Source: Paracoccaceae bacterium (GTDB lineage Bacteria; Pseudomonadota; Alphaproteobacteria; Rhodobacterales; Rhodobacteraceae). Taken from it: a stretch of DNA of 64,000 nt. The translations under genes were made by a program, and so were the position numbers. The stretch is taken from positions 92,733 to 156,732 of the forward strand of contig JAHYIZ010000002.1 in NCBI GenBank assembly GCA_019429405.1, in the 5' to 3' direction. How positions within the stretch are numbered: the stretch's first letter is position 1; every line of letters starts with the position of its first letter. Of the stretch, positions 1 through 64,000 are shown in pieces. A model generated the notes under the pieces. The model had not been told where the DNA came from, ran no database searches, and worked only from the letters and a program-made list of their open reading frames with translations.

Positions 1-933
1 ATGCACCCCGTGATCGACCTTATGCGCCGCCCGAACCCGGGGCAGGGGCGGGCCGAGTTGCTGGAGGCACTTTTCGGGCAGATTCTATTGACCGGTAACG
101 GGTATCTTGAGGCGGTGGCGGCCGAGGTGGGCCTGCCGCGCGAGCTGCATGTGCTGCGCGCCGACCGCATGAGCATCGTGCCCGGTGCGGATGGCTGGCC
201 GGAAGCCTACGACTACACAGTGGGCGGGCGCAAGCATCGGTTCGACATGCGCGGCCACCCCGACCCGATCTGCCATATCAAGGCGTTTCACCCGCAGGAT
301 GACCATTACGGGCTTTCGCCGATGCAGGCGGCTGCGGTGGCGGTGGATGTGCACAACGCGGCTTCGGGCTGGTCGAAGGCGCTTTTGGACAACGCCGCGC
401 GGCCTTCGGGTGCGATCATCTACAAGGGCGTGGACGGGCAGGGGGCGCTGAGCCCCGACCAGTATGACCGGCTGGTGAGCGAGATGGAGATGCACCATCA
501 GGGCGCACGCAATGCGGGGCGGCCGATGCTGCTGGAAGGCGGCCTTGACTGGAAGCCGATGGGGTTCAGCCCATCGGACATGGAATTTCACGCCACCAAG
601 CAAGCTGCGGCGCGCGAGATTGCGGTGGCCTTCGGCGTGCCGCCGATGCTGCTGGGGATACCGGGCGATGCCACCTACGCAAATTATCAGGAGGCGCACC
701 GGGCGTTTTACCGCCTGACCGTCCTGCCGCTGGCCACGCGGGTTGCGGCGGCGGTGGCCTATTGGCTTTCGGGGTATCTTGGGGCGGCGGTCGAGCTGAA
801 GCCCGATCTGGACCAGATCGCGGCGCTGGCGGCCGAGCGCGACCAGCAATGGGCGCGGGTGGGGGCGGCAAGTTTTCTGACCGATGCCGAAAAGCGCGCG
901 CTTTTGGGGCTGCCGCCGCTGGCGGAGGCCTGA
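1..933 (+). CDS. GTA portal protein (5' partial)
   Basis: HK97-type phage portal protein of a Rhodobacter-like gene transfer agent. It forms the dodecameric ring at the capsid vertex through which DNA is packaged and to which the tail joins. The reading frame is already open at base 1, and the first ATG is an internal methionine. The visible 310 residues lack roughly the first fifth of the family's usual length of about 395. The portal core is recognisable (HPQDDHYGLSP, GVPPMLLGIPGDATYANYQE). It is followed at 3 bp by the next head gene. The terminase large subunit should lie just upstream, outside the window. Confidence 0.92.
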   Translation: MHPVIDLMRRPNPGQGRAELLEALFGQILLTGNGYLEAVAAEVGLPRELHVLRADRMSIVPGADGWPEAYDYTVGGRKHRFDMRGHPDPICHIKAFHPQDDHYGLSPMQAAAVAVDVHNAASGWSKALLDNAARPSGAIIYKGVDGQGALSPDQYDRLVSEMEMHHQGARNAGRPMLLEGGLDWKPMGFSPSDMEFHATKQAAAREIAVAFGVPPMLLGIPGDATYANYQEAHRAFYRLTVLPLATRVAAAVAYWLSGYLGAAVELKPDLDQIAALAAERDQQWARVGAASFLTDAEKRALLGLPPLAEA

Positions 934-936
934 GGT

Positions 937-1170
937 GTGAGCGAGGGCGGCTCACGCTATCTCAAGGCGCCGTTCGAGGTGCACGAGCAGCGTTTTGAGG
1001 CGACCGAGCGGATCATGGCGTTGCAGTTCGGGCAGGTCGAGAAACGTCTGGAACGCATCGAGCAGATGATCGGGGGCCTTGAAAAGAGGCTCTGGATGAC
1101 GGTTTACGGCGTGGTTGCCGTGATCTTGACGCAGGCGGTGCAGGGGGTGCTCTCATGGGCTCCGAATTAG
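937..1170 (+). CDS. GTA small head-formation protein
   Basis: Small protein of 77 residues that occupies the slot between portal and prohead protease in Rhodobacterales GTA clusters, where a short protein needed for head formation is known. Residues about 10-50 are charged and probably helical or coiled coil (QRFEATERIMALQFGQVEKR). Residues about 53-72 form a single hydrophobic segment. It starts with GTG three bases after the portal stop, with GAGGT just before it. Function is inferred from position rather than from a catalytic motif. Confidence 0.75.
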   Translation: MSEGGSRYLKAPFEVHEQRFEATERIMALQFGQVEKRLERIEQMIGGLEKRLWMTVYGVVAVILTQAVQGVLSWAPN

Positions 1171-1180
1171 GAAATTACGC

Positions 1181-1738
1181 ATGAATACGGATGATTACGG
1201 GCTGGAGTTGAAGTTTACCCGGTTGGGCGATGAGGTCTGCGTGACCGATGGCACGGTGATTTCGGGCTATGCGTCGCTGTTTGGCGTGTCCGATCAGGGC
1301 GGCGACGTGGTGCTGCCGGGGGCCTATGGCGCGGGGCTGAAACGCCTTTCGGCGCGCGGGGGCACCGTCAAGATGCTCTGGCAGCACGACCCGGCGCAGC
1401 CGATTGGGGTTTGGGACGAAATCCGCGAGGACGAACGTGGGCTATGGGTCAAGGGCCGCTTGCTGCCCGAGATCGAGAGGGCCCGCGAGGCGGCGGCGCT
1501 GATTGGCGCGGGGGCGATTGACGGGCTGTCGATCGGCTATCGCACGGTGGCCGCCGAAAAGAACGCAAAAGGCCAGCGGCTGCTTGCGGAACTGGAGCTT
1601 TGGGAAGTCTCGGTGGTGACATTCCCGATGCTTGTGCAAGCGCGGGTCGGGGCCAAGGGCGATGTGCCTGAGGCGGCCGATTTGCGCGACCTGGCTGCGG
1701 CCTTGACCGACGCGGCCGGGATTCTGGCGGACCGCTAG
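1181..1738 (+). CDS. GTA prohead protease, HK97 family (S14/U35-like)
   Basis: Serine protease that matures the capsid by clipping the scaffolding N-terminus of the major capsid protein encoded next door. The 185 residues show the HK97 prohead protease signature: His69 in MLWQHD, Ser117 in DGLSIGYR and Glu142 in LWEVSVVTFPM. The length is normal for the family. The ATG lies 10 bp after the preceding stop. It acts once during GTA particle assembly in the cytoplasm. Confidence 0.92.
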   Translation: MNTDDYGLELKFTRLGDEVCVTDGTVISGYASLFGVSDQGGDVVLPGAYGAGLKRLSARGGTVKMLWQHDPAQPIGVWDEIREDERGLWVKGRLLPEIERAREAAALIGAGAIDGLSIGYRTVAAEKNAKGQRLLAELELWEVSVVTFPMLVQARVGAKGDVPEAADLRDLAAALTDAAGILADR

Positions 1739-1781
1739 GCCGCGCCGGACCCCTCAACCCTAACGAACAGGTGGAGTGACG

Positions 1782-2981
1782 ATGAAGACCGAGAGCAAGG
1801 CTCGGGCCGGGACGGGCGTGTCCGACGGCCCGGCACCGGTGGCTGAGGTGAAAACCGCGCTGGCCGGGTTCCTGAACGAGATCAAGGGCTTTCAGGACGA
1901 AGTGAAGACAAGGTTGCAACAACAGGAAGAGCGACTGACCATGCTGAATATGAAGACGACGAACAGCGGGCGCCCCGCCCTTTCCGCCGCCGCGCACGAC
2001 GAAGCGCCGCATCAGAAGGCCTTTGCCGCGTATCTGCGGTCGGGCGATGATGACGCGCTGCGGGGGCTGGCGCTGGAAGGCAAGGCGCTGAATACCGCGG
2101 TGGCCGCTGAGGGCGGCTATCTGGTGGACCCGCAGACTTCGGAGGCGATCCGCGGCGTGCTGAAGGCGACCGCCTCGATCCGTCAGGTCGCCAACGTGGT
2201 GAACGTCGAGGCCACCAGCTATGATGTGTTGGTGGACCATACCGAAATGGGTTCGGGCTGGGCCTCGGAAACCGCGAACCTAACGGAAACCGGCACGCCG
2301 CAGATCGACCGCATCAGCATTCCACTGCATGAGCTGAGCGCGATGCCCAAGGCCAGCCAGCGGCTGCTGGATGACAGCGCCTTTGACATTGAAGGGTGGC
2401 TTGCGCAGCGCATCGCCGACAAGTTCGCCCGCGCCGAAGCGGCGGCCTTTGTGGGCGGCGATGGCGTGGACAAGCCCAAGGGCTTTCTGACCCACGCCAA
2501 GGTGGACAATGGTTCGTGGACTTGGGGAAGCCTTGGCTATGTGGCCACCGGCAACAACGGCGATTTTGCAACCGTCAACGCTTCGGATGCGATCGTGGAC
2601 CTTGTCTACGCGCTTGATGCCGAATACCGGGCCAACGGCGCCTTCGTAATGAATTCGAAGACCGCGGGTGCGGTGCGCAAGATGAAGGACGCCGACGGGC
2701 GGTTTCTGTGGAGCGACAGCTTGCAGGCGGGCGAACCGGCGCGGCTGATGGGCTACCCGGTGCTGATCGCCGAAGACATGCCCGACATCGCGGCGGGCAC
2801 CTTTGCAGTGGCATTCGGCGATTTCAAATACGGCTATACGGTTGCCGAGCGCCCCGATCTGCGGGTGCTGCGTGACCCGTTCTCGGCCAAGCCGCACGTG
2901 CTGTTCTACGCCTCCAAACGCGTGGGCGGCGATGTGAGTGATTTCGCCGCGATCAAGCTGTTGAAGTTCGCCGCGTCGTAA
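1782..2981 (+). CDS. GTA major capsid protein, HK97 fold
   Basis: Structural protein of the GTA head, 399 residues. Residues about 1-95 are a charged, coiled-coil-like scaffold (the delta domain) expected to be removed by the upstream protease. The HK97 fold follows from about residue 105 (VAAEGGYLVDPQTSEAIR onward). The ATG at 1782 is chosen over a GTG six bases earlier because GGAG at 1773-1776 has correct spacing for it. A hairpin with a T-rich tail directly follows the stop, which may set the excess of capsid over the downstream tail genes. Confidence 0.95.
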   Translation: MKTESKARAGTGVSDGPAPVAEVKTALAGFLNEIKGFQDEVKTRLQQQEERLTMLNMKTTNSGRPALSAAAHDEAPHQKAFAAYLRSGDDDALRGLALEGKALNTAVAAEGGYLVDPQTSEAIRGVLKATASIRQVANVVNVEATSYDVLVDHTEMGSGWASETANLTETGTPQIDRISIPLHELSAMPKASQRLLDDSAFDIEGWLAQRIADKFARAEAAAFVGGDGVDKPKGFLTHAKVDNGSWTWGSLGYVATGNNGDFATVNASDAIVDLVYALDAEYRANGAFVMNSKTAGAVRKMKDADGRFLWSDSLQAGEPARLMGYPVLIAEDMPDIAAGTFAVAFGDFKYGYTVAERPDLRVLRDPFSAKPHVLFYASKRVGGDVSDFAAIKLLKFAAS

Positions 2982-2993
2982 GGGCGCGCGCAG

Positions 2994-3017
2994 GGGGCGG
3001 CAAACCGCCCCTTCTTT
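2994..3017 (+). terminator. Intercistronic hairpin after the capsid gene
   Basis: Perfect 7-bp stem GGGGCGG (2994-3000) / CCGCCCC (3005-3011) with a four-base loop, followed by TTCTTT. It lies 13 bp after the capsid stop, in the only sizeable gap of the GTA head block. It may act as a partial terminator or an mRNA 3' stabiliser. It is unlikely to stop all transcription, because the tail genes have no other obvious promoter. Confidence 0.6.
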
Positions 3018-3129
3018 CGGGCGCGGGTTCGAGGCCCGCTGTTGCCTAGCTGCTCCCTCCGTCCGAGCGACGGCGGGGCGGCCCGCGCCCGAATTCTGCC
3101 CCGTGGGCACCAATTTGTGGAGATTTCCC

Positions 3130-3726
3130 ATGATGCTGATCGAAGAAACGGCGGTGCCCGCCGGGGCTTTGCCAATGGCGGAGTTTCGAGACCATTTGCG
3201 GCTGGGCACCGGCTTTGCCGATGTGAGCGCGGCCGATGCGGCGTTGGAGGCATACCTGCGCGCGGCGCTGGCGGCGATTGAGGCGCGCACCGCAAAGGTG
3301 TTGCTGGAACGTGATTTTCTGCTGACACTTGAGGATTGGCGCGGCCCTGAGGCGCAGCCCCTGCCGGTGGCGCCGGTGAGCGTGATCGGAGCGGTGCGGC
3401 TGCGCGATGCTGCGGGGGTGGTCCAGCTCGTGGCGCCCGAGCGCTATCGGCTGGTGCGCGACATGAGCCGCCCGCGCGTGCAGGGCGTCGGGGGCAGCCT
3501 GCCGGGGGTGCCGCGCGAGGGCGCGGTCGAGATTGCCTTTACCGCGGGCTTCGGGCCGGATTGGGGAAGCCTGCCGGTCGATCTGGCGCAGGCGGTGTTT
3601 TTGTTGGCGGCGCAGTATTACGAGCAGCGCCATGAGGGCTTTGGCGAGGCGCAGGCGATGCCGTTCGGGGTGATGGCGCTGATCGCGCCGTGGCGCACGG
3701 TGCGCGTGCTCGGGGGGCGGCGATGA
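3130..3726 (+). CDS. GTA head-tail adaptor protein (gp6-like)
   Basis: Phage gp6-like head-tail connector of 198 residues that sits under the portal ring. Residues about 10-60 show the helical connector pattern (FRDHLRLGTGFADVSAADAALEAYLRAAL). The ATG at 3130 is preceded by GTGGAGA at 3117-3123; a GTG at 3103 is in frame but has no ribosome site. It overlaps the next gene by four bases (ATGA). Confidence 0.85.
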   Translation: MMLIEETAVPAGALPMAEFRDHLRLGTGFADVSAADAALEAYLRAALAAIEARTAKVLLERDFLLTLEDWRGPEAQPLPVAPVSVIGAVRLRDAAGVVQLVAPERYRLVRDMSRPRVQGVGGSLPGVPREGAVEIAFTAGFGPDWGSLPVDLAQAVFLLAAQYYEQRHEGFGEAQAMPFGVMALIAPWRTVRVLGGRR

Positions 3727-4061
3727 GGGCGCCTCGGTTGAACCGCGCGCTGGTGCTGGAGGAGGCCGTGCGGCTGGCTGACGGCGCGGGCGGCCATACG
3801 CTTGACTGGGTGGCGTTGGGCACGCTTTGGGCCGAGGTGAAACCGGGTGCCGGGCGCGAACGCGCGGGCGAGTTTGTCACGCTTGCCACGGTGCCCTATC
3901 GCATCACGGTGCGGGCGGCCGCACAAGGCAGCCCGCGCCGCCCGCGCCCCGAGCAGCGCTTGCGCGATGGCGACCGGGTGTTTCGCATTGCGGCGGTGAG
4001 CGAGGCGGATGCGACGGGCCACTACCTGACATGTTTCGCGCACGAGGAGGTCGTGGCATGA
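3723..4061 (+). CDS. GTA head-tail stopper / head closure protein (gp7-like)
   Basis: Small 112-residue beta-rich protein of the SPP1 gp16 / phage head-tail joining type, which seals the connector after DNA packaging. It starts at the ATG overlapping the previous stop and itself overlaps the next start by four bases, indicating translational coupling. Family assignment rests on size, position and weak similarity (LGTLWAEVKPGAGRER, YRITVRAA, DGDRVFRIAAVSE). Confidence 0.8.
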   Translation: MRAPRLNRALVLEEAVRLADGAGGHTLDWVALGTLWAEVKPGAGRERAGEFVTLATVPYRITVRAAAQGSPRRPRPEQRLRDGDRVFRIAAVSEADATGHYLTCFAHEEVVA

Positions 4062-4465
4062 GCTATGCAGCAGCAAGTGCATTGCAGGCAGCGGTGTATC
4101 AGCGGTTGCGCGCCTCGGATGCGCTCGATGCGCTGGTGGGTGACGCGATTTACGATGCGGCGCCGCCGGGACCGATGTCCGGCACCTATGTGAGCCTTGG
4201 GCCAGAGGACGCGCGCGATGCCTCGGACGCCACCGGCGCAGGGGCGGAGCATGACTTTGTGGTTTCGGTCGTGACCGATGCCGCCGGGTTCCAGACCGCC
4301 AAGGCAGTCGCGGCGGCGGTTTCGGATGCGCTGGTGGATGCGGCGCTGATGCTGGCGCGGGGGCGGCTGGTTGGCCTGTGGTTTCTGCGGGCCCGCGCGC
4401 GGCGCGTGGACGCTGGCGCGACGCGGCGCATCGACCTGACCTTCCGGGCGCGGGTCGAGGCTTGA
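4058..4465 (+). CDS. GTA tail terminator, DUF3168 family
   Basis: Tail-completion (terminator) protein of the DUF3168 family, 135 residues, which caps the tail tube where it meets the head. The family pattern is visible from the N-terminus (ALQAAVYQRLRASDALDALV, IYDAAP, YVSLGPEDARDASD) to the C-terminus (TRRIDLTFRARVE). The ATG lies inside the preceding stop (ATGA overlap). Confidence 0.88.
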   Translation: MSYAAASALQAAVYQRLRASDALDALVGDAIYDAAPPGPMSGTYVSLGPEDARDASDATGAGAEHDFVVSVVTDAAGFQTAKAVAAAVSDALVDAALMLARGRLVGLWFLRARARRVDAGATRRIDLTFRARVEA

Positions 4466-4531
4466 CGCACAATTCTGGCCGTCATGCCGGCGCGACCGGC
4501 GGGCCTTTGAGTCATCAATCGGAGAAAAACC

Positions 4532-4945
4532 ATGGCGGCACAGAACGGCAAAGACCTGTTGGTCAAACTCGACCTTACGGGAAGCGGGCAATTTGAGACC
4601 ATCGCGGGGCTGCGCGCCACGCGGATCAGCTTTAACGCGGAAACGGTGGATGTGACGAGCCTTGAAAGCCAGGGCGGATGGCGCGAGCTGTTGGCGGGGG
4701 CAGGGGTGAAGTCGGCCGCGATCTCGGGGTCTGGCGTGTTTAAGGATGCGGCCACCGACGAGCGCGCACGGCAGATCTTCTTTGACGGCGAAGTGCCTGA
4801 TTTTCAAGTGATAATCCCTGCTTTCGGCGTCGTGCAGGGGCCGTTCATGATTACGTCGGTCGAGTACGCAGGCACCTATAACGGCGAGGCGACCTATGAG
4901 GTTTCGATGGCTTCGGCGGGTGTGCTGAGCTTTACGGCGCTGTGA
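4532..4945 (+). CDS. GTA major tail (tube) protein
   Basis: Tail tube subunit of the TP901-1 / TIGR02126 type, 137 residues. The N-terminus (NGKDLLVKLDLTGSGQFETI) and the immunoglobulin-like ending (YNGEATYEVSMASAGVLSFTAL) are typical. GGAGAAAA sits a few bases before the ATG, giving a strong ribosome site and a 66-bp gap from the preceding gene. Both fit a protein needed in many copies. Confidence 0.9.
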   Translation: MAAQNGKDLLVKLDLTGSGQFETIAGLRATRISFNAETVDVTSLESQGGWRELLAGAGVKSAAISGSGVFKDAATDERARQIFFDGEVPDFQVIIPAFGVVQGPFMITSVEYAGTYNGEATYEVSMASAGVLSFTAL

Positions 4946-5265
4946 TGGCGAACCCCTGGGCGGGTGAGGTGGCGGTCTGGCTCGATGGCCGCCGCCATGT
5001 GGCAAAGCTGACGCTGGGGGCGCTGGCCGAGCTGGAGGCGGAGTTGGCGGCGGGCAGCCTGATCGAGCTGGTCGAGCGCTTTGAAGCGGGGCGATTTTCG
5101 ACCCGCGACGTGCTGGCGCTGTTGGTTGCGGGCTTGCGCGGCGGCGGCTGGCAGGGCGAGGCCGCGGATTTGCGCACGGTGGAGATTGGCGGCGGGCCGG
5201 TTGAGGCGGCGCGGGTGGCGGCGGAGCTTTTGGCGCGCGCCTTCGCGGCGCCGGGCGCGACATGA
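4945..5265 (+). CDS. GTA tail assembly chaperone (gp10-like)
   Basis: Short 106-residue protein in the position of the tail assembly chaperone, which binds the tape measure during tail growth. It carries the family pattern AVWLDGRRHVAKLTLGALAELEAEL. The ATG at 4945 shares a base with the preceding stop (TGATG); a GTG one codon earlier is also possible. It overlaps the next gene by four bases. Confidence 0.8.
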   Translation: MANPWAGEVAVWLDGRRHVAKLTLGALAELEAELAAGSLIELVERFEAGRFSTRDVLALLVAGLRGGGWQGEAADLRTVEIGGGPVEAARVAAELLARAFAAPGAT

Positions 5266-5480
5266 GCGGGCTCGACTGGCCGGGGCTGATGCGGGCTGGG
5301 ATGCGGGGGCTGGGGCTGCGCCCCGAGGAGTTCTGGCGGCTGACCCCGGCGGAGCTGGCGTTGATGCTGGGCGAGGCCGCGGGCACCCCGCCGCTGACGC
5401 GCGTGCGGTTGGGCGAACTGGCGGCAGAATGGCCGGATCAGGTGAAAGGATCTGACGATGATCGAGGTGGACGGGCTTGA
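5262..5480 (+). CDS. GTA second tail assembly chaperone (TIGR02216-like)
   Basis: Small 72-residue protein of the type placed between gp10 and the tape measure in GTA clusters (DWPGLMRAGMRGLGLRPEEFWRLTP is characteristic). In many phages the equivalent second chaperone is made by a programmed frameshift. Here it is a separate gene that starts by ATGA overlap and runs 23 bp into the tape-measure gene, so the two are presumably coupled. Confidence 0.78.
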   Translation: MSGLDWPGLMRAGMRGLGLRPEEFWRLTPAELALMLGEAAGTPPLTRVRLGELAAEWPDQVKGSDDDRGGRA

Positions 5481-6120
5481 CGGGCTTGGCCAGCAGGCGG
5501 CCGCGCTGGAGCGCAGTCTTGGCGGTGCCGAAGCGATGGCGGCGGCGTTCAACGCCGAGCTGGGCCGGATGCAGCAAAGCATGACCTTTACCAGCCGCGA
5601 GGTTGGGGCGCTGAGCACCAGCATCGGGCGCGGGCTGCGCAAGGCTTTTGACGGGCTCATCTTTGACGGCATGAAGCTCAGCGATGTGCTGCGCGAGGTG
5701 GCGCGCAGCATGTCTGACAGTGTGTATGCCGCAGCGATGAAGCCCGTGCAGAATGCGATCGGCGGGGGAATTGCCAACGCCATGAATGGCTTGCTGAGCG
5801 GGATGTTTCCGTTTGCGCAGGGCGGCGCATTTGCGCAGGGGCGGGTGATGCCCTTTGCCAAGGGTGGCGTGGTCGCGTCACCCACATCGTTTGCGATGCG
5901 CGGTGGGCGCGGTCTGATGGGTGAGGCCGGGCCTGAGGCGATCATGCCGCTGGCGCGAGGTGCCGACGGGCGGTTGGGTGTGCAGGCGGCGGGCGGCGGG
6001 CGGTCGGTGCATGTGGTGATGAACATAACCACGCCAGATGCTGCGGGCTTTGCGCGCAGCCAAAGCCAGATCGCCGCCCAACTGGGGCGTGTTCTGTCGC
6101 GTGGCGAGCGCAACCGCTGA
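5458..6120 (+). CDS. GTA tape measure protein
   Basis: Tape measure protein of 220 residues that sets tail length. It is very short compared with phage homologues, as expected for the short GTA tail. It has a helical N-terminal half (ALERSLGGAEAMAAAFNAEL; MTFTSREVGALSTSIGRG), glycine-rich repeats near 105-135 (FAQGGAFAQGRVMPFAKGGV) and the conserved segment GLMGEAGPEAIMPLARGADG. The ATG at 5458 has AAAGGA at 5445-5450. Confidence 0.88.
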   Translation: MIEVDGLDGLGQQAAALERSLGGAEAMAAAFNAELGRMQQSMTFTSREVGALSTSIGRGLRKAFDGLIFDGMKLSDVLREVARSMSDSVYAAAMKPVQNAIGGGIANAMNGLLSGMFPFAQGGAFAQGRVMPFAKGGVVASPTSFAMRGGRGLMGEAGPEAIMPLARGADGRLGVQAAGGGRSVHVVMNITTPDAAGFARSQSQIAAQLGRVLSRGERNR

Positions 6121-6130
6121 GGAGGGGACA

Positions 6131-6763
6131 ATGGCATTTCACGAAATACGGTTTCCGGCCAACCTGAGCTTCGGCTCGGTCGGCGGGCCAGAGCGGCGCA
6201 CCGAAATTGTGGCGCTCGCCAACGGGTTTGAAGAGCGCAACACGCCCTGGGCACATTCGCGGCGCCACTACGATGCGGGCGTGGGCCTGCGCAGCCTCGA
6301 TGATGTTGAGGCGTTGCTGGCCTTTTTCGAGGCGCGGCAGGGGCAGTTGCATGGGTTTCGCTGGAAGGACTGGGCGGACTACAAATCATGCCTCTCGTCG
6401 CGCACGGTGGCCTATGACGACCAGCAGATTGGGGCGGGCGATGGTGTGCGCACGCAGTTTCAGCTGCAGAAAACCTACGTTTCGGGCGGTGTGGGCTATA
6501 CGCGGCCAATCGCAAAGCCGGTGCTGGGCACGGTGCGGGTGGGGGTGCAGGGGCACCACCAGGCCGAAGCGGTCGATTTCGGGGTTGATCTGGCGACGGG
6601 GGTCGTGACCTTCGAAACTGCGCCTCCGGCGGGCGCACAGGTGACCGCCGGGTTCGAGTTCGATGTGCCGGTGCGCTTTGACACAGACCGCATTCTGGTC
6701 TCGGTGGCGTCGTTTCAGGCAGGTGATTTGCCGCAGGTTCCGGTGGTGGAGGTGCGCGTCTGA
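6131..6763 (+). CDS. GTA distal tail protein, DUF2460/TIGR02217
   Basis: Distal tail component of 210 residues, DUF2460 family, linking the tail tube to the hub. The family start is clear (FHEIRFPANLSFGSVGGPER), as is the middle motif (HGFRWKDWADYKSC). A strong GGAGGGG lies three bases before the ATG. It is followed without a gap by the hub gene (TGATG). Confidence 0.92.
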   Translation: MAFHEIRFPANLSFGSVGGPERRTEIVALANGFEERNTPWAHSRRHYDAGVGLRSLDDVEALLAFFEARQGQLHGFRWKDWADYKSCLSSRTVAYDDQQIGAGDGVRTQFQLQKTYVSGGVGYTRPIAKPVLGTVRVGVQGHHQAEAVDFGVDLATGVVTFETAPPAGAQVTAGFEFDVPVRFDTDRILVSVASFQAGDLPQVPVVEVRV

Positions 6764-7653
6764 TGGCTTTTCCGCAAGCTTTGAAGTCGCATCTGGCTAC
6801 GGGCGCGACCACGATTTGCCGGGCCTGGGCGGTGGGGCGGAGCGACGGCGTGGTCTTGGGCTTTACCGACCACGATGTTGCGCTGGGCTTTGACGACATC
6901 GCGTTTCAGCCGGAAAGCGGCATGACGGCAAAGGCGCTTTCGCAAGGCACCGGGCTTGCGGTTGACAACACCGAAGTGGTGGGCGCGCTCTCGTCTGATG
7001 CGATCTGCGAGGTTGACGTCATGGCGGGGCGCTATGATGGCGCTGAAGTGCGGGTCTGGCAGGTGAACTGGGCTGAGGTTAGCCAGCGGGTGCTGCTGTT
7101 TCGGGGCCATCTGGGCGAGATCACGCGCGGCGAAGGGGCCTTTAGTGCCGAATTGCGCGGGTTGACCGAAGCCTTGGCGGGCGCGGCGGGCACCATCTAT
7201 CAGGCAGGCTGCGGCGCGGTTCTGGGCGATGCGCGATGCGGTGTCGATCTGTCCGCGCCGGGGTATTTCGTGGAATGCGCTGCCGCAGAGGTCAGCGACG
7301 CGCGGGTTTTCGGCTTTGCCGGCCTTGGCGGGTTTGCCGACCGCTGGTTCGAGAAGGGGCGATTGCGCGTGCTTACCGGCGTTGCCGCCGGGCTGAAAGG
7401 GGTGGTGAAAAACGACAGGCTGCTGGGTTCGGGCTCCCGGCATGTGGAACTTTGGCAGGGTCTGCGGGCCGAGATCGCCGCGGGTGATATGATCCGGCTT
7501 GAAGCTGGCTGTGACCGGCGATTGGAAACCTGCCGGTTGAAGTTCGCCAATGTGCAAAATTTCCGAGGGTTTCCGCATATTCCCGGCGAGGACTGGTTGA
7601 GCGCCTATCCGCTGCGCGCGGGCGTGAACGACGGCGGGAGCATGTGGCGATGA
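6763..7653 (+). CDS. GTA tail hub protein, DUF2163/TIGR02218, probable Fe-S binder
   Basis: Baseplate hub of 296 residues (DUF2163 family) between the distal tail protein and the megatron. Four cysteines fall in two pairs, Cys150/Cys159 (GCGAVLGDARC) and Cys250/Cys257 (GCDRRLETC). They match the family pattern that holds an iron-sulfur cluster in the R. capsulatus GTA hub. The C-terminal segment (NVQNFRGFPHIPGEDWL) is diagnostic. It overlaps the peptidase gene by four bases. Confidence 0.92.
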   Translation: MAFPQALKSHLATGATTICRAWAVGRSDGVVLGFTDHDVALGFDDIAFQPESGMTAKALSQGTGLAVDNTEVVGALSSDAICEVDVMAGRYDGAEVRVWQVNWAEVSQRVLLFRGHLGEITRGEGAFSAELRGLTEALAGAAGTIYQAGCGAVLGDARCGVDLSAPGYFVECAAAEVSDARVFGFAGLGGFADRWFEKGRLRVLTGVAAGLKGVVKNDRLLGSGSRHVELWQGLRAEIAAGDMIRLEAGCDRRLETCRLKFANVQNFRGFPHIPGEDWLSAYPLRAGVNDGGSMWR

Positions 7654-8093
7654 CGGGCGCGCGCGTGGTCGCCGCAGCACGGGAATGGATCGGCACGCCC
7701 TACTGCCACCAGCAATCGACCAAGGGTGCAGGGTGCGATTGTCTGGGTCTTCTGCGGGGGGTGTGGCGCGAAGTTCGTGGTGCCGAACCCGAGAGTGTGC
7801 CGCCCTACAGCCCCGACTGGTCGGAGGCTGCGCGCGACGAGCGGCTTTGGTGCGCGGCTGCGCGGCATCTTCTTGCGGTGCCCGGTGGCGCGCCTCTGCA
7901 ACCCGGCGATGTGATCCTGTTTCGAATGCGCGCCGGCGCGGTGGCCAAGCACCTTGGGATTGTGGCCGAGGCGGGCGCCGCGCCCACATTCGTTCACGCC
8001 TACACGGGCCACGGGGTGGTTGAAAGCCCGCTTGCCGTGCCTTGGCGTCGCAGGATTGCCGCGCGATTTCGAATTTCTGAAGGAGTGACGTGA
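7650..8093 (+). CDS. GTA NlpC/P60-family cell-wall peptidase
   Basis: Tail-tip peptidase of 147 residues, expected to cut recipient peptidoglycan as GTA DNA enters. The NlpC/P60 catalytic pair is visible: Cys31 in GAGCDCLGLL and His101 in VAKHLGIVAE, with LQPGDVILF between them. It starts at the ATG overlapping the hub stop (ATGA), and its stop overlaps the megatron start. Confidence 0.92.
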   Translation: MTGARVVAAAREWIGTPYCHQQSTKGAGCDCLGLLRGVWREVRGAEPESVPPYSPDWSEAARDERLWCAAARHLLAVPGGAPLQPGDVILFRMRAGAVAKHLGIVAEAGAAPTFVHAYTGHGVVESPLAVPWRRRIAARFRISEGVT

Positions 8094-11000
8094 TGGCGAC
8101 CATTTTGCTTGCTGCGGCGGGTGCTGCGGTTGGGGCAGGTTTTGGCGGCACGCTGCTCGGCCTGTCGGGTGCGGTGATTGGGCGCGCGGTTGGCGCAACC
8201 CTTGGACGGGTGATCGACCAGCGCCTGCTGGGGCAGGGGTCGGCGGCGGTCGAGGTGGGCCGCATCGACCGCTTCCGTATCACCGGCGCCTCGGAAGGCG
8301 CCGCGGTGGGGCGCGTCTGGGGGCGGATGCGGCTGCCGGGGCAGGTCATCTGGGCGACTCGCTTTGCCGAAACCGCAACGCGCAGTGGCGGCGGCAAAGG
8401 CGCGCCCCGCCCCGCAACGACCCAATACAGCTATTCGATCAGCCTCGCGATTGCGGTTTGCGAGGGCGAGATTACGCGGATCGGGCGGGTCTGGGCGGAT
8501 GGCGCCGAGGTGGCGACCGAAAAACTGAACATGCGCGTCTATACCGGCACGCAGACCCAGCAGGCCGACCCGAAGATCGAGGTGGTGGAAGGTGCGGGCA
8601 TGGCGCCCGCCTACCGCGGCATTGCCTATGTGGTCTTTGAAGACCTGCCCTTGGCCGAGTTTGGCAACCGCGTGCCGCAATTCAACTTTGAGGTGATGCG
8701 CCCGGCGCAGGGACCGATGATCGACACGGTGCCCGATCTTGCACGCGGTGTGCGGGCGGTGGCGATGATACCGGGCACGGGCGAATATGCGCTTGCCACG
8801 ACGCGGGTGCATTTTGACCATGGGCTGGGCGAGAGTGTTTCGGCGAATGTGCACACGCCTGCAGGTGAGACCGACTTCAGTGTGTCGCTCCGCCGCCTCG
8901 ATGAGGAGTTGCCAAATTGCGGTTCGGTCTCGCTGGTGGTTTCGTGGTTTGGCGATGACTTGCGTGCAGGCTCGTGCAGCCTGCGGCCAAAGGTGGAGAG
9001 CCGCGATCTTGACGGGGCCGGGCTGCCTTGGCGGGTTTCGGGGCTGGCGCGCGCGCAAGCCGACGAGGTGGCGCGCCTTGAGGGGCGACCGGTCTATGGC
9101 GGCACCCCAACGGATGCGTCGGTAGTTGAGGCAATACGGGCCTTGCGCGATGCCGGAAAGTCGGTGGTGTTGTATCCCTTCATCCTGATGGAACAGCTTG
9201 CGGGGAATGGCTTGCCAGACCCTTGGGGGGGAACGGAACAGGCAAGGCTGCCTTGGCGCGGGCGCATGACGCTTTCTGTTGCGCCGGGTCTGGAGGGGTC
9301 GCCGGATGGGACGGCAGCGGCTGACGCCGAGATCGCCTCGTTTTTTGGCGCGGCGTCGGCGGTGGATTTCTCGATTGAATCCGGTCAGGTGGTTTACAGC
9401 GGCCCCCCGGAATGGTCGCTGCGGCGCTTTGTGCTGCATTACGCGGCGCTGTGCAGCCTTGCCGGTGGTGTCGATGCCTTCTGCATCGGGTCGGAGCTGG
9501 TTGGCCTGACGCGGGCGCGCGGCGCTGGCGGCGCGTTTCCCACGGTGGACGCGCTACGCGCCCTTGCGGGCGAGGTGCGCGCGATCCTCGGGGCCGGCTG
9601 CAAGATCGGTTATGCCGCCGACTGGAGCGAATACTTCGGCTATCACCCCGGCAATGGCGACGTGTATTTCAACCTCGATCCGCTCTGGGCGGATGCCAAC
9701 ATCGATTTTGTCGGTATCGACAACTACATGCCGCTGTCGGATTGGCGCGCGGGCGAGGACCATACCGACGCGGCGTGGGGCACGATCTACAACCTCGACT
9801 ACCTCAAGGCGAACATCGCTGGGGGCGAAGGCTATGACTGGTACTATGCGGCACCCGAGCACCGCGAGGCACAGCTGCGCACGCCCATTACCGACGGTGC
9901 CTATGACGAGCCGTGGATCTGGCGAGTCAAGGACCTGCAAGGCTGGTGGCAAAACGCGCATTACGAAAGGATCGGGGGCGTGCGCCAAGGCGCGCCGACC
10001 GCTTGGGTGCCGCAGTCGAAGCCGATCTGGTTCACCGAAATCGGCTGCGCGGCGGTCGACAAGGGCACTAATGAGCCGAACAAGTTTCAGGACCCGAAAA
10101 GCGCGGAATCCGCGCTGCCGCATTTCTCGGATGGGCGGCGCGACGAGTTGATCCAGATGCAGTACCTGCGTGCGATGACCGACTTCTGGAATGATGCTGC
10201 GAATAACCCGGTCTCTGGCCTCTATCAGGGGGCGATGGTCGATGTCAGCCGCGCCCACGTCTGGGCTTGGGATGCGCGACCCTTTCCGCAATTTCCCGGC
10301 AACGTCGAGATCTGGTCGGATGGCACCAATTACGCGCGCGGCCACTGGATTTCAGGGCGGGTGTCGGCACAACCGCTGGCGAGCGTTGTGGCCGAGATCT
10401 GCGCAGCTCAAGGGCTGCGGGATTTTGACGTCTCGGGGCTTTATGGGGTGGTGCGTGGATACGCCACTGCGGGCGGCGAGAGTGGTCGCGCGGCCCTGCA
10501 ACCATTGATGCTGGCGTACGGATTTGAAGCGGTTGAGCGCGACGGGCAGATCGTATTCCGGATGCGCGACGGCGCGGTGCGCAAGCATCTGGGCGCCGAT
10601 GCTCTGGCGCTGGGCGAGGGCGCGCGCATTCAAACCAGTCGTGCACCGAAGGCAGAAACCGCGGGGCGGGTGCGGCTGAATTATGTTGAAGCCGAGGGCG
10701 ACTATGAGACCCGCGCGGTCGAGGCGATCTTTGCGGACGAAGCGGGCGGGGAGGCGGCGCAAAGCGAAATGGCGATTGCGTTGACCCGCTCGGAGGGCCA
10801 GCGAACGGTCGAGCGCTGGCTTGCCGAGGCGCGAGTTGCACGAGACAGCGCGCGCTTTGCGCTGCCACCTTCGCGCGGCGACATTGGACCCGGCGACATT
10901 GTGGAGATCGAAACGGCCGAAGTTGCAGGGCACTTTCGCGTCGACGGAGTTGAGCATGCCGGCGCGATTGAGGTGACAGCGACGCGGGTTGAAGCCGCGG

Positions 11001-11992
11001 TCTATGTGCCTTCGGACGAGGCGGAGGGCGCGATCTTGCCGCGGGCCTTTGCGGCGCCGGTGCCGGTCTTGCCGATCTTCATGGACCTGCCGCTGATGCG
11101 CGGCACCGAAGTGGCACATGCCCCGCATCTGGCGGTGGCTGCCCGGCCCTGGCCGGGGGTAGTGGCGGTCTATTCGGCGCTGGCAGACGACGACTACACA
11201 CTTGATCGCACGATCGAAGGTGCCGCCATGATCGGCACCACGCTAGCGCCGCTTTTTTCGGCGCGCGCCGGGGTGCCTGACCTTGGGCTGCCGCTTCGGC
11301 TGCGCCTGTCGGGGGGTGCGCTCGAGTCAGTTTCGCGCGCGCGATTGCTGGATGGGGCCAACCTTCTGGCGATTGGGGATGGCAGTTCGGATAATTGGGA
11401 ACTCTTGCAGTTTGCCCGCGCCGAACTGGTTGAGCCTGGCATCTGGGAGATCAGCGAGCGGTTGCGGGGGCAGGCGGGTACCGACGCCATCATGCCGGAA
11501 ACCTGGCCCGAAGGAAGCATGGTAGTGGTAATGAACGGCGCCCCCCGGCAGCTTGATCTGGCGCTGAGTGCGCGCGGGCTGGCGCGGCATTACCGGATCG
11601 GTGCGGCATCGCTGGGCTATGACGACCCGTCGTTTGTTCTCAAGGTTGAGGCATTTGCCGGTATCGGGCTGCGGCCCTATTCGCCCTGCCACCTGCGGGC
11701 CATACAGGACGGAGGCGATGCACGCGTCAGCTGGGTCCGCAGATCGCGGATTGATGGCGACAGCTGGGCCGGGGTCGAGACGCCTTTGGGCGAAAGCTTT
11801 GAGGCCTACCTTGTGCGCGTCGTCGAAAGTGGCGTGATACGGCGCGAAGACGTCACCGAACTGCCCGCCTGGGACTACACCGTAGCGATGCGCGCGGCGG
11901 ACGGCATTGCCGGCGCTTGCGAGATTCACGTTGCACAACTTTCCGACACATTTGGTGCCGGACCTTTCGCAAGGATTCAGATCAATGGCTGA
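8093..11992 (+). CDS. GTA baseplate megatron protein with TIM-barrel-like domain
   Basis: Largest GTA protein, 1299 residues, forming the tail-tip megatron ring. It starts with a hydrophobic glycine/alanine-rich segment (residues about 3-45). The GTA TIM-barrel-like domain spans about 420-730 (FCIGSELVGLTRARG, FVGIDNYMPLSDWRAGEDH, WFTEIGCAAVDKG). A phage-tail domain and a beta-rich C-terminal region follow. The ATG at 8093 is preferred over a GTG one codon earlier because AGGAG (8081-8085) is well spaced. Length is normal and no frame break is seen. Confidence 0.95.
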   Translation: MATILLAAAGAAVGAGFGGTLLGLSGAVIGRAVGATLGRVIDQRLLGQGSAAVEVGRIDRFRITGASEGAAVGRVWGRMRLPGQVIWATRFAETATRSGGGKGAPRPATTQYSYSISLAIAVCEGEITRIGRVWADGAEVATEKLNMRVYTGTQTQQADPKIEVVEGAGMAPAYRGIAYVVFEDLPLAEFGNRVPQFNFEVMRPAQGPMIDTVPDLARGVRAVAMIPGTGEYALATTRVHFDHGLGESVSANVHTPAGETDFSVSLRRLDEELPNCGSVSLVVSWFGDDLRAGSCSLRPKVESRDLDGAGLPWRVSGLARAQADEVARLEGRPVYGGTPTDASVVEAIRALRDAGKSVVLYPFILMEQLAGNGLPDPWGGTEQARLPWRGRMTLSVAPGLEGSPDGTAAADAEIASFFGAASAVDFSIESGQVVYSGPPEWSLRRFVLHYAALCSLAGGVDAFCIGSELVGLTRARGAGGAFPTVDALRALAGEVRAILGAGCKIGYAADWSEYFGYHPGNGDVYFNLDPLWADANIDFVGIDNYMPLSDWRAGEDHTDAAWGTIYNLDYLKANIAGGEGYDWYYAAPEHREAQLRTPITDGAYDEPWIWRVKDLQGWWQNAHYERIGGVRQGAPTAWVPQSKPIWFTEIGCAAVDKGTNEPNKFQDPKSAESALPHFSDGRRDELIQMQYLRAMTDFWNDAANNPVSGLYQGAMVDVSRAHVWAWDARPFPQFPGNVEIWSDGTNYARGHWISGRVSAQPLASVVAEICAAQGLRDFDVSGLYGVVRGYATAGGESGRAALQPLMLAYGFEAVERDGQIVFRMRDGAVRKHLGADALALGEGARIQTSRAPKAETAGRVRLNYVEAEGDYETRAVEAIFADEAGGEAAQSEMAIALTRSEGQRTVERWLAEARVARDSARFALPPSRGDIGPGDIVEIETAEVAGHFRVDGVEHAGAIEVTATRVEAAVYVPSDEAEGAILPRAFAAPVPVLPIFMDLPLMRGTEVAHAPHLAVAARPWPGVVAVYSALADDDYTLDRTIEGAAMIGTTLAPLFSARAGVPDLGLPLRLRLSGGALESVSRARLLDGANLLAIGDGSSDNWELLQFARAELVEPGIWEISERLRGQAGTDAIMPETWPEGSMVVVMNGAPRQLDLALSARGLARHYRIGAASLGYDDPSFVLKVEAFAGIGLRPYSPCHLRAIQDGGDARVSWVRRSRIDGDSWAGVETPLGESFEAYLVRVVESGVIRREDVTELPAWDYTVAMRAADGIAGACEIHVAQLSDTFGAGPFARIQING

Positions 11993-12695
11993 CACATCTC
12001 GGATGACGCTTCCGCTTTTGCAGGCGGCACAGGCGCAAAAGCATGTCACCGTGAACGAGGGATTGATGCGGCTTGATGGGCTGGTCAATCTCGTTCTGGT
12101 TTCCCGCCAGATTTCGTTGCCGCCCGCAACGGTGCTTGATGGCGAGTGCTACGGTGTTCCCGTGGGGGCGGCCAATGCCTGGGCCGGGCAAGGCGGAAAG
12201 GTGGCGATTGGCGCCAACGGCGGCTGGGTTTTTGCCACCCCGCAGGTGGGCTGGCGGGCATTCATTCTGGCAGAAGGTCGCAGTGCGCTGCACGATGGCA
12301 CCGACTGGGTCGCCGGGGCGCTGACGATGAGCGCGCACGGGGCCGGGCTGCTGACGGGCGTGGTCGAAACCGACCATGTGTTGTTGCCCGGAGCGACCTC
12401 GACAACCCTGCCTATCATCCCCGCAGGCGCGATGGTGATAGGCGTTAGTGGCCGGGTTGTGGACGCGATCACCGGCACTTTGACAAGTTGGCAGCTTGGC
12501 AACGCAGGCGCGCCAGACCGCTTTGGTTCCGGGCTGGGCGTAGACGCGGAATCGTGGGTGCGTGGTATGCTGTCGCAGCCGATGACCTACTGGGCGCCGG
12601 AACCACTTGTGCTGACTGCGACCGGCGGCGATTTCGCGGCCGGAACGGTTCGCTTGGCTGTGCACTATCTTGAGATTTCGCTGCCCGCGATGTGA
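11985..12695 (+). CDS. DUF2793 family protein, GTA-associated
   Basis: 236-residue protein of the DUF2793 family, found directly behind the megatron gene in Rhodobacterales GTA clusters. The N-terminus (TLPLLQAAQAQKHVTVNEGL) is the family hallmark. The rest is beta-rich with carbohydrate-binding or fibre-like character (WVFATPQVGWRAFILAEGR). It overlaps the megatron stop by eight bases, so it is in the same transcription unit. A tail-fibre or accessory role is inferred from context only. Confidence 0.82.
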   Translation: MADTSRMTLPLLQAAQAQKHVTVNEGLMRLDGLVNLVLVSRQISLPPATVLDGECYGVPVGAANAWAGQGGKVAIGANGGWVFATPQVGWRAFILAEGRSALHDGTDWVAGALTMSAHGAGLLTGVVETDHVLLPGATSTTLPIIPAGAMVIGVSGRVVDAITGTLTSWQLGNAGAPDRFGSGLGVDAESWVRGMLSQPMTYWAPEPLVLTATGGDFAAGTVRLAVHYLEISLPAM

Positions 12696-12991
12696 GCATG
12701 CGGCAAATCACGATGGGTGACCTCTGTGCGGCAGCGCGGGCGATTCTGGCGGTTCCGGTCGGTGCGCGCACCGCAGCCATGGACCGCATGCTTGCGCAGG
12801 CGCAGGCGGCTGATGCTTATCGCAAGAGGTTCGGGCGTGCGCATCCGCGCTGGGGAAACGGGTCGCTGATGGGTGCGGCCTTTCAGGTGCCGCTGCCGCC
12901 GGAGCCTTTCCTTTCGGACCTTGCATATCTCGACTGCCTTTCCGAGGCACTTGCGGCACTGAGGCGACGCCCCGGCCCGCGCCGGAATTGA
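12692..12991 (+). CDS. Conserved small protein between GTA and cysE
   Basis: About 99 residues, unrecognised in function. The GTG start overlaps the DUF2793 stop (GTGA); an ATG two codons later is possible. The sequence is helical at the N-terminus (ITMGDLCAAARAILAVPVGA), with basic and aromatic patches (YRKRFGRAHPRWGNGSLM) and no signal or membrane segment. It belongs by coupling to the tail end of the GTA operon. Confidence 0.7.
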   Translation: MSMRQITMGDLCAAARAILAVPVGARTAAMDRMLAQAQAADAYRKRFGRAHPRWGNGSLMGAAFQVPLPPEPFLSDLAYLDCLSEALAALRRRPGPRRN

Positions 12992-13055
12992 ACTTTCGCG
13001 CTCTGCCAGCATTGGCTATGCTTGGCGCCTGAGAACTGGCGGGCGGAGTTTGGCG

Positions 13056-13859
13056 ATGGCCGAGAAGAGGGCAAAGATTTCTGCGGTCGATCCGGTCTGG
13101 ACGAGGATCTGCGAGGAGGCGCGCAATGCGGTGCACGACGAGCCGCTTCTGGGTGGGCTGATCCATTCCGGGCTTTTGCACCACGCGAGCTTTGAGGGGG
13201 CGCTTGCCTATCGCTTTTCGCTCAAGCTTGCCTCGGGCGAGATGAGCGAGCAGATCTTGCGCGAATTTGCCGACGAGGCCTATGGCGATGCGCCTGATCT
13301 TGGGCGGGCCGCACGCGCCGATCTGGTGGCGGTGCACGAGCGTGACCCAGCGTGCCACCGTTATTTGCAGCCAATCCTTTTCTTTAAGGGCTATCAGGCA
13401 CTTCAAGCATACCGCATTGCGCATTGGTTGTGGCAGCGGGGCCGCGTTGACATGGCATATTTTGTACAGATGCGCACATCCGAGGCCTTTGGTGTTGATA
13501 TTCACCCTGCCGCGCGGATCGGGCGCGGGGTGATGATGGATCACGCGCATTCTATTGTGATCGGTGAAACCGCCGTTGTGGGCGATAACGTTTCGATGCT
13601 GCACTCGGTCACGCTCGGCGGCACCGGCAAGCAAGAGCAGGATCGCCACCCGAAGATCGGCAACGGGGTGCTGATTGGCGCCGGGGCCAAGGTACTGGGC
13701 AATATTCGCGTTGGCGACAACTCGCGCATTGCCGCAGGATCGGTGGTTCTGGAAGATGTGCCCTGCTGCAAGACCGTGGCAGGGGTGCCCGCGCGGATCG
13801 TTGGCGAGGCGGGGTGCGAGCACCCGGCCACCGAGATGGACCAGCTGATCCGCGAATGA
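13056..13859 (+). CDS. cysE: Serine O-acetyltransferase
   Basis: Transfers acetyl from acetyl-CoA to L-serine, the first step of cysteine synthesis, in the cytosol. The 267 residues comprise the helical N-terminal domain (about 10-145) and a C-terminal left-handed beta-helix of hexapeptide repeats from about 147. The catalytic Asp162-His163 (MMDHAHSIVIGETAVVG) and the HSVTLGGTGK turn are present. The start is set by GGAG at 13045-13048. It lies on the same strand 64 bp after the GTA-associated genes, an arrangement seen across Rhodobacterales. Confidence 0.96.
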   Translation: MAEKRAKISAVDPVWTRICEEARNAVHDEPLLGGLIHSGLLHHASFEGALAYRFSLKLASGEMSEQILREFADEAYGDAPDLGRAARADLVAVHERDPACHRYLQPILFFKGYQALQAYRIAHWLWQRGRVDMAYFVQMRTSEAFGVDIHPAARIGRGVMMDHAHSIVIGETAVVGDNVSMLHSVTLGGTGKQEQDRHPKIGNGVLIGAGAKVLGNIRVGDNSRIAAGSVVLEDVPCCKTVAGVPARIVGEAGCEHPATEMDQLIRE

Positions 13860-13906
13860 AAGGCGCCGGGGAAGGCGCCGGCGCGCTTGCAGGTTTCGGC
13901 TGCTGC

Positions 13907-15223
13907 TCAGGCCAGCATCGCCATCGGGTTTTCGAGGTTTGCGACGATGGCCGCAAGGAGTTCGGCCCCCAGCGCCCCGTCGATCACGCGGTGATCGACC
14001 GACAGCGTCATCGACATCACGGTGGCAATCGCCACCGTATCGCCGACAACCACCGGCTTTCTGATCCCCGCGCCCACGGCAAGTATCGCGCCATGCGGCG
14101 GGTTGATCACCGCGTCGAAGTTCTCGATGCCCATCATCCCCAGATTCGAGATGGCAAAGCTGCCGCCCATGTATTCCTGCGGCGCGAGTTTGCGGGTCTT
14201 GGCACGCGCGGCGAGGTCTTTCATTTCGGCGGAAAGCTTCGACAGGCTCTTGGACTCGGCGTCTTTCAGAACCGGGGTGAAAAGCCCACCCTCAATGGCC
14301 ACGGCAACCGCGATATCGGAGGCTTTCATCTGCAAGATTCGGTCGCCGGCCCAGACCGCATTGGCCGCAGGCACCGCCTGCAACGCAAGCGCGCAGGCCT
14401 TGATGATGAAGTCGTTGACCGACAATTTTACGCCGCGCGGCTCCAGTTGTTTGTTCAACTGTTCCCGGAAGGCCAGTAGCGCGTCGAGCCGCGCCTCGCG
14501 GCGCAGGTAGAAATGCGGGATCGTCTGCTTGGCCTCGGTCAGGCGCGCGGCGATGGTGCGGCGCATGCCATCTAGCAAGACCTCGTCATAGGCGCGGCCT
14601 TCATACATCCGCGCGATCATGGAGGCGCTGGCCGGTGTGTCAGCGGCGGGTGCGGAAGCGAGGGCTGCGGCGGCAACGGGGGAAGCCGCCGTCGCGGCAG
14701 CGGGTGCGGGCTGCGCGGTGGCGGGGATGGCCCCGGTGACATCCGCTTTTACCACGCGGCCATGTGGGCCGGAGCCCTGAACCGAGGCAAGGTCGATACC
14801 CTTTTCGGCGGCGATGCGGCGCGCCAGCGGCGACGCGAAAATGCGCGTGCCTTCGGCGGCGGCGCGGGCCGGGGTGGCAGCGCGCGCCGGGGCCGGGGCC
14901 GGGGCAGACGGGGCGGCGGCGGCCGGGGCCTTGGCGACGGCGGGGGGCGCGGTATCGGCCGGGGCCGGGGTCGCAGCCTCACCCTCAAGCAAAATCGTCG
15001 CAATCGGGGTGTTGACCTTCACGCCGCTTGCGCCTTCGGCCACCAGCAGCGCTTCGATCACGCCCTCGTCGACCGCCTCGAATTCCATCGTCGCCTTGTC
15101 GGTCTCGATCTCGGCAAGAATCTGGCCGGATTTCACCGTGTCGCCGGCCTTCACCAGCCATTTCGCCAACGTGCCCTCTTCCATCGTGGGCGACAGCGCC
15201 GGCATCAGGATTTGCTCAGCCAT
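13907..15223 (-). CDS. pdhC: Pyruvate dehydrogenase E2, dihydrolipoamide acetyltransferase
   Basis: Core of the pyruvate dehydrogenase complex, 438 residues. An N-terminal lipoyl domain (Lys43 in ETDKATMEF) is joined by a long Ala/Pro linker to a peripheral-subunit-binding domain ([20 protein letters not shown]). The catalytic domain ends with [11 protein letters not shown] (His411). The start is the ATG after GGGGAAAG, 12 bp behind the pdhB stop. Its lipoyl domain is nearly identical to that of the neighbouring E1 beta. Confidence 0.96.
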
Positions 15224-15234
15224 AACTTTCCCCC

Positions 15235-16596
15235 TCAACGATAGGTGACTTTTTTCACCGCCGCCACGACCTCATCCGAGGTCAGCAGCGCCAGCTTTTC
15301 AAGGTTTGCGGCATAGGGCATGGGCACGTCCTTGCCGGTGCAGTTGATCACCGGGGCATCGAGATAATCAAATGCCCGTTCCATGATCACCGCCGAAAGG
15401 TGGTTGCCGATACTGCCCACGGGCCAGCCCTCTTCCACCGTTACGCAACGGTTGGTCTTCTGTACGCTGGCAATCACGGTGTCGTAGTCGAGCGGGCGCA
15501 GGGTGCGCAAGTCGACCACCTCGGCAGAAATACCCTCGCGCGCCAACTTGTCGGCCGCCTCAAGCGCATGCACCATGCCGATGCCGAAGCTGACGATGGT
15601 CACGTCCGACCCTTCACGCCAGACCTTGGCCTTGCCGAAGGGGACGGTGAAATCGGGCAGATCGGGCACCTCGAAACTGCGGCCATACATGATCTCGTTT
15701 TCAAGGAAAATCACCGGGTTGCCGTCGCGGATCGCAGTTTTCAGCAGGCCCTTTGCGTCGGCCGCCGAATAGGGCATCACCACCTTCAGCCCAGGCACCT
15801 GCGCATACCAGGCGGCGTAATCCTGGCTGTGCTGGGCGCCCACGCGCGCCGCCGCGCCATTGGGGCCGCGAAACACGATCGGGCAACCCATCTGCCCACC
15901 CGACATGTAAAGCGTCTTGGCCGCAGAGTTCAGGATCTGGTCGATTGCCTGCATCGCGAAGTTGAAGGTCATGAATTCCAGAATCGGGCGCAGCCCGGCA
16001 AAGGCCGACCCCACCGCGATGCCGGTAAACCCATGCTCGGTAATCGGCGTGTCGATGACGCGGCGCGCGCCGAACTGGTCCAAGAGGCCCTGACTGATCT
16101 TGTAGGCGCCCTGATACTCGCCCACTTCCTCGCCCATCAGATAGACGGTCTCATCGCGCGCCATTTCCTCGGCCATCGCCTCGCGCAATGCCTCGCGCAC
16201 GGTCATGGTTTTCATCGGCGTGCCTGCGGGCCAGTCGGGCGTTGCCGCCGCCACAATGGCCACCGGCGCAGGTGCAGGCGCGGGGGCGGGCTTTGCAGCA
16301 ACCGGCGCGGGGGCAGGCGCTGCAATGACGGGTGTCGGCGCGGCCGCTGCCTCACCCTCAACCACAATCGTCGCAATCGGGGTGTTCACCTTTACGCCGC
16401 TCGCGCCCTCGGCCACCAGCAATTCGCCGATCACGCCTTCATCGACCGCCTCAAATTCCATCGTCGCCTTGTCGGTCTCGATCTCGGCCAGAATCTGCCC
16501 GGATTTCACTGTGTCGCCCGCTTTCACCAGCCATTTTGCCAGTGTGCCCTCTTCCATCGTCGGGCTGAGCGCGGGCATGAGAATTTCGGTTGCCAT
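15235..16596 (-). CDS. pdhB: Pyruvate dehydrogenase E1 beta with N-terminal lipoyl domain
   Basis: E1 beta subunit of pyruvate dehydrogenase, 453 residues. An extra lipoyl domain (Lys43 in ETDKATMEF) and an Ala/Pro linker precede the transketolase-like E1 beta body ([42 protein letters not shown]). The lipoyl fusion is usual in alphaproteobacteria. It sits in the pdhA-pdhB-pdhC order with a 12-bp gap on each side. Confidence 0.96.
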
Positions 16597-16608
16597 GTCT
16601 TCGCTCCC

Positions 16609-17607
16609 TTACGCGGTGATATCGGTCCAGAGCTCGGACGCGTCCGGCTCGGGGCTGGTTTTGGCAAATTCGGCGGCCTCGCTGATCACCGCCTTGATTT
16701 CGCGGTCGATCGCCTTCAGGTCGTCGTCGGTGGCGTGTTTGCCGGTCAGCAATAGCTCACGCACATGTTCGATGGCGTCGCGCTCGTCGCGCATCTTCTG
16801 CACTTCCTCGCGTGAGCGATACTTGGCCGGGTCCGACATCGAATGGCCACGGTAGCGGTAGGTCATCATTTCCAGAATGTACGGGCCCTTGCCCGCGCGG
16901 CAGGCGGCCACGGCGCGGGTTCCCGCGGCCTTCACCGCCAGCACATCCATGCCATCGACCGATTCGCCCTGAATGCCAAAGGCGGCGCCGCGGGTGTAGA
17001 TATCGGGGCTGGAGGTTGAGCGGCGCTGCGACGTGCCCATCGCATATTGGTTGTTTTCGATCACGAACACCACCGGAAGCTGCCAAAGTGCTGCCATGTT
17101 GAAGGTCTCGTAAACCTGGCCCTGGTTCGCCGCGCCATCGCCGAAATAGGTGAACGAGACGTTGTCATTGCCCAGATACTTGTCGGCAAACGCCAGCCCC
17201 GCCCCCAGTGGTACCTGCGCCGCCACGATGCCATGGCCGCCGTAAAAGTGTTTTTCCTTGCTGAACATGTGCATGCTGCCGCCCTTGCCGCGGCTGTAGC
17301 CACCTTCACGCCCGGTCAGCTCGGCCATCACGCCCTTGGGGTCCATGCCGCAGGCAAGCATATGGCCGTGGTCGCGGTAGCTGGTGATGCGCTTGTCGCC
17401 GTCCTTGGCGGTGGCTTCGAGCCCGACCACCACAGCCTCTTGCCCGATGTAGAGGTGGCAAAAGCCGCCGATCAGCCCCATGCCGTAAAGCTGGCCCGCC
17501 TTTTCCTCGAACCGGCGGATCAGCAACATTTCGCGGTAGAACTTCAACAGCTCTTCGCGCGAGACATTCGGTGTGCTTGCAGCAGCTCCGGCCTTGCGTG
17601 AAACCAT
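16609..17607 (-). CDS. pdhA: Pyruvate dehydrogenase E1 alpha
   Basis: Thiamine-diphosphate-dependent decarboxylase subunit of pyruvate dehydrogenase, 332 residues. The TPP motif runs from GDG at 156-158 to NN at 185-186. The phosphorylation-loop region YRYRGHSMSDPAKYR is present but is not known to be regulated in bacteria. GGGAGG precedes the ATG. It is the first gene of the pdhABC operon, with a near-palindrome about 28-41 bp upstream. Confidence 0.96.
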   Translation of the reverse strand: MVSRKAGAAASTPNVSREELLKFYREMLLIRRFEEKAGQLYGMGLIGGFCHLYIGQEAVVVGLEATAKDGDKRITSYRDHGHMLACGMDPKGVMAELTGREGGYSRGKGGSMHMFSKEKHFYGGHGIVAAQVPLGAGLAFADKYLGNDNVSFTYFGDGAANQGQVYETFNMAALWQLPVVFVIENNQYAMGTSQRRSTSSPDIYTRGAAFGIQGESVDGMDVLAVKAAGTRAVAACRAGKGPYILEMMTYRYRGHSMSDPAKYRSREEVQKMRDERDAIEHVRELLLTGKHATDDDLKAIDREIKAVISEAAEFAKTSPEPDASELWTDITA

Positions 17608-17634
17608 GGTGGCAACCTCCCTTCGTCAGGAATA

Positions 17635-17648
17635 GTTCAACGTTAAAC
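17635..17648. promoter_or_regulatory. Near-palindrome upstream of pdhA
   Basis: The 14-bp sequence GTTCAACGTTAAAC is palindromic except at positions 4 and 11. It lies 28-41 bp before the pdhA start and stands out as AT-rich in a GC-rich region. Its size and central CG would suit a dimeric regulator. No regulator is identified, so this is a candidate operator only. Confidence 0.3.
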
Positions 17649-17696
17649 CATTCCATACCCGATCGGGCGGCTCAGTGCAATCAGCCGCAATCGCAT

Positions 17697-17993
17697 TCAG
17701 CGGATCAGAACCTCGTCGGCGCGCAGATACCCAAGCACGTCGCGCGCGCGCTCGTCGAGCAGGTCGAGGTCAAGGAAGCTGTCCGAAAGCCGCCGCGTCA
17801 GGTTTGCCATGCGCGAAGCCTCGGCGGCAAGCGCGTCGCGCTCCACTGTCAACGCCACGATTTCGGCGTCCACCTGCACCCGGCGCAACATCCCGAATGA
17901 CCCCTGCATGGCCGCAAAGGCAAAATAGCCGCCCGCCACCAGCGCGGCCATGATCAGAAGAAGCGGCCCATACCCGGGTCGTGTGCGTGCCAT
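17697..17993 (-). CDS. FtsB/DivIC-like septum formation initiator
   Basis: Small bitopic membrane protein of 98 residues. It has a basic N-terminus, a transmembrane helix at about 10-30 (LLLIMAALVAGGYFAFAAMQ) and a periplasmic coiled coil (VDAEIVALTVERDALAAEAS). This is the layout of FtsB-type divisome proteins. The ATG at 17993 is chosen; a GTG 18 bp earlier is in frame. It precedes pdhA by 89 bp, a common order in this group. Confidence 0.85.
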   Translation of the reverse strand: MARTRPGYGPLLLIMAALVAGGYFAFAAMQGSFGMLRRVQVDAEIVALTVERDALAAEASRMANLTRRLSDSFLDLDLLDERARDVLGYLRADEVLIR

Positions 17994-18061
17994 GCGTGCC
18001 TCATCCGCCACCCCTCATGCATCGGGGGTGGTCGTGGTGCGAATCATGACACAGATGATTC

Positions 18062-18110
18062 GCCAAGGGAATCCCTTGGTGTCTTCAACATGCAAATACC
18101 CGTGTTTCGG
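18062..18110. repeat. Intergenic palindromic repeat, degenerate copy
   Basis: Downstream of the aldolase gene. An 8-bp stem CCAAGGGA/TCCCTTGG (18063-18079) is followed, on the minus strand reading outward from the aldolase, by ACGGGTATTTGCATGTTGAAG. This matches the GGTATTT...GAAGA signature of the copies at 43248, 47494 and 60880. It may serve as a transcript end for the aldolase gene. Confidence 0.5.
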
Positions 18111-18116
18111 GCTGCC

Positions 18117-19046
18117 TCAGCCGCGGCCCTTGTAGATGTCCACCAGCTTGCCCAGCATCGCCAGCGCATCTTCGCGCGAACGCTGAAAGCTGTTGCGCCC
18201 GATGATAGAGCCATTGCCGCCGCCGTCGCGAATGGCGCGGGCGTCTTCATAGACCGAATCCTCGCCCTTCTTGGCACCGCCCGAAAACACCACGATCCGG
18301 CGCCCGCCAAAACTGGCCTGCATGCAGTGGCGCACTCGCGCGGCCTGGGTGGCGATGTCGATCTTTTGTGCCTCATAGACGGCCTTGGCCTCGGGTAGCA
18401 TCAGATGATCTGTCGAGAGCTTGATCTTGATGATATGCGCCCCCAAAAGCGCCGCAATCTGCGCCGCGTAGGCTGCGACGTCGATTGCCGTCTCGCCGCT
18501 CTTGGTAATCGCCTCGCCGCGCGGGTAGGACCAGATCACGGTGGGCAGCCCGACCGCGGCGGCCTCTTGCCGCATCGCGCTGATCTCTTCGAACATGTCG
18601 AGCGCCATGTCCGAGCCGGGGTAGATGGTGAACCCGATCGCCGCACAGCCCAGCCGCAGCGCATCAGCCACGCTGGCCGTCACCGCCTGATTCTTGCCCG
18701 CCGTGTCGCTCATCAGGCTGTTGGCGCTGTTGCATTTCAGAATCGTCGGAATCTGCCCCGCAAAGGTGTCGGCCCCTGCTTCCAGCGACCCGAGCGGGGC
18801 GGCGTAGGCATTCAGCCCGGCGTCAATCGCCAGCTGGTAGTGGTAATGTGGGTCATAGGCGGCGGGGTTCACCGCAAAGCAGCGCGCGGGGCCATGTTCA
18901 AAGCCCTGATCGACCGGCAGGATAATCATCTTGCCGGTGCCGCCAAGCTTGCCTTCCATCAGCATGCGGCAAAGATTGGCCTTCACGCCGGGGGTTTCGC
19001 CCTCGTAATTGGCAAGGATCTTCTGGACAATACGGGTGGCGCGCAT
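18117..19046 (-). CDS. fbaB: Fructose-bisphosphate aldolase class I (FbaB/DhnA type)
   Basis: Cleaves fructose 1,6-bisphosphate through a Schiff base; cytosolic glycolysis/gluconeogenesis. The 309 residues match the bacterial FbaB/DhnA family: LPVDQGFEHGP near residue 43, GFTIYPGS near 138, and the lysine-bearing strand IIKIKLSTDH (Lys207 or Lys209 as Schiff-base residue). AAAGGAGAG precedes the ATG. It follows pgk and an SDR gene on the same strand. Confidence 0.92.
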   Translation of the reverse strand: MRATRIVQKILANYEGETPGVKANLCRMLMEGKLGGTGKMIILPVDQGFEHGPARCFAVNPAAYDPHYHYQLAIDAGLNAYAAPLGSLEAGADTFAGQIPTILKCNSANSLMSDTAGKNQAVTASVADALRLGCAAIGFTIYPGSDMALDMFEEISAMRQEAAAVGLPTVIWSYPRGEAITKSGETAIDVAAYAAQIAALLGAHIIKIKLSTDHLMLPEAKAVYEAQKIDIATQAARVRHCMQASFGGRRIVVFSGGAKKGEDSVYEDARAIRDGGGNGSIIGRNSFQRSREDALAMLGKLVDIYKGRG

Positions 19047-19152
19047 GGGGCTCTCCTTTGCGGCAAATATCTGGCTACAGGTCTAGGTTTTCATGCGCCG
19101 CAGCGCAATCATGATTGGCCCTTGCGGGTTGGGGTACGCGCGAACGCCGCGC

Positions 19153-19956
19153 TCAGTCGGTGCGCGCCATGAACGCCCCGGCAACGCGCGCAACCGCCGC
19201 GCGCGGCGCCAGCCTGGGGCCGAACGCTGACAGCTTGTTCATCATGCCGGGAATGACAATCCGCTGCCCCGCCATCATGCCGCGCCAGCCTGCCCGCGCC
19301 ACGCTTTGCGGCCCCGGCATCCGCAGCATCTGCATGACGCGCATCTTGCCGGTGCCCGCGCGGTCGAAAAACCCGGTGTCGGTGGCGCCGGGGCAAAGCA
19401 CCGTCACGCTGACGCCGCTGCCTGCAACCTCCACCGCCAGCGCTTCGGAAAGGCTGAGCACATAGGCCTTGCTTGCCGCGTAGACCGCCATGTTCGGCGC
19501 CGGCATGAAGGCCACCGCCGAGGCGACATTCAGCACCCGCCCGGCGCCCGCAGCGCGCATATGCGCCAGCGCAAGCTGCGCCAGTGTCGTCAGCGCGCCG
19601 ATATTGACCGCGATCACCTCGTCTTCTTGCGTCGCCGCTTCGGGCGTGCTGCCAAAGGTGCCATGCCGCCCCAGCCCGGCATTGTTCACCAGTACCCCGA
19701 TGCTGCCGCCCGCCGCAGCCAGTGCCGCCTGCCAAAGCGCCGCCGCCGCGCCCGGCTGGCTCAGGTCAGCCGGGGCAGGGGCCACCTTGACGCCGAATCG
19801 CGCGCGCAAATCCTGTGCCACATCATCAAGCCGCGCCGCCCCGCGCGCGCTGATCACAAGGTTCCACCCCGCCGCCGCCGCCTCGGTGGCAAGCGCAAGG
19901 CCGATGCCCTGCGACGCGCCCGTTACCAGTGCCCTGCCTGCGGTGCCCGCCATCAT
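19153..19956 (-). CDS. Short-chain dehydrogenase/reductase
   Basis: NAD(P)-dependent oxidoreductase of the classical SDR family, 267 residues. The cofactor loop is TGASQGIG (12-19), with NNAG at 91-94, catalytic Tyr159 and Lys163 (YAASK), and Ser146 as the likely third residue. The substrate is unknown. Tandem ATGs at 19956 and 19953 overlap the pgk stop, so it is co-translated with pgk. Confidence 0.88.
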
Positions 19957-21143
19957 CGCACCAAGGCCGCCACGCCGGGCAGCTCCTTGCCTTCCATCCA
20001 CTCAAGGAAAGCGCCCCCGGCGGTTGACACAAAGGTAAAGTCGTCTGCCACCCCCGCCTTGTGCAGCGCCGAAACCGTGTCGCCGCCGCCTGCGACCGAT
20101 ACCAGCTTGCCCGCCCGCGTCAGCTCAGCCGCTTTTTGCGCCGCCGCGTTGGTGGCGGCATCGAAAGGGGCAATCTCGAAAGCGCCCAGCGGGCCGTTCC
20201 AGATCAGCGTGCGGCAGGCCTCAAAGGTGCGGGTGATCTCGGCCACGGTCCTTGGCCCGGCATCCAGAATCATCGCGTCTTCGGGGCAGGCATCGGCGGC
20301 CAGCACCTCGCTTGGCGCGCCTTCGGCAAATTCGCGCGCCACCACCACATCGACCGGCAGATGAATGGCACAGCCCTTGTCGGCGGCCCGCGCGATGATC
20401 GCACGCGCGGTTTCGGCCATATCGTGCTCGGCCAGCGAGCGGCCCACGTTCACGCCCTGCGCCACAAGGAAGGTGTTGGCCATGCCGCCACCGATCACCA
20501 GATGATCGACCTTGGCCACCAGATTGCCCAGCAGTTCAAGCTTGGTCGAAACCTTGGCGCCCCCCACCACCGCCACCAGCGGCCGCTGCGGGTTGCCAAG
20601 TGCTGCCTCCAGCGCCTTCAACTCGGCCTGCATCAGCCGCCCGGCTACGGCAGGCAGCACATGCGCGATGCCCTCGGTCGAGGCATGGGCCCGGTGCGCC
20701 GCTGAAAAGGCATCGTTCACATAAATCTCGCCCAGTGCCGCCATCGAGGCCGCAAGCTGCGCGTCGTTCTTTTCTTCGCCCTCATGAAAGCGCGTGTTTT
20801 CCAGCAGCAGCACTTCGCCCGTCGCCAGCGCCTGCACTGCGCGCTTGGCGGGGCCGCCGATGCAATCTTCGGCGAACTGCACCGGCACCCCAAGCGCCGC
20901 TTCCAGCGCAGGCACCAGCGGCGCCAGGCTCATTTCCGGCACCACCTTGCCCTTGGGGCGCCCGAAATGCGCCAAGAGCACCGGCTTGCCGCCCTTGGCC
21001 AGAATATCCGTCACCGTGGGCACGATCTTTTCGATCCGGGTCGCGTCACTGACCCGCCCGTTTTCCATCGGCACGTTGATATCGACCCGCACCAGCACCA
21101 CCCGCCCGCGCAACTCGATATCGTCCAGTGTCTTCCAGCCCAT
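19953..21143 (-). CDS. pgk: Phosphoglycerate kinase
   Basis: Glycolytic enzyme making ATP and 3-phosphoglycerate, 396 residues, the full family length. Motifs include [13 protein letters not shown] near residue 20, [10 protein letters not shown] near 56, [14 protein letters not shown] and the C-terminal [12 protein letters not shown]. The ATG at 21143 has GGAGCG upstream; longer in-frame extensions lack a ribosome site and conservation. Confidence 0.97.
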
Positions 21144-21280
21144 CACATCCGCTCCTGCAACCCGGTCTCGGGGGCAAACTTGCGCCCAGGCGCACGCATT
21201 CGTCAACACCGCGCGGCGCTTTGCCCTTCCCTTGGCGCGCACCCATGCTTAAATCAGCGCCAAATGCCAAGGAGTTGACA

Positions 21281-21790
21281 ATGGCCGAGATCAAAGACCC
21301 CGAAAATACCATCATCATCACCCTTAAAGGCGGCCCGGTGGTGGTCGAACTTCTGCCCGAGATCGCACCGCAGCATGTCGAGCGGATGAAAACCCTTGCC
21401 CGCGCCGGCGCCTACGACAACGTCGCCTTTCACCGCGTGATCGAAGGTTTCATGGCGCAAACCGGCGATGTCGAACACGCCAACATGGAAAAGAACTACA
21501 ACCCCCGTCGCTCCGGCACGGGCGGGTCTGACCTGCCCGATCTTCCGGCCGAGTTTTCAAATGTTCCGCACGCGCGCGGCAGCATCGGCGCGGCGCGCTC
21601 GTCCAGCCCCAATTCGGCGAACTCGCAATTCTTCATCAATTTCAAGGACAACAGCTTCCTGAACGGGCAATACACCGTTTACGGGCAGGTGATTTCCGGC
21701 ATGGAACACGTCGATGCCATCGCCCGCGGTGAACCACCCGCAAACCCCGACCGCATGATCTCCGTCAAGGTGGCCGCCGATGTCGCGTAA
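21281..21790 (+). CDS. Cytosolic peptidyl-prolyl isomerase, cyclophilin type
   Basis: Cyclophilin of 169 residues with no signal peptide, so cytosolic. It shows the family core FHRVIEGFMAQTGD, the SSSPNSANSQFFINF active-site strand and YTVYGQVISGMEHVD. AAGGAG is correctly spaced before the ATG. It overlaps the following periplasmic paralogue by 11 bases, forming a two-gene cyclophilin operon. Confidence 0.93.
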   Translation: MAEIKDPENTIIITLKGGPVVVELLPEIAPQHVERMKTLARAGAYDNVAFHRVIEGFMAQTGDVEHANMEKNYNPRRSGTGGSDLPDLPAEFSNVPHARGSIGAARSSSPNSANSQFFINFKDNSFLNGQYTVYGQVISGMEHVDAIARGEPPANPDRMISVKVAADVA

Positions 21791-22358
21791 CCTTCTGGCG
21801 CTTGCCCTCACCCTCGGCCTCGCCGGCGCCGCCTCGGCACAAGAGGTGGCCGATGGCCCCGGCCCCAACCTCATTCTCGATGTCGCGGGCCAGGCCACGG
21901 GCCGCATCGTCATCGACCTTCTGCCCGACCTTGCGCCGAAACACGTCGATCAGATCGTGGCACTTGCGCGCGAGGGCGCCTATGACGGCGTGGTGTTCCA
22001 CCGCGTCATCGACGGCTTCATGGCGCAAACCGGCGATGTGCAGTTCGGCAAGAAAGGGGGCGATCTGTCGCTCGCGGGCATGGGCGGGTCCACCCGCCCC
22101 GACCTTCCAGCCGAATTTTCCGCAGTGCCCTTCACGCGGGGCATTGTCGGCATGGCGCGCAGCAGCGACCCCAACTCGGCCAACAGCCAGTTCTTCATCA
22201 TGCTGGCGCCGACCTACCCAAGCCTTGATGGCGGCTATACCGTGGTTGGCCGCGTTCTGACCGGCATGGATGTGGTTGAGGCGATCCGCAAGGGTGATGC
22301 GCGCGCCAACGGTATCGTCGACAACCCCGACTATATCAGCACCGCAACCGTGCGCTAA
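21780..22358 (+). CDS. Periplasmic peptidyl-prolyl isomerase, cyclophilin type
   Basis: Second cyclophilin, 192 residues. An N-terminal signal peptide (LLALALTLGLAGAASA, cut after SAQ) sends it to the periplasm. The core parallels its neighbour (FHRVIDGFMAQTGD, SSDPNSANSQFFIM, YTVVGRVLTGMDVV). It probably arose by tandem duplication followed by gain of an export signal. It ends just before a strong convergent hairpin. Confidence 0.93.
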   Translation: MSRNLLALALTLGLAGAASAQEVADGPGPNLILDVAGQATGRIVIDLLPDLAPKHVDQIVALAREGAYDGVVFHRVIDGFMAQTGDVQFGKKGGDLSLAGMGGSTRPDLPAEFSAVPFTRGIVGMARSSDPNSANSQFFIMLAPTYPSLDGGYTVVGRVLTGMDVVEAIRKGDARANGIVDNPDYISTATVR

Positions 22359-22364
22359 GGCTTT

Positions 22365-22389
22365 GCCCGGCCCCGCGCAGGGGCCGGGC
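22365..22389. terminator. Convergent hairpin between cyclophilin and dipeptidase
   Basis: Perfect 10-bp stem GCCCGGCCCC / GGGGCCGGGC with a five-base loop, located between two convergent gene ends. There is no T-run on either side, so it would act as a weak or factor-aided bidirectional terminator or as an mRNA end protector. Confidence 0.5.
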
Positions 22390-22397
22390 GCATCCCC

Positions 22398-23771
22398 TTA
22401 CCCGGTGATCCGTGCCAGCACCCGCGCCCAGCTGCGGATGCCCTTGTGAAAGCTCTCCAGATCGTATTTCTCGTTCGGAGAATGGATCTGGTCGCTGTCC
22501 TTGCCAAACCCGATCAGCATCGCATCCATCCCCAGCACGGTCTTGAAAAACCCCGCGATGGGGATCGAGCCGCCGCACCCGATGAAAGCGGCAGGCATGC
22601 CCCATTCCTCGCTCAGCGCCCCCCGCGCCGCGTCAAAGGCGGGGTCGGCAATGCTCATCGTGCTTGATGGCGCCGCACCGTGGCCTTCAAACTCGGCGCT
22701 GCAATCGGGCGGCAACTGGGCGCGCACATAGGCACGAAACGCCTCGCGGATCTTCAGCGGGTCTTGCCGGCTGACCAGCCTGAAGCTGATCTTGGCATGT
22801 GCCTTGCCGGGCAGCACGGTCTTGAACCCGTCGCCGGTGTAGCCGCCCCAGATCCCGTTCACCTCGCAAGTGGGCCGCGACCAGAGCATTTCCAGCGGCG
22901 TGCGCCCGGCCTCGCCCGCGGGGGTGTTCAGCCCGACCTCGCCCAGAAATGCCGCGTGGTCAAAGGCAAGACCCTGCCATTGTGCGCGCACCGCCTCGGG
23001 CAATTCGTCCACATCGTCATAAAATCCGGGCAGCGTGATGCGCCCCGTGTCGTCGTGCAGCCCCGCGATGATGCGGGCAAGAACCCGGATCGGGTTGATC
23101 GCGGCCCCGCCATAGGCGCCCGAGTGCAGATCCTTGTTCGGCCCGGTGATCGTCACCTCGTCGCCCAGCAACCCCCGCAGCATGGTGGTGATCGCGGGCT
23201 GGCGGTCGGCAAACAGGCCGGTGTCGCAGATCAACGCGAGTTCTGCGCGCAGCTCTTCGGCGTTTTCTTCCATGAACGGCACCAGCGAGGGCGAGCCGCT
23301 TTCCTCCTCGCCCTCAAGGAAGATCGTCAGGTTGCCGGGCAGCACGCCATGCTCGGCCTTCCACGCCCGGCAGGCCTCGATAAAGGTCATCAGCTGGCCC
23401 TTGTCGTCGCTCGCCCCGCGCCCCCGAATGACCTTGCCCCGCGCCGTGTCCTGCACCTCGGGGTCGAACGGGTCACGGTCCCAGAGCGTCAGCGGATCGA
23501 CCGGCTGCACATCGTAATGCCCGTAAAACAGAATGTGCCGCCCCGGTCCCTTCGCCCGCGCCACCACCATCGGGTGCCCCGGCGTTGGCCGCGCCGATGC
23601 GTCAAACCCCAGCCCGCGCAATTCGGCCACCAGCCAGTCGGCGGCTTCGGCACAGGCCGGTTTGAACGCCGGGTCGGTCGAGATTGACGGGATGCGCAGC
23701 AGCGCGGTCAGCCGCTCAACCGCTTCCGGCAGGTCCGCATCAATCCTGCTCAGGACATTTTCAAGACTCAT
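22398..23771 (-). CDS. M20 family dipeptidase
   Basis: Zinc dipeptidase/acylase of the M20 (ArgE/DapE/CNDP) family, 457 residues, cytosolic. Metal-site motifs are visible: [12 protein letters not shown] near residue 80, [10 protein letters not shown] near 113 and [10 protein letters not shown] near 142. The insert [15 protein letters not shown] belongs to the dimerisation lid. The ATG at 23771 is chosen because upstream codons run into an intergenic repeat. The exact substrate is unknown. Confidence 0.88.
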
Positions 23772-23841
23772 CGCATGGCTCCTCTTTGGCGGCGGCGCCG
23801 ACCCTAGCACCAGCCCCGGTGGTGTCCAGCGCCCCTTGGGG

Positions 23842-23891
23842 CTTGCCTTGGCGAAATATCCTGCGGGGGTGCGGGGGTGCAAAACCCCCGC
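23842..23891. repeat. Intergenic palindromic repeat between divergent genes
   Basis: Copy of the dispersed family. It contains CTTGCCTTGGCGAAATATCC (complement of the GGATATTT core plus the CCAAGGCAAG module) and a perfect 8-bp hairpin GCGGGGGT (23871-23878) / ACCCCCGC (23884-23891). It lies between the divergent dipeptidase and prfA starts. Confidence 0.65.
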
Positions 23892-23935
23892 CTCTGCCCT
23901 TGACCCGCAGCGCGCTTCGGGCGACACCCAGCCCC

Positions 23936-24991
23936 ATGCTGCCACGCGAAAAACTCGACCAGATCACCCGCCGCTTCGAGTTTCTTGAAGCGCGCCTTGC
24001 TGCGGGCGCCCCACCCGCCGAAATCGCAGCCCTTGGCCGCGAATACGCCGAGCTCAAGCCCGTCGTCGCCGAAATCGCCGCATGGACCGCCGCGCGGTCT
24101 GAGGTCGAGGCGGCCGAGGCGATGCTGGCCGACCCCGAAATGCGCGCCCTTGCCGAAGAGGAACTGGCCCGGCTCAGGGCCGATCTGCCCGCGCGCGAGG
24201 CGCGGCTGCGCCTTGCCCTGCTGCCGCGCGATGCCGCTGACGCCCGCCCCGCCATCCTCGAAATTCGCCCCGGCACGGGCGGCGAAGAGGCAGCACTTTT
24301 CGCCGCCGACCTTCTGCGCATGTATCAGCGCCACGCCGAGACGCAGGGCTGGCGCTTTCAGCTTCTGGAACTGGCCGAAACCGAGCTTGGCGGCGTGCGC
24401 GAGGCGATCGCGCGGATCGAGGGCGAAGGCGTCTTTGCGCGGCTCAAATACGAATCCGGCGTGCACCGTGTGCAGCGCGTGCCTGAGACTGAGGCCAGCG
24501 GGCGCATCCACACCTCTGCCGCCACCGTTGCCGTGCTGCCCGAGGCCGAAGAGGTCGAGATCGACATTCCCGCCTCCGACATCCGCATTGATACCATGCG
24601 CGCCTCGGGGGCCGGCGGCCAGCACGTCAACACCACCGATTCGGCGGTGCGCATCACCCATCTGCCCACCGGCATCATCGTGACCAGCGCCGAAAAGAGC
24701 CAGCACCAGAACCGCGCCAACTGCATGGCGGTGCTGCGCGCGCGGCTCTACGACATGCAGCGCGAAAAAGTCGACGCCAGCCGCTCCGCCACGCGCCGCG
24801 CGCAGGTGGGGTCGGGCGACCGGTCTGAACGCATCCGCACCTACAATTTTCCGCAAGGCCGCATGACCGACCACCGCATCAACCTCACGCTTTATTCGCT
24901 GGCGCAGATCATGGGTGGCGAGCTGACCGAGGTGATCGACGCGCTGACCGCGCATGATCAGGCTGCCAAACTGGCCGAGATGGAGGCATGA
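23936..24991 (+). CDS. prfA: Peptide chain release factor 1
   Basis: Recognises UAA/UAG and releases the finished peptide. The 351 residues carry the anticodon-like PET tripeptide (183-185, in the PxT position) and the catalytic GGQ (227-229, in [15 protein letters not shown]). [12 protein letters not shown] separates the two, as in RF1. It overlaps prmC, whose product methylates the GGQ glutamine. Confidence 0.97.
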
Positions 24992-25836
24992 GCGACGCCC
25001 CGGTGGCCGCCGCATCGGCACTGCGTGCCGCGATCCCCCGGCTTGGCGCGGCAGGTGTGCCAGACCCCGCGCGCGATGCCCGCCGTCTGCTCGCGCATGC
25101 CCTGCGGATTTCCCCCGACCGGCTGACGCTGGAACTTTCGCGCCTGCTCTCTGCCGCCGAGGCGCTGGCGTTTGAGGCTGCGATTGCCGCCCGTGCCGCC
25201 CGCCAGCCGGTCAGCCAGATCACCGGAACCCGCGCCTTCTGGGGCCGCGAGTTCCGGGTCACGCGGGCCACCCTCGACCCGCGCCCCGAAACCGAGACAC
25301 TGGTGGCCGAGGCGTTGGCGGCACCTTTCGGGCGGCTGCTCGACCTTGGCACCGGCACCGGCTGCATCCTGCTTTCGTGCCTCGCCGAGCGGCCCGGCGC
25401 CACCGGCATCGGTATTGACGCCTCTTCCGGGGCGCTGGCGGTTGCGCGCGAAAATGCCGCCCGGCTGGGCCTCGCAGATCGCGCCGAGCTGCGGCTGGGT
25501 GACTGGTTCGCCGATGTCTCGGAGCGCTTTGATCTGATCGTCTCGAACCCGCCCTATATCGCCGAGGCCGAGATGGCCGCCCTCGCACCCGAGGTGCGCG
25601 ACTGGGAACCCGCGCTGGCGCTCTGCCCCGGCGGTGACGGCCTTGGCGCCTATCGTTCCATTGCGGCGGGGGCGTTTGCGCATCTGACCCCCGGCGGGCG
25701 GTTGCTGCTCGAAATCGGCCCCACTCAGGCCGCCGCCGTGGTGGCGCTTTTGGCAGACGCAGGCTTGCCCGGCGCGCGGGTGCTGCCTGATCTTGATGGC
25801 CGCGACCGCGTGGTCAGCGCCCGTCGTGCTGGCTGA
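24988..25836 (+). CDS. prmC: Release-factor glutamine N5-methyltransferase
   Basis: SAM-dependent enzyme that methylates the GGQ glutamine of release factors, 282 residues. It has the N-terminal helical substrate domain (1-75), the SAM loop LDLGTGTGC (118-126) and the glutamine-binding NPPY (187-190). It is coupled to prfA through ATGA. It is followed by a short intrinsic terminator. Confidence 0.95.
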
Positions 25837-25860
25837 AGTGCATGCATTTTCGCACCATTT

Positions 25861-25879
25861 GCGGCGGTTCGCCGCTTTA
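25861..25879 (+). terminator. Terminator of prfA-prmC
   Basis: GCGGCG (25861-25866), loop GTT, CGCCGC (25870-25875), then TTTA. It starts 24 bp after the prmC stop. The T-run is short, so efficiency is uncertain. Confidence 0.5.
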
Positions 25880-26001
25880 GCGCGCAATTCATGGCAGTTT
25901 GTGCTTGTCAGCCCGGCCCATGCATGATTAGTCAGCTCTCGTCGGGTCAAGCATGGCTTGCCCGCGAGACGTCAGCTTTTCACGGCAGGTCCATCTCCAT
26001 G

Positions 26002-26050
26002 TCGGCGCCGTTTTGCGCCGATGCGGGACCAGCGAAGGCCCAGCGCCTTC
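26002..26050 (+). promoter_or_regulatory. Two-hairpin leader before the DUF4167 gene
   Basis: Two consecutive stems lie within the 75 bp before the DUF4167 start: TCGGCGC/GCGCCGA (26002-26021, loop CGTTTT) and GAAGGC/GCCTTC (26034-26050, loop CCAGC). The 237-bp gap upstream of this gene is otherwise featureless. The leader may control translation or mRNA stability; no known riboswitch is recognised. Confidence 0.35.
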
Positions 26051-26073
26051 AGGGCATAAACACACGTAGGCTC

Positions 26074-26871
26074 ATGAGATCATCCAAATCCCGTTCGCGT
26101 TCAAAATCGAACCGCCAGCGCACGATCGGCAACATCATCAACCGGGTCTTCGACAGTTCGGGCCCCGAGGGTAAGGTGCGCGGCACGCCGCAGCAGATCA
26201 TCGAGAAATACCTGATGCTGGCGCGTGACGCCCAGCTTTCCAATGACCGGGTGGCCGAGCAAAGCTTTTTGCAGCATGCCGAGCACTACACCCGCCTGTT
26301 TGGCGAGGCGCAGCGCGAAATGGCGCGCGAGCAGGAGCAGCGGCAGGGCCAACAGGGTCCGGGCGGCTACGGTGGCGGCAATGGCAATGGCAACGGCAAC
26401 GGCAACGGTTATCAGCCGGGGCGTGACCGTGCCGATCCGCAGTCGGACACAGGTGATCAGCCCGATCTGCCGCCGCTGATGCAATTGCGCGAAGATGAAG
26501 GCCCCGGTCTGGTCGAAACGCCTGAGGCGCGCGGCCAGCGCCCCGAGCGTAGCGAGCGCCCCGAACAGCGTAGCGACCGACCCGAGCGCAGCGACCGCCC
26601 CGAACAGCGCAGGCCGCGCCCCGAAATGCCGCATGGCGCGCCCAATGAGCCGCGCAAACCGCGTGGTGATTCCGCCTCGGGCGAGCCGCGCAATCCGCGC
26701 GCCCCGGCGCCGCAGCCAGGCGATGCCCCCCAGCCGGCCCCAAGCGAGGGTGAAGCGGTGGCCGACACCGCGCCCCGCCCCGCGCTGCGCAGCCGCAAAC
26801 CGCGCAAACCGCGCCCGCAAGGCGAAGCGGGAGCGCCGCCCGTGGCCGGGCCGGACGATAGCGCGCAATAA
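26074..26871 (+). CDS. DUF4167 protein with disordered RNA-binding-like tail
   Basis: 265 residues. The conserved DUF4167 domain occupies about 1-95 (very basic start RSSKSRSRSKSNRQR, then GTPQQIIEKYLMLARDAQLS and QSFLQHAEHYTRLFGEA). A low-complexity tail follows: a glycine-asparagine run near 102-112, then Pro/Glu/Arg repeats such as RPERSDRPEQR, ending in a basic Arg/Lys/Pro stretch. The composition suggests binding to nucleic acid or another polyanion. The function is not established. Confidence 0.85.
   Translation: MRSSKSRSRSKSNRQRTIGNIINRVFDSSGPEGKVRGTPQQIIEKYLMLARDAQLSNDRVAEQSFLQHAEHYTRLFGEAQREMAREQEQRQGQQGPGGYGGGNGNGNGNGNGYQPGRDRADPQSDTGDQPDLPPLMQLREDEGPGLVETPEARGQRPERSERPEQRSDRPERSDRPEQRRPRPEMPHGAPNEPRKPRGDSASGEPRNPRAPAPQPGDAPQPAPSEGEAVADTAPRPALRSRKPRKPRPQGEAGAPPVAGPDDSAQ
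26377..26406 (+). repeat. Tandem hexamer repeat inside the DUF4167 gene
   Basis: Five consecutive copies of GGCAAT/GGCAAC encode a Gly-Asn run. Units 1-2 end in T and units 3-5 in C. In-frame slippage here would change protein length without a frameshift. Confidence 0.85.
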
Positions 26872-26906
26872 GGCAAAACCCGAAAACTGCAGCGCGGTTT
26901 TCGGGT
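26872..26906 (-). terminator. Intrinsic terminator of the pdxA-rsmA transcript
   Basis: Perfect 10-bp stem ACCCGAAAAC (26878-26887) / GTTTTCGGGT (26897-26906). On the minus strand it is followed by TTTGCC, giving a four-T run with the last stem base. It lies between the convergent DUF4167 and rsmA ends, closes the long minus-strand operon, and may also end the plus-strand transcript. Confidence 0.7.
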
Positions 26907-26986
26907 GAGGCGCGCCTAAAAGCACAGCGCCACAGCGCTTTGTGAGTCAGGACGACTTCAAATTGCAGGAGCGCGCCGCGCGGGTG

Positions 26987-27826
26987 TCAGCCCTGCAGCA
27001 GCCGTGCCAGCGCGCAAAACTGCTCCAACCCGATTTCTTCGGCCCGCGCGGTCGGTTTGATGCCTGCCGCCTCGAGCAGCCCCTCGATATCGGGCGCAAT
27101 GCCACGCAGCGCCGAACGCAGCATCTTGCGGCGCTGGTTGAAGGCGGCGGCCACGACGCGGTTCAGCACCAATGGGTCGGCAGGGTAGCGCGGCGCGGGC
27201 AGGGCGGTCAGATGCACCACCGCCGAATGCACCTTGGGGGGCGGCGTGAAGGCCTCGGGCGGCAGGCTCAGCACGATCTGCGCATCGCACCGCCACTGCG
27301 CCAGCAGCGCAAGGCGGCCGTAGGCATCATCGCCCGGCCGCGCCACGATCCGCTCGGCCACTTCGCGCTGAAACATCAGCGTCAGGCTTGCCCAGACCGG
27401 AGGCCAGACCGGCGGTGTCAGCCAGCGCACCAGCAATTCGGTGCCGACGTTATAGGGCAGGTTGGCAACGATGCGGATCGGCGGCGTCAGCCGCGCCAGC
27501 GCATCAACGGCCAGCGCGTCACCTTGCAGCACCTCGAGCCGGCCGGGGTAGGCGGCGGCGATTTCGGCCAGCGCAGGCAGGCAGCGCGGGTCTTTCTCGA
27601 CCGCCAGCACCCGGCGCGCGCCCATCGCCAGCAGCCCGCGCGTAAGGCCGCCGGGGCCGGGGCCGACCTCGAGCACATCTGCGCCGCTCAGATCTCCCGC
27701 CAGCCGCGCGATGCGCGCGGTCAGGTTGAGATCGAGAATGAAGTTCTGCCCCAGCGCCTTTTTCGCACTCAGATCATGGCGCGCGATCACCTCGCGCAGC
27801 GGCGGCAGGCTGTCGATCGCGCTCAT
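26987..27826 (-). CDS. rsmA: 16S rRNA dimethyladenosine transferase
   Basis: KsgA/RsmA methylates two adjacent adenosines in the 3' hairpin of 16S rRNA during small-subunit maturation. The 279 residues include the start [16 protein letters not shown] near 29, the SAM loop [10 protein letters not shown] (53-62) and the catalytic NLPYN (122-126). It overlaps pdxA by four bases, the usual neighbour in many proteobacteria. Confidence 0.96.
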
Positions 27827-28821
27827 GCCGCTGTGCCACGGCGCCGCGCGCCGAGTCGCGCTGCCATATCCAGTGCGGCAATCATGCTAAAAGGGTCGGC
27901 GATGCCCTTGCCGGCGATGTCAAAGGCGGTGCCGTGGTCGGGGGATGTGCGCACGAACGGCAGCCCCAGCGTGAGGTTGACCCCGCCCGAAAAATCCAGC
28001 GTCTTGATCGGGATCAGCGCCTGATCGTGATAGGCGCAGATTGCGGCGTCATAGCGGGCCCGTGCGGCCGGGTGAAACAGCGTGTCGGCGGGGTGCGGGC
28101 CTGACACCGCGATCCCGTCCGCGCGCAATTCGACCAGCAGCGGCACCATCCAGTCGCCTTCCTCGTGCCCCATGGCGCCGCCTTCGCCCGCGTGCGGGTT
28201 CAGCCCGGCCACCGCGATGCGCGGGCGGGCAATGCCGAAATCGTGGCGCAGCGCGGCCTCGGTCAAGGCGATGGTCTGGCGCAGAAGCGCGGGCGTGAAG
28301 GCGCGTGGCACATCTGCAAGCGCCATGTGGATGGTGGCTGGCACCACCCGCAGCGGCGGTGCCAGCGTCTCAGACGCAAGCATCATCGCCACCGGCACCC
28401 CGCCTGCAAGGCTTGCCAGAAATTCGGTATGGCCGGGAAAGGGAAACCCCGCGCCTGCATGCAGCGCACCCTTGTGAATGGGTGCGGTGCACAGTGCGCT
28501 GGCCTCGCCCGCCTGCACCAGCGCCACCGCGCGCGCGATCACCGCGATCACTGCGCCCGCGTTTTCGGCGGCGGGCTGGCCGGGGGCGGCGGCGGCGGGA
28601 AAGGCATGCGCCAGCACCGGCAACGCCTCGTCAGCGACTCCGGCGGCCTCGGCCAGCGCTGAAATGCATCGGTGCGGGGTGCCTGTGGGCAGATGCGCGG
28701 GGTCGCCCAGCCAGACAAAGGGCAGCCGCGCGCGCAAATGTTGCCAGGCTTTTGCCGCGACCTCGGGGCCGATGCCCGCAGGCTCGCCGCAGCTGACGAT
28801 CACCGGTCTGGCGGTGTTCAT
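27823..28821 (-). CDS. pdxA: 4-hydroxythreonine-4-phosphate dehydrogenase
   Basis: NAD-dependent step of the DXP-dependent pyridoxal phosphate pathway, 332 residues. Typical segments are [14 protein letters not shown] (12-25), [20 protein letters not shown] with the metal region, [16 protein letters not shown] and [14 protein letters not shown]. It overlaps both neighbours by four bases, linking it to the surA-like gene before and rsmA after. Confidence 0.95.
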
Positions 28822-30062
28822 GGCCTGCGAATGATCGCCGCCGCCAGAAGATCGGCAAGGTAGCCTTCGGCATAGGCGGTCAGACGCTCGTTGATCAGCG
28901 CATTGGCCACTTCGCGGCGGGTGGGTGCTGCGGTGCCTGCGGGCAGCACGCGTTCACGGTTGCACAGCATCAGGAACACAAGGTTGCCGTCGCGCACAAT
29001 TTCGGTCGAGCTTTCGCCGACATCAAGCCGCGCCAGTTCACGCGCCAGTTCGGCGGGAATAGCACCTTGCGGGCGGGTTTCGCGCAGCAGCCGCGATTCT
29101 GGCAGGCCCTTGGCGACGGCGTAAAGGTCGCCGCAGCGATTGACTTGCGCGCGCACCCGCGCGGCTTCGGCCAGCGCTGACGCGCTGCGCCCGCCGGGGA
29201 TCAGGAATTGCGCGTAGTCGATGGCCTGCGGCAGCGTGGCCACAGCGCCGTTTTCATCGATCGCGCGCAGCAGGAATACCGCGACCGCGCCCTGCAGCTG
29301 AACCGGCTGCGAAACCTCGCCGGGCGCCAGCGGGTTGAGCACCGCGCGCAGCGGTGCGGGCAGCGTGTCAAGGCCCATCCATTCAAGCCGGCCACCCTCG
29401 GCGCGCGACCCCGAGGCCGAAACCTGCCGCGCGGCATCGGCAAAGGCTGCCTCACCATGAAGCGCCGAAACCTGCGTGGCAATCGCCATTGCCTGCGCCT
29501 CTTGCCCTTCGGGGGCGGGTATCACGATCTCGGAAAAGAGCACGCGCGTGCCCCGGCCACGGTCTGACAGGGGGGAAAGGGCATGGTCGATCTCGGCTTC
29601 CGTAATCGTTACCCGGCCCGCAAAGCGCGCCCGCACCAGCTCGCGCCAAGTTGCGCCCGCCTCAACGAAATCGCGCAGCGTCTGCGGTTCGATCTCGTCC
29701 TTGGCAAGCTCGGCCAGAAGCTGCTCGGCGGTCAGATCGGCGCGCCCCGCAAATTCCTCCATCGCCGCTTTCACCTGATCGGCGGTGAGCCTGATGCCTG
29801 CGGCCCGTGCCGCCTGCATCTGCACGCGCTCTTCGATCAGCACCTTTTCCGCTTCTTTTTCGAGGTCGCCCGGCGCGTGCAGCACCGCCATGAACCGCAT
29901 GCGCTGCTCGATTTCAAAGCGGGTGATGCCGAGGTCGTTGACCATAACCACCGGGGCGAAGGGGTTGCCCTGCGCAAGCGCCGGAACGGCAGGCGCCGTC
30001 AGCGCCAGAAGGGTGAAGAGCCAAAGGAATGCGCGCATTGTCAGGTCCGTCCGCTTTGCCAT
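28818..30062 (-). CDS. SurA-like periplasmic peptidyl-prolyl isomerase/chaperone
   Basis: Exported OMP chaperone of the SurA/parvulin type, 414 residues. It has a signal peptide (MRAFLWLFTLLALTAPAVPALAQG), a SurA N-domain (VVMVNDLGITRFEIEQRMRF) and a parvulin-like central region (VLFSEIVIPAPEGQEAQ, EGGRLEWMGLDTLPAPL). The start is the ATG at 30062; a second ATG 24 bp later would give a cleaner signal peptide. It is the neighbour of lptD, whose product is a known SurA client in E. coli. Confidence 0.9.
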   Translation of the reverse strand: MAKRTDLTMRAFLWLFTLLALTAPAVPALAQGNPFAPVVMVNDLGITRFEIEQRMRFMAVLHAPGDLEKEAEKVLIEERVQMQAARAAGIRLTADQVKAAMEEFAGRADLTAEQLLAELAKDEIEPQTLRDFVEAGATWRELVRARFAGRVTITEAEIDHALSPLSDRGRGTRVLFSEIVIPAPEGQEAQAMAIATQVSALHGEAAFADAARQVSASGSRAEGGRLEWMGLDTLPAPLRAVLNPLAPGEVSQPVQLQGAVAVFLLRAIDENGAVATLPQAIDYAQFLIPGGRSASALAEAARVRAQVNRCGDLYAVAKGLPESRLLRETRPQGAIPAELARELARLDVGESSTEIVRDGNLVFLMLCNRERVLPAGTAAPTRREVANALINERLTAYAEGYLADLLAAAIIRRP

Positions 30063-30101
30063 TTCCGTCCCAGCCCGGGAAAGCCCCGGTGCAACTGCGC
30101 T

Positions 30102-32297
30102 TCAGCGCATGCAACTCCGCCGCCGCCCGCCGCTGCTTGATCCGAACCCCGCCAGTTCCAGCGATAGGCCGACATCGGTTTGCGCGCTTACACTAGTCGA
30201 TGCGGTGAAACGACGCGAGAGGGAAAGATCGACCGCCACGCATTCGTTCACATAGCGCAGCCCAAGGCTTGCCGTTGCTGCGCGCGCCGCCACGAAATCG
30301 TAGCGCGCGCCAAGGCTGCCCTGCCAGCCGTTGTCAAAGGTCCAGCCGGTATCAAACTGCAGCTCATTGGTGGCAAGCGGGCGACCTTCGGAGGGGTCGG
30401 GCTGCATCCAGATGTGTCCTGCCTCGAGCGTGAGTTTCGGGCGCACCAGCGTCAGGCGCAACTCGTTGCGGGTAAAGCTGAATCCGGTGTCGTCGAACAG
30501 TGCGCGGTTGACCACGCCAAGGCCGCCTGCCGTTTGCAGATGCGCGGCCAGCAGCCAGTCTGAGCGCAGCCCGCCAAGGCCGCTGCCGGCGCCGAACTGG
30601 CCAAGGTCTTCGGCGCGCAGCACGCGCCCCGCCAGCACCCCCGCCGACCAGCTCGCCGCATCGTGCCGCGTCCAGCCGATGCCGAGGTTGGCGCGCAGGC
30701 CCGCCTCGTGCGCATCCTCGCCCGGAAAGCGCGACAGCGAGAACAGGTTGCCCTCGTCGAATTCGACCAGCACGCTGTCTTCGTTGGGCGCGCCCGGCAG
30801 GTTGTTGCGGGCCCAGATAAGCTGCGCAACCGGCTCGATCACCTGGGTCGCGCTGCCCGAGGCGCGCAGCCATGGCCAGCGCAGTTCAACCGCAACCGCA
30901 GGGCGCAGCGCCACGACTTCGGCGCCATAGGCATCGTCATCGCCGACCGAATAGACATCGGCACCAAGGGCGGCCAGCCCGGTCAGTTGCACGCCACCCG
31001 GCAGCAGCCAGCCCCGCCGCCATTCGGCCGCGATTGAAGCGCGCAGCGCGTCGCGCCCGTCTGATACGAGATCGGCATCTTCAGGCCCGTCCACGGCGAG
31101 GCTTGAGGGGCGGCGATAGCCGCCAAGACTGGCGTTCAGCACCAGCTCGCCGCCAAGCACGCCGGGGTGCAGCACCTGCGACCAGTTCAGCGTGCCCGCC
31201 AACATTGGCTGCGTTGCGTTGCTTTCGCTGTCACGCAGGCTGTTGGTGTTGCCCAACCGCGCCCAGATCATCTGATCGGGGCGGATCCGCTGCACCGTCG
31301 CGCCGCTCCAGAGCCGGTCGGCGCCGGTGATGCCATAGTCGAGCAGATAGCCGCGGTCGGTGGCGGTGCGCAACTCAAGGTCGAGCGCGAAGCCCCGTGG
31401 CAGGGCAAAACCCGCATCGGCAAAGAGATAGCCACGGTTTTCGCCCGGCAGGATGCCGTCGCGCGAAACCGCCGCGTCAACCTGCAGCGCTCCGTTGGTG
31501 AACGCCTGCCGATAGCGCAATTCGACCGTCGTCGTACCCCCGGTTGAGAAATAGGGGGTCACTGTCACATCGCGCGAATCGCCCAAGGTCCAGAAGTAGG
31601 GCAGCTTGATGCCGGTGCCGAGCGCCGATGTGGTGCGTATGCGTGGCTGCAACATGCCGCTTCGGCGTTCGACTCCGGGGTCGGGGGTGCGCAGGCGCGG
31701 AATATAGGCCAGCGGCACCCCGAAGGCGCGGAATTGCGCGCCCTCGAAGACAATCTCGCGCTCGACGGCATCATGCGTCACCCGGCGCGCCCGGATTTCC
31801 CAAAGCGGGGTCGGGTCAAGCACGCAGACCTGGCAAGATGAGGCGACCACGTCTTCCAGCGTGGTATAGCGCCCCTCGCTGCGCGCGAGGGTGTTGGCGG
31901 CAAGCTGCATCTCCTGCGCCAGCACCATGCGCGCGCCCTTCAGCACCCCGTCGCGCAGGTCCGCCGCAAGGTCGGCGCTGTCGGCCACGATCACCGCCTC
32001 GGTGCCGCCCGGCGTGACCAGCCGCAGCGGGCCCTCGATCAGCAACCGGTCGGTTGCCGCGTCATAGGCGATGCGTGTTGCGCTCAGCCGTGCCCCGTTG
32101 AAATAGACCTCGACCGACCCTTCGGCGATCAGCACCGAGGAATTGGCCATGTGAATGCGGTCGGCCAGCAATGTCGCGGCGGGGGCGGGTGCGGTCTGCG
32201 CCACGGCGGTCGGTACCGTGGCGGGCGCAACCGCCAGCGCAACCAGCAGCGCAACCGCCGCCGAAGTGCTGGCCTGGCCCCTCCGCGCCGCACCCAT
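30102..32297 (-). CDS. lptD: LPS-assembly outer membrane protein LptD
   Basis: Outer-membrane barrel that inserts lipopolysaccharide in the outer leaflet, 731 residues. It has a signal peptide, an N-terminal OstA beta-jellyroll (ADRIHMANSSVLIAEGSVEVYFNGARLSA region, about 48-190) and a C-terminal barrel from about 215 with alternating aromatic strands. The start is set by ATGA overlap with lptG. Cys residues of the periplasmic disulfide region are seen near 145 (SSCQVCVLDP). Confidence 0.94.
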   Translation of the reverse strand: MGAARRGQASTSAAVALLVALAVAPATVPTAVAQTAPAPAATLLADRIHMANSSVLIAEGSVEVYFNGARLSATRIAYDAATDRLLIEGPLRLVTPGGTEAVIVADSADLAADLRDGVLKGARMVLAQEMQLAANTLARSEGRYTTLEDVVASSCQVCVLDPTPLWEIRARRVTHDAVEREIVFEGAQFRAFGVPLAYIPRLRTPDPGVERRSGMLQPRIRTTSALGTGIKLPYFWTLGDSRDVTVTPYFSTGGTTTVELRYRQAFTNGALQVDAAVSRDGILPGENRGYLFADAGFALPRGFALDLELRTATDRGYLLDYGITGADRLWSGATVQRIRPDQMIWARLGNTNSLRDSESNATQPMLAGTLNWSQVLHPGVLGGELVLNASLGGYRRPSSLAVDGPEDADLVSDGRDALRASIAAEWRRGWLLPGGVQLTGLAALGADVYSVGDDDAYGAEVVALRPAVAVELRWPWLRASGSATQVIEPVAQLIWARNNLPGAPNEDSVLVEFDEGNLFSLSRFPGEDAHEAGLRANLGIGWTRHDAASWSAGVLAGRVLRAEDLGQFGAGSGLGGLRSDWLLAAHLQTAGGLGVVNRALFDDTGFSFTRNELRLTLVRPKLTLEAGHIWMQPDPSEGRPLATNELQFDTGWTFDNGWQGSLGARYDFVAARAATASLGLRYVNECVAVDLSLSRRFTASTSVSAQTDVGLSLELAGFGSSSGGRRRSCMR

Positions 32298-33418
32298 CAG
32301 CCATCCTCCAGATGCAGGATCAGCGCCAGCGCGGCCATCAGCACCACCAGCGGCGGCGCCCAGGCCGCCAGCACCACCGGAATCAGGCCGTTCTCGCCCA
32401 GTGCCTGCGCCACGTTGCGCAAAAGCATCGCCGCAACGCCTGCGCCAAAGGCCAATAGCGCCATGATGCCGGTGCCGCCCCGGCGAATGTGGCGCATGGT
32501 AAAGGCCGCCGCGATCAGCACCATCGCCGCCAGCAGCAAGGGTTGCGCCAGCTCCATCGCCAGCCAGACAGCGTGGCGGCGCGAGGAAAAGCCGGCCCGT
32601 TCCAGTGCCGCGATGAAATCGGGCAGTTCCCACACCGAAACCTTCGAAGGCGCCCCGAACCCGTCGCGGATGCGCTCGGCCGTCAGGTCTGACGAGACCC
32701 GCAGGCTCGGGTGCAGCACCGCCTCGGTTTCGGGGTTGGCGGTCTCGGCCAGCGGCCATTCCTTGGCCGCGGTCAGCACCCACGCACCGGGCACCAGCCG
32801 CGCCGTTTCGGCCTTGAGATAGCGCATCGGGCCGCGATCAAAGGAAAACTCCATCAGCGTCACGTCATAAAGCTCGGTGGCATCTGCGTTGGCGCGCAGC
32901 GCGTGGATCACCGACTGGCGTTGTGCCGCCACGTCACCCTCGGCGGCTGACCCGGCCTGACGCAGCCAAACGCCCTCGCGGCTGATCGAGACCGACTGCG
33001 CGCCACCCCGCAGCAGCTGATCGGAAAGCGTGTCAAAGCGTTTCGCGGTGGCCGCAGTGATCGGGTTCAGTGCGCCAAGCGCCAGCACGCCAAGCAAAAA
33101 CGCCACCACCGCAGGCGCCAGCGCCATGCGCAGCGCCGACCGGCCAGCCGCGCGCACCACCACCAGCTCCGAGGTGCGCGCCAGCCCCAGAAACATCACC
33201 GTGCCGGCAAGCACCGTTACCAAAGGCAATATCTTGCCAAGCCCGCCCGGAACATTCAGCCCCGCAAGCAGGGCAATCTGGCCAAAGTTCGCCCCGCTGT
33301 TGGCGAAGTCGCGAACCTGCTCGATCATGTCGGCCAGAAACAGCACCGCGCAAAACGACCCGGCCACGATCAGGAAGGCGCGCAGATAGCGCCGCGCGAA
33401 ATAGAGCGTCAGCGTCAT
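32297..33418 (-). CDS. lptG: LPS export permease LptG
   Basis: One of two transmembrane subunits of the LptBFG ABC transporter that extracts LPS from the inner membrane. The 373 residues have six predicted helices, three at each end (YLRAFLIVAGSFCAVLFLAD; LLLAAMVLIAAAFTM; ALALILHLEDG), around a periplasmic beta-jellyroll. It overlaps lptF before it and lptD after it by four bases each. Confidence 0.94.
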   Translation of the reverse strand: MTLTLYFARRYLRAFLIVAGSFCAVLFLADMIEQVRDFANSGANFGQIALLAGLNVPGGLGKILPLVTVLAGTVMFLGLARTSELVVVRAAGRSALRMALAPAVVAFLLGVLALGALNPITAATAKRFDTLSDQLLRGGAQSVSISREGVWLRQAGSAAEGDVAAQRQSVIHALRANADATELYDVTLMEFSFDRGPMRYLKAETARLVPGAWVLTAAKEWPLAETANPETEAVLHPSLRVSSDLTAERIRDGFGAPSKVSVWELPDFIAALERAGFSSRRHAVWLAMELAQPLLLAAMVLIAAAFTMRHIRRGGTGIMALLAFGAGVAAMLLRNVAQALGENGLIPVVLAAWAPPLVVLMAALALILHLEDG

Positions 33419-34548
33419 GGCGCGCCCCCCGCCACGGCGGCGCGGCGCTCAGTCTTTGGCCCCGGCGCGCGGCGCGACCGGCGCGCCCACCCCAGCATCG
33501 CCACCACGACCAGCGTGCCGCCTGCCAGCGGCAGCCAGATCAGCGGCCAAAGGCCGGGCGTCCGCTGTGCCGCGGCGTCGGCGGCATTCACCAGCATTTG
33601 CAGCACCAGCAACAACACCAAAGCAAACACGATCTGGCGCCAGATACCCAGCCGGCTGAACCCGCCAAGCAGCAGCGCGGCAAACCCGAGCATCGCGGCA
33701 ACTGGCGCGCGCAGCGGTTCCGCAGCGCGCCTGGCAAGCTCAAGCGACACCTCGCCCGGCGCGCCCAGGCCTTCGGTGCTGCCCTGCAAAAGCTGGCGTG
33801 TCGTGCGCTCCCGAATCCCCGGCGTGCGCGCCGCGCCGCCCTCGATCAGGGCGCCAAGGTCATAGGCGAAATCGGCAAACCGGGTCACCGAAAGCCGCCC
33901 GTCCGAGGCGCGCAGGGTCTGCGCGCGGCCCTCGAACATCAGCAGCTTGGGCCCGGTATCGCCGCGCACGATCACCGCCTTGCTGGCCAGAAAAACCGTC
34001 GCATTCGCGCCCCGGCTGTCGGCCAGATAAATGTCCATAAGCTCGCCGCGCGGTGAAATCTCGCGGATGAAGAACGTCACCCCCGGTGTCGGGTGCTGAA
34101 ACCTGCCTTCGGTCACAAACCGCGCCGCCACGTTCTCGGCGATCTCGGCGCGCCGGTCATGCGTGGCCGCCCGCGCCATCGGCACCAGCACATGCACCAG
34201 CATGGCCAACATCAGCGCAACGATCAGCCCGAACATCAGGGCGGGGCGCGCCAACCGCCAGGGCGAGGCGCCGGTGGCCTGCATCACCACCAGCTCGCTT
34301 TCGCCAATCATCTGGTTCAGCACGACAATGCTGGCGGCAAAGGCCGAAAGCGGCAGCAAGAGCGCGATGACCGCAGGCAGCGCCAGCGACGTCAGCTCCA
34401 GCACGACGCGCGCCGACTGGCCGTCGGCGATCAGCTGGTTGAACATCATTACCGCCTGATTCAGCCAATAAACCGCCACCAGCACCAGGGCGAAGAACCC
34501 GAACAGCGCCATCAATTGTGCCAGCAGGTAACGATCCAGTCTGGACAA
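33415..34548 (-). CDS. lptF: LPS export permease LptF
   Basis: Partner of LptG in LPS extraction, 377 residues with the same six-helix and jellyroll layout (LLAQLMALFGFFALVLVAVYW; ELVVMQATGASPWRLARPAL). The best start is TTG at 34548, giving the family N-terminus (M)SRLDRYLLAQLM. No ATG or GTG fits without a non-conserved extension. GGGGAG is 10 bp upstream. It heads the minus-strand lptF-G-D-surA-pdxA-rsmA operon, divergent from pepA. Confidence 0.93.
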   Translation of the reverse strand: MSRLDRYLLAQLMALFGFFALVLVAVYWLNQAVMMFNQLIADGQSARVVLELTSLALPAVIALLLPLSAFAASIVVLNQMIGESELVVMQATGASPWRLARPALMFGLIVALMLAMLVHVLVPMARAATHDRRAEIAENVAARFVTEGRFQHPTPGVTFFIREISPRGELMDIYLADSRGANATVFLASKAVIVRGDTGPKLLMFEGRAQTLRASDGRLSVTRFADFAYDLGALIEGGAARTPGIRERTTRQLLQGSTEGLGAPGEVSLELARRAAEPLRAPVAAMLGFAALLLGGFSRLGIWRQIVFALVLLLVLQMLVNAADAAAQRTPGLWPLIWLPLAGGTLVVVAMLGWARRSRRAPGPKTERRAAVAGGAP

Positions 34549-34688
34549 GGTCGCGCAACTCCCCGGACGTTTTCCCACTCTTAGCCCGATCCGGGGCTGC
34601 GTAAAAGCCCGGCCTGCGCTGCCTTTCCATTTTCGCGCCACCCCGCTAGGCTCCGCGGCAGAATTGAAACACCCACAAGGAACCCGCC

Positions 34689-36161
34689 ATGCCCCACCCC
34701 GTAGCCATCCATTTCCGAGAGATTGACAGTGCGGCGCTTGGCGCCGCCACGGGTCGGCTGGTGCTGCTGGGCGAGCCGGGCGAGCGCATTGCGCCCGCCG
34801 CGCGCGCGCTTGACCGCCGCCTGCGCGGCGCCATCGGGCGCGCCGTGGCAAGCGAGGCTTTCGCCAAGCTCAAGCCGGGCGAAGCGCTGGACCTTGCCTT
34901 CCCCGCCGGATTGACCGCCGAGGCGGTGCAGATCGTACGGCTGGGGCGGCGCGCAACCGTGGCCGAGGCGCGCCGCGCGGGGGCGACCATCGCCAAGGGG
35001 CTTGGCGCTTCGGGCGCGCTGGTGCTGACCGGCGCGCAACGGTTGGCGCATGAAATCAGCTTTGGCCTCGCGCTGCGCGCCTACGAATTCGGCGCGCACA
35101 AGACCGCCGCGCCCAAGGTATTCGGCGACGTCGGCTTTCAGGTCTCCGACCCCGAAGCGGTGGCGCTGCGCGCGCGACCGATGGCGGCGCTGGCCGAGGG
35201 CGTGTTTTTCACCCGCGATCTCGTGAACGAGCCCGCCAACGTGCTGACCACCGACGATTTCGCGGCCCGCCTTGCGGCGATGCACGAACTGGGGCTTGAC
35301 GTCGAGATCCTTGAGGAAGGCGCGCTGAAAACGCTTGGCATGGGGGCATTGCTGGGCGTGGGGCAGGGCTCTGATACCCCGTCCAAGGTGGTGGTGATGC
35401 AGTGGCGCGGTGGCCCGAAGGGCGAGGCGCCGCTGGCGCTCGTGGGCAAGGGCGTGGTGTTCGACACCGGCGGCATTTCCATCAAGCCCGCGCAAGGCAT
35501 GGAAGAAATGACGATGGATATGGGCGGCGCGGGCGTGGTCGCCGGGGTCATGCGCACGCTGGCCTTGCGCGGGGCCAAGGCCAATGTCGTCGGCATCGTC
35601 GGCCTGGTCGAGAACATGCTCGACGGGCGCGCGCAGCGCCCCGGCGACGTGGTGCGAAGCATGAAGGGCGACACCATCGAGGTGATCAACACCGACGCCG
35701 AGGGCCGCCTCGTGCTGGCCGACGTGCTTTGGTATGCGCAGGAACGCTTCAAACCCGCCGCGATGATCGACCTTGCCACCCTGACCGGGGCCATCATCGT
35801 TGGACTTGGCCATGAGACCGCAGGGGTGTTCGCCAACAACGACGCGATGGCCGCCGCGATCCTCAAGGCGGCAGACGCCGAAGGCGAAGGCGCGTGGCGG
35901 ATGCCGATGGGCGAGGCCTATGACAAGAAGCTCAAATCGCGCATCGCCGACATGCGCAACTCGGTTGGTCGCCCGGCGGGCGCCATCACCGCCGCGCAAT
36001 TCCTTGCGCGGTTCGTCAAGCCCGAAACACCCTGGGCGCATCTCGATATTGCCGGCGTGGCGCTGCCGCCCGAGGAAACCGAACTGGCGCCCAAAGGGGC
36101 CACCGGCTGGGGTGTGATGACGCTCGACCGGCTGATCCGCGATGGTTACGAACGGGGCTAG
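34689..36161 (+). CDS. pepA: Leucyl aminopeptidase (M17)
   Basis: Cytosolic hexameric aminopeptidase with two metal ions, 490 residues. The catalytic C-terminal domain shows VGKGVVFDTGGISIKP (lysine and aspartate ligands) and the signature NTDAEGRLVLADVLWY. The variable N-terminal domain covers about 1-165. AAGGAACCC precedes the ATG. It is followed 3 bp later by holC, the same order as in other proteobacteria. Confidence 0.96.
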   Translation: MPHPVAIHFREIDSAALGAATGRLVLLGEPGERIAPAARALDRRLRGAIGRAVASEAFAKLKPGEALDLAFPAGLTAEAVQIVRLGRRATVAEARRAGATIAKGLGASGALVLTGAQRLAHEISFGLALRAYEFGAHKTAAPKVFGDVGFQVSDPEAVALRARPMAALAEGVFFTRDLVNEPANVLTTDDFAARLAAMHELGLDVEILEEGALKTLGMGALLGVGQGSDTPSKVVVMQWRGGPKGEAPLALVGKGVVFDTGGISIKPAQGMEEMTMDMGGAGVVAGVMRTLALRGAKANVVGIVGLVENMLDGRAQRPGDVVRSMKGDTIEVINTDAEGRLVLADVLWYAQERFKPAAMIDLATLTGAIIVGLGHETAGVFANNDAMAAAILKAADAEGEGAWRMPMGEAYDKKLKSRIADMRNSVGRPAGAITAAQFLARFVKPETPWAHLDIAGVALPPEETELAPKGATGWGVMTLDRLIRDGYERG

Positions 36162-36164
36162 CGG

Positions 36165-36635
36165 ATGGCGCAGGCGCTCTTCTACCAGCTCGGCGGCGCC
36201 CCTCTTGAAGCGCTGGTCGCCACGCTGGCCGCCCGCGCGCAGGCGCAGGGCTGGCCGGTTGAGCTGCGCGGCACCGAGCGGGCGCGGATGGAGGTGCTTG
36301 ATGCGCGGCTCTGGCTCGGCCCGCCCGAGGGCTTCTTGCCGCACGGGCTTTGCGGCGGCGCCAGCGATGCCCGCCAGCCGCTGCTGCTGACGCAGGAACC
36401 CGGCGCCGCCGCCAACGCCCCGCGCGCGCTGATGGCGATCGACGGTGCCGAGATCGACCCGGCCGAAGCCGCCCGGCTGGAACGGGTCTGGGTGATTTTC
36501 GACGGCTCTTTGCCCGAGGCGCTTGAGCGCGCGCGTGCGCAGTGGCGCCAGCTGACCGGCGCCGGCCTTGCCGCGCAATACTGGGAAGAGGTCGGCGGAC
36601 GCTGGGAAAAAAAGGCCGAGCGCCCCGCGGGCTGA
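36165..36635 (+). CDS. holC: DNA polymerase III chi subunit
   Basis: Clamp-loader accessory subunit that links Pol III to SSB. The 156 residues fit the HolC family: short beta-start FYQLGGAPLEAL, DARLWLGPPEGFLPHG and the C-terminal DGSLPEALERARAQW. It is translationally close to pepA (3 bp). It ends just before a large inverted repeat. Confidence 0.9.
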   Translation: MAQALFYQLGGAPLEALVATLAARAQAQGWPVELRGTERARMEVLDARLWLGPPEGFLPHGLCGGASDARQPLLLTQEPGAAANAPRALMAIDGAEIDPAEAARLERVWVIFDGSLPEALERARAQWRQLTGAGLAAQYWEEVGGRWEKKAERPAG

Positions 36636-36646
36636 GGCCGCAGCGC

Positions 36647-36712
36647 GCTCCGCGGGGGATATTTGAACCAAGGCAAGCCGCTTGCCTTGGGCAAAATATC
36701 CCCGCCGGAGGC
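36647..36712. repeat. Long inverted repeat, full copy 1
   Basis: Full palindromic member of the intergenic family. The outer arms hold GGGGATATTT and AAATATCCCCGCCGGAGGC, and the inner perfect stem is CCAAGGCAAG (36668-36677) / CTTGCCTTGG (36681-36690). It lies exactly between the convergent holC and retropepsin genes and probably acts as a bidirectional terminator. Confidence 0.8.
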
Positions 36713-36726
36713 TCTTTTGCAGCGCT

Positions 36727-37305
36727 TTAGCGCTCAAGCACCAAAAGGCGGGGCGTCATTTCGACCCGTGAAAAGCGCGTAAGATACGCCATGCCCAGCA
36801 GCGAGCCCTCCATGTCACCCCGGTTCACGACCGCCGGAACGTCGCGCTCGGCAATGCCGCCCAGTGCCATCGTGGCGATCAGCACCGGCGCGGTCTCGAC
36901 GCTGCCGTTGGCGGTTTGCGCGCGCTGGTAGTACGAAAGGCGCGCCGGATCGAGGCCGATGCGGGTGGCGTCGCGCGCGCTCAGAACGATGTCGCTGGCG
37001 CCGGTATCGACGGCAAAACGCACACCAACGCCGTTCAGTGTGGCGAGAATGTAGAAGTGACCATCAGGCGCGATCGGAACCTCCAGCCGCCCGGCTGCGC
37101 CGACGCTCTGCACCGGCAGCACCTCGCGGCGAATGTCGGACCATAGCCCGAACCCCGCGATCAGCCCGACGAAGATGAAGCCCCAGACCATGACCTGTTG
37201 CAGCGCCCGGCCGGGGCGACGTCGAAATTCGGCCACGGCATAACTGCCCACCGCCAAAAGCAGCAGCGCAAGGTAGCCAAAGCGGGCCATCACATCGCTG
37301 TCCAC
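36727..37305 (-). CDS. Membrane-anchored retropepsin-like aspartic protease (TIGR02281)
   Basis: 192 residues. Two hydrophobic segments lie near the N-terminus (FGYLALLLLAVGSYAVAEF; VMVWGFIFVGLIAGFGLW). A single retropepsin-like domain follows with catalytic DTGAS near 99-103 (VRFAVDTGASDIVLS) and the paired LLGMAYLTRF, facing the periplasm. The GTG start lies three bases after the marC stop with GGGGGA upstream. Homodimerisation is expected for activity. The substrate is unknown. Confidence 0.85.
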   Translation of the reverse strand: MDSDVMARFGYLALLLLAVGSYAVAEFRRRPGRALQQVMVWGFIFVGLIAGFGLWSDIRREVLPVQSVGAAGRLEVPIAPDGHFYILATLNGVGVRFAVDTGASDIVLSARDATRIGLDPARLSYYQRAQTANGSVETAPVLIATMALGGIAERDVPAVVNRGDMEGSLLGMAYLTRFSRVEMTPRLLVLER

Positions 37306-37308
37306 CGC

Positions 37309-37926
37309 TTATCCCCCCATGAACCCGGTGCCGCGCAGGCCGTCGAGAATGAACTGTGTCGCCAGCGCCGCCAGCAGCATGCCCAAAAGCCGTGTCACGA
37401 CCATGGTGCCGGTGCGCCCGAGCGCGCGCTCGATAGGTGCTGCGGCGAGGAACAGGGCGAATACCAGAACCAGCACCGCCGCCATTGCCAGATGCACCAC
37501 CAGCACGCCCGACCAGCCATCCGCCTGCCCGGTCAGCAGAATCATCGTGGCCAGCGCCCCCGGCCCCGCGATCAGCGGGGTGGCAAGCGGAAACACCGAA
37601 GGGTCGTCATCATGGCTTGGGTGCTGGCCTTCGCGCCGCTGGGTGCGCCGCTCAAAGAGCATGTCGAGCGCGGTCAGAAACAGCAGCGCGCCGCCCGCGA
37701 TGCGAAACGCCGGCAGCGAAATGCCGACCGCGCCCAAAAGCCGGTCGCCCAGCAGGCCGAACAGCGTCATCAGCACCGCCGCGATCAGCACCGCGCGCAG
37801 GCCCGCGCGGCGCCGCGCCGCGGGGTCCATGCCGCCGGTCAACGCCACGAACAAGGGCGCCAGCCCGATCGGGTCAACGACCACGAACAGGGTGACAAGG
37901 GCGGTCAGGGCAAAGGTGGTTTCCAT
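37309..37926 (-). CDS. MarC family integral membrane protein
   Basis: 205-residue inner-membrane protein with six hydrophobic helices. The MarC pattern is clear at the start (TTFALTALVTLFVVVDPIGLAPLF), in AFRIAGGALLFLTALDML and in PLATPLIAGPGALATMIL. The family's transport role is unsettled. AAGGAG precedes the ATG. It is immediately followed by the retropepsin gene. Confidence 0.9.
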   Translation of the reverse strand: METTFALTALVTLFVVVDPIGLAPLFVALTGGMDPAARRRAGLRAVLIAAVLMTLFGLLGDRLLGAVGISLPAFRIAGGALLFLTALDMLFERRTQRREGQHPSHDDDPSVFPLATPLIAGPGALATMILLTGQADGWSGVLVVHLAMAAVLVLVFALFLAAAPIERALGRTGTMVVTRLLGMLLAALATQFILDGLRGTGFMGG

Positions 37927-38095
37927 CGGCGCTCCTTCAGACCCATAGCTGGCGCAGCGGGGCGCCCTTCGCAAGCGGCAGGCAGAAAAAAACCGCCCAT
38001 GCCGCGCAATGGGGCTTTGATTGGCGCGCGCTTGGCCATACATGAAAGCATATGCCGCGCGCCTGACCGGCGCGCGCAGCCAGGAGGATGAACGC

Positions 38096-38317
38096 ATGTT
38101 CAACAATATCGGCCCCTTGGGGCTTTTGCTGATTGCGGTAGTGGTGCTGGTGCTGTTCGGGCGTGGCAAGATTTCGTCGCTGATGGGCGAAGTTGGCAAG
38201 GGCATCACCTCGTTCAAGAAGGGCATCAAGGAAGGCAACGCTGAAATCGAAAGCGCCGCCTCACAGGCCGCGCGCGATGTGACGCCCGAGACCGAGAAGC
38301 CCAAGGATCAGGCCTGA
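38096..38317 (+). CDS. tatA: Twin-arginine translocase TatA
   Basis: Pore-forming Tat subunit of 73 residues. It has an N-terminal transmembrane helix ([20 protein letters not shown]), an amphipathic helix with the [16 protein letters not shown] hinge and an acidic, disordered tail. AGGAGG is well spaced before the ATG at 38096. First gene of tatABC. Confidence 0.94.
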
Positions 38318-38357
38318 GCACGGGTGCTTGTGACGGCGGCGCGGAAGCGGGGGCGGG

Positions 38358-38885
38358 ATGTTTGACATCGGCGGAAGCGAATTGCTGGTGATCGGCATTG
38401 TGGCGCTGATCGTGGTCGGGCCGAAAGACCTGCCCGGCATGTTCCGCACACTTGGCCGTTTCACCGCCAAGGCGCGCGGCATGGCCCGCGAGTTTTCGCG
38501 CGCCATGGAAGATGCGGCCGATGCCACCGGCATGCGCGAAACCGCCGATGACATCAAGAAGCTGACCTCAAAGAAGGCGCTCGGCCTCGACGAGTTGGAA
38601 GACGCGGCGACGGCGTTCGAGAAATGGGACCCCAAGCTCAAGGGCGGCTATACGCCCGGCCCGCTGCCAGACCCGAAGCCTGCGGCGCCCGCGGCCCCCG
38701 CCGCCGCAAAACAGGCCGCGAAGCCCGCCGAGAAACTGGCCACCGATGGCGCGGCATCTGCCCCGGCCACCGCGAAGGCGCCAGCCAAATCCGCCCGCCC
38801 CCCGAAAGCCGCGCCCGCGCAGGCAAAGCCCGTGCCACGCCCGCGCACGCCGCGCAAACCCGTTACCAAAGGGGATGACGCATGA
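38358..38885 (+). CDS. tatB: Twin-arginine translocase TatB
   Basis: Receptor subunit that works with TatC, 175 residues. N-terminal helix [20 protein letters not shown] carries the TatB-type Glu and the GPKDLP motif. An amphipathic helical stretch extends to about 95, and a long Ala/Pro/Lys tail follows. It overlaps tatC by four bases. Confidence 0.94.
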
Positions 38886-39769
38886 GCGACGCCCAAGCTG
38901 ACGAGGTTGATGCCTCTGCCGCGCCGCTGATCGAACATCTGGCCGAGCTGCGCCGCCGCCTGATCTGGTCGGTTCTGGCCTTCACGGTGGCCATGCTGGC
39001 GTGCTTCACGGTCTGGAATCCGATCTTCAACTTCCTCACCCGCCCGATCTGCGCAGCACTTGGCGATCGTGGCCAGGATTGCGGCCTTGTGCTGATCAAG
39101 TTGCAGGAAGGCTTCTTTGTCGCCATCAGCATTTCGTTTCTGGGCGGTTTTGCGCTGTCGTTCCCGGTGATCGGCTACCAGATGTGGCGGTTCGTGGCGC
39201 CGGGGCTCTACAAATCGGAACGCGGCGCCTTCCTGCCGTTTCTGATTGCCTCGCCTGCAATGTTCGCGCTGGGCGCGGCATTCGCCTATTTCATTATCCT
39301 GCCGATGGCCTTCACCTTCTTTCTCGGCTTTCAGCAAGGGCCGCTGTTGCCGGTTCCCCCCGAAGGTGCGGCGCCCGACATGGCGCCCATGGCCGAGGCG
39401 GGGATCGTGTTTCAGGGCTCGGTGCAGGAATACCTTGGCCTGACCATCAAGTTCATCCTGGCCTTCGGGCTCTGTTTTCAACTGCCGGTGCTGCTGACAC
39501 TGATGGGCAAGGCCGGGCTGGTCTCGGTCGCGTCGCTCCGGCGGATGCGGCGCTATGCGATGGTCGGCATTCTGGTGCTTGCGGCACTGGCGACCCCGCC
39601 CGATGTGATTTCGCAGGTGGTGCTTTTCGTCGTGGTCTATGGGCTTTACGAGGTCTCGATCTTCCTTGTGGCGCGGATCGAAAAGCTGCGCGAGGCGCGG
39701 CTGCGCGCCGAAGGGCTCTGGGTTGACGATGAAGACGACGCGGCCGAGCCGGACGAGGCGCCAAAGTGA
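38882..39769 (+). CDS. tatC: Twin-arginine translocase TatC
   Basis: Polytopic receptor that binds the twin-arginine signal, 295 residues with six helices. It starts with the conserved cytosolic [16 protein letters not shown] and has [20 protein letters not shown] and the ending [17 protein letters not shown]. It overlaps tatB before and the ATPase gene after. Confidence 0.96.
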
Positions 39770-40605
39770 CCGATCCGCTCTTGCGCATCGCCGAAGCGCT
39801 GGAACGGCTGGCCCCCGCGCCCGCCCCCGCCCCTGATTTCGCTGCCGCCAGCGCCTTCGTGTGGCACACTGCCCCCGACCGGCTGGAACCCGTGGCGCAG
39901 GTTGCGCGCGTCGATCTGGCGCTGCTCGTGGGCATCGACCGGGCCCGCGACACGCTATTGACCAATACCGAGCAGTTCGCGCGCGGCCACGCCGCCAATA
40001 ACGCGCTTTTGTGGGGCGCGCGCGGCATGGGCAAATCGTCGCTGGTCAAGGCCGTGCACGCGGCGGTGCTGGCGCGCGGGCTGGCGCTGACACTGGTGGA
40101 ACTGGCGCGCGACGATCTGCCCTCGGTGCCGCGCCTGCTGGCGCATCTGCGCGCCGCCGCCCCGCGCCGCTTCGTGCTCTTTTGCGACGATCTGTCATTT
40201 TCAGCCGATGATCAGCATTACAAAAGCCTCAAGGCCGTGCTCGATGGCGGTATCGAGGGGCGCCCGGCGAATGTGCTCTTCTACGCCACCTCGAACCGCC
40301 GCCACCTGATGCCGCGCGAGATGATCGAGAACGAACGTTCCTCCGCGATCAATCCCGGCGAGGCTGTTGAGGAAAAGGTGTCGCTGTCAGACCGTTTCGG
40401 CCTCTGGCTCGGCTTTCATCCTTGCGGGCAGGATGACTACCTCGCGATGATCGCGGGCTATTGCGCGGCTTACGGCCTGGCGATCGACGCCGCCACGCTG
40501 CGCGCCGAGGCGATCGAATGGCAGGCCACGCGCGGTGCGCGCTCGGGCCGTGTCGCCTGGCAATATTTCACTGATCTGGCAGGGCGGCACGGGTTGGCGC
40601 TTTGA
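39766..40605 (+). CDS. DUF815-type AAA+ ATPase
   Basis: ATP-binding protein of 279 residues, DUF815 family. Walker A is GARGMGKSS (84-92), Walker B is [10 protein letters not shown] near 144, and the sensor region is [17 protein letters not shown]. The GTG start overlaps the tatC stop (GTGA), so it is translationally coupled to the Tat operon. The role is unknown. Confidence 0.88.
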
Positions 40606-40615
40606 TGCCGCAGCA

Positions 40616-40683
40616 GCCTCCGGCGGGGATATTTCTTTCCAAGGCAAGCCAATTGCCTTGGGTCAAATATCCCCGCCGGAGGC
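40616..40683. repeat. Long inverted repeat, full copy 2
   Basis: Outer arms are a perfect 19-bp inverted repeat: GCCTCCGGCGGGGATATTT (40616-40634) and its complement (40665-40683). The inner part carries CCAAGGCAA/TTGCCTTGG, as in the copy at 36647. It is located between the convergent ATPase and typA ends. Confidence 0.85.
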
Positions 40684-40701
40684 CAGCGACGGCGCGACCG
40701 G

Positions 40702-42519
40702 TCAGGCCGTTTTTGCGGCGCGTTTGCGCTCGTGTGGGTCAAGGAAGCGCTTGCGCATGCGGATCGCCTTGGGCGTGACCTCGACCAGCTCATCATCGTC
40801 GATATAGGCGATGGCGGCCTCAAGGCTCATGCGCACCGGGGTGGTCAGGCGCACCGCTTCGTCGGTGCCGCTGGCGCGCATGTTGGTCAGTTTCTTGCCC
40901 TTGAGCGGGTTCACGTCGAGGTCGTTCTCGCGGCTGTGCTCGCCGATGATCATGCCCTCGTAGACCTGTTCCTGCGCGCCGATGAACATTTTGCCCCGAT
41001 CTTCGAGGTTCCAGAGCGCGAAAGCCACCGAAACGCCCGCCTCCATCGACACCAGCACACCCTGGCGGCGGCCCTGGATCGGCCCCTTGTAGGGCGCCCA
41101 GCTGTGGAAGATGCGGTTCAGCACGCCGTTGCCGCGGGTGTCTGTCATGAACTCGCCCTGATAGCCGATCAGCCCGCGCGAGGGCACATGCGCCACGATC
41201 CGGGTCTTGCCGTGGCCTGCGGGCCGCATTTCGACCAGATCGCCCTTGCGGGTCGAGGTGAGCTTGTCGATCACCGCGCCCGAATACTCGTCATCGACAT
41301 CGATGATGACCTCTTCGATCGGTTCATGCCGCACACCGTCGATATCGCGAAAGATCACGCGCGGGCGCGAGATCGAAAGCTCGAACCCTTCGCGGCGCAT
41401 GTTCTCGATCAGCACGCCCATCTGCAATTCGCCGCGCCCGGAAACCACGAAAGCGTCGCCCGAGGGGGTATCTTCAACCTTGATCGCCACGTTCGATTCC
41501 GCCTCGCGCATCAGGCGGTCGCGGATCACACGGGACTGCACCTTGGAGCCATCGCGGCCCGCAAGCGGGCTGTCGTTGATGCCGAAGGTGACCGAAATCG
41601 TCGGCGGGTCGATCGGCTGCGCGGGCAGGGCGGTATCGAGCGAAAGATCACAGAGCGTGTCGGCGACGTTGGCTTTGGACATGCCCGCGACGGTGACGAT
41701 ATCGCCCGCTTCGGCCAGGTCGATCGCGGTCTGCGACAAGCCCCGGAAGGCGAGGATTTTGGAGACCCGGAACTGTTCGAGCTTTTCGCCGGTGCGGCTG
41801 AGCGCCTTCAGCGTATCGCCCACCTTCAGGCGGCCCGATTCGACGCGCCCGGTGAGGATGCGGCCGATGAACGGGTCGAGCCCGAGCGTGGTGGCCAGCA
41901 TGCGGAACGGCGCATCGCGGTGCGCGATCTGTTTGGGGGCTTCGACATGGGCCAGGATCAGATCGAACAGCGCCGACAGATCCTTGCGCGGGCCATCAAG
42001 CTCGCGGTCGGCCCAGCCGCCAATGCCCGAGGCGTAGATATGCGGGAAATCGAGTTGTTCATCGCTGGCGCCGAGGTTGGCGAAAAGGTCGAACACCTTG
42101 TTCAGCGCGCGGTCGGGTTCGGCTGCGGGTTTATCAACCTTGTTCAGCACCACGATGGGTTTGAGGCCCAGTGCCAGCGCCTTCGAGGTGACGAATTTGG
42201 TTTGCGGCATCGGGCCTTCGGCGGCATCGACCAGCAGGCAGACGCCATCGACCATGCTCAGAATGCGTTCCACCTCGCCGCCGAAATCGGCGTGGCCGGG
42301 GGTGTCGACGATGTTGATGCGCACGCCCTTCCATTCGACCGACGTGGCCTTGGCCAGAATCGTGATGCCGCGCTCGCGCTCGATATCATTGCTGTCCATC
42401 GCCCGCTCGGTCGTGGCCTGATTTTCGCGGTAGGTGCCCGACTGCTTCAGAAGCTCGTCAACCAGGGTGGTTTTGCCGTGGTCAACGTGCGCGATGATCG
42501 CGATATTGCGAAGGTCCAT
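40702..42519 (-). CDS. typA: Ribosome-associated GTPase TypA/BipA
   Basis: Translational GTPase of 605 residues that assists ribosome assembly and stress adaptation. G1 is AHVDHGKTT (10-18), switch II is [14 protein letters not shown], and NKVDKPAA is G4. EF-G-like domains follow, and the C-terminal segment GSMVVVMN-like region is replaced here by the usual TypA-specific domain ending [12 protein letters not shown]. The ATG at 42519 gives the conserved N-terminus [15 protein letters not shown]. Confidence 0.96.
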
Positions 42520-42620
42520 TTGATCCGCCAATTCAGTGCTGCGGGGCTGCGCATAGTCGATAGCGCGCCGCTTGGCCAGTCGAATGCGCGTGAAAGCGCG
42601 GCAAATCGGCGCGGGCTGCC

Positions 42621-43223
42621 TTATGCGGCGATGTAACGGTCGCGGCGATGGTTCATGGCGATCACGAGGTTGAGCACCAGCGCGCCGAGGAACGACCACG
42701 CCACGGTGTGCCACTCGCGCAACATCAGCGCCACGGAAAAGAGGCAGGCGTCGAAGATGAGCTGCGTCCAGCCGGCGCGAAAGCCGGTGCGGTCTTGCAG
42801 GTAGAGCGCCACGATGCCGACCCCGCCGAGGCTGGCGCCGTGGCGGAAAAGCGCGAGCAGGGCCGCGCCCGACATGAAGCCGATCATCACCGCGCCAAGC
42901 GCGGGGTTGAGATACGAAAAGCTGACCCAGTGCGGCATGAAGGCCGCAAGCAGCGAGACCAGCGCGACCGAGACAAAGGTCTTGAGCGTGAACACCCAGC
43001 CCATGCGGTGATAGCCGAGCCAGTAGAAGGGCAGGTTGACGGCAAAGAACACCGGCCCGAAGCCCCAGCCGCTGGCGTAGGAAATCAAGATGGCAAGCCC
43101 CGCCGTCTGGCCGGTGACAAAGCCCAGATGCGTCAGCATGACGATGCTGAAGGCGGCCATACCTGCGCCGTAAGCGATGCCTTGCGCGTCTTCAAGCGGG
43201 GTATGGTGGGTGGCGTCGGTCAT
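42621..43223 (-). CDS. YitT family membrane protein
   Basis: 200-residue inner-membrane protein with five to six hydrophobic helices, YitT/DUF161 type (GFVTGQTAGLAILISYASGW; SLGGVGIVALYLQDRTG). No catalytic residues are evident. It stands alone on the minus strand, divergent from a region with an intergenic repeat and a small ORF. Confidence 0.82.
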   Translation of the reverse strand: MTDATHHTPLEDAQGIAYGAGMAAFSIVMLTHLGFVTGQTAGLAILISYASGWGFGPVFFAVNLPFYWLGYHRMGWVFTLKTFVSVALVSLLAAFMPHWVSFSYLNPALGAVMIGFMSGAALLALFRHGASLGGVGIVALYLQDRTGFRAGWTQLIFDACLFSVALMLREWHTVAWSFLGALVLNLVIAMNHRRDRYIAA

Positions 43224-43247
43224 GCGGGGCCCGGTGCTTGGGGAAAG

Positions 43248-43303
43248 CCGGGGGTTTCACACCCCCGGACCCCCCGTGGGGTATTTCGGCAAAGAAGAAG
43301 ATG
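43248..43303. repeat. Intergenic palindromic repeat
   Basis: Perfect 8-bp hairpin CCGGGGGT/ACCCCCGG (43248-43268) followed by CCGTGGGGTATTTCGGCAAA and GAAGAAG. The GGTATTTCG.CAAAGAAGA tail is shared, in inverse orientation, with the copy at 60880. It lies in the 214-bp gap before the small ORF at 43438. Confidence 0.6.
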
Positions 43304-43437
43304 CAAGGGGCAGTGCTGTGGCGGGGGCGCAACAGGGCTGCCCGCGTCGGCCCCGCGCCGCGCGGGCTTTTCTTGGCGCGGCAAGCGGGCTGTGGCAATG
43401 GGCGGCACCTGGCACGCAGCAACAAGGGAGGCGTCAG

Positions 43438-43527
43438 ATGACCTATCACAACGTCTTCGCAGCGCGGGCCGGAACCAGCGCCACGGGATCGGATTTCGTG
43501 CGCTCGCTGATCGCCCGCCGCGGCTGA
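43438..43527 (+). CDS. Candidate 29-residue small protein
   Basis: ATG preceded by GGGAGG at 43427-43432. It encodes MTYHNVFAARAGTSATGSDF plus nine more residues ending in IARRG. There is no signal, no membrane helix and no recognised family. The strong ribosome site in an otherwise non-coding gap is the only support. It could be a small regulatory protein or a leader peptide. Confidence 0.4.
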   Translation: MTYHNVFAARAGTSATGSDFVRSLIARRG

Positions 43528-43683
43528 GGCACCCCTGGGGCTGACCACGCCCTGACCCCCCTGAACCAACCCTGCATTCCGCTATGGCGCGCGCGGCCCC
43601 CTGGCCGCCTGCGGTCTGCCATGCGGTTTGCGCGGCCCCCCCAACTGCAAGGAGCCGGCGCGCGCAAGCGGCCGGAGAACGCG

Positions 43684-43905
43684 ATGACACGACAGAATGC
43701 CTCTGAAAGGGCGCATGCCGCACAGCTGCTGCATGCGGTGATTGACGATTTGGGCCCCTGGCGCGTGCTGGCACATGCCCTGCGTGCGCTGGTGGCTGGG
43801 CGGGTGCGGCGGCGTGATGCGGCGCAGCTTTGCAACCATCTGCGCCGCGACATCGGCCTGCCGCCAAGTGCTGCACCCCCGACGGGGCGCGGCCAGCTCT
43901 GGTGA
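43684..43905 (+). CDS. Small DUF1127-like protein
   Basis: 73 residues. The helical N-terminus is AHAAQLLHAVIDDLGPWRVL. A basic stretch (AGRVRRRDAAQL) and LRRDIGLPP resemble the arginine-rich DUF1127 ending, in which small proteins of this type bind RNA or metabolites in other alphaproteobacteria. GGAG precedes the ATG. Assignment is tentative. Confidence 0.5.
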   Translation: MTRQNASERAHAAQLLHAVIDDLGPWRVLAHALRALVAGRVRRRDAAQLCNHLRRDIGLPPSAAPPTGRGQLW

Positions 43906-43915
43906 GCACAGCAAA

Positions 43916-43943
43916 GGGCCGGGGGCATCGCTGCCCCCGGCCC
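43916..43943. terminator. Hairpin terminator between DUF1127-like gene and icd
   Basis: Perfect 12-bp stem GGGCCGGGGGCA / TGCCCCCGGCCC with loop TCGC. On the minus strand it is followed by TTTGCTG, so it most likely ends the icd transcript 21 bp after its stop. It could also stop the plus-strand gene. Confidence 0.7.
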
Positions 43944-43964
43944 CATTGCAGTCTGGCGACCGCT

Positions 43965-45179
43965 TTAGCCCTTGAGCGCCTTGTTCAGATACTCATCGAC
44001 TTTTTCGAGATAGCCCATGGTGGTGAGCCACTTCTGATCGGGGCCGACCAGAAGCGCGAGGTCCTTGGTCATATGGCCGTCTTCCACCGCGTCCACGGTG
44101 ACCTTTTCGAGCGTGGTGGCAAAGCGCATCAGCGCCTCGTTGCCGTCGAGCTTGGCGCGGTGCTTCAGGCCGCCGGTCCAGGCGTAGATCGAGGCGATCG
44201 AGTTGGTGGAGGTCGCCTTGCCCTTTTGATGCTCGCGGTAGTGGCGGGTCACCGTGCCGTGGGCCGCTTCGGCCTCGACGGTCTGGCCATCGGGGGTCAT
44301 CAGCACCGAGGTCATCAGGCCGAGGCTGCCGAAGCCCTGCGCCACGGTATCTGATTGCACGTCGCCGTCGTAGTTCTTGCAGGCCCAGACGTAGCCGCCA
44401 GACCATTTCATGGCCGATGCCACCATGTCGTCGATCAGGCGGTGTTCGTAAGTGATGCCCGCCTTCTTGAACTTGTCTTCGAATTCCTCGGCATAGACCT
44501 GGGCGAACAGGTCCTTGAAGCGGCCGTCGTAGGCCTTGAGGATGGTGTTCTTGGTGGAAAGATACACCGGCCAGCCGAGGTTCAGGCCGTATTGCAGCGA
44601 GGCGCGGGCAAAGTCGATGATGCTGGCATCAAGGTTGTACATGCCCATCACCACCCCGGCCGAGGGCGCGTCATAGACGTCGCGCTCGATCACGGTGCCG
44701 TCTTCGCCGACGAATTTCAGCGTCAGCTTGCCTGCACCGGGGAAGCGGAAGTCTGTGGCCTTGTATTGGTCGCCAAAGGCGTGGCGGCCCATCACGATCG
44801 GCTTGGTCCAGCCCGGCACCAGACGCGGCACGTTTTTGCAGATGATCGGCTGACGGAAGATCACCCCGCCAAGGATGTTGCGCAGCGTGCCGTTGGGCGA
44901 TTTCCACATCTGCTTGAGGCCGAATTCTTCAACGCGGGCCTCATCGGGGGTGATGGTCGCACATTTCACGCCGACGCCGTATTTCTGAATCGCATGCGCC
45001 GCGTCGATGGTGATCTGGTCGTTGGTGCGGTCGCGTTCCTCGATGCCGAGGTCGTAATATTTCAGGTCGATGTCGAGATAGGGCAGGATCAGTTTCTTCT
45101 TGATGAAGTCCCAGATGATCCGGGTCATTTCGTCGCCGTCAAGCTCGACGACGGGGTTGGCTACCTTGATCTTGGTCAT
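43965..45179 (-). CDS. icd: NADP-dependent isocitrate dehydrogenase
   Basis: TCA-cycle enzyme converting isocitrate to 2-oxoglutarate, 404 residues. It is of the eukaryote-like type II NADP family: start [49 protein letters not shown] and [20 protein letters not shown] are diagnostic. It is monocistronic with its own hairpin terminator. Confidence 0.96.
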
Positions 45180-45282
45180 GGAGGCACCTTCGGGTTGGGG
45201 ATTCGTTGCCGCCTCATAGCCCAGTAAAGCGGCTATGGGAAGGGCGGTATGCTATTGCATACCGAAAATGCGCGTGATCGGC

Positions 45283-45873
45283 TCAGATCTCGGGAAAGGT
45301 GCTGCGCAACTGGCCGCGTACCCAGTGCCAGACCATCGGCGCGCCGCGCGCGACCTTGGCGCCCACGCGGGTTTCCAGTTGCGCGGCGGTGACCTTGTAT
45401 TCCTTCCAGGTGCCGCCGCCGCAGGCGAGGTTCTGCATCACCGGCTGCACCCGGTCGAGCGACCTGGCAAAGATGGCGTCGGCGCTTTCTGCCGCCTCGA
45501 ATTCTTGCCAGAGCGCCTTGAGGTCGGCGCCGATGCCCTTGGGCAGCAAGCCGAAAATGCGCTCGGCGGCGGCCGCTTCGCCAGCCTGAACCGCGGCGGA
45601 CCCATGCGCCTCGCCGTTTTGCGAATGAATCGGCACATCGCCCACGTCGATCTCCACCAGATCGTGCAGCACCAGCATGCGGACGACGCGGTTGATATCA
45701 ACCCCCGGTGCCGCCTGATCGGCCAGCACCAGCGCATAAAGCGCGAGGTGCCAGCTGTGCTCGCCCGAGTTCTCGCGCCGCGAGCCATCGGCCAAGGTGT
45801 TGGCGCGCAAGACCGACTTCAGCTTGTCGGCCTCCATCAGAAAAGCGAATTGCCGGGCCAGCCGGTCGTTCAA
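45283..45873 (-). CDS. HD-domain hydrolase (YfbR/HDDC2-like)
   Basis: 196 residues. The HD metal site is visible as ENSGEHSWHLAL near 34 and LVLHDLVEIDVGDVP near 67, the pattern of 5'-nucleotidase-like HD proteins. The TTG start at 45873 overlaps the upstream stop (TTGA) and gives the family N-terminus NDRLARQFAFLMEADKLK. The first ATG would lose the 12 residues before it. Confidence 0.85.
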   Translation of the reverse strand: MNDRLARQFAFLMEADKLKSVLRANTLADGSRRENSGEHSWHLALYALVLADQAAPGVDINRVVRMLVLHDLVEIDVGDVPIHSQNGEAHGSAAVQAGEAAAAERIFGLLPKGIGADLKALWQEFEAAESADAIFARSLDRVQPVMQNLACGGGTWKEYKVTAAQLETRVGAKVARGAPMVWHWVRGQLRSTFPEI

Positions 45874-46127
45874 CTCTCGCCGCCCTTCGGGGCTTCGGGC
45901 GCCGCGGCGCCAGCTTGAAGTGCGGCAACCGTGGTTTCCAGAAACTGCCGCCCGCGCCGCTCGGCCAGACGGATGCGGATCGAGGTCAGGAAGGTTTCCT
46001 GCATGGTCGGCGACGAGGTGCCCAGCACCTTGCCAACGTCGATATAGAGGCGGTCGCTGCCGGTCGCCTCCATCGCGTCAAGCGTATCTTCCGCCAGCTT
46101 GTCGGCAAGGTCTTCGAGCAGGCCCAT
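45870..46127 (-). CDS. Conserved hypothetical protein, 85 residues
   Basis: Unrecognised small cytosolic protein. The acidic helical start is GLLEDLADKLAEDTLDAMEA, followed by LYIDVGKVLGTSSPTMQETF, a basic helix (SIRIRLAERRGRQFL) and an Ala/Pro tail. It sits between hydrolase and HD genes with 5-bp and overlapping junctions, so it is co-translated. The function is unknown. Confidence 0.72.
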   Translation of the reverse strand: MGLLEDLADKLAEDTLDAMEATGSDRLYIDVGKVLGTSSPTMQETFLTSIRIRLAERRGRQFLETTVAALQAGAAAPEAPKGGES

Positions 46128-46132
46128 GGCGG

Positions 46133-46792
46133 TTACCGCGAGGCCTCGCCCAGTCGGCGGCGCACATAGGCCTGCACCGTCTCGATCATCGGCTTCATAT
46201 GCGCCTCTTCATCCTTGAAGAAGTGGTCAGCGCCCTCAACCTGTTCGTGGGTGATGGTGATACCCTTTTGCTCGCGCAGCTTGCCCACGAGGTTGGCGGT
46301 ATCCTTGGGGGGGGCGACGCGGTCGGCGGTGCCGTTGATGATCAGGCCCGACGCGGGGCAGGGCGCCAGAAACGAGAAATCATACATGTTGGCGGGCGGT
46401 GCCACCGAGATGAAGCCGGTAATCTCGGGGCGGCGCATCAGAAGTTGCATCCCGATCCAGGCGCCAAAGCTGAACCCCGCCACCCAGCAATGCTTGGAGT
46501 TGGGGTTGAGCGCTTGCAGGTAATCGAGCGCCGAGGCGGCATCGGAAAGCTCGCCCAGGCCCTGATCATACTCGCCCTGGCTGCGCCCGACGCCGCGAAA
46601 GTTGAAGCGCAGCACGGTAAAGCCGAGGCGATGAAAACTGTAGTGCAGGTTGTAGACAACCCGGTTGTTCATGGTGCCGCCAAACTGCGGATCGGGGTGC
46701 AGGATGATGGCAATCGGGGCGTCCCGTGCCCCATTGGGGTGGTAGCGCCCTTCAAGGCGGCCTTCGGGACCGGGAAAGATGACTTCGGGCAT
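46133..46792 (-). CDS. Alpha/beta hydrolase
   Basis: 219-residue cytosolic hydrolase of the small dienelactone-hydrolase/YfhR-like type. The catalytic triad is readable as Ser108 (GFSFGAW), Asp157 (NGTADRVAPP) and His190 (GADHFF). HPDPQFGGTMNNRVVY is family-typical. The substrate is unknown. It is first in a three-gene minus-strand operon, divergent from iscR. Confidence 0.88.
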   Translation of the reverse strand: MPEVIFPGPEGRLEGRYHPNGARDAPIAIILHPDPQFGGTMNNRVVYNLHYSFHRLGFTVLRFNFRGVGRSQGEYDQGLGELSDAASALDYLQALNPNSKHCWVAGFSFGAWIGMQLLMRRPEITGFISVAPPANMYDFSFLAPCPASGLIINGTADRVAPPKDTANLVGKLREQKGITITHEQVEGADHFFKDEEAHMKPMIETVQAYVRRRLGEASR

Positions 46793-46828
46793 GCGCGTCG
46801 CCAGTTCAGGTTGGGGTGGAGCGAAAAC

Positions 46829-46857
46829 TTGACGAAATCACTCAGTTACCCTAGATC
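46829..46857 (+). promoter_or_regulatory. Promoter of the iscR-suf operon
   Basis: TTGACG (46829-46834), a 17-bp spacer and TAGATC (46852-46857) form a sigma-70-like promoter 148 bp before iscR. The spacer and its flanks (AAATCACTCAGTTACCC) are AT-rich relative to the surroundings and are the natural place for IscR or iron-dependent repression. The operator itself is not proven. Confidence 0.5.
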
Positions 46858-47004
46858 GATTGCGGGAGCCGCCCGTAAAGGGCGGGCCGCCGGATGGAAA
46901 TGAGTTAAGCAGCCTTCCGTGCAAGGTCAATGCTCTGCTAAAGGAAGTTGGGTCCGGATCGGCAGTCCGGCAGCCCCGAAACCCGCAGAGTTCAGGAGGC
47001 GCGC

Positions 47005-47463
47005 GTGAAACTGTCAACCAAGGGACGCTATGCAATGGTGGCGCTGGTCGATCTGGCGACGGCGGGCGAAGACCAGATGACCTCGCTCGCCGCAATTTCC
47101 AGGCGGCAGAATCTGTCTTTGCCTTATCTGGAGCAGTTGTTCGTGCGGCTGCGGCGCGCCGGCCTCGTGCGCTCGGTGCGCGGGCCGGGGGGCGGCTACC
47201 GGCTGGCGCGCGAGCCTGGCGAGATCAGGATTTCCGAGGTGTTCGAGGCGGTGGACGAGTCGGTTTCGGCGCTGGAAAAGGGCGCGGGGGCGACGGGTGG
47301 CGTTTCGGGCAGCCGCGCGCAAAGCCTTTCCAACCGGCTTTGGGAAAGCATGTCGGCGCAGGTCTATGTGTTTTTGCACGCGACCACGCTGGCCGATGTT
47401 GTGGGCAACGGGCTGAAACCCTGCCCGGCGGTGCCGAACCTGTTTACCGTGGTCGACGCATGA
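47005..47463 (+). CDS. iscR: Rrf2-family Fe-S regulator IscR (single-cysteine type)
   Basis: Repressor of the Fe-S assembly operon, 152 residues with an Rrf2 winged helix (KLSTKGRYAMVALVDLATA; LPYLEQLFVRLRRAGLVRSV, RGPGGGYRLAR). It has only one cysteine, in GLKPCPAVP near residue 142. The three-cysteine cluster of E. coli IscR is absent, matching the unusual cluster ligation described for Rhodobacter IscR. The start is GTG at 47005 with AGGAGG upstream. Confidence 0.9.
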   Translation: MKLSTKGRYAMVALVDLATAGEDQMTSLAAISRRQNLSLPYLEQLFVRLRRAGLVRSVRGPGGGYRLAREPGEIRISEVFEAVDESVSALEKGAGATGGVSGSRAQSLSNRLWESMSAQVYVFLHATTLADVVGNGLKPCPAVPNLFTVVDA

Positions 47464-47493
47464 CCCATCGTTGCGCGCGCCGCAGGTGCAGGT

Positions 47494-47530
47494 GCCTCCG
47501 GCGGGGGTATTTGGGCGTTGAAGAAATGAG
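47494..47530 (+). repeat. Half copy of the intergenic repeat
   Basis: GCCTCCGGCGGGGGTATTT (47494-47512) matches one outer arm of the copy at 40616 with one substitution (GGATATTT to GGGTATTT). It is followed by GGGCGTTGAAGAAATGA. It occupies the 73-bp gap between iscR and the nifS-like gene, inside an operon, so it is unlikely to be a full terminator. Confidence 0.6.
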
Positions 47531-47536
47531 GGCCGG

Positions 47537-48592
47537 GTGAGCGCGCGGGTTTACCTTGACTGGAACGCCACGGCGCCTTTGCGGGGCGAGGCGCGGGCGG
47601 CGATGGCGGCGGCGATGGACATCGTCGGTAACCCCTCGTCGGTGCACGCCGAGGGCCGCGCCGCGCGGGCATTGGTGGAACGCGCGCGCGCGCAGGTTGC
47701 GGCGGCGCTCGGGGCCGAGGGCGCGGATGTGATCTTTACCTCGGGCGCCACCGAAGCGGCGGCACTGGCCTGCGCGGGCAGGGGGCTGGCCTGCGCCGAG
47801 GTTGAACATGATGCGGTTTGGGCCTGGTGTGACCCGGTCTTGCCGGTCGATGCGGCGGGGCAAGTGACGGTGACCGACCCGGCGCAAAGCGCGTTGCAGC
47901 TGGCCAATTCCGAGACCGGCGTGCTGCAGGCATTGCCCGCGGGGCTGGCGGTCAGCGATCTGACGCAAGCCTTTGGCAAGGTACCCTTCGCCTTCAACTG
48001 GCTTGGGGTCACGGCGGGGCTGGTTTCGGCGCACAAGCTCGGTGGTCCGAAGGGTGTGGGGGCGCTGGTGGTGAAGCGCGGCACCGAAATTGCCAGCCAG
48101 ATCAAGGGTGGCGGGCAGGAAATGGGGCGGCGCGCGGGCACCGAGAACCTGATCGGCATTGCCGGTTTCGGCGCCGCCGCCGAGGCCGCCGCGCGTGATC
48201 TGGCGGCCGGGGTCTGGGACGAGGTTGCAGAAATTAGAAAGATTCTAGAATTAGCTCTGGAAGCTGGCGCCGAAGGTGTTATTTTCCCCGGAAGGGAAAG
48301 CTCGGGGCCGGGGCGGCTGCCCAATACGAGTTGCATTATGGCGCCGGGTTGGCGTGGCGAAACGCAGGTGATGGCGCTGGATCTGGCAGGGTTTGCGATT
48401 TCGGCCGGGTCGGCCTGTTCGTCGGGCAAGGTGCGCGCCAGCCGCGTGCTGGGCGCGATGGGGTTTGACAGCGCCGCCGCAGGTACGGCGGTGCGGGTTT
48501 CGATCGGGCCGGGCGTGCCGCGCGAGCAGGTCTTGCGCTTTGCCGATGCCTGGTGCGCCGCCTACGCCCGCCAGCGCGCGCGGGCAACGTGA
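47537..48592 (+). CDS. Cysteine desulfurase, NifS/IscS class
   Basis: PLP enzyme that removes sulfur from cysteine for Fe-S assembly, 351 residues. Lys167 in [10 protein letters not shown] binds PLP, and Cys294 in [11 protein letters not shown] is the persulfide cysteine. The long SSGK loop marks class I. The GTG start follows the iscR gap. Codons around 48226-48305 are markedly atypical (ATT, AGA, CTA, TTA). A second, class II desulfurase (sufS) ends the same operon. Confidence 0.93.
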
Positions 48593-48636
48593 AGAATGCG
48601 CCGCAAGGCACCGAAAATGAACGGGAAGGCGATATC

Positions 48637-50147
<1,511 letters not shown>

Positions 50148-50151
<4 letters not shown>

Positions 50152-50744
50152 GGCTTGCAGCCCTCGAACGCCCGCGCCTGACCCTGCCGCCCGATGAGGC
50201 GGCGGCGCTGGCGCGCGCCTATGGCGCGGCGGGGGTGATACTCGAATACGGGTCCGGCGGGTCAACCGTGCTGGCGGCTGAAATGCCGGGCAAGCGGGTG
50301 TTTTCGGTCGAAAGCGACAAGGAATGGCTGGGTGGCATGGCGCGCTGGTTTGCCGCCAACCCGCCCAAGGCCGAACTGGTGCTGCACCACGCCGATATCG
50401 GGCCGACCGGGCCATGGGGCAAGCCGCTTGACGACGCCAGCTTTCGCAAATGGCCGGGCTACCCCAATTCTGTCTGGGACCGGCCCGATTTCGTGCACCC
50501 TGATGTGGTGCTGGTCGATGGCCGCTTTCGCGCCGCCTGTTTTGCCACCGTGGCGCTGCGCATCACCCGCCCCGTCACCGTGCTGGTCGATGACTACATC
50601 GACCGCCCCCCCTATCACGAGGTCGAAACCCTTGCCCCGCGCGCCGAGATGATCGGCCGCATGGCGCGGTTCGAGCTTGCCCCGCAACCCTTTCCGGCGC
50701 AGCGCATGGCGTGGCTCTTGGGCCTGTTCCTGCGCCCCGGATGA
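50148..50744 (+). CDS. Methyltransferase-like protein inside the suf operon
   Basis: 198-residue cytosolic protein with a Rossmann-type SAM-binding appearance: [17 protein letters not shown] (motif I), [11 protein letters not shown] (acidic motif II) and [20 protein letters not shown]. It begins by ATGA overlap with sufB and ends 20 bp before sufC, so it is expressed with the assembly machinery. The substrate is unknown; a role in Fe-S assembly is inferred from position only. Confidence 0.75.
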
Positions 50745-50764
50745 TCTGATTAAACGAGGAAAAC

Positions 50765-51520
50765 ATGCTTGAAATCAAGAACCTGCACGTCAAACTTCAA
50801 GAAGAGGAAAAGGTCATCCTCAAAGGCGTCAACCTGCATGTTGGCGCCGGGCAGGTGCACGCGATCATGGGGCCGAACGGGTCTGGCAAATCAACGCTGA
50901 GCTATGTGCTTTCCGGCCGCGAGGGCTATGAAGTGACGGCGGGCAGCGCCACGCTGCTGGGGCAAGACCTGCTCGCGCTCGACCCCGAGGAACGCGCCGC
51001 GGCGGGGCTGTTTCTGGCGTTCCAATATCCGGTCGAAATTCCCGGTGTTGGCAACATGGTGTTCTTGCGCACCGCGCTGAATGCGCAACGGAAGGCGCGC
51101 AATGAGCCTGAGGTCAGCGCGGGCGAATTTCTCAAGTTGGTGCGAGAAAAGGCCAAGACGTTGAAGATCGACGCCGAAATGCTCAAGCGCCCGGTCAACG
51201 TCGGGTTTTCAGGGGGCGAGAAAAAGCGCAACGAGATTTTGCAGATGGCGGTGTTGGAGCCGCGCATGTGCGTGCTCGATGAAACCGACTCGGGGCTTGA
51301 TGTCGATGCGATGAAGCTGGTGGCCGATGGTGTGAACGCGTTGCGCGATGCCGGGCGCAGTTTTCTGGTTATAACGCATTATCAAAGGCTTTTGGACCAT
51401 ATCGCACCTGACGTGGTGCATATTATGGCCGATGGCCGCATCATCCGCACGGGTGGGCCAGACCTGGCGCTTGAGGTTGAGAAAAACGGCTATGCCGACC
51501 TTCTGGCGGGGGTGCTCTGA
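50765..51520 (+). CDS. sufC: Fe-S assembly ATPase SufC
   Basis: ABC-type ATPase of SufBCD, 251 residues and cytosolic. Walker A is GPNGSGKST near 38, the ABC signature is FSGGEKKRNEI near 142 and Walker B is MCVLDETDSGLD near 162. TSGLDVDA-type D-loop and H-loop (VITHYQRLL) are present. The stop/start overlap with sufD is one base. Confidence 0.97.
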   Translation: MLEIKNLHVKLQEEEKVILKGVNLHVGAGQVHAIMGPNGSGKSTLSYVLSGREGYEVTAGSATLLGQDLLALDPEERAAAGLFLAFQYPVEIPGVGNMVFLRTALNAQRKARNEPEVSAGEFLKLVREKAKTLKIDAEMLKRPVNVGFSGGEKKRNEILQMAVLEPRMCVLDETDSGLDVDAMKLVADGVNALRDAGRSFLVITHYQRLLDHIAPDVVHIMADGRIIRTGGPDLALEVEKNGYADLLAGVL

Positions 51521-52722
51521 TGCAATCCGCCCGCGCAGACGCGGCGGCGCGGCTGGCCGACATGGGCCTGCCGGGGCGGCGCGATGAATATTGGCGCTGG
51601 ACCAATCCGGCGCCGTTCATGGCCGAAGCGGTCCCCGAGGCCGGGGCCTTTCGGGCCGACACGCCCATTTTCGCCGATATGCCGAAGGTTCGGCTGGTCT
51701 TTACCGATGGCGTCTTTGACGCCGCCGCATCAGATGACCCCAGACTGGCGGGGGTTGAAATCGCGCGGCTGGCCGATGCGCCGCAATGGGCTGGTGCCTT
51801 TTACGGCAGTCTTGAGGCATCGGGGCAAGCCCCCGTGCGCCGGCCCTTTGCCGCGCTGAACACCGCGCGGGCAAGCGATGGCGTGATGCTGCGCGTCACG
51901 GGCCGTGCCGCGCGCCCTGTACACATATCTTATCGCCAGAGTTCAGATACTTCCGAGGCGATCTTGCACCACTGCGTGAAGCTGGAGGAAGGCGCCGAGC
52001 TGACCCTGCTCGAAACCGGCACCGCTGCCGCGCGCGCAAATCTGGTGCTAGAGGTCGATGTGGGCGCGGGCGCGCGCTTTCATCACATCCGCCCGCAGGG
52101 CCGCTCGCACGGGCACCGGGTCTATAGCGCGATCTTCGCGCGCATCAGCGCCGGGGCGCTGTTCAAATCGTTCACGCTTTCCATGAACGGGCGGCTGACG
52201 CGCAACGAGGCGATGATCGAGATCGTGGGCGACAACGCGCTGGCCCATATCGCCGGTGCAGCACTTGGCGACGGCGCCGATGGCGATTTTCACCATGACG
52301 ACACCGTGTTCATCACCCACGGCGCCGAGGGCGGCGAAAGCCGTCAGGTCTTCAAGAAGGTGCTGCGGCATGGTGCCACAGGCATCTTCCAAGGCAAGAT
52401 TCTGGTGCAGCCCGGCGCGCAAAAGACCGACGGCTACCAGATCAGCCAGGCCTTGATGCTTGATGACCTGTGCCAGTTCCTCGCCAAGCCGGAACTGGAG
52501 ATTTACGCCGATGACGTGAAGTGCAGCCACGGGTCCACCACCGGGGCCATTGATGAAACGGCGCTTTTCTACCTGCGCTCGCGCGGAGTGCCGCGCGAAG
52601 AGGCGGTGTCGCTACTGGTGCTTTCTTTCCTCGCTGATGCTATTGCCGAGATTGACGACGAGGCGATTGCGGCAGAGATCTTGGCGCGGTTGCAAGACTG
52701 GCTGGCGCGGCACCGGGGGTAA
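51520..52722 (+). CDS. sufD: Fe-S assembly protein SufD
   Basis: SufB paralogue of the SufBCD scaffold, 400 residues. The N-terminus is PGRRDEYWRWTNPAPF, the beta-helix core includes HHDDTVFITHGAEGGESRQVFKK, and the C-terminus is DVKCSHGSTTGAIDETALFY with the conserved His/Cys region. It is followed by two membrane-protein genes after 1 bp. Confidence 0.96.
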   Translation: MQSARADAAARLADMGLPGRRDEYWRWTNPAPFMAEAVPEAGAFRADTPIFADMPKVRLVFTDGVFDAAASDDPRLAGVEIARLADAPQWAGAFYGSLEASGQAPVRRPFAALNTARASDGVMLRVTGRAARPVHISYRQSSDTSEAILHHCVKLEEGAELTLLETGTAAARANLVLEVDVGAGARFHHIRPQGRSHGHRVYSAIFARISAGALFKSFTLSMNGRLTRNEAMIEIVGDNALAHIAGAALGDGADGDFHHDDTVFITHGAEGGESRQVFKKVLRHGATGIFQGKILVQPGAQKTDGYQISQALMLDDLCQFLAKPELEIYADDVKCSHGSTTGAIDETALFYLRSRGVPREEAVSLLVLSFLADAIAEIDDEAIAAEILARLQDWLARHRG

Positions 52723-52723
52723 C

Positions 52724-53230
52724 ATGGCGATTGTTCCGAACATTTTTCGAAGCTGGCGGCAACCGCGCGTGGTGATGCGCGCGCTTCTGGCGCAAGGCCC
52801 GCGCGAAGACCGGGCGCTGGCCACGCTGATGGCGGCCTGCGGTGTGGTGTTCGTGTCGCTCTGGCCCGCGCAATCGCGGCTGGCCTTTCTCGATGCGGCG
52901 CTGCCCGAGGCGCAGCGGATCCCGCTTGAGGGTCGCATTGCCGGGGCGGCCTTCGGCGCCATTTTCGTGCTGCCGCTGATCGCCTACACGCTGGCGGCGC
53001 TGTCGCATATTGTGGCGCGCGCCTTTGGCGGGCGCGGCACCGGGTTCCGGGTGCGGATGGCGCTGTTCTGGTCGATGCTGGCGGTCGCGCCGGCGGTGCT
53101 GCTGCAGGGGCTGGTCGCGGGCTTCATCGGGCCGGGGGCTGCGCTCAACCTTGTCGGGCTGGTGCTGGCGGCAGGGTTCTTTGGCATCTGGGGCGCAAGC
53201 CTGAGGGTTGCCGAGTTCGAGGCGTCGTGA
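52724..53230 (+). CDS. YIP1-family membrane protein, first of pair
   Basis: 168 residues with about four hydrophobic helices (TLMAACGVVFVSLWPA; GAIFVLPLIAYTLAALSHIV; FWSMLAVAPAVLLQGLVAGF; LNLVGLVLAAGFFGIWG). It is YIP1/Yip1-like. The ATG begins one base after the sufD stop. Its role in Fe-S assembly is not known. It overlaps its paralogue-like neighbour by one base. Confidence 0.75.
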   Translation: MAIVPNIFRSWRQPRVVMRALLAQGPREDRALATLMAACGVVFVSLWPAQSRLAFLDAALPEAQRIPLEGRIAGAAFGAIFVLPLIAYTLAALSHIVARAFGGRGTGFRVRMALFWSMLAVAPAVLLQGLVAGFIGPGAALNLVGLVLAAGFFGIWGASLRVAEFEAS

Positions 53231-53823
53231 TGCGGTTTGATCCCGCCTTCTTCGCGCAACTGGTGGCGCAAAGCGTGCGTGAGCCGCGCGTGGCCGCCGC
53301 CCGGCTGATCGGGTTTGGCGTGCCGCTGCCTTTGCTCTGGCAGGCGGCTGCGGCGGTGGCGGCATCTTCGGCGGTGCTCAGCTGGCTCGCGAACGCGATG
53401 TTCCCGGTGCAGATCTCGGCCCCGTGGATGGCGCTGACCGACTCGCCGTTGCGCATGGCGCTGGCGCAAATGGCCAGCATCGCGCTGGTCGCTGGGGCGA
53501 TGTCGGGGCTGGGGCAGGTGTTTGGCGGCAAGGGCCGGTTTGCGCAGGCGCTGGTGCTGGCGGTCTGGATCGAGGTTGTGCTCTTGTGCGTGCAGGCCGC
53601 GCAGGTGGTGCTGATGCTGCTCTTTCCGCTGTTTGCCAGCGCGCTCGGCATGGCGGCCTTCGTGCTCTTTCTGGTGATGTTGACGCAATTCACCGCGGCC
53701 CTGCACGGGTTCACGCGCAGTTTGTTTGTGTTCTTGGGCATCGTTGCCACCTTGTTCATCGCGGCGCTGCTGGCGGCGATCGTGCTTGGCATGTTCGGCC
53801 TTGTGCCCACGACGGGGGCATAG
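53230..53823 (+). CDS. YIP1-family membrane protein, second of pair
   Basis: 197 residues with five hydrophobic helices and the YIP1 layout (start FDPAFFAQLVAQSVREPRVAAARLIG; MLLFPLFASALGMAAFVLFLVML; LGIVATLFIAALLAAIVLGM). The ATG shares a base with the previous stop (TGATG); a GTG one codon earlier is possible. It lies three bases before sufS. Confidence 0.75.
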   Translation: MRFDPAFFAQLVAQSVREPRVAAARLIGFGVPLPLLWQAAAAVAASSAVLSWLANAMFPVQISAPWMALTDSPLRMALAQMASIALVAGAMSGLGQVFGGKGRFAQALVLAVWIEVVLLCVQAAQVVLMLLFPLFASALGMAAFVLFLVMLTQFTAALHGFTRSLFVFLGIVATLFIAALLAAIVLGMFGLVPTTGA

Positions 53824-53826
53824 GCG

Positions 53827-55044
53827 ATGTATGACGTAAACCGCATCCGTGCCGATTTTCCGATTTTGTCGCGCGAGGTGAACGGCAGGCCGCTGGTTTA
53901 CCTCGACAACGGCGCATCGGCGCAAAAGCCGCAGGTGGTGATCGACACGGTCACCCGTGCCTATGCGCAGGATTACGCCAATGTGCATCGCGGCTTGCAC
54001 ACGCTCTCGACGATCTCGACCGAGGCTTATGAGGCGGTGCGCGGCAAGGTGGCGCGCTTCATCGGCGCGCATGAGGATGAGATCGTCTTTACGACCGGCT
54101 CGACCGAGGGCATCAACATGGTGTCCTACGCCTGGGCGGCGCCACGGCTTCAGGCGGGCGATGAAATCGTGCTCAGTCTTCTCGAACATCACGCCAATAT
54201 CGTGCCGTGGCATTTTCTGCGCGAACGTCAGGGCGTGGTGCTGAAATGGGTGGCCCCGGACCCCGATGGCAGCCTGCCCGCCGAAAAGGTGCTAAAGGCG
54301 GTTGGCCCCCGCACCCGGCTGATTGCCGTTACCCAGATGTCGAACGTGCTCGGCACGCGCGTCGATGTCGGCGCCATTTGCCGGGGCGCGCGGGCGCGTG
54401 GCGTGCCGGTGCTGGTCGATGGCAGCCAGGGCGCGGTGCATGCGCCGGTCAACGTGGCCGAGATCGGCTGCGATTTTTACGCCATCACCGGGCACAAGCT
54501 TTACGGCCCCAGCGGCTCGGGCGCGATCTTCATTGCGCGCGACAGGCTGGCCGAGATGCGCCCCTTTCTGGGCGGCGGCGACATGATTCGCGAGGTTTCG
54601 CAAGATGCGGTGAGCTACGCCGAAGGCTATGCGCGCCTGGAGGCGGGCACGCCCGGCATTGTGCAGCAGATCGGTTTTGGCGCGGCGCTCGACTACCTCA
54701 CCGCACTTGGAATGGAAAATATCGCGGCCCATGAGGCTGATCTGCGCGACTATGCGATCTCACGCTTTGCCGGGCTGAACTGGTTGCAGGTGCAGGGCAC
54801 CGCACCCGGCAAGGGCGCGATCTTCTCGCTTACCCTCGAAGGCGCGGCCCACGCGCATGACATTTCGACCATTCTCGACAAGCGCGGCATCGCCGTGCGG
54901 GCGGGCACGCATTGCGCAATGCCGCTACTGACCCATCTGGGCCAGACCGCCACTGCGCGCGCCTCGTTCGGGCTTTACAACACCCGCGCCGAGGTCGATG
55001 CGCTGGTCAGCGGTCTGGAACTTTGCCACGACCTGCTGGGGTGA
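53827..55044 (+). CDS. sufS: Cysteine desulfurase SufS (class II)
   Basis: PLP-dependent sulfur donor for SufBCD, 405 residues. ITGHKLYGPSGSGA holds the PLP lysine, Cys363 in RAGTHCAMPL is the persulfide cysteine and RADFP-type start (IRADFPILSREVNGRPLVYLDNGA) is typical of SufS. It ends the operon here. No sufE, sufU or sufA gene follows within the window. Confidence 0.96.
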   Translation: MYDVNRIRADFPILSREVNGRPLVYLDNGASAQKPQVVIDTVTRAYAQDYANVHRGLHTLSTISTEAYEAVRGKVARFIGAHEDEIVFTTGSTEGINMVSYAWAAPRLQAGDEIVLSLLEHHANIVPWHFLRERQGVVLKWVAPDPDGSLPAEKVLKAVGPRTRLIAVTQMSNVLGTRVDVGAICRGARARGVPVLVDGSQGAVHAPVNVAEIGCDFYAITGHKLYGPSGSGAIFIARDRLAEMRPFLGGGDMIREVSQDAVSYAEGYARLEAGTPGIVQQIGFGAALDYLTALGMENIAAHEADLRDYAISRFAGLNWLQVQGTAPGKGAIFSLTLEGAAHAHDISTILDKRGIAVRAGTHCAMPLLTHLGQTATARASFGLYNTRAEVDALVSGLELCHDLLG

Positions 55045-55052
55045 GCCTGTGC

Positions 55053-55364
55053 TCAGAACATCGGTGACAGGCTGAGCTCGGGCAACGGCGTGCCATCGGG
55101 GGCAAGAAAGACGCGAAAGCTCGTGCCGTCGGACCGCGCAATCTCGGCGCGCCAGAAGAGGCCATGCACCTGCTGCAGGTCAGCGACCCGGTAGCTGCCG
55201 CGCGTCAGCCGCGCGGTCAGCGCCTCGGCGCTGATCCAGCCGCTTGCGCGGGCGACGGCATGAACGCTGGCGGCGGTAATCGGCGGCGCGGCCTCGGCCG
55301 CGCCCAAGGCAAACAGACCGACCGCAGCGGCAAGGGCGGTGCAAAACAGGATGGTGCGTCTCAT
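55053..55364 (-). CDS. Small exported PepSY-like protein, divergent from regulator operon
   Basis: 103 residues. The signal peptide (ILFCTALAAAVGLFALGAAEA) is followed by a small domain ending in FWRAEIARSDGTSFRVFLAP and DGTPLPEL, which has the strand pattern of PepSY domains. GGAGGAA precedes the ATG at 55364. It is divergent from the PepSY/two-component genes and shares the operator region at 55429. Confidence 0.7.
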   Translation of the reverse strand: MRRTILFCTALAAAVGLFALGAAEAAPPITAASVHAVARASGWISAEALTARLTRGSYRVADLQQVHGLFWRAEIARSDGTSFRVFLAPDGTPLPELSLSPMF

Positions 55365-55428
55365 CGGCAATTCCTCCGCTTGGGGGCGCCAGAATCGGCG
55401 CCTGATGCGCCATAGTGCCACAGCATCG

Positions 55429-55467
55429 CTGACGCCGCCCTGACCGCGCCTGTCAGCGCCCTGTCAG
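55429..55467. promoter_or_regulatory. Four-half-site operator of the PepSY-RR-HK operon
   Basis: CTGAC at 55429 and 55440, then GTCAG at 55452 and 55463, giving CTGAC-N6-CTGAC-N7-GTCAG-N6-GTCAG. The whole is an inverted repeat of two direct repeats with 11-bp period, as expected for tandem OmpR-type dimers. It lies between two divergent genes. An identical arrangement stands before the cytochrome operon at 57836. Confidence 0.7.
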
Positions 55468-55490
55468 CGGCGCCCTGCTAGGGCTGGCCC

Positions 55491-55847
55491 ATGTTCCGCC
55501 CCCTCGCCCTTGCTCTTGCCCTCGGCCTTGCCCAGCCCGCGCTGGCCGATGCCAAGCGCCCGCATGATCACGACGCCGCGCACGAGGCGCTGCGGCGCGC
55601 CGAGGTGCTGCCGCTGGCCGAGGTGCTGCGCGCGATTGAGGCGCAGTTCAACGCCCGCCTGATCGAGGTGGAGTTTGAGCGCAAGTCGGGGCAATATATT
55701 TATGATTTCGAACTGATCACTGCTGACGGCAGGATTATCGAGGTTGAGGTGGATGCGGCAACCGGGCGCGTGCTGAAGGTCGAGGGCGACCCCGGCCCTG
55801 CGCCCGATGAGGGGGCAGGCGATGCGGGCACTGGCGGTCGAGGATGA
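55491..55847 (+). CDS. Exported PepSY-domain protein
   Basis: 118 residues. The signal peptide (FRPLALALALGLAQPALA) leads to one PepSY domain (VLPLAEVLRAIEAQFNARLI, EVEFERKSGQYIYDFELITADGR, VEVDAATGRVLKVEGD). PepSY proteins often sit next to two-component systems and may tune sensor or peptidase activity. It overlaps the response-regulator gene. AGGG at 55480-55483 is the likely ribosome site. Confidence 0.85.
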   Translation: MFRPLALALALGLAQPALADAKRPHDHDAAHEALRRAEVLPLAEVLRAIEAQFNARLIEVEFERKSGQYIYDFELITADGRIIEVEVDAATGRVLKVEGDPGPAPDEGAGDAGTGGRG

Positions 55848-56493
55848 CGCGCGCATCGCGGCCGATCTGACCACGGCCTTGCAGGCAGCGGGCTTTGTGG
55901 TGCAGACCTGCGCCGATGGCGAGACCGCGTGGTTTTTGGGGGATACCGAGGATTTCGACCTGATCGTGCTCGATCTGGGCCTGCCCAAGCTTGACGGGCT
56001 GAGCGTGCTCAAGCGCTGGCGCGCGGCGGGGCGCGACATGCCGGTGCTGGTGCTGACCGCGCGCGGCACCTGGAGCGAGCGGGTTGAAGGGATCGACGCG
56101 GGCGCCGATGACTACCTGCCCAAACCCTTCCGCATGGAGGAACTTGTGGCCCGCGCCCGCGCGCTGGTGCGCCGCGCGGCGGGGCGCGGCGGCGCCGTGC
56201 AGGCGGCGGGTGAGCTGACGCTCGATGCCAACCGCATGACCGTGGCGCGGCGCGGGGTGCCGATGGCGGTGACCGCGCTCGAATATCGCCTGCTCGCCTA
56301 TCTGATGCTGCACCGCGACCGCGTGGTGGCGCCGGGCGAATTGCTCGAACACCTTTACGGCGATGATTTCTCGCGCGAGGCGAACGCGCTTGAGGCGCTG
56401 GTGGCGCGGCTGCGGCGCAAGCTTGGCCCCGGCATCATCGGCACAAGGCGCGGCTTTGGCTATTTTCTCGAAGGCGGCGGGGTGGCGGCATGA
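55822..56493 (+). CDS. OmpR/PhoP-type response regulator
   Basis: 223 residues. The receiver domain has Asp51 (LIVLDLGLPKLDG) and Lys101 (DDYLPKPF). A C-terminal winged helix follows (LTALEYRLLAYLMLHRDRVV; ALVARLRRKLG; RGFGYFLEGG). The ATG at 55822 is taken; an ATG 15 bp earlier is in frame. It is coupled to the kinase gene by ATGA. It is the likely binder of the operators at 55429 and 57836. Confidence 0.94.
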   Translation: MRALAVEDDARIAADLTTALQAAGFVVQTCADGETAWFLGDTEDFDLIVLDLGLPKLDGLSVLKRWRAAGRDMPVLVLTARGTWSERVEGIDAGADDYLPKPFRMEELVARARALVRRAAGRGGAVQAAGELTLDANRMTVARRGVPMAVTALEYRLLAYLMLHRDRVVAPGELLEHLYGDDFSREANALEALVARLRRKLGPGIIGTRRGFGYFLEGGGVAA

Positions 56494-57839
56494 GCCGCCT
56501 TTCGCTGCGGCTGCGGCTGCTTCTGGCAGGCGCCGCGGCGATTGTGGTGTCGCTCGTGGTGGCGGCGCTGGCGCTGTCGGAACTGTTCGCGGCGCATGTG
56601 GAACGGCGGGCCGTGGCCGAACTGTCGGTGCATCTCGACCAGTTGCTTGCGGGCGTCGAGCGCGGCGCCGATGGCGCGCTTGAGGTGGCGTCGGCGCCCG
56701 CCGACCCGCGGTTTGCGCGCCCGCTCGGCGGGCTTTACTGGCAGATCGAGGCCGAGGGCGCGGTGCTGCGCTCGCGCTCGCTGTGGGATTATACGCTGGT
56801 GCTGCCTGCTGACGTTCTGGCCGATGGCGCCGCCCACGCGCACCATCTGGCGGGCGCCGGGGGCGAGCCGCTGCTGGTCTATGAACGCTCGGTGCGCTTG
56901 CCCGCGCGCCTCGGGGGGGCGGGCGCCCGCGCGGCGGTGGCGATGGCGGCGGGCGATCTGGCGCAGGCCAAACGCGCCTTCATCGCCGATCTTGCGCCCT
57001 ATGTCGCGCTTCTGGCGGCGGTGCTGATTGCGGCGGGCTGGGTGCAGGTGGGGGTGGGCCTTAGCCCGCTGGCTGCGGTCGAGGCGCGGGTGGCCAATGT
57101 GCGATCGGGCGCACGCGCCCGGCTAGGCGCCGATTTTCCACGCGAATTGAAACCATTGGTCGGTGAGGTTGATGCACTTCTGGCAGAGCGCGAGGCCGAA
57201 CTTGCGCGGGCGCGGGCGCGCGCGGGCGATCTGGCGCATGGGTTGAAAACGCCGCTTCAGGCGCTGATGGGCGAGGCCGGGCGGCTGCGCGGGGCGGGCC
57301 AGCCCGAAGCGGCGCGCGCGATCGAAGACATCACCTCGGCCATGCACCGCCACGTTGACCGCGAGTTGTCGCGCACCCGCGTTGCCACCCGCGCCGCGGC
57401 CGCGCGGGCCGATGCCGCCGAGGCGGTGGGGCGCATCGTGCGGGTGATCCGGCGCAGTGGCCGTGGTGCTGCGCTGAACTGGCACACCGACCTGCCGCCG
57501 GGCCTGATTGCCCTGATCGACATTGATGATCTGACCGAGGCGCTGGGGGCGCTGACCGAGAATGCCGCGCGCCATGCTGGCAGCACCGTCCGCCTTGCCG
57601 CGCGGCGACAGGGCGCGCGGGTGCAGATCGTGGTGGCCGATGACGGGCCGGGCATCGCGCCCGAGCGGATCGAGGCGTTGATGCAGCGCGGCGCGCGGGC
57701 CGATGAAAGCGGCGCCGGCAGCGGGCTTGGCCTTGCCATCGCGCGCGAGATCATCGAGGCGGCGGGCGGCACTTTGACGCTTGCCGACGCCGCACCCGGC
57801 CTGCGCGCCGAGGTCGCGCTGCCCGCCGCGCCAATCTGA
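56490..57839 (+). CDS. PhoQ-like sensor histidine kinase
   Basis: 449-residue inner-membrane kinase. Helices at about 8-34 and 168-190 flank a periplasmic sensor domain of about 135 residues. His250 in DLAHGLKTPL, the N-box TENAARHAG, G1 DDGPGIAPE and G2 GSGLGLAIA make the catalytic core complete. The sensed signal is unknown. Its stop codon lies inside the first half-site of the second operator. Confidence 0.93.
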   Translation: MSRLSLRLRLLLAGAAAIVVSLVVAALALSELFAAHVERRAVAELSVHLDQLLAGVERGADGALEVASAPADPRFARPLGGLYWQIEAEGAVLRSRSLWDYTLVLPADVLADGAAHAHHLAGAGGEPLLVYERSVRLPARLGGAGARAAVAMAAGDLAQAKRAFIADLAPYVALLAAVLIAAGWVQVGVGLSPLAAVEARVANVRSGARARLGADFPRELKPLVGEVDALLAEREAELARARARAGDLAHGLKTPLQALMGEAGRLRGAGQPEAARAIEDITSAMHRHVDRELSRTRVATRAAAARADAAEAVGRIVRVIRRSGRGAALNWHTDLPPGLIALIDIDDLTEALGALTENAARHAGSTVRLAARRQGARVQIVVADDGPGIAPERIEALMQRGARADESGAGSGLGLAIAREIIEAAGGTLTLADAAPGLRAEVALPAAPI

Positions 57840-57874
57840 CATTTCACTGACAGCCGGGGTCAGGGCCGCGTCAG
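57836..57874. promoter_or_regulatory. Four-half-site operator of the b561-SHP-DHC operon
   Basis: CTGAC at 57836 and 57847, GTCAG at 57859 and 57870: the same CTGAC-N6-CTGAC-N7-GTCAG-N6-GTCAG with exactly the spacing of 55429-55467. It overlaps the kinase stop codon and ends 62 bp before the cytochrome gene start. It implies control of the cytochromes by the adjacent two-component system. Confidence 0.7.
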
Positions 57875-57936
57875 GTGGCTCATGCGAAACAGCGGCAAGC
57901 TTGGCCAGTTCTGGCCCCGTTGGAAAGGCCTGCCCG

Positions 57937-59052
57937 ATGACTACCGCCACCCCCACCGCCTCGCAAACCCGTGTCTGGGACCTGTTCGTGCGGGTGTTTC
58001 ACTGGTCGCTGGTGCTTTCGGTGGTGCTGGCGGCCGCTTCGGGGTTCCTGCTCGAATCGCGCATCCTGCTGTTGCACATTTCGGCGGGGCTGGCGGCGGC
58101 GGCGCTGATTGTGGCGCGCATCGTCTGGGGGTTTACCGGCACCACCTACGCGCGCTTTGCCGAATTCGTGCCCGCCCCGGCAGACATTCGCGGGCATCTT
58201 GCAGGCGGCAGCCGCCACCTTGGCCACAACCCCTTGGGCGCGCTGATGGTTCTGGCGCTGATCGTGCTGGTGCTGGCGCTGGCGGTCACCGGGCTGGTGG
58301 TGCTGGGCGGGGTCGATAAATCCGGCCCCATGGCGCCTTGGGTCAGCTACGCGCTCGGCTCTGGCGTGCTGGGGCTGCACGAGGCGCTGGCCTTCGGCAT
58401 TCTGGCCCTCGCCGCGCTGCATTTTGCGGGGGTTGTCTTTGAAAGCCGCCGCTCGCAGGAAAACCTCGCCCGCGCCATGGTGACCGGCGTGAAAGAGCGC
58501 CGCCCCGGTGACCACATTGCCCCCGCCCGCCGCGCGCACCCGGCACTGGCGGTGGCGGCGATTGCGGTGCTGGCGGCCGGCGGCTGGGCTGTGACCGCCT
58601 CGCAGGCCGCGCGCCCGGTGCCGGGTCTGCCTGTTGCCACGCTGGATGCGACCTACAAAGCCGCCTGTTCCGAATGCCACATCGCCTATAATCCCAGCCT
58701 GCTGCCCGCCGCTGCCTGGCTGGGCATCATGGCGGGGCTGAAAGATCACTTTGGCGAAAACGCCACCGTCAGCGCCGCCGAGGCCGAAACCATCACCGCC
58801 TGGCTTACCGCCAACGCCGCCGAGACCGCAGATACCAAACTGGCCCACCGCCTCGCCCTGCGCATCACCGAGCCGCCCTTTGCCATCACCGAGCAGCGCT
58901 ACTGGAAGCGCCTGCACACAGAAATTCCCGACGCGGTCTTTGCCAACCGCGCCGTCGGTGCCCAATCGAACTGCGCCGCCTGCCACGCAGACGCCGAACA
59001 GGGCCGCTTCAGCCCCTTTGCCATTGACCTTCCCAAGGAGACCTTGAAATGA
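57937..59052 (+). CDS. Cytochrome b561 fused to a diheme cytochrome c (DHC) domain
   Basis: 371 residues. Residues about 10-185 are a four-helix cytochrome b561 with candidate haem b ligands His22, His47, His148 and His162. A linker with a fifth helix (203-222) leads to a periplasmic DHC domain with haem sites CSECH (244-248) and CAACH (346-350) and the conserved GLKDHFGENATVS. It is expected to pass electrons from the quinol pool to SHP. GGAAAGG precedes the ATG. It overlaps the SHP gene by four bases. Confidence 0.92.
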   Translation: MTTATPTASQTRVWDLFVRVFHWSLVLSVVLAAASGFLLESRILLLHISAGLAAAALIVARIVWGFTGTTYARFAEFVPAPADIRGHLAGGSRHLGHNPLGALMVLALIVLVLALAVTGLVVLGGVDKSGPMAPWVSYALGSGVLGLHEALAFGILALAALHFAGVVFESRRSQENLARAMVTGVKERRPGDHIAPARRAHPALAVAAIAVLAAGGWAVTASQAARPVPGLPVATLDATYKAACSECHIAYNPSLLPAAAWLGIMAGLKDHFGENATVSAAEAETITAWLTANAAETADTKLAHRLALRITEPPFAITEQRYWKRLHTEIPDAVFANRAVGAQSNCAACHADAEQGRFSPFAIDLPKETLK

Positions 59053-59453
59053 ACCGACTTGTCTTTACCCTTGCCGCTCTGCTTGCCGCTGCCCCCGCCA
59101 TGGCGCAGGACGCGAACGACACCAACGCCGCGGCCCTCATCGCCAAATTCGCCGCCGAGGCGGGCATAACCGCCGATGCCGAGGCAGGCAAAGCTTTCTT
59201 TCTTGCCAACCAGGCCGGGGGCGGCGCCGATACGCCTTCTTGCACCTCGTGCCACACCGCCGACCCAAGGGCGATGGGCGAGGCGCGCACCGGCAAACCG
59301 ATTGAGCCGATGGCGCTGTCGGTCAACCCCAAGCGGTTCACCGACACCGCCTTTGTCGACAAATGGTTTGGCCGCAATTGCGATTCGGTGCTGGGGCGCG
59401 AATGCACTTCGGCCGAAAAAGCCAACGTGCTCGCCTATTATTCCAGCCTCTGA
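59049..59453 (+). CDS. Sphaeroides heme protein (SHP), DUF1924 c-type cytochrome
   Basis: 134 residues. The signal peptide (LVFTLAALLAAAPAMA) is followed by a mature periplasmic monohaem cytochrome with CTSCH (65-69). The SHP hallmark RNCDSVLGREC gives the axial Asn110 and the Cys111-Cys119 disulfide. SHP binds oxygen or NO after reduction by DHC; its physiological substrate is unknown. Lies between two DHC-encoding genes. Confidence 0.93.
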   Translation: MNRLVFTLAALLAAAPAMAQDANDTNAAALIAKFAAEAGITADAEAGKAFFLANQAGGGADTPSCTSCHTADPRAMGEARTGKPIEPMALSVNPKRFTDTAFVDKWFGRNCDSVLGRECTSAEKANVLAYYSSL

Positions 59454-59469
59454 CCGGAAAGGATCTCCG

Positions 59470-59940
59470 ATGAAACGCCTGATCGCCCCGCTTGCCCTTG
59501 CGCTTGCAGCACTGCCGCTTGCCGCCTTCGCGCAAGACCGCATGGCCCCGGTGACCGACCCCACCACCCTGACCGATTGCACCGAATGCCACATGGCCTT
59601 TCCGGCGGGCTTCTTGCCCGCGCGCTCGTGGCAGGCGGTGATGGCGGACCTCAAAAACCACTTTGGCGAAAACGCCAGCATCAGCGAAGAAAACCGCCTC
59701 AAGATAACTGCCTATCTTGTTGCCAATGCAACAGATTCCGGCATTCTGAAGGCGCGCACAACGTCGCGCATCCTCAACGGGATCACGGCAGATATGACGC
59801 CGCTGCGGATCTCTGACATGTCGTGGTGGAAGCGCGAACACAACGGCGAGGTGTCGCAAGCCGAATGGGACCGCGCAAAATCGCCCGCCAACTGCGTCGC
59901 CTGCCACCGTGATGCCGAACGCGGCTATTTCGAAGACTGA
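59470..59940 (+). CDS. Diheme cytochrome c (DHC), soluble copy
   Basis: 156 residues. The signal peptide (LIAPLALALAALPLAAFAQ) leads to a periplasmic diheme protein with CTECH (37-41) and CVACH (142-146). The segment DLKNHFGENASIS parallels the fused domain upstream (GLKDHFGENATVS). It is the classical electron donor to SHP. The presence of a second DHC domain in the same operon is notable. Confidence 0.93.
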   Translation: MKRLIAPLALALAALPLAAFAQDRMAPVTDPTTLTDCTECHMAFPAGFLPARSWQAVMADLKNHFGENASISEENRLKITAYLVANATDSGILKARTTSRILNGITADMTPLRISDMSWWKREHNGEVSQAEWDRAKSPANCVACHRDAERGYFED

Positions 59941-59952
59941 TCCCGTGCCGGA

Positions 59953-59984
59953 GCGGGGCCGGCGCGTGCAACGCCCGGCCCCGC
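59953..59984 (+). terminator. Hairpin at the end of the cytochrome operon
   Basis: 10-bp perfect stem GCGGGGCCGG (59953-59962) / CCGGCCCCGC (59975-59984) with a 12-base loop, 12 bp after the DHC stop. There is no T-run, so it may be a weak terminator or a processing/stability element separating the downstream transporter. Confidence 0.5.
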
Positions 59985-60059
59985 CAGTGCCCGAACCGGC
60001 TTCGCTCTGGCCCCCGCGCGCGCCGCGCGCTAAGTGGGGCCAAACCTGCGGAGCGCCCG

Positions 60060-60878
60060 ATGACCGACCTTGCCAGCCTTTTGCCGATGCTTGCCACACT
60101 TTTGGCCGTGGGCGCGGTTGCCGGGCTGATCGCGGGGCTTCTGGGGGTGGGCGGCGGCATCGTGCTGGTGCCGGCCTTCTTCTATGTCTTTGATGCCATG
60201 GGCTACGGCGGCCCCGGCCTGATGCGGGTCTGCCTTGCCACTTCGCTGGCCACGATCATCGTCACCTCGGCGCGCTCGGTGCATTCGCACCACCGCAAAG
60301 GCGCGGTGGAATGGCAGATCTTGCGGCAATGGGCACCGGGCATCGCGGTGGGCGCGGTGCTGGGGGTGCTGGTGGTGGCGCAACTGCGCACCCCCACCTT
60401 GCAGGCGATCTTTGGCGGCCTTGCCTTTGCAGTCGCGCTTTACATGGCCTTCGGGAGGATTGACTGGCGGCTGGGCGACCGTATGCCGGGCTTTGGCATC
60501 CGCGCTGCGGTGTCGCCGGTGATCGGGTTTCTTTCGGTGCTGATGGGTATTGGCGGTGGCTCGTTCGGGGTGCCGCTGATGACGCTGCACGGCGTGCCCA
60601 TTCACCGTGCAGTTGCCACGGCGGCAGGGTTCGGCTTTACCATCGCGCTGCCTTCGGTGGCGGCCTTCCTGATGGTGCCGGTGACGGGGGCGCCGCCCTT
60701 CACGCTGGGCGCGGTCAACCTGCCCGCGTTTATCATCGTCATCTCGATGACCCTCGTCACCGCGCCTTGGGGGGCTTCGCTGGCGCATCGGCTTAACCCC
60801 AAGCCGCTGAAGCGCATCTTCGCGGCGTTTCTGGCGGTGGTGGCACTGAACATGCTGCGCAAGGCGCTTGGCGCCTGA
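60060..60878 (+). CDS. TauE/SafE-family membrane transporter
   Basis: 272-residue polytopic inner-membrane protein of the TSUP (sulfite exporter TauE/SafE) family. It has eight hydrophobic segments, with the glycine-rich repeats LIAGLLGVGGGIVLVPAFF and LMGIGGGSFGVPLMTLHG. The substrate is probably a sulfur-containing anion. Whether it belongs to the preceding cytochrome operon is unclear, given a 119-bp gap containing a hairpin. Confidence 0.9.
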   Translation: MTDLASLLPMLATLLAVGAVAGLIAGLLGVGGGIVLVPAFFYVFDAMGYGGPGLMRVCLATSLATIIVTSARSVHSHHRKGAVEWQILRQWAPGIAVGAVLGVLVVAQLRTPTLQAIFGGLAFAVALYMAFGRIDWRLGDRMPGFGIRAAVSPVIGFLSVLMGIGGGSFGVPLMTLHGVPIHRAVATAAGFGFTIALPSVAAFLMVPVTGAPPFTLGAVNLPAFIIVISMTLVTAPWGASLAHRLNPKPLKRIFAAFLAVVALNMLRKALGA

Positions 60879-60879
60879 A

Positions 60880-60922
60880 GTCTTCTTTGTCGAAATACCT
60901 TGCAGGGGTGCAATACCCCCGG
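60880..60922. repeat. Intergenic palindromic repeat between convergent genes
   Basis: On the minus strand it reads GGGGGTATTGCACCCCTGCA then AGGTATTTCGACAAAGAAGA, matching the tail of the copy at 43248. A short stem GGGGT/ACCCC is present. It fills the gap between the convergent transporter and mazG genes. Confidence 0.55.
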
Positions 60923-60928
60923 CCTTCG

Positions 60929-61744
60929 TCAACCGCGCTCGGCGCGCTTGGCGGCATCCCACAGCGCATCCATTTCGGCCAGATCGCTTTGCTCGGGGCG
61001 CTTGTCGCGCGCCTGAAGTTCGGCCTCTATATATTGGAATCTGCGTGTGAATTTGGCATTTGTCGCGCGTAACGCGGCCTCGGCATCCAGCCCGAGGTGG
61101 CGCCCGAGGTTGACCATCACGAATAGCAAATCGCCAAATTCCTCGGCCAGTTCCGTTGGCCCGAGCGTCAAGCGCGCCTCGACCAGCTCGCCCGCCTCTT
61201 CCACGATCTTGGCCAGCACCTCGTCGGTCGAAGGCCAGTCGAACCCCACCCGCGCCGCGCGCCCTTGCAACTTTAGCGCGCGCGTCAGCGCGGGCAGGCC
61301 TAGCGCCACCCCATCGAGCACGCCGCCCTCGGCGCGCCCGGCGCGCTCGGCGGCCTTCAGCCGCTCCCAGTCGCGGGTTTGCTGCTCGGGGGTCTTGTCG
61401 CGCGATTCAGCGCCAAACACATGCGGATGCCGCGCCACCATCTTGTCGCTGATGGTGCGCACCACATCGTCAAAGCCAAACATCCCGGCTTCGTCGGCCA
61501 TCTGCGCGTGATAGACCACCTGCAACAAGAGGTCGCCCAGCTCGCCGGGCAGTTCATCCCAGGCCGCGCGCGCAATCGCGTCGGCCACCTCATGCGCCTC
61601 TTCGATCGTGTAAGGGGCGATGGTGGCGAAATCTTGCGCGATGTCCCAGGGGCAGCCGGTGGCCGGGTCGCGCAGCGCGCGCATGATCGCGCGCAGGCGC
61701 GGCACGCCGCCCTCGGGGTCAAAAATCAGCGGATCATGGGTCAT
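60929..61744 (-). CDS. mazG: Nucleoside triphosphate pyrophosphohydrolase MazG
   Basis: House-cleaning NTP pyrophosphatase, 271 residues with two MazG domains. Domain one shows GCPWDIAQDFATIAPYTIEEAHEV, with the EExxE metal helix and LGDLLLQVVYHAQMA. Domain two shows EAGELVEARLTLGPTELAEEFGDLLF. DSLEMDALWDAAKR-like ending (LAEMDALWDAAKRAER) is typical. Full length. Confidence 0.95.
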   Translation of the reverse strand: MTHDPLIFDPEGGVPRLRAIMRALRDPATGCPWDIAQDFATIAPYTIEEAHEVADAIARAAWDELPGELGDLLLQVVYHAQMADEAGMFGFDDVVRTISDKMVARHPHVFGAESRDKTPEQQTRDWERLKAAERAGRAEGGVLDGVALGLPALTRALKLQGRAARVGFDWPSTDEVLAKIVEEAGELVEARLTLGPTELAEEFGDLLFVMVNLGRHLGLDAEAALRATNAKFTRRFQYIEAELQARDKRPEQSDLAEMDALWDAAKRAERG

Positions 61745-61790
61745 TGGCGCTCCGTCGGGCTAGCGCGCGCAGGCTAGCGACAGCCACGGC

Positions 61791-61827
61791 AAAAGCAAAG
61801 CCCGGCACCGCGGGTGCGGTGCCGGGC
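61791..61827 (-). terminator. Strong intrinsic terminator of the outer-membrane protein gene
   Basis: 12-bp perfect stem between 61800-61811 and 61816-61827 with a four-base loop (GCCCGGCACCGC and complement). On the minus strand it is followed by TTTGCTTTT. It starts 28 bp after the OMP stop. On the plus strand CTTTT follows, so it may stop both directions. Confidence 0.85.
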
Positions 61828-61855
61828 CTTTTCGGGTTCTTCAGTTACGCTCAGA

Positions 61856-62482
61856 TCAGAACTGGAAGCCGACGCGCAGGGCGACGGTGTCAAGATCGAC
61901 CGCCACGTCGTCGGGCACCAGATATTCGCCTTTGAGCGCGGCGCGCTGATATTCCAGCCCGGCGAAGATGTTGTTGGTGACCATGAACTCGACACCGAGG
62001 CCATAGGTCATGCCGCGGACGTCATAGTCGGTCGGGCCCCAGGTATCGGTGATCGTGCCGGCCATGTAGCCCAGCGTGCCAAAAACCATCACACGGTCCA
62101 TGGCATAGCCCAGCCGGCCTTTGACTTCGAGGAAGTTCGAAAACTCGAGGAATGTGTAGGTGGGTTCCGAAACGCCAAGATGGGTCAGGCCAATCTCGCC
62201 GCCGAACACCAGATTGCCGCGCTGCAGGTTGTAGCCTGCAAAGCCGCCGATGGTGGTGCCGGCATCGAGCGTGCCAAAGTACGTGCCGCCATCATACTCC
62301 CAGTCGCCCGAGGTCTGGCCGGCCTTCAGGCCAGCATAGGCGCCCGACCAGTCGTGCACGCGCGGTGCCACCGGCGCGAACACCGGCGCTTCGGTCACCG
62401 GGGCGACATAGCCACCCGCAAGTGCGGTCGATGCCATTGCGGCAAACAGCACCGCGGCGGTGGGCAGAGTGAATTTCGTAAT
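61856..62482 (-). CDS. Small outer-membrane beta-barrel protein (OmpA/OMP_b-brl-like), possible ATT start
   Basis: Porin-like eight-strand barrel of about 208 residues with alternating aromatic strands and a C-terminal aromatic (VALRVGFQF). A complete signal peptide, KFTLPTAAVLFAAMASTALA, needs translation from ATT at 62482, which has GAGG seven bases upstream. An in-frame TGA lies just beyond it. The first standard start (GTG at 62452) would remove the basic N-region. It may be a surface protein like Hop22-type barrels of alphaproteobacteria. Confidence 0.78.
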   Translation of the reverse strand: MTKFTLPTAAVLFAAMASTALAGGYVAPVTEAPVFAPVAPRVHDWSGAYAGLKAGQTSGDWEYDGGTYFGTLDAGTTIGGFAGYNLQRGNLVFGGEIGLTHLGVSEPTYTFLEFSNFLEVKGRLGYAMDRVMVFGTLGYMAGTITDTWGPTDYDVRGMTYGLGVEFMVTNNIFAGLEYQRAALKGEYLVPDDVAVDLDTVALRVGFQF

Positions 62483-62789
62483 TGGTTCGCCTCATTCTTG
62501 TTGTTGTCAAACACCGGCCAGAACTGGTGACCGCCCGCGCAGCCTTCAACCGCTTGGTCGCAGTTCGTGCGCGACTGGCACATATATACCACGTCTGGCA
62601 CCGCACCGCTACAGGCCACCCGGCTTTGCCGCGCCGTGTACCAAAAATACCCGGCGGAAACCCGCGCGTTGTGTTTCGGCCCGGAGCCGCGCGCGCCCAA
62701 GGGCTTGGCGCCGCCCGTTCCGGCACTTTCGCGGTTGCATCCCGCCGCCCGATCCGCTTGGCTGCGCGCCAAAGCCCGAAGGAGCACCC
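62483..62789. other. Divergent intergenic region
   Basis: 307 bp without a gene, between divergent starts. It contains an AT-rich TATATATG (62581-62588 on the minus strand), a possible -10 for the outer-membrane protein with only a weak -35, and AAGGAG before the amidohydrolase ATG. I saw no RNA gene or clear repeat. Short GC-rich palindromes occur but none stands out. Confidence 0.5.
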
Positions 62790-63953
62790 ATGCCTGTTCT
62801 CAACCGTATCGCCGCCTATGCCCCCGAAATGGCTGAGTGGCGCCAGCACCTGCATGCCCACCCTGAACTGACCTTTGAATGCCACGAAACCGCGGCTTTC
62901 GTGGCCGCACGGCTCGGCGAATTCGGCGTGGACGAGCTGCACGAGGGCATCGCCAAGACCGGCATTGTGGCGATCATCAATGGCCGCACGCCGGGCCCCA
63001 CCATCGGCTTGCGCGCCGATATGGATGCGCTGCCGCTGACCGAGATCACCGGGCTGCCCTATGCCTCGCAAAACCCCGGCAAGATGCATGCCTGCGGCCA
63101 TGACGGCCACACCACGATGCTGCTCGGTGCCGCCAGATACCTGGCCGAAACCCGCAATTTCGCGGGCCGGGTGGCGCTGATCTTTCAGCCCGCCGAGGAG
63201 AACGGCGGCGGTGCCAATGTGATGGTGGCCGAGGGCATCATGGACCGTTTCGACATTTCGCAGGTCTACGGCATCCACAACACGCCGGGGCAGGCCGAGG
63301 GCAGCTTTCACACTTGCCCCGGCCCGCTGATGGCGGCGGTGGACAGCTTTGAGGTGCATGTGCAGGGCAGGGGCGGGCACGGTGCCTACCCGCACGAAAC
63401 CGCCGACCCGGTGGTTGCGGCGGTGGGCATTGTGACGGCGCTGCAAACCATCGTCAGCCGCAACCACATGCCGCTCGATGATCTGGTGGTGTCGGTCACG
63501 CAGATCCATGCAGGGTCCGCCGACAACATCATTCCCGATACCGCCTGGATCAATGGCACCGTGCGCACCTTCCGCCCGGAGGTGCGCGCCATGGTGCGCA
63601 AGCGCATCGCCGAAATCGTGGCCGGGCAAGCGGCTGCCTATGATGTGACCGCGCGGCTCGACTATCACGAAGGCTACCCCGCCACCGTCAACGACCCGGC
63701 GCGCACCGAATTCGCCGCCGACGTGGCGCGCGAGGTGGCGGGGGCTGCGGCGGTGAACGACGCGGCGGGGCGTGAGATGGGGGCAGAAGATTTTTCCTAC
63801 ATGCTCGAAGCCCGCCCCGGCGCCTATCTGTTTCTCGGGCAGGGGCCGGGGGCGGGGCTGCACCACCCGGCCTACAACTTCAATGATGCCGTGGCGCCGG
63901 TGGGTGCCAGTTTCTTTGCGCGCCTCGTCGAGCGCGCGCAGCCTTTGGCCTGA
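62790..63953 (+). CDS. M20 amidohydrolase (hippurate hydrolase-like)
   Basis: 387-residue M20D metallo-amidohydrolase. Metal-binding motifs are GLRADMDALPLTE near 71, ACGHDGHTTMLLGAA near 104, FQPAEENGGGA near 139 and the C-terminal GAEDFSYML. The dimerisation domain contains GRGGHGAYPHETADP. It probably deacylates N-acyl amino acids. AAGGAG lies upstream of the ATG. Only 47 bp of featureless sequence follow to the window end. Confidence 0.92.
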   Translation: MPVLNRIAAYAPEMAEWRQHLHAHPELTFECHETAAFVAARLGEFGVDELHEGIAKTGIVAIINGRTPGPTIGLRADMDALPLTEITGLPYASQNPGKMHACGHDGHTTMLLGAARYLAETRNFAGRVALIFQPAEENGGGANVMVAEGIMDRFDISQVYGIHNTPGQAEGSFHTCPGPLMAAVDSFEVHVQGRGGHGAYPHETADPVVAAVGIVTALQTIVSRNHMPLDDLVVSVTQIHAGSADNIIPDTAWINGTVRTFRPEVRAMVRKRIAEIVAGQAAAYDVTARLDYHEGYPATVNDPARTEFAADVAREVAGAAAVNDAAGREMGAEDFSYMLEARPGAYLFLGQGPGAGLHHPAYNFNDAVAPVGASFFARLVERAQPLA

Positions 63954-64000
63954 CGCAGGGGGGGGCCTGACGCGGGGGCTTGCGTCGGGGCGCCGAGTGG

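Follow-up and report, generated by a model that had tools for sequence, protein, structure and literature searches.

Two likely operators in front of the regulator and SHP cytochrome operons

Two sequences with the same four half-sites, one in front of the operon of a two-component system and one in front of the SHP cytochrome operon, are very probably operators of the OmpR-family response regulator encoded between them. Judging from conservation and promoter geometry, this regulator would activate its own operon, the divergent PepSY-like gene and the SHP operon. Both sites are located in the window, i.e., the whole stretch of 64,000 nucleotides that was analyzed (Table 1). As proposed in the preliminary description, all 20 fixed bases are matched at both 39-base sites, and the half-sites start at offsets 0, 11, 23, and 34 in each of them. 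The stop codon of the kinase gene (TGA, 57837-57839) lies inside the first half-site of operator 2. The claim that such a motif is very unlikely to arise by chance was also borne out: no match at ≤ 3 mismatches was obtained in dinucleotide-preserving shuffles of the window, and a scan of the source genome (2,860,745 bases in 69 contigs, 98% complete) at the same threshold returned operators 1 and 2 as the only matches, with no unrelated occurrence and no match for the backwards control motif. The half-motif CTGAC-N6-CTGAC occurred 12 times in exact form in the source genome, four times within the operators, compared to two matches for its backwards control. The other eight matches are by estimate about as many as expected from base composition, and the idea of a larger regulon in the source genome, with targets besides these two operons, was set aside.

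Table 1. Positions in the window of the operators, their repeats, predicted promoter elements and neighboring genes.
Feature	Position	Strand	Description
pepN	55053..55364	-	small exported-looking protein; divergent from operator 1
Predicted -10 region of pepN	55412..55417	-	CACTAT; mirror position; prediction
Operator 1	55429..55467		CTGAC-N6-CTGAC-N7-GTCAG-N6-GTCAG; exact motif match between divergent pepN and pepP
Direct repeat of operator 1	55429..55444	-	GTCAG-N6-GTCAG; faces divergent pepN
Facing direct repeat of operator 1	55452..55467	+	GTCAG-N6-GTCAG; faces PepSY-RR-HK operon
Predicted -10 region of pepP	55479..55484	+	TAGGGC; extended -10 by G at 55477; prediction
pepP ('Orf1')	55491..55847	+	PepSY protein; PF03413, E 4e-12
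Response regulator gene	55807..56493	+	OmpR/PhoB family; PF00072 (Response_reg) and PF00486 (Trans_reg_C)
Histidine kinase gene	56490..57839	+	'SK1' type; Pfam and motifs GLYWQ ... RSRSLWD
Operator 2	57836..57874		four half-sites of operator 1; exact motif match upstream of cytochrome operon
Reverse pair of operator 2	57836..57851	-	no reverse -10 position (G where A expected)
Facing direct repeat of operator 2	57859..57874	+	GTCAG-N6-GTCAG; faces b561-SHP-DHC operon
Predicted -10 region of SHP operon	57886..57891	+	GAAACA; G at 57884; prediction
CytB/mDHC gene	57937..59052	+	cytochrome b561-diheme cytochrome c fusion; PF01292 and PF09626
SHP gene	59049..59453	+	SHP (DUF1924) cytochrome; PF09086, E 6e-35
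sDHC gene	59470..59942	+	second diheme cytochrome c; PF09626

The regulator has a receiver domain with the phosphoacceptor aspartate and a Trans_reg_C winged helix, as is characteristic of the OmpR/PhoB family. Its residues D56 and K106 are invariant in 80 aligned sequences, and its relatives of solved structure include BasR (PmrA; entries 4s04 and 8jo2). The kinase contains the motifs LGGLYWQ and RSRSLWD and is adjoined by the PepSY protein Orf1, which assigns the two to the SK1/Orf1 type, and the cytochrome operon combines b561 (PF01292), DHC (PF09626), and SHP (PF09086), the composition of an SHP operon. No Pfam match was obtained for PepN of the window; two proteins of relatives that were scanned from the place of pepN are PepSY_2 proteins (PF13670). 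In the relative L045, the PepSY_2 gene is followed by a b561 gene. The idea that a histidine-rich Orf1 forms a general metal site was abandoned, as just 18 of 77 proteins have at least three histidines in residues 16-60.

Conservation of the motif in the family

The conservation of the motif was analyzed in a near-relative set of 61 genomes (the source genome and 60 relatives) and in a family draw of 394 genomes, in which the motif was scored at ≤ 1 mismatch and the kinase with a cut-off of E ≤ 1e-60. In the near-relative set, all three congeners keep both operators at the orthologous loci, with one mismatch at one site and with variable spacers; the backwards control matched in three of the 61 genomes. 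Matches with two or three mismatches in G027, G005, and G010 were put down to chance, as no regulator or SHP genes were found within about 1.2–1.5 kb of them (12 kb in G027).

In the family draw, the motif was present in 18 of 394 genomes and the kinase in 30, and the latter included all 18 motif-bearing genomes (Fisher p 1.6e-23); the backwards control matched in none of the 394. Thus, within this draw, the motif is confined to genomes with an SK1-type kinase. Almost all sites (21 of 23) front one of the two operons, that of the regulator or that of SHP. Of the two others, the site in G156 follows directly after the kinase gene and faces an ORF with RTX repeats, and the site in G389 (contig C3, one mismatch) faces a nifB-like ORF, which counts against the proposed mechanism.

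A direct repeat as the unit of the operator

The regulator loci of named genomes were represented by the best 80 of 444 confirmed relatives, a selection biased to close relatives; at least seven of the 80 loci also belong to the family draw, so the two samples overlap. An exact GTCAG-N6-GTCAG repeat facing the operon was found within 400 nt upstream of its first detected gene in 68 of these best 80 loci, whereas half-site spacings of 2–5 and 7–12 did not occur in the same region of any of the 80. The repeat thus has an 11-bp period only, about one helical turn, as is typical of OmpR/PhoB-type operators. The exact four-half-site form was present in 14 of the 80. Altogether, the 1.16 Mb of these loci contained 128 exact repeats compared to 2.47 expected, a full operator being counted twice; 119 of them lie close to a regulator or cytochrome gene or directly behind the kinase gene and nine elsewhere. 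The 68 loci with a facing repeat include members of Bradyrhizobium, Hyphomicrobium, Thiocystis, Thiocapsa, and Gallionella.

An even draw across the phylum comprised 398 genomes, 24 of them with the kinase, among these the source genome and G072. A facing site near the operon was found in 11 of the 24 in exact form and in 13 at ≤ 1 mismatch. In a further genome, L207, the distance between an exact site and the regulator gene downstream of it is 517 nt and thus exceeds the limit, and in five of six genomes of one genus (L193-L197) no facing site was present near the operon. The motif fades with phylogenetic distance.

Predicted promoter layout at the regulator loci

When the 68 sites from the best 80 of 444 loci were aligned on the facing repeat, an A at position 28 (A28) was found in 85% and a G at position 25 in 62% of the sites, which we read together as an extended -10 region. 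The repeat occupies the expected place of the -35 region at a fixed distance from this predicted -10 region, corresponding to a class II layout. At the mirror positions, a T at -36 (87%) and a C at -33 (69%) are conserved, in addition to CTGAC at -23 and CTGA at -12. In the window, the predicted start of pepP transcription coincides with, or lies close to, the first base of the ATG start codon (A, 55491), and the predicted message would therefore be leaderless. The GAAACA of the SHP operon is a weak match to a -10 region and is conserved in position only.

PhoB and PmrA recruit RNA polymerase as a dimer bound in place of the -35 region, and their class II operators are direct repeats 11 bp apart that replace the -35 box. 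The sites described here resemble these operators in having an 11-bp direct repeat that ends about 11 nt before the -10 region and an OmpR-family regulator, but differ in the half-site GTCAG and in the mirrored arrangement of the repeats, in which the inner half-sites start 12 bp apart and both directions are served at the regulator loci. By analogy, a phosphorylated regulator dimer would sit head-to-tail on each direct repeat, occupy the -35 place (about -39 to -24), and recruit RNA polymerase in the manner of PhoB and PmrA; a pair of such dimers, arranged back to back, would make the promoter at the regulator locus bidirectional.

The same geometry bears on the direction of control, which is unreadable from conservation alone. 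In a rival reading, the regulator binds the sites as a repressor, its bound form switching both operons off. We consider this very unlikely because the repeat ends 11–12 nt upstream of the conserved -10 region, at the -35 place, as in promoters that PhoB-like regulators activate by the class II mode. To the proposal that the sites are bound by another regulator, such as PhoB itself, we give hardly any credit. The PHO box is CTGTCAT-N4-CTGTCAT, and the source genome contains 11 sequences that deviate from it by no more than two mismatches, among them the facing repeat of operator 1, CTGTCAGCGCCCTGTCAG. However, only this one of the four repeats of the two operators lies within two mismatches of a PHO box, the other three being absent from the 11, and in the family draw the motif is restricted to kinase-bearing genomes, whereas PhoB is widespread. 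Autoregulation and control of the cytochromes by the OmpR-family regulator encoded next to the sites, as originally suggested, are well supported by conservation and geometry.

The overall inverted symmetry had been singled out as unusual for this regulator family. At the regulator site, it fits the divergent gene and the mirrored -10 region. Among the 74 regulator sites found at ≤ 1 mismatch in the best 80 of 444 loci, the reverse -10 A is present in 65. The reverse pair retains at least 8 of 10 bases in 55 of the 74, all of which have the reverse A, compared to 10 of the remaining 19. At sites with a detected cytochrome or PepSY gene in divergent orientation, the reverse A was present in 38 of 38 cases and the reverse pair in 35 of 38; at sites with no such detection, the numbers were 27 of 36 and 20 of 36, respectively. 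We infer that most regulator sites would be two back-to-back activator sites for divergent promoters. The explanation that the reverse pair exists only because of a divergent gene was rejected: the difference between 35 of 38 and 20 of 36 (p 4e-4) contrasts with a p of 0.055 in a rank test on the same scores, and the tandem SHP loci and distant loci described below contradict it.

Palindromic operators of OmpR-family regulators are also known from CusR/PcoR-type systems, in which each half consists of one half-site. The present operator shares the inverted repeat and the regulator family with these sites; its halves, in contrast, are direct repeats. In Caulobacter, UzcRS is homologous to cusRS, and the passages on this system in two papers give no letters of a binding motif (PMC12864828, PMC11870441).

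Operator variants in kinase-bearing genomes

Twelve of the 30 kinase-bearing genomes of the family draw have no full motif at ≤ 1 mismatch, three of them with close and nine with distant kinases (35–38% identity). Among the three with close kinases, G251 has a single facing repeat at the regulator operon and another at the SHP operon; G208 has three tandem facing half-sites and, in addition, a facing repeat after the kinase gene; and in G072 the two opposed repeats are separated by 61 bp. Both halves of the palindrome are direct-repeat units, and this unit is also found alone or tripled in relatives.

At eight of the nine distant-kinase loci we found a lopsided four-half-site operator, which precedes the regulator gene by about 2.3–2.4 kb in seven cases and by 0.4 kb in G196; the ninth locus, in G011, ends near a contig edge. 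In these eight operators the pair reading away from the operon matches 9–10 of 10 bases and the facing pair 6–8, where the scan kept sites by their total or away-pair score and its selection favors the away pair. A28 towards the operon is present in all eight and the reverse A in two. In G388, G219, G378, and G090, an ORF in the direction of the operon starts 66–131 nt beyond the lopsided operator. The orientation of the better-kept pair away from the operon at eight of nine distant loci, with only 6–8 of 10 bases left in the facing pair, is an observation that runs against the proposed mechanism. The single, tripled, mirrored, pulled-apart, and lopsided forms constitute a natural operator series in which the cooperation of OmpR-family dimers can be studied.

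The reverse pair at tandem SHP operons

A divergent promoter, as predicted at the regulator site, does not explain the reverse pair in front of the SHP operon. After the kinase gene, 18 of the best 80 of 444 loci have a facing repeat at ≤ 1 mismatch. A28 towards the gene is present at 17 of these 18 sites and the reverse A at two, a frequency of the latter well below that at the regulator sites (2 of 18 versus 65 of 74, p 8e-10). Nevertheless, the reverse pair retains at least 8 of 10 bases at 11 of 12 loci with a tandem SHP operon, an arrangement that gives no reason to expect a divergent gene; L105 retains three. At three of the 12 the reverse pair is exact and the facing pair is ATCAG-N6-ATCAG (8 of 10). 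With their better-kept pair directed away from the operon, these three loci also run against the proposed mechanism.

The symmetry in front of the SHP operon might be a mere duplicated copy of the bidirectional regulator operator, with a passive reverse pair. Seven of nine four-half-site loci after the kinase gene lack the reverse -10 A, and eight of these nine operators have their first base 1 nt ahead of the stop codon of the kinase gene and may share descent or a coding constraint; both are in line with a passive copy. A passive copy, however, should decay first, yet the reverse pair is the better kept one, which counts against this reading. This applies to the three tandem SHP loci with an exact reverse pair and also to the eight distant regulator loci, six of which have no reverse -10 A. 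We therefore regard a passive copy as rather unlikely. Since the reverse pair is mostly kept without a promoter at both tandem SHP and distant regulator loci, we infer that it helps the promoter-side dimer. At tandem SHP operons, the mostly promoterless reverse pair would thus assist binding of the dimer next to the promoter. With about as much doubt as confidence, we propose that the palindrome is a self-contained two-way cassette of one two-component family, with two regulator dimers in back-to-back arrangement that each precede an extended -10 region of their own; that in a copy placed before the SHP operon the reverse dimer would have lost its promoter and remained as an upstream helper loading a weaker promoter-side dimer; and that the cassette would allow control of SHP across replicons, as in the R. 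sphaeroides-like genome described below.

Linked and unlinked SHP operons

An association of SHP with these regulatory genes is already known. In the abstract, Gene Organization section, and Discussion of Meyer, Kyndt and Cusanovich (2010; PMC2909971), SHP operons with Orf1, a response regulator, and the SK1 kinase (YWQ, RSRSLWD) are described, SK1 is suggested as a possible controller of SHP, and a possible divergent promoter is inferred between two Orf1 homologues in Rhodospirillaceae; these parts of the paper contain no operator sequence. The window has the identical Orf1/RR/SK1 gene set next to b561/DHC/SHP. The Rhodobacteraceae SHP operons covered there had no adjacent regulatory genes (PMC2909971), whereas such genes are present in the Rhodobacterales genus studied here, and the operator is common to both members of an unlinked pair. 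The operator motif strings, like other work on the operator, were absent from the literature searched, which covered a minority of the subscription journals. New are the operator, its unit, the mirror-image promoter layout and the occurrence of the operator in front of SHP operons both linked and unlinked to the regulator, as well as regulatory genes adjoining the SHP operon in a Rhodobacterales genus. With an operator defined by sequence, the suspected link between SK1 and SHP becomes directly testable in laboratory strains, and the operator can serve as a regulon tag for further targets and, through them, for the stimulus.

Twelve members of the family draw (394 genomes) contain SHP, five with and seven without the kinase (cut-off 1e-60); in none of the seven was the regulator detected at 1e-55. 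A facing repeat at ≤ 1 mismatch was present upstream of the b561 gene in five of five genomes with the kinase compared to one of seven without it (p 0.015). Five of the seven kinase-less genomes had no facing repeat at ≤ 2 mismatches; in G137 it was found with two mismatches and in G412, which has SHP but no close regulator, with one. Both of these cases run against the proposed mechanism.

In G077, an R. sphaeroides-like genome and one of the five with the kinase, the SHP operon is located on a 3.19-Mb contig and the regulator on a 0.94-Mb contig. These sizes match the two chromosomes of R. sphaeroides. The regulator has an operator with one mismatch and the SHP operon has two imperfect operators (one and two mismatches) whose starts are 68 bp apart; neither of the latter has A28, the -10 position of the class II layout, which counts against control of SHP by the regulator in this genome. 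In R. sphaeroides, SHP has been assigned to chromosome I and SK1/Orf1 to chromosome II, and a functional relationship between them was not known (PMC2909971, in the parts named above). The shared operator extends the SK1-SHP link to a genome with the genes on separate contigs.

Operators beyond linked regulator operons

In the R. sphaeroides-like genome, two four-half-site operators, whose starts lie 68 bp apart, both precede the unlinked SHP operon. The SHP operon of G412, a genome without a close regulator, keeps a facing repeat with one mismatch; a reverse repeat, also with one mismatch, lies at an abnormal distance. This arrangement is possibly a relic.

Candidate further targets

We inspected nine loci with an operator immediately 3′ of the kinase gene and no cytochrome match. 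The operator faced an ORF with RTX calcium-binding repeats in two of them and an EF-hand protein in one, which hints at a calcium or divalent-metal theme; no gene was recognised in the remaining six. The additional site before the nifB-like ORF of G389 might be either a chance occurrence or an additional target.

In both tabulated operons from loci with the distant kinase, PepSY-RR-HK is preceded by two other ORFs: one is small, rich in Ser and Pro and looks exported, and the other has about 420 residues and is of unknown type.

Exact repeats were also seen elsewhere. In two Aliiruegeria loci the repeat is located past the SHP operon, with GCTA at the -10 position and, downstream, an ORF judged by eye to be NAD-dependent epimerase-like. 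In three Bradyrhizobium loci, two of them from one genome, the repeat lies about 6 kb past the kinase gene and upstream of an exported ORF, TPR-like by eye.

Coordinates of operators, repeats and associated ORFs
Feature	Position	Strand	Remark
Four-half-site operators, R. sphaeroides-like genome	L041:5137-5175; L041:5205-5243		1 and 2 mismatches
Repeats, G412	L171, ~110-165 nt upstream of CytB match
Added ORFs, distant kinase type	L064:7226-9580; L067:7673-9924		Preceding PepSY-RR-HK
ORFs faced by post-kinase operators	L044:5125-5787; L120:6126-6848; L096:9405-9968	-; +; +	RTX or EF-hand
Four-half-site operator, G389	L042:5195-5233		1 mismatch; just upstream of nifB-like ORF
nifB-like ORF, G389	L042:5239-6849	+	Radical_SAM + Nitro_FeMo-Co
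Exact repeats, Aliiruegeria	L082:11445; L083:11444
Exact repeats, Bradyrhizobium	L122:15754; L130:15762; L136:15144	-
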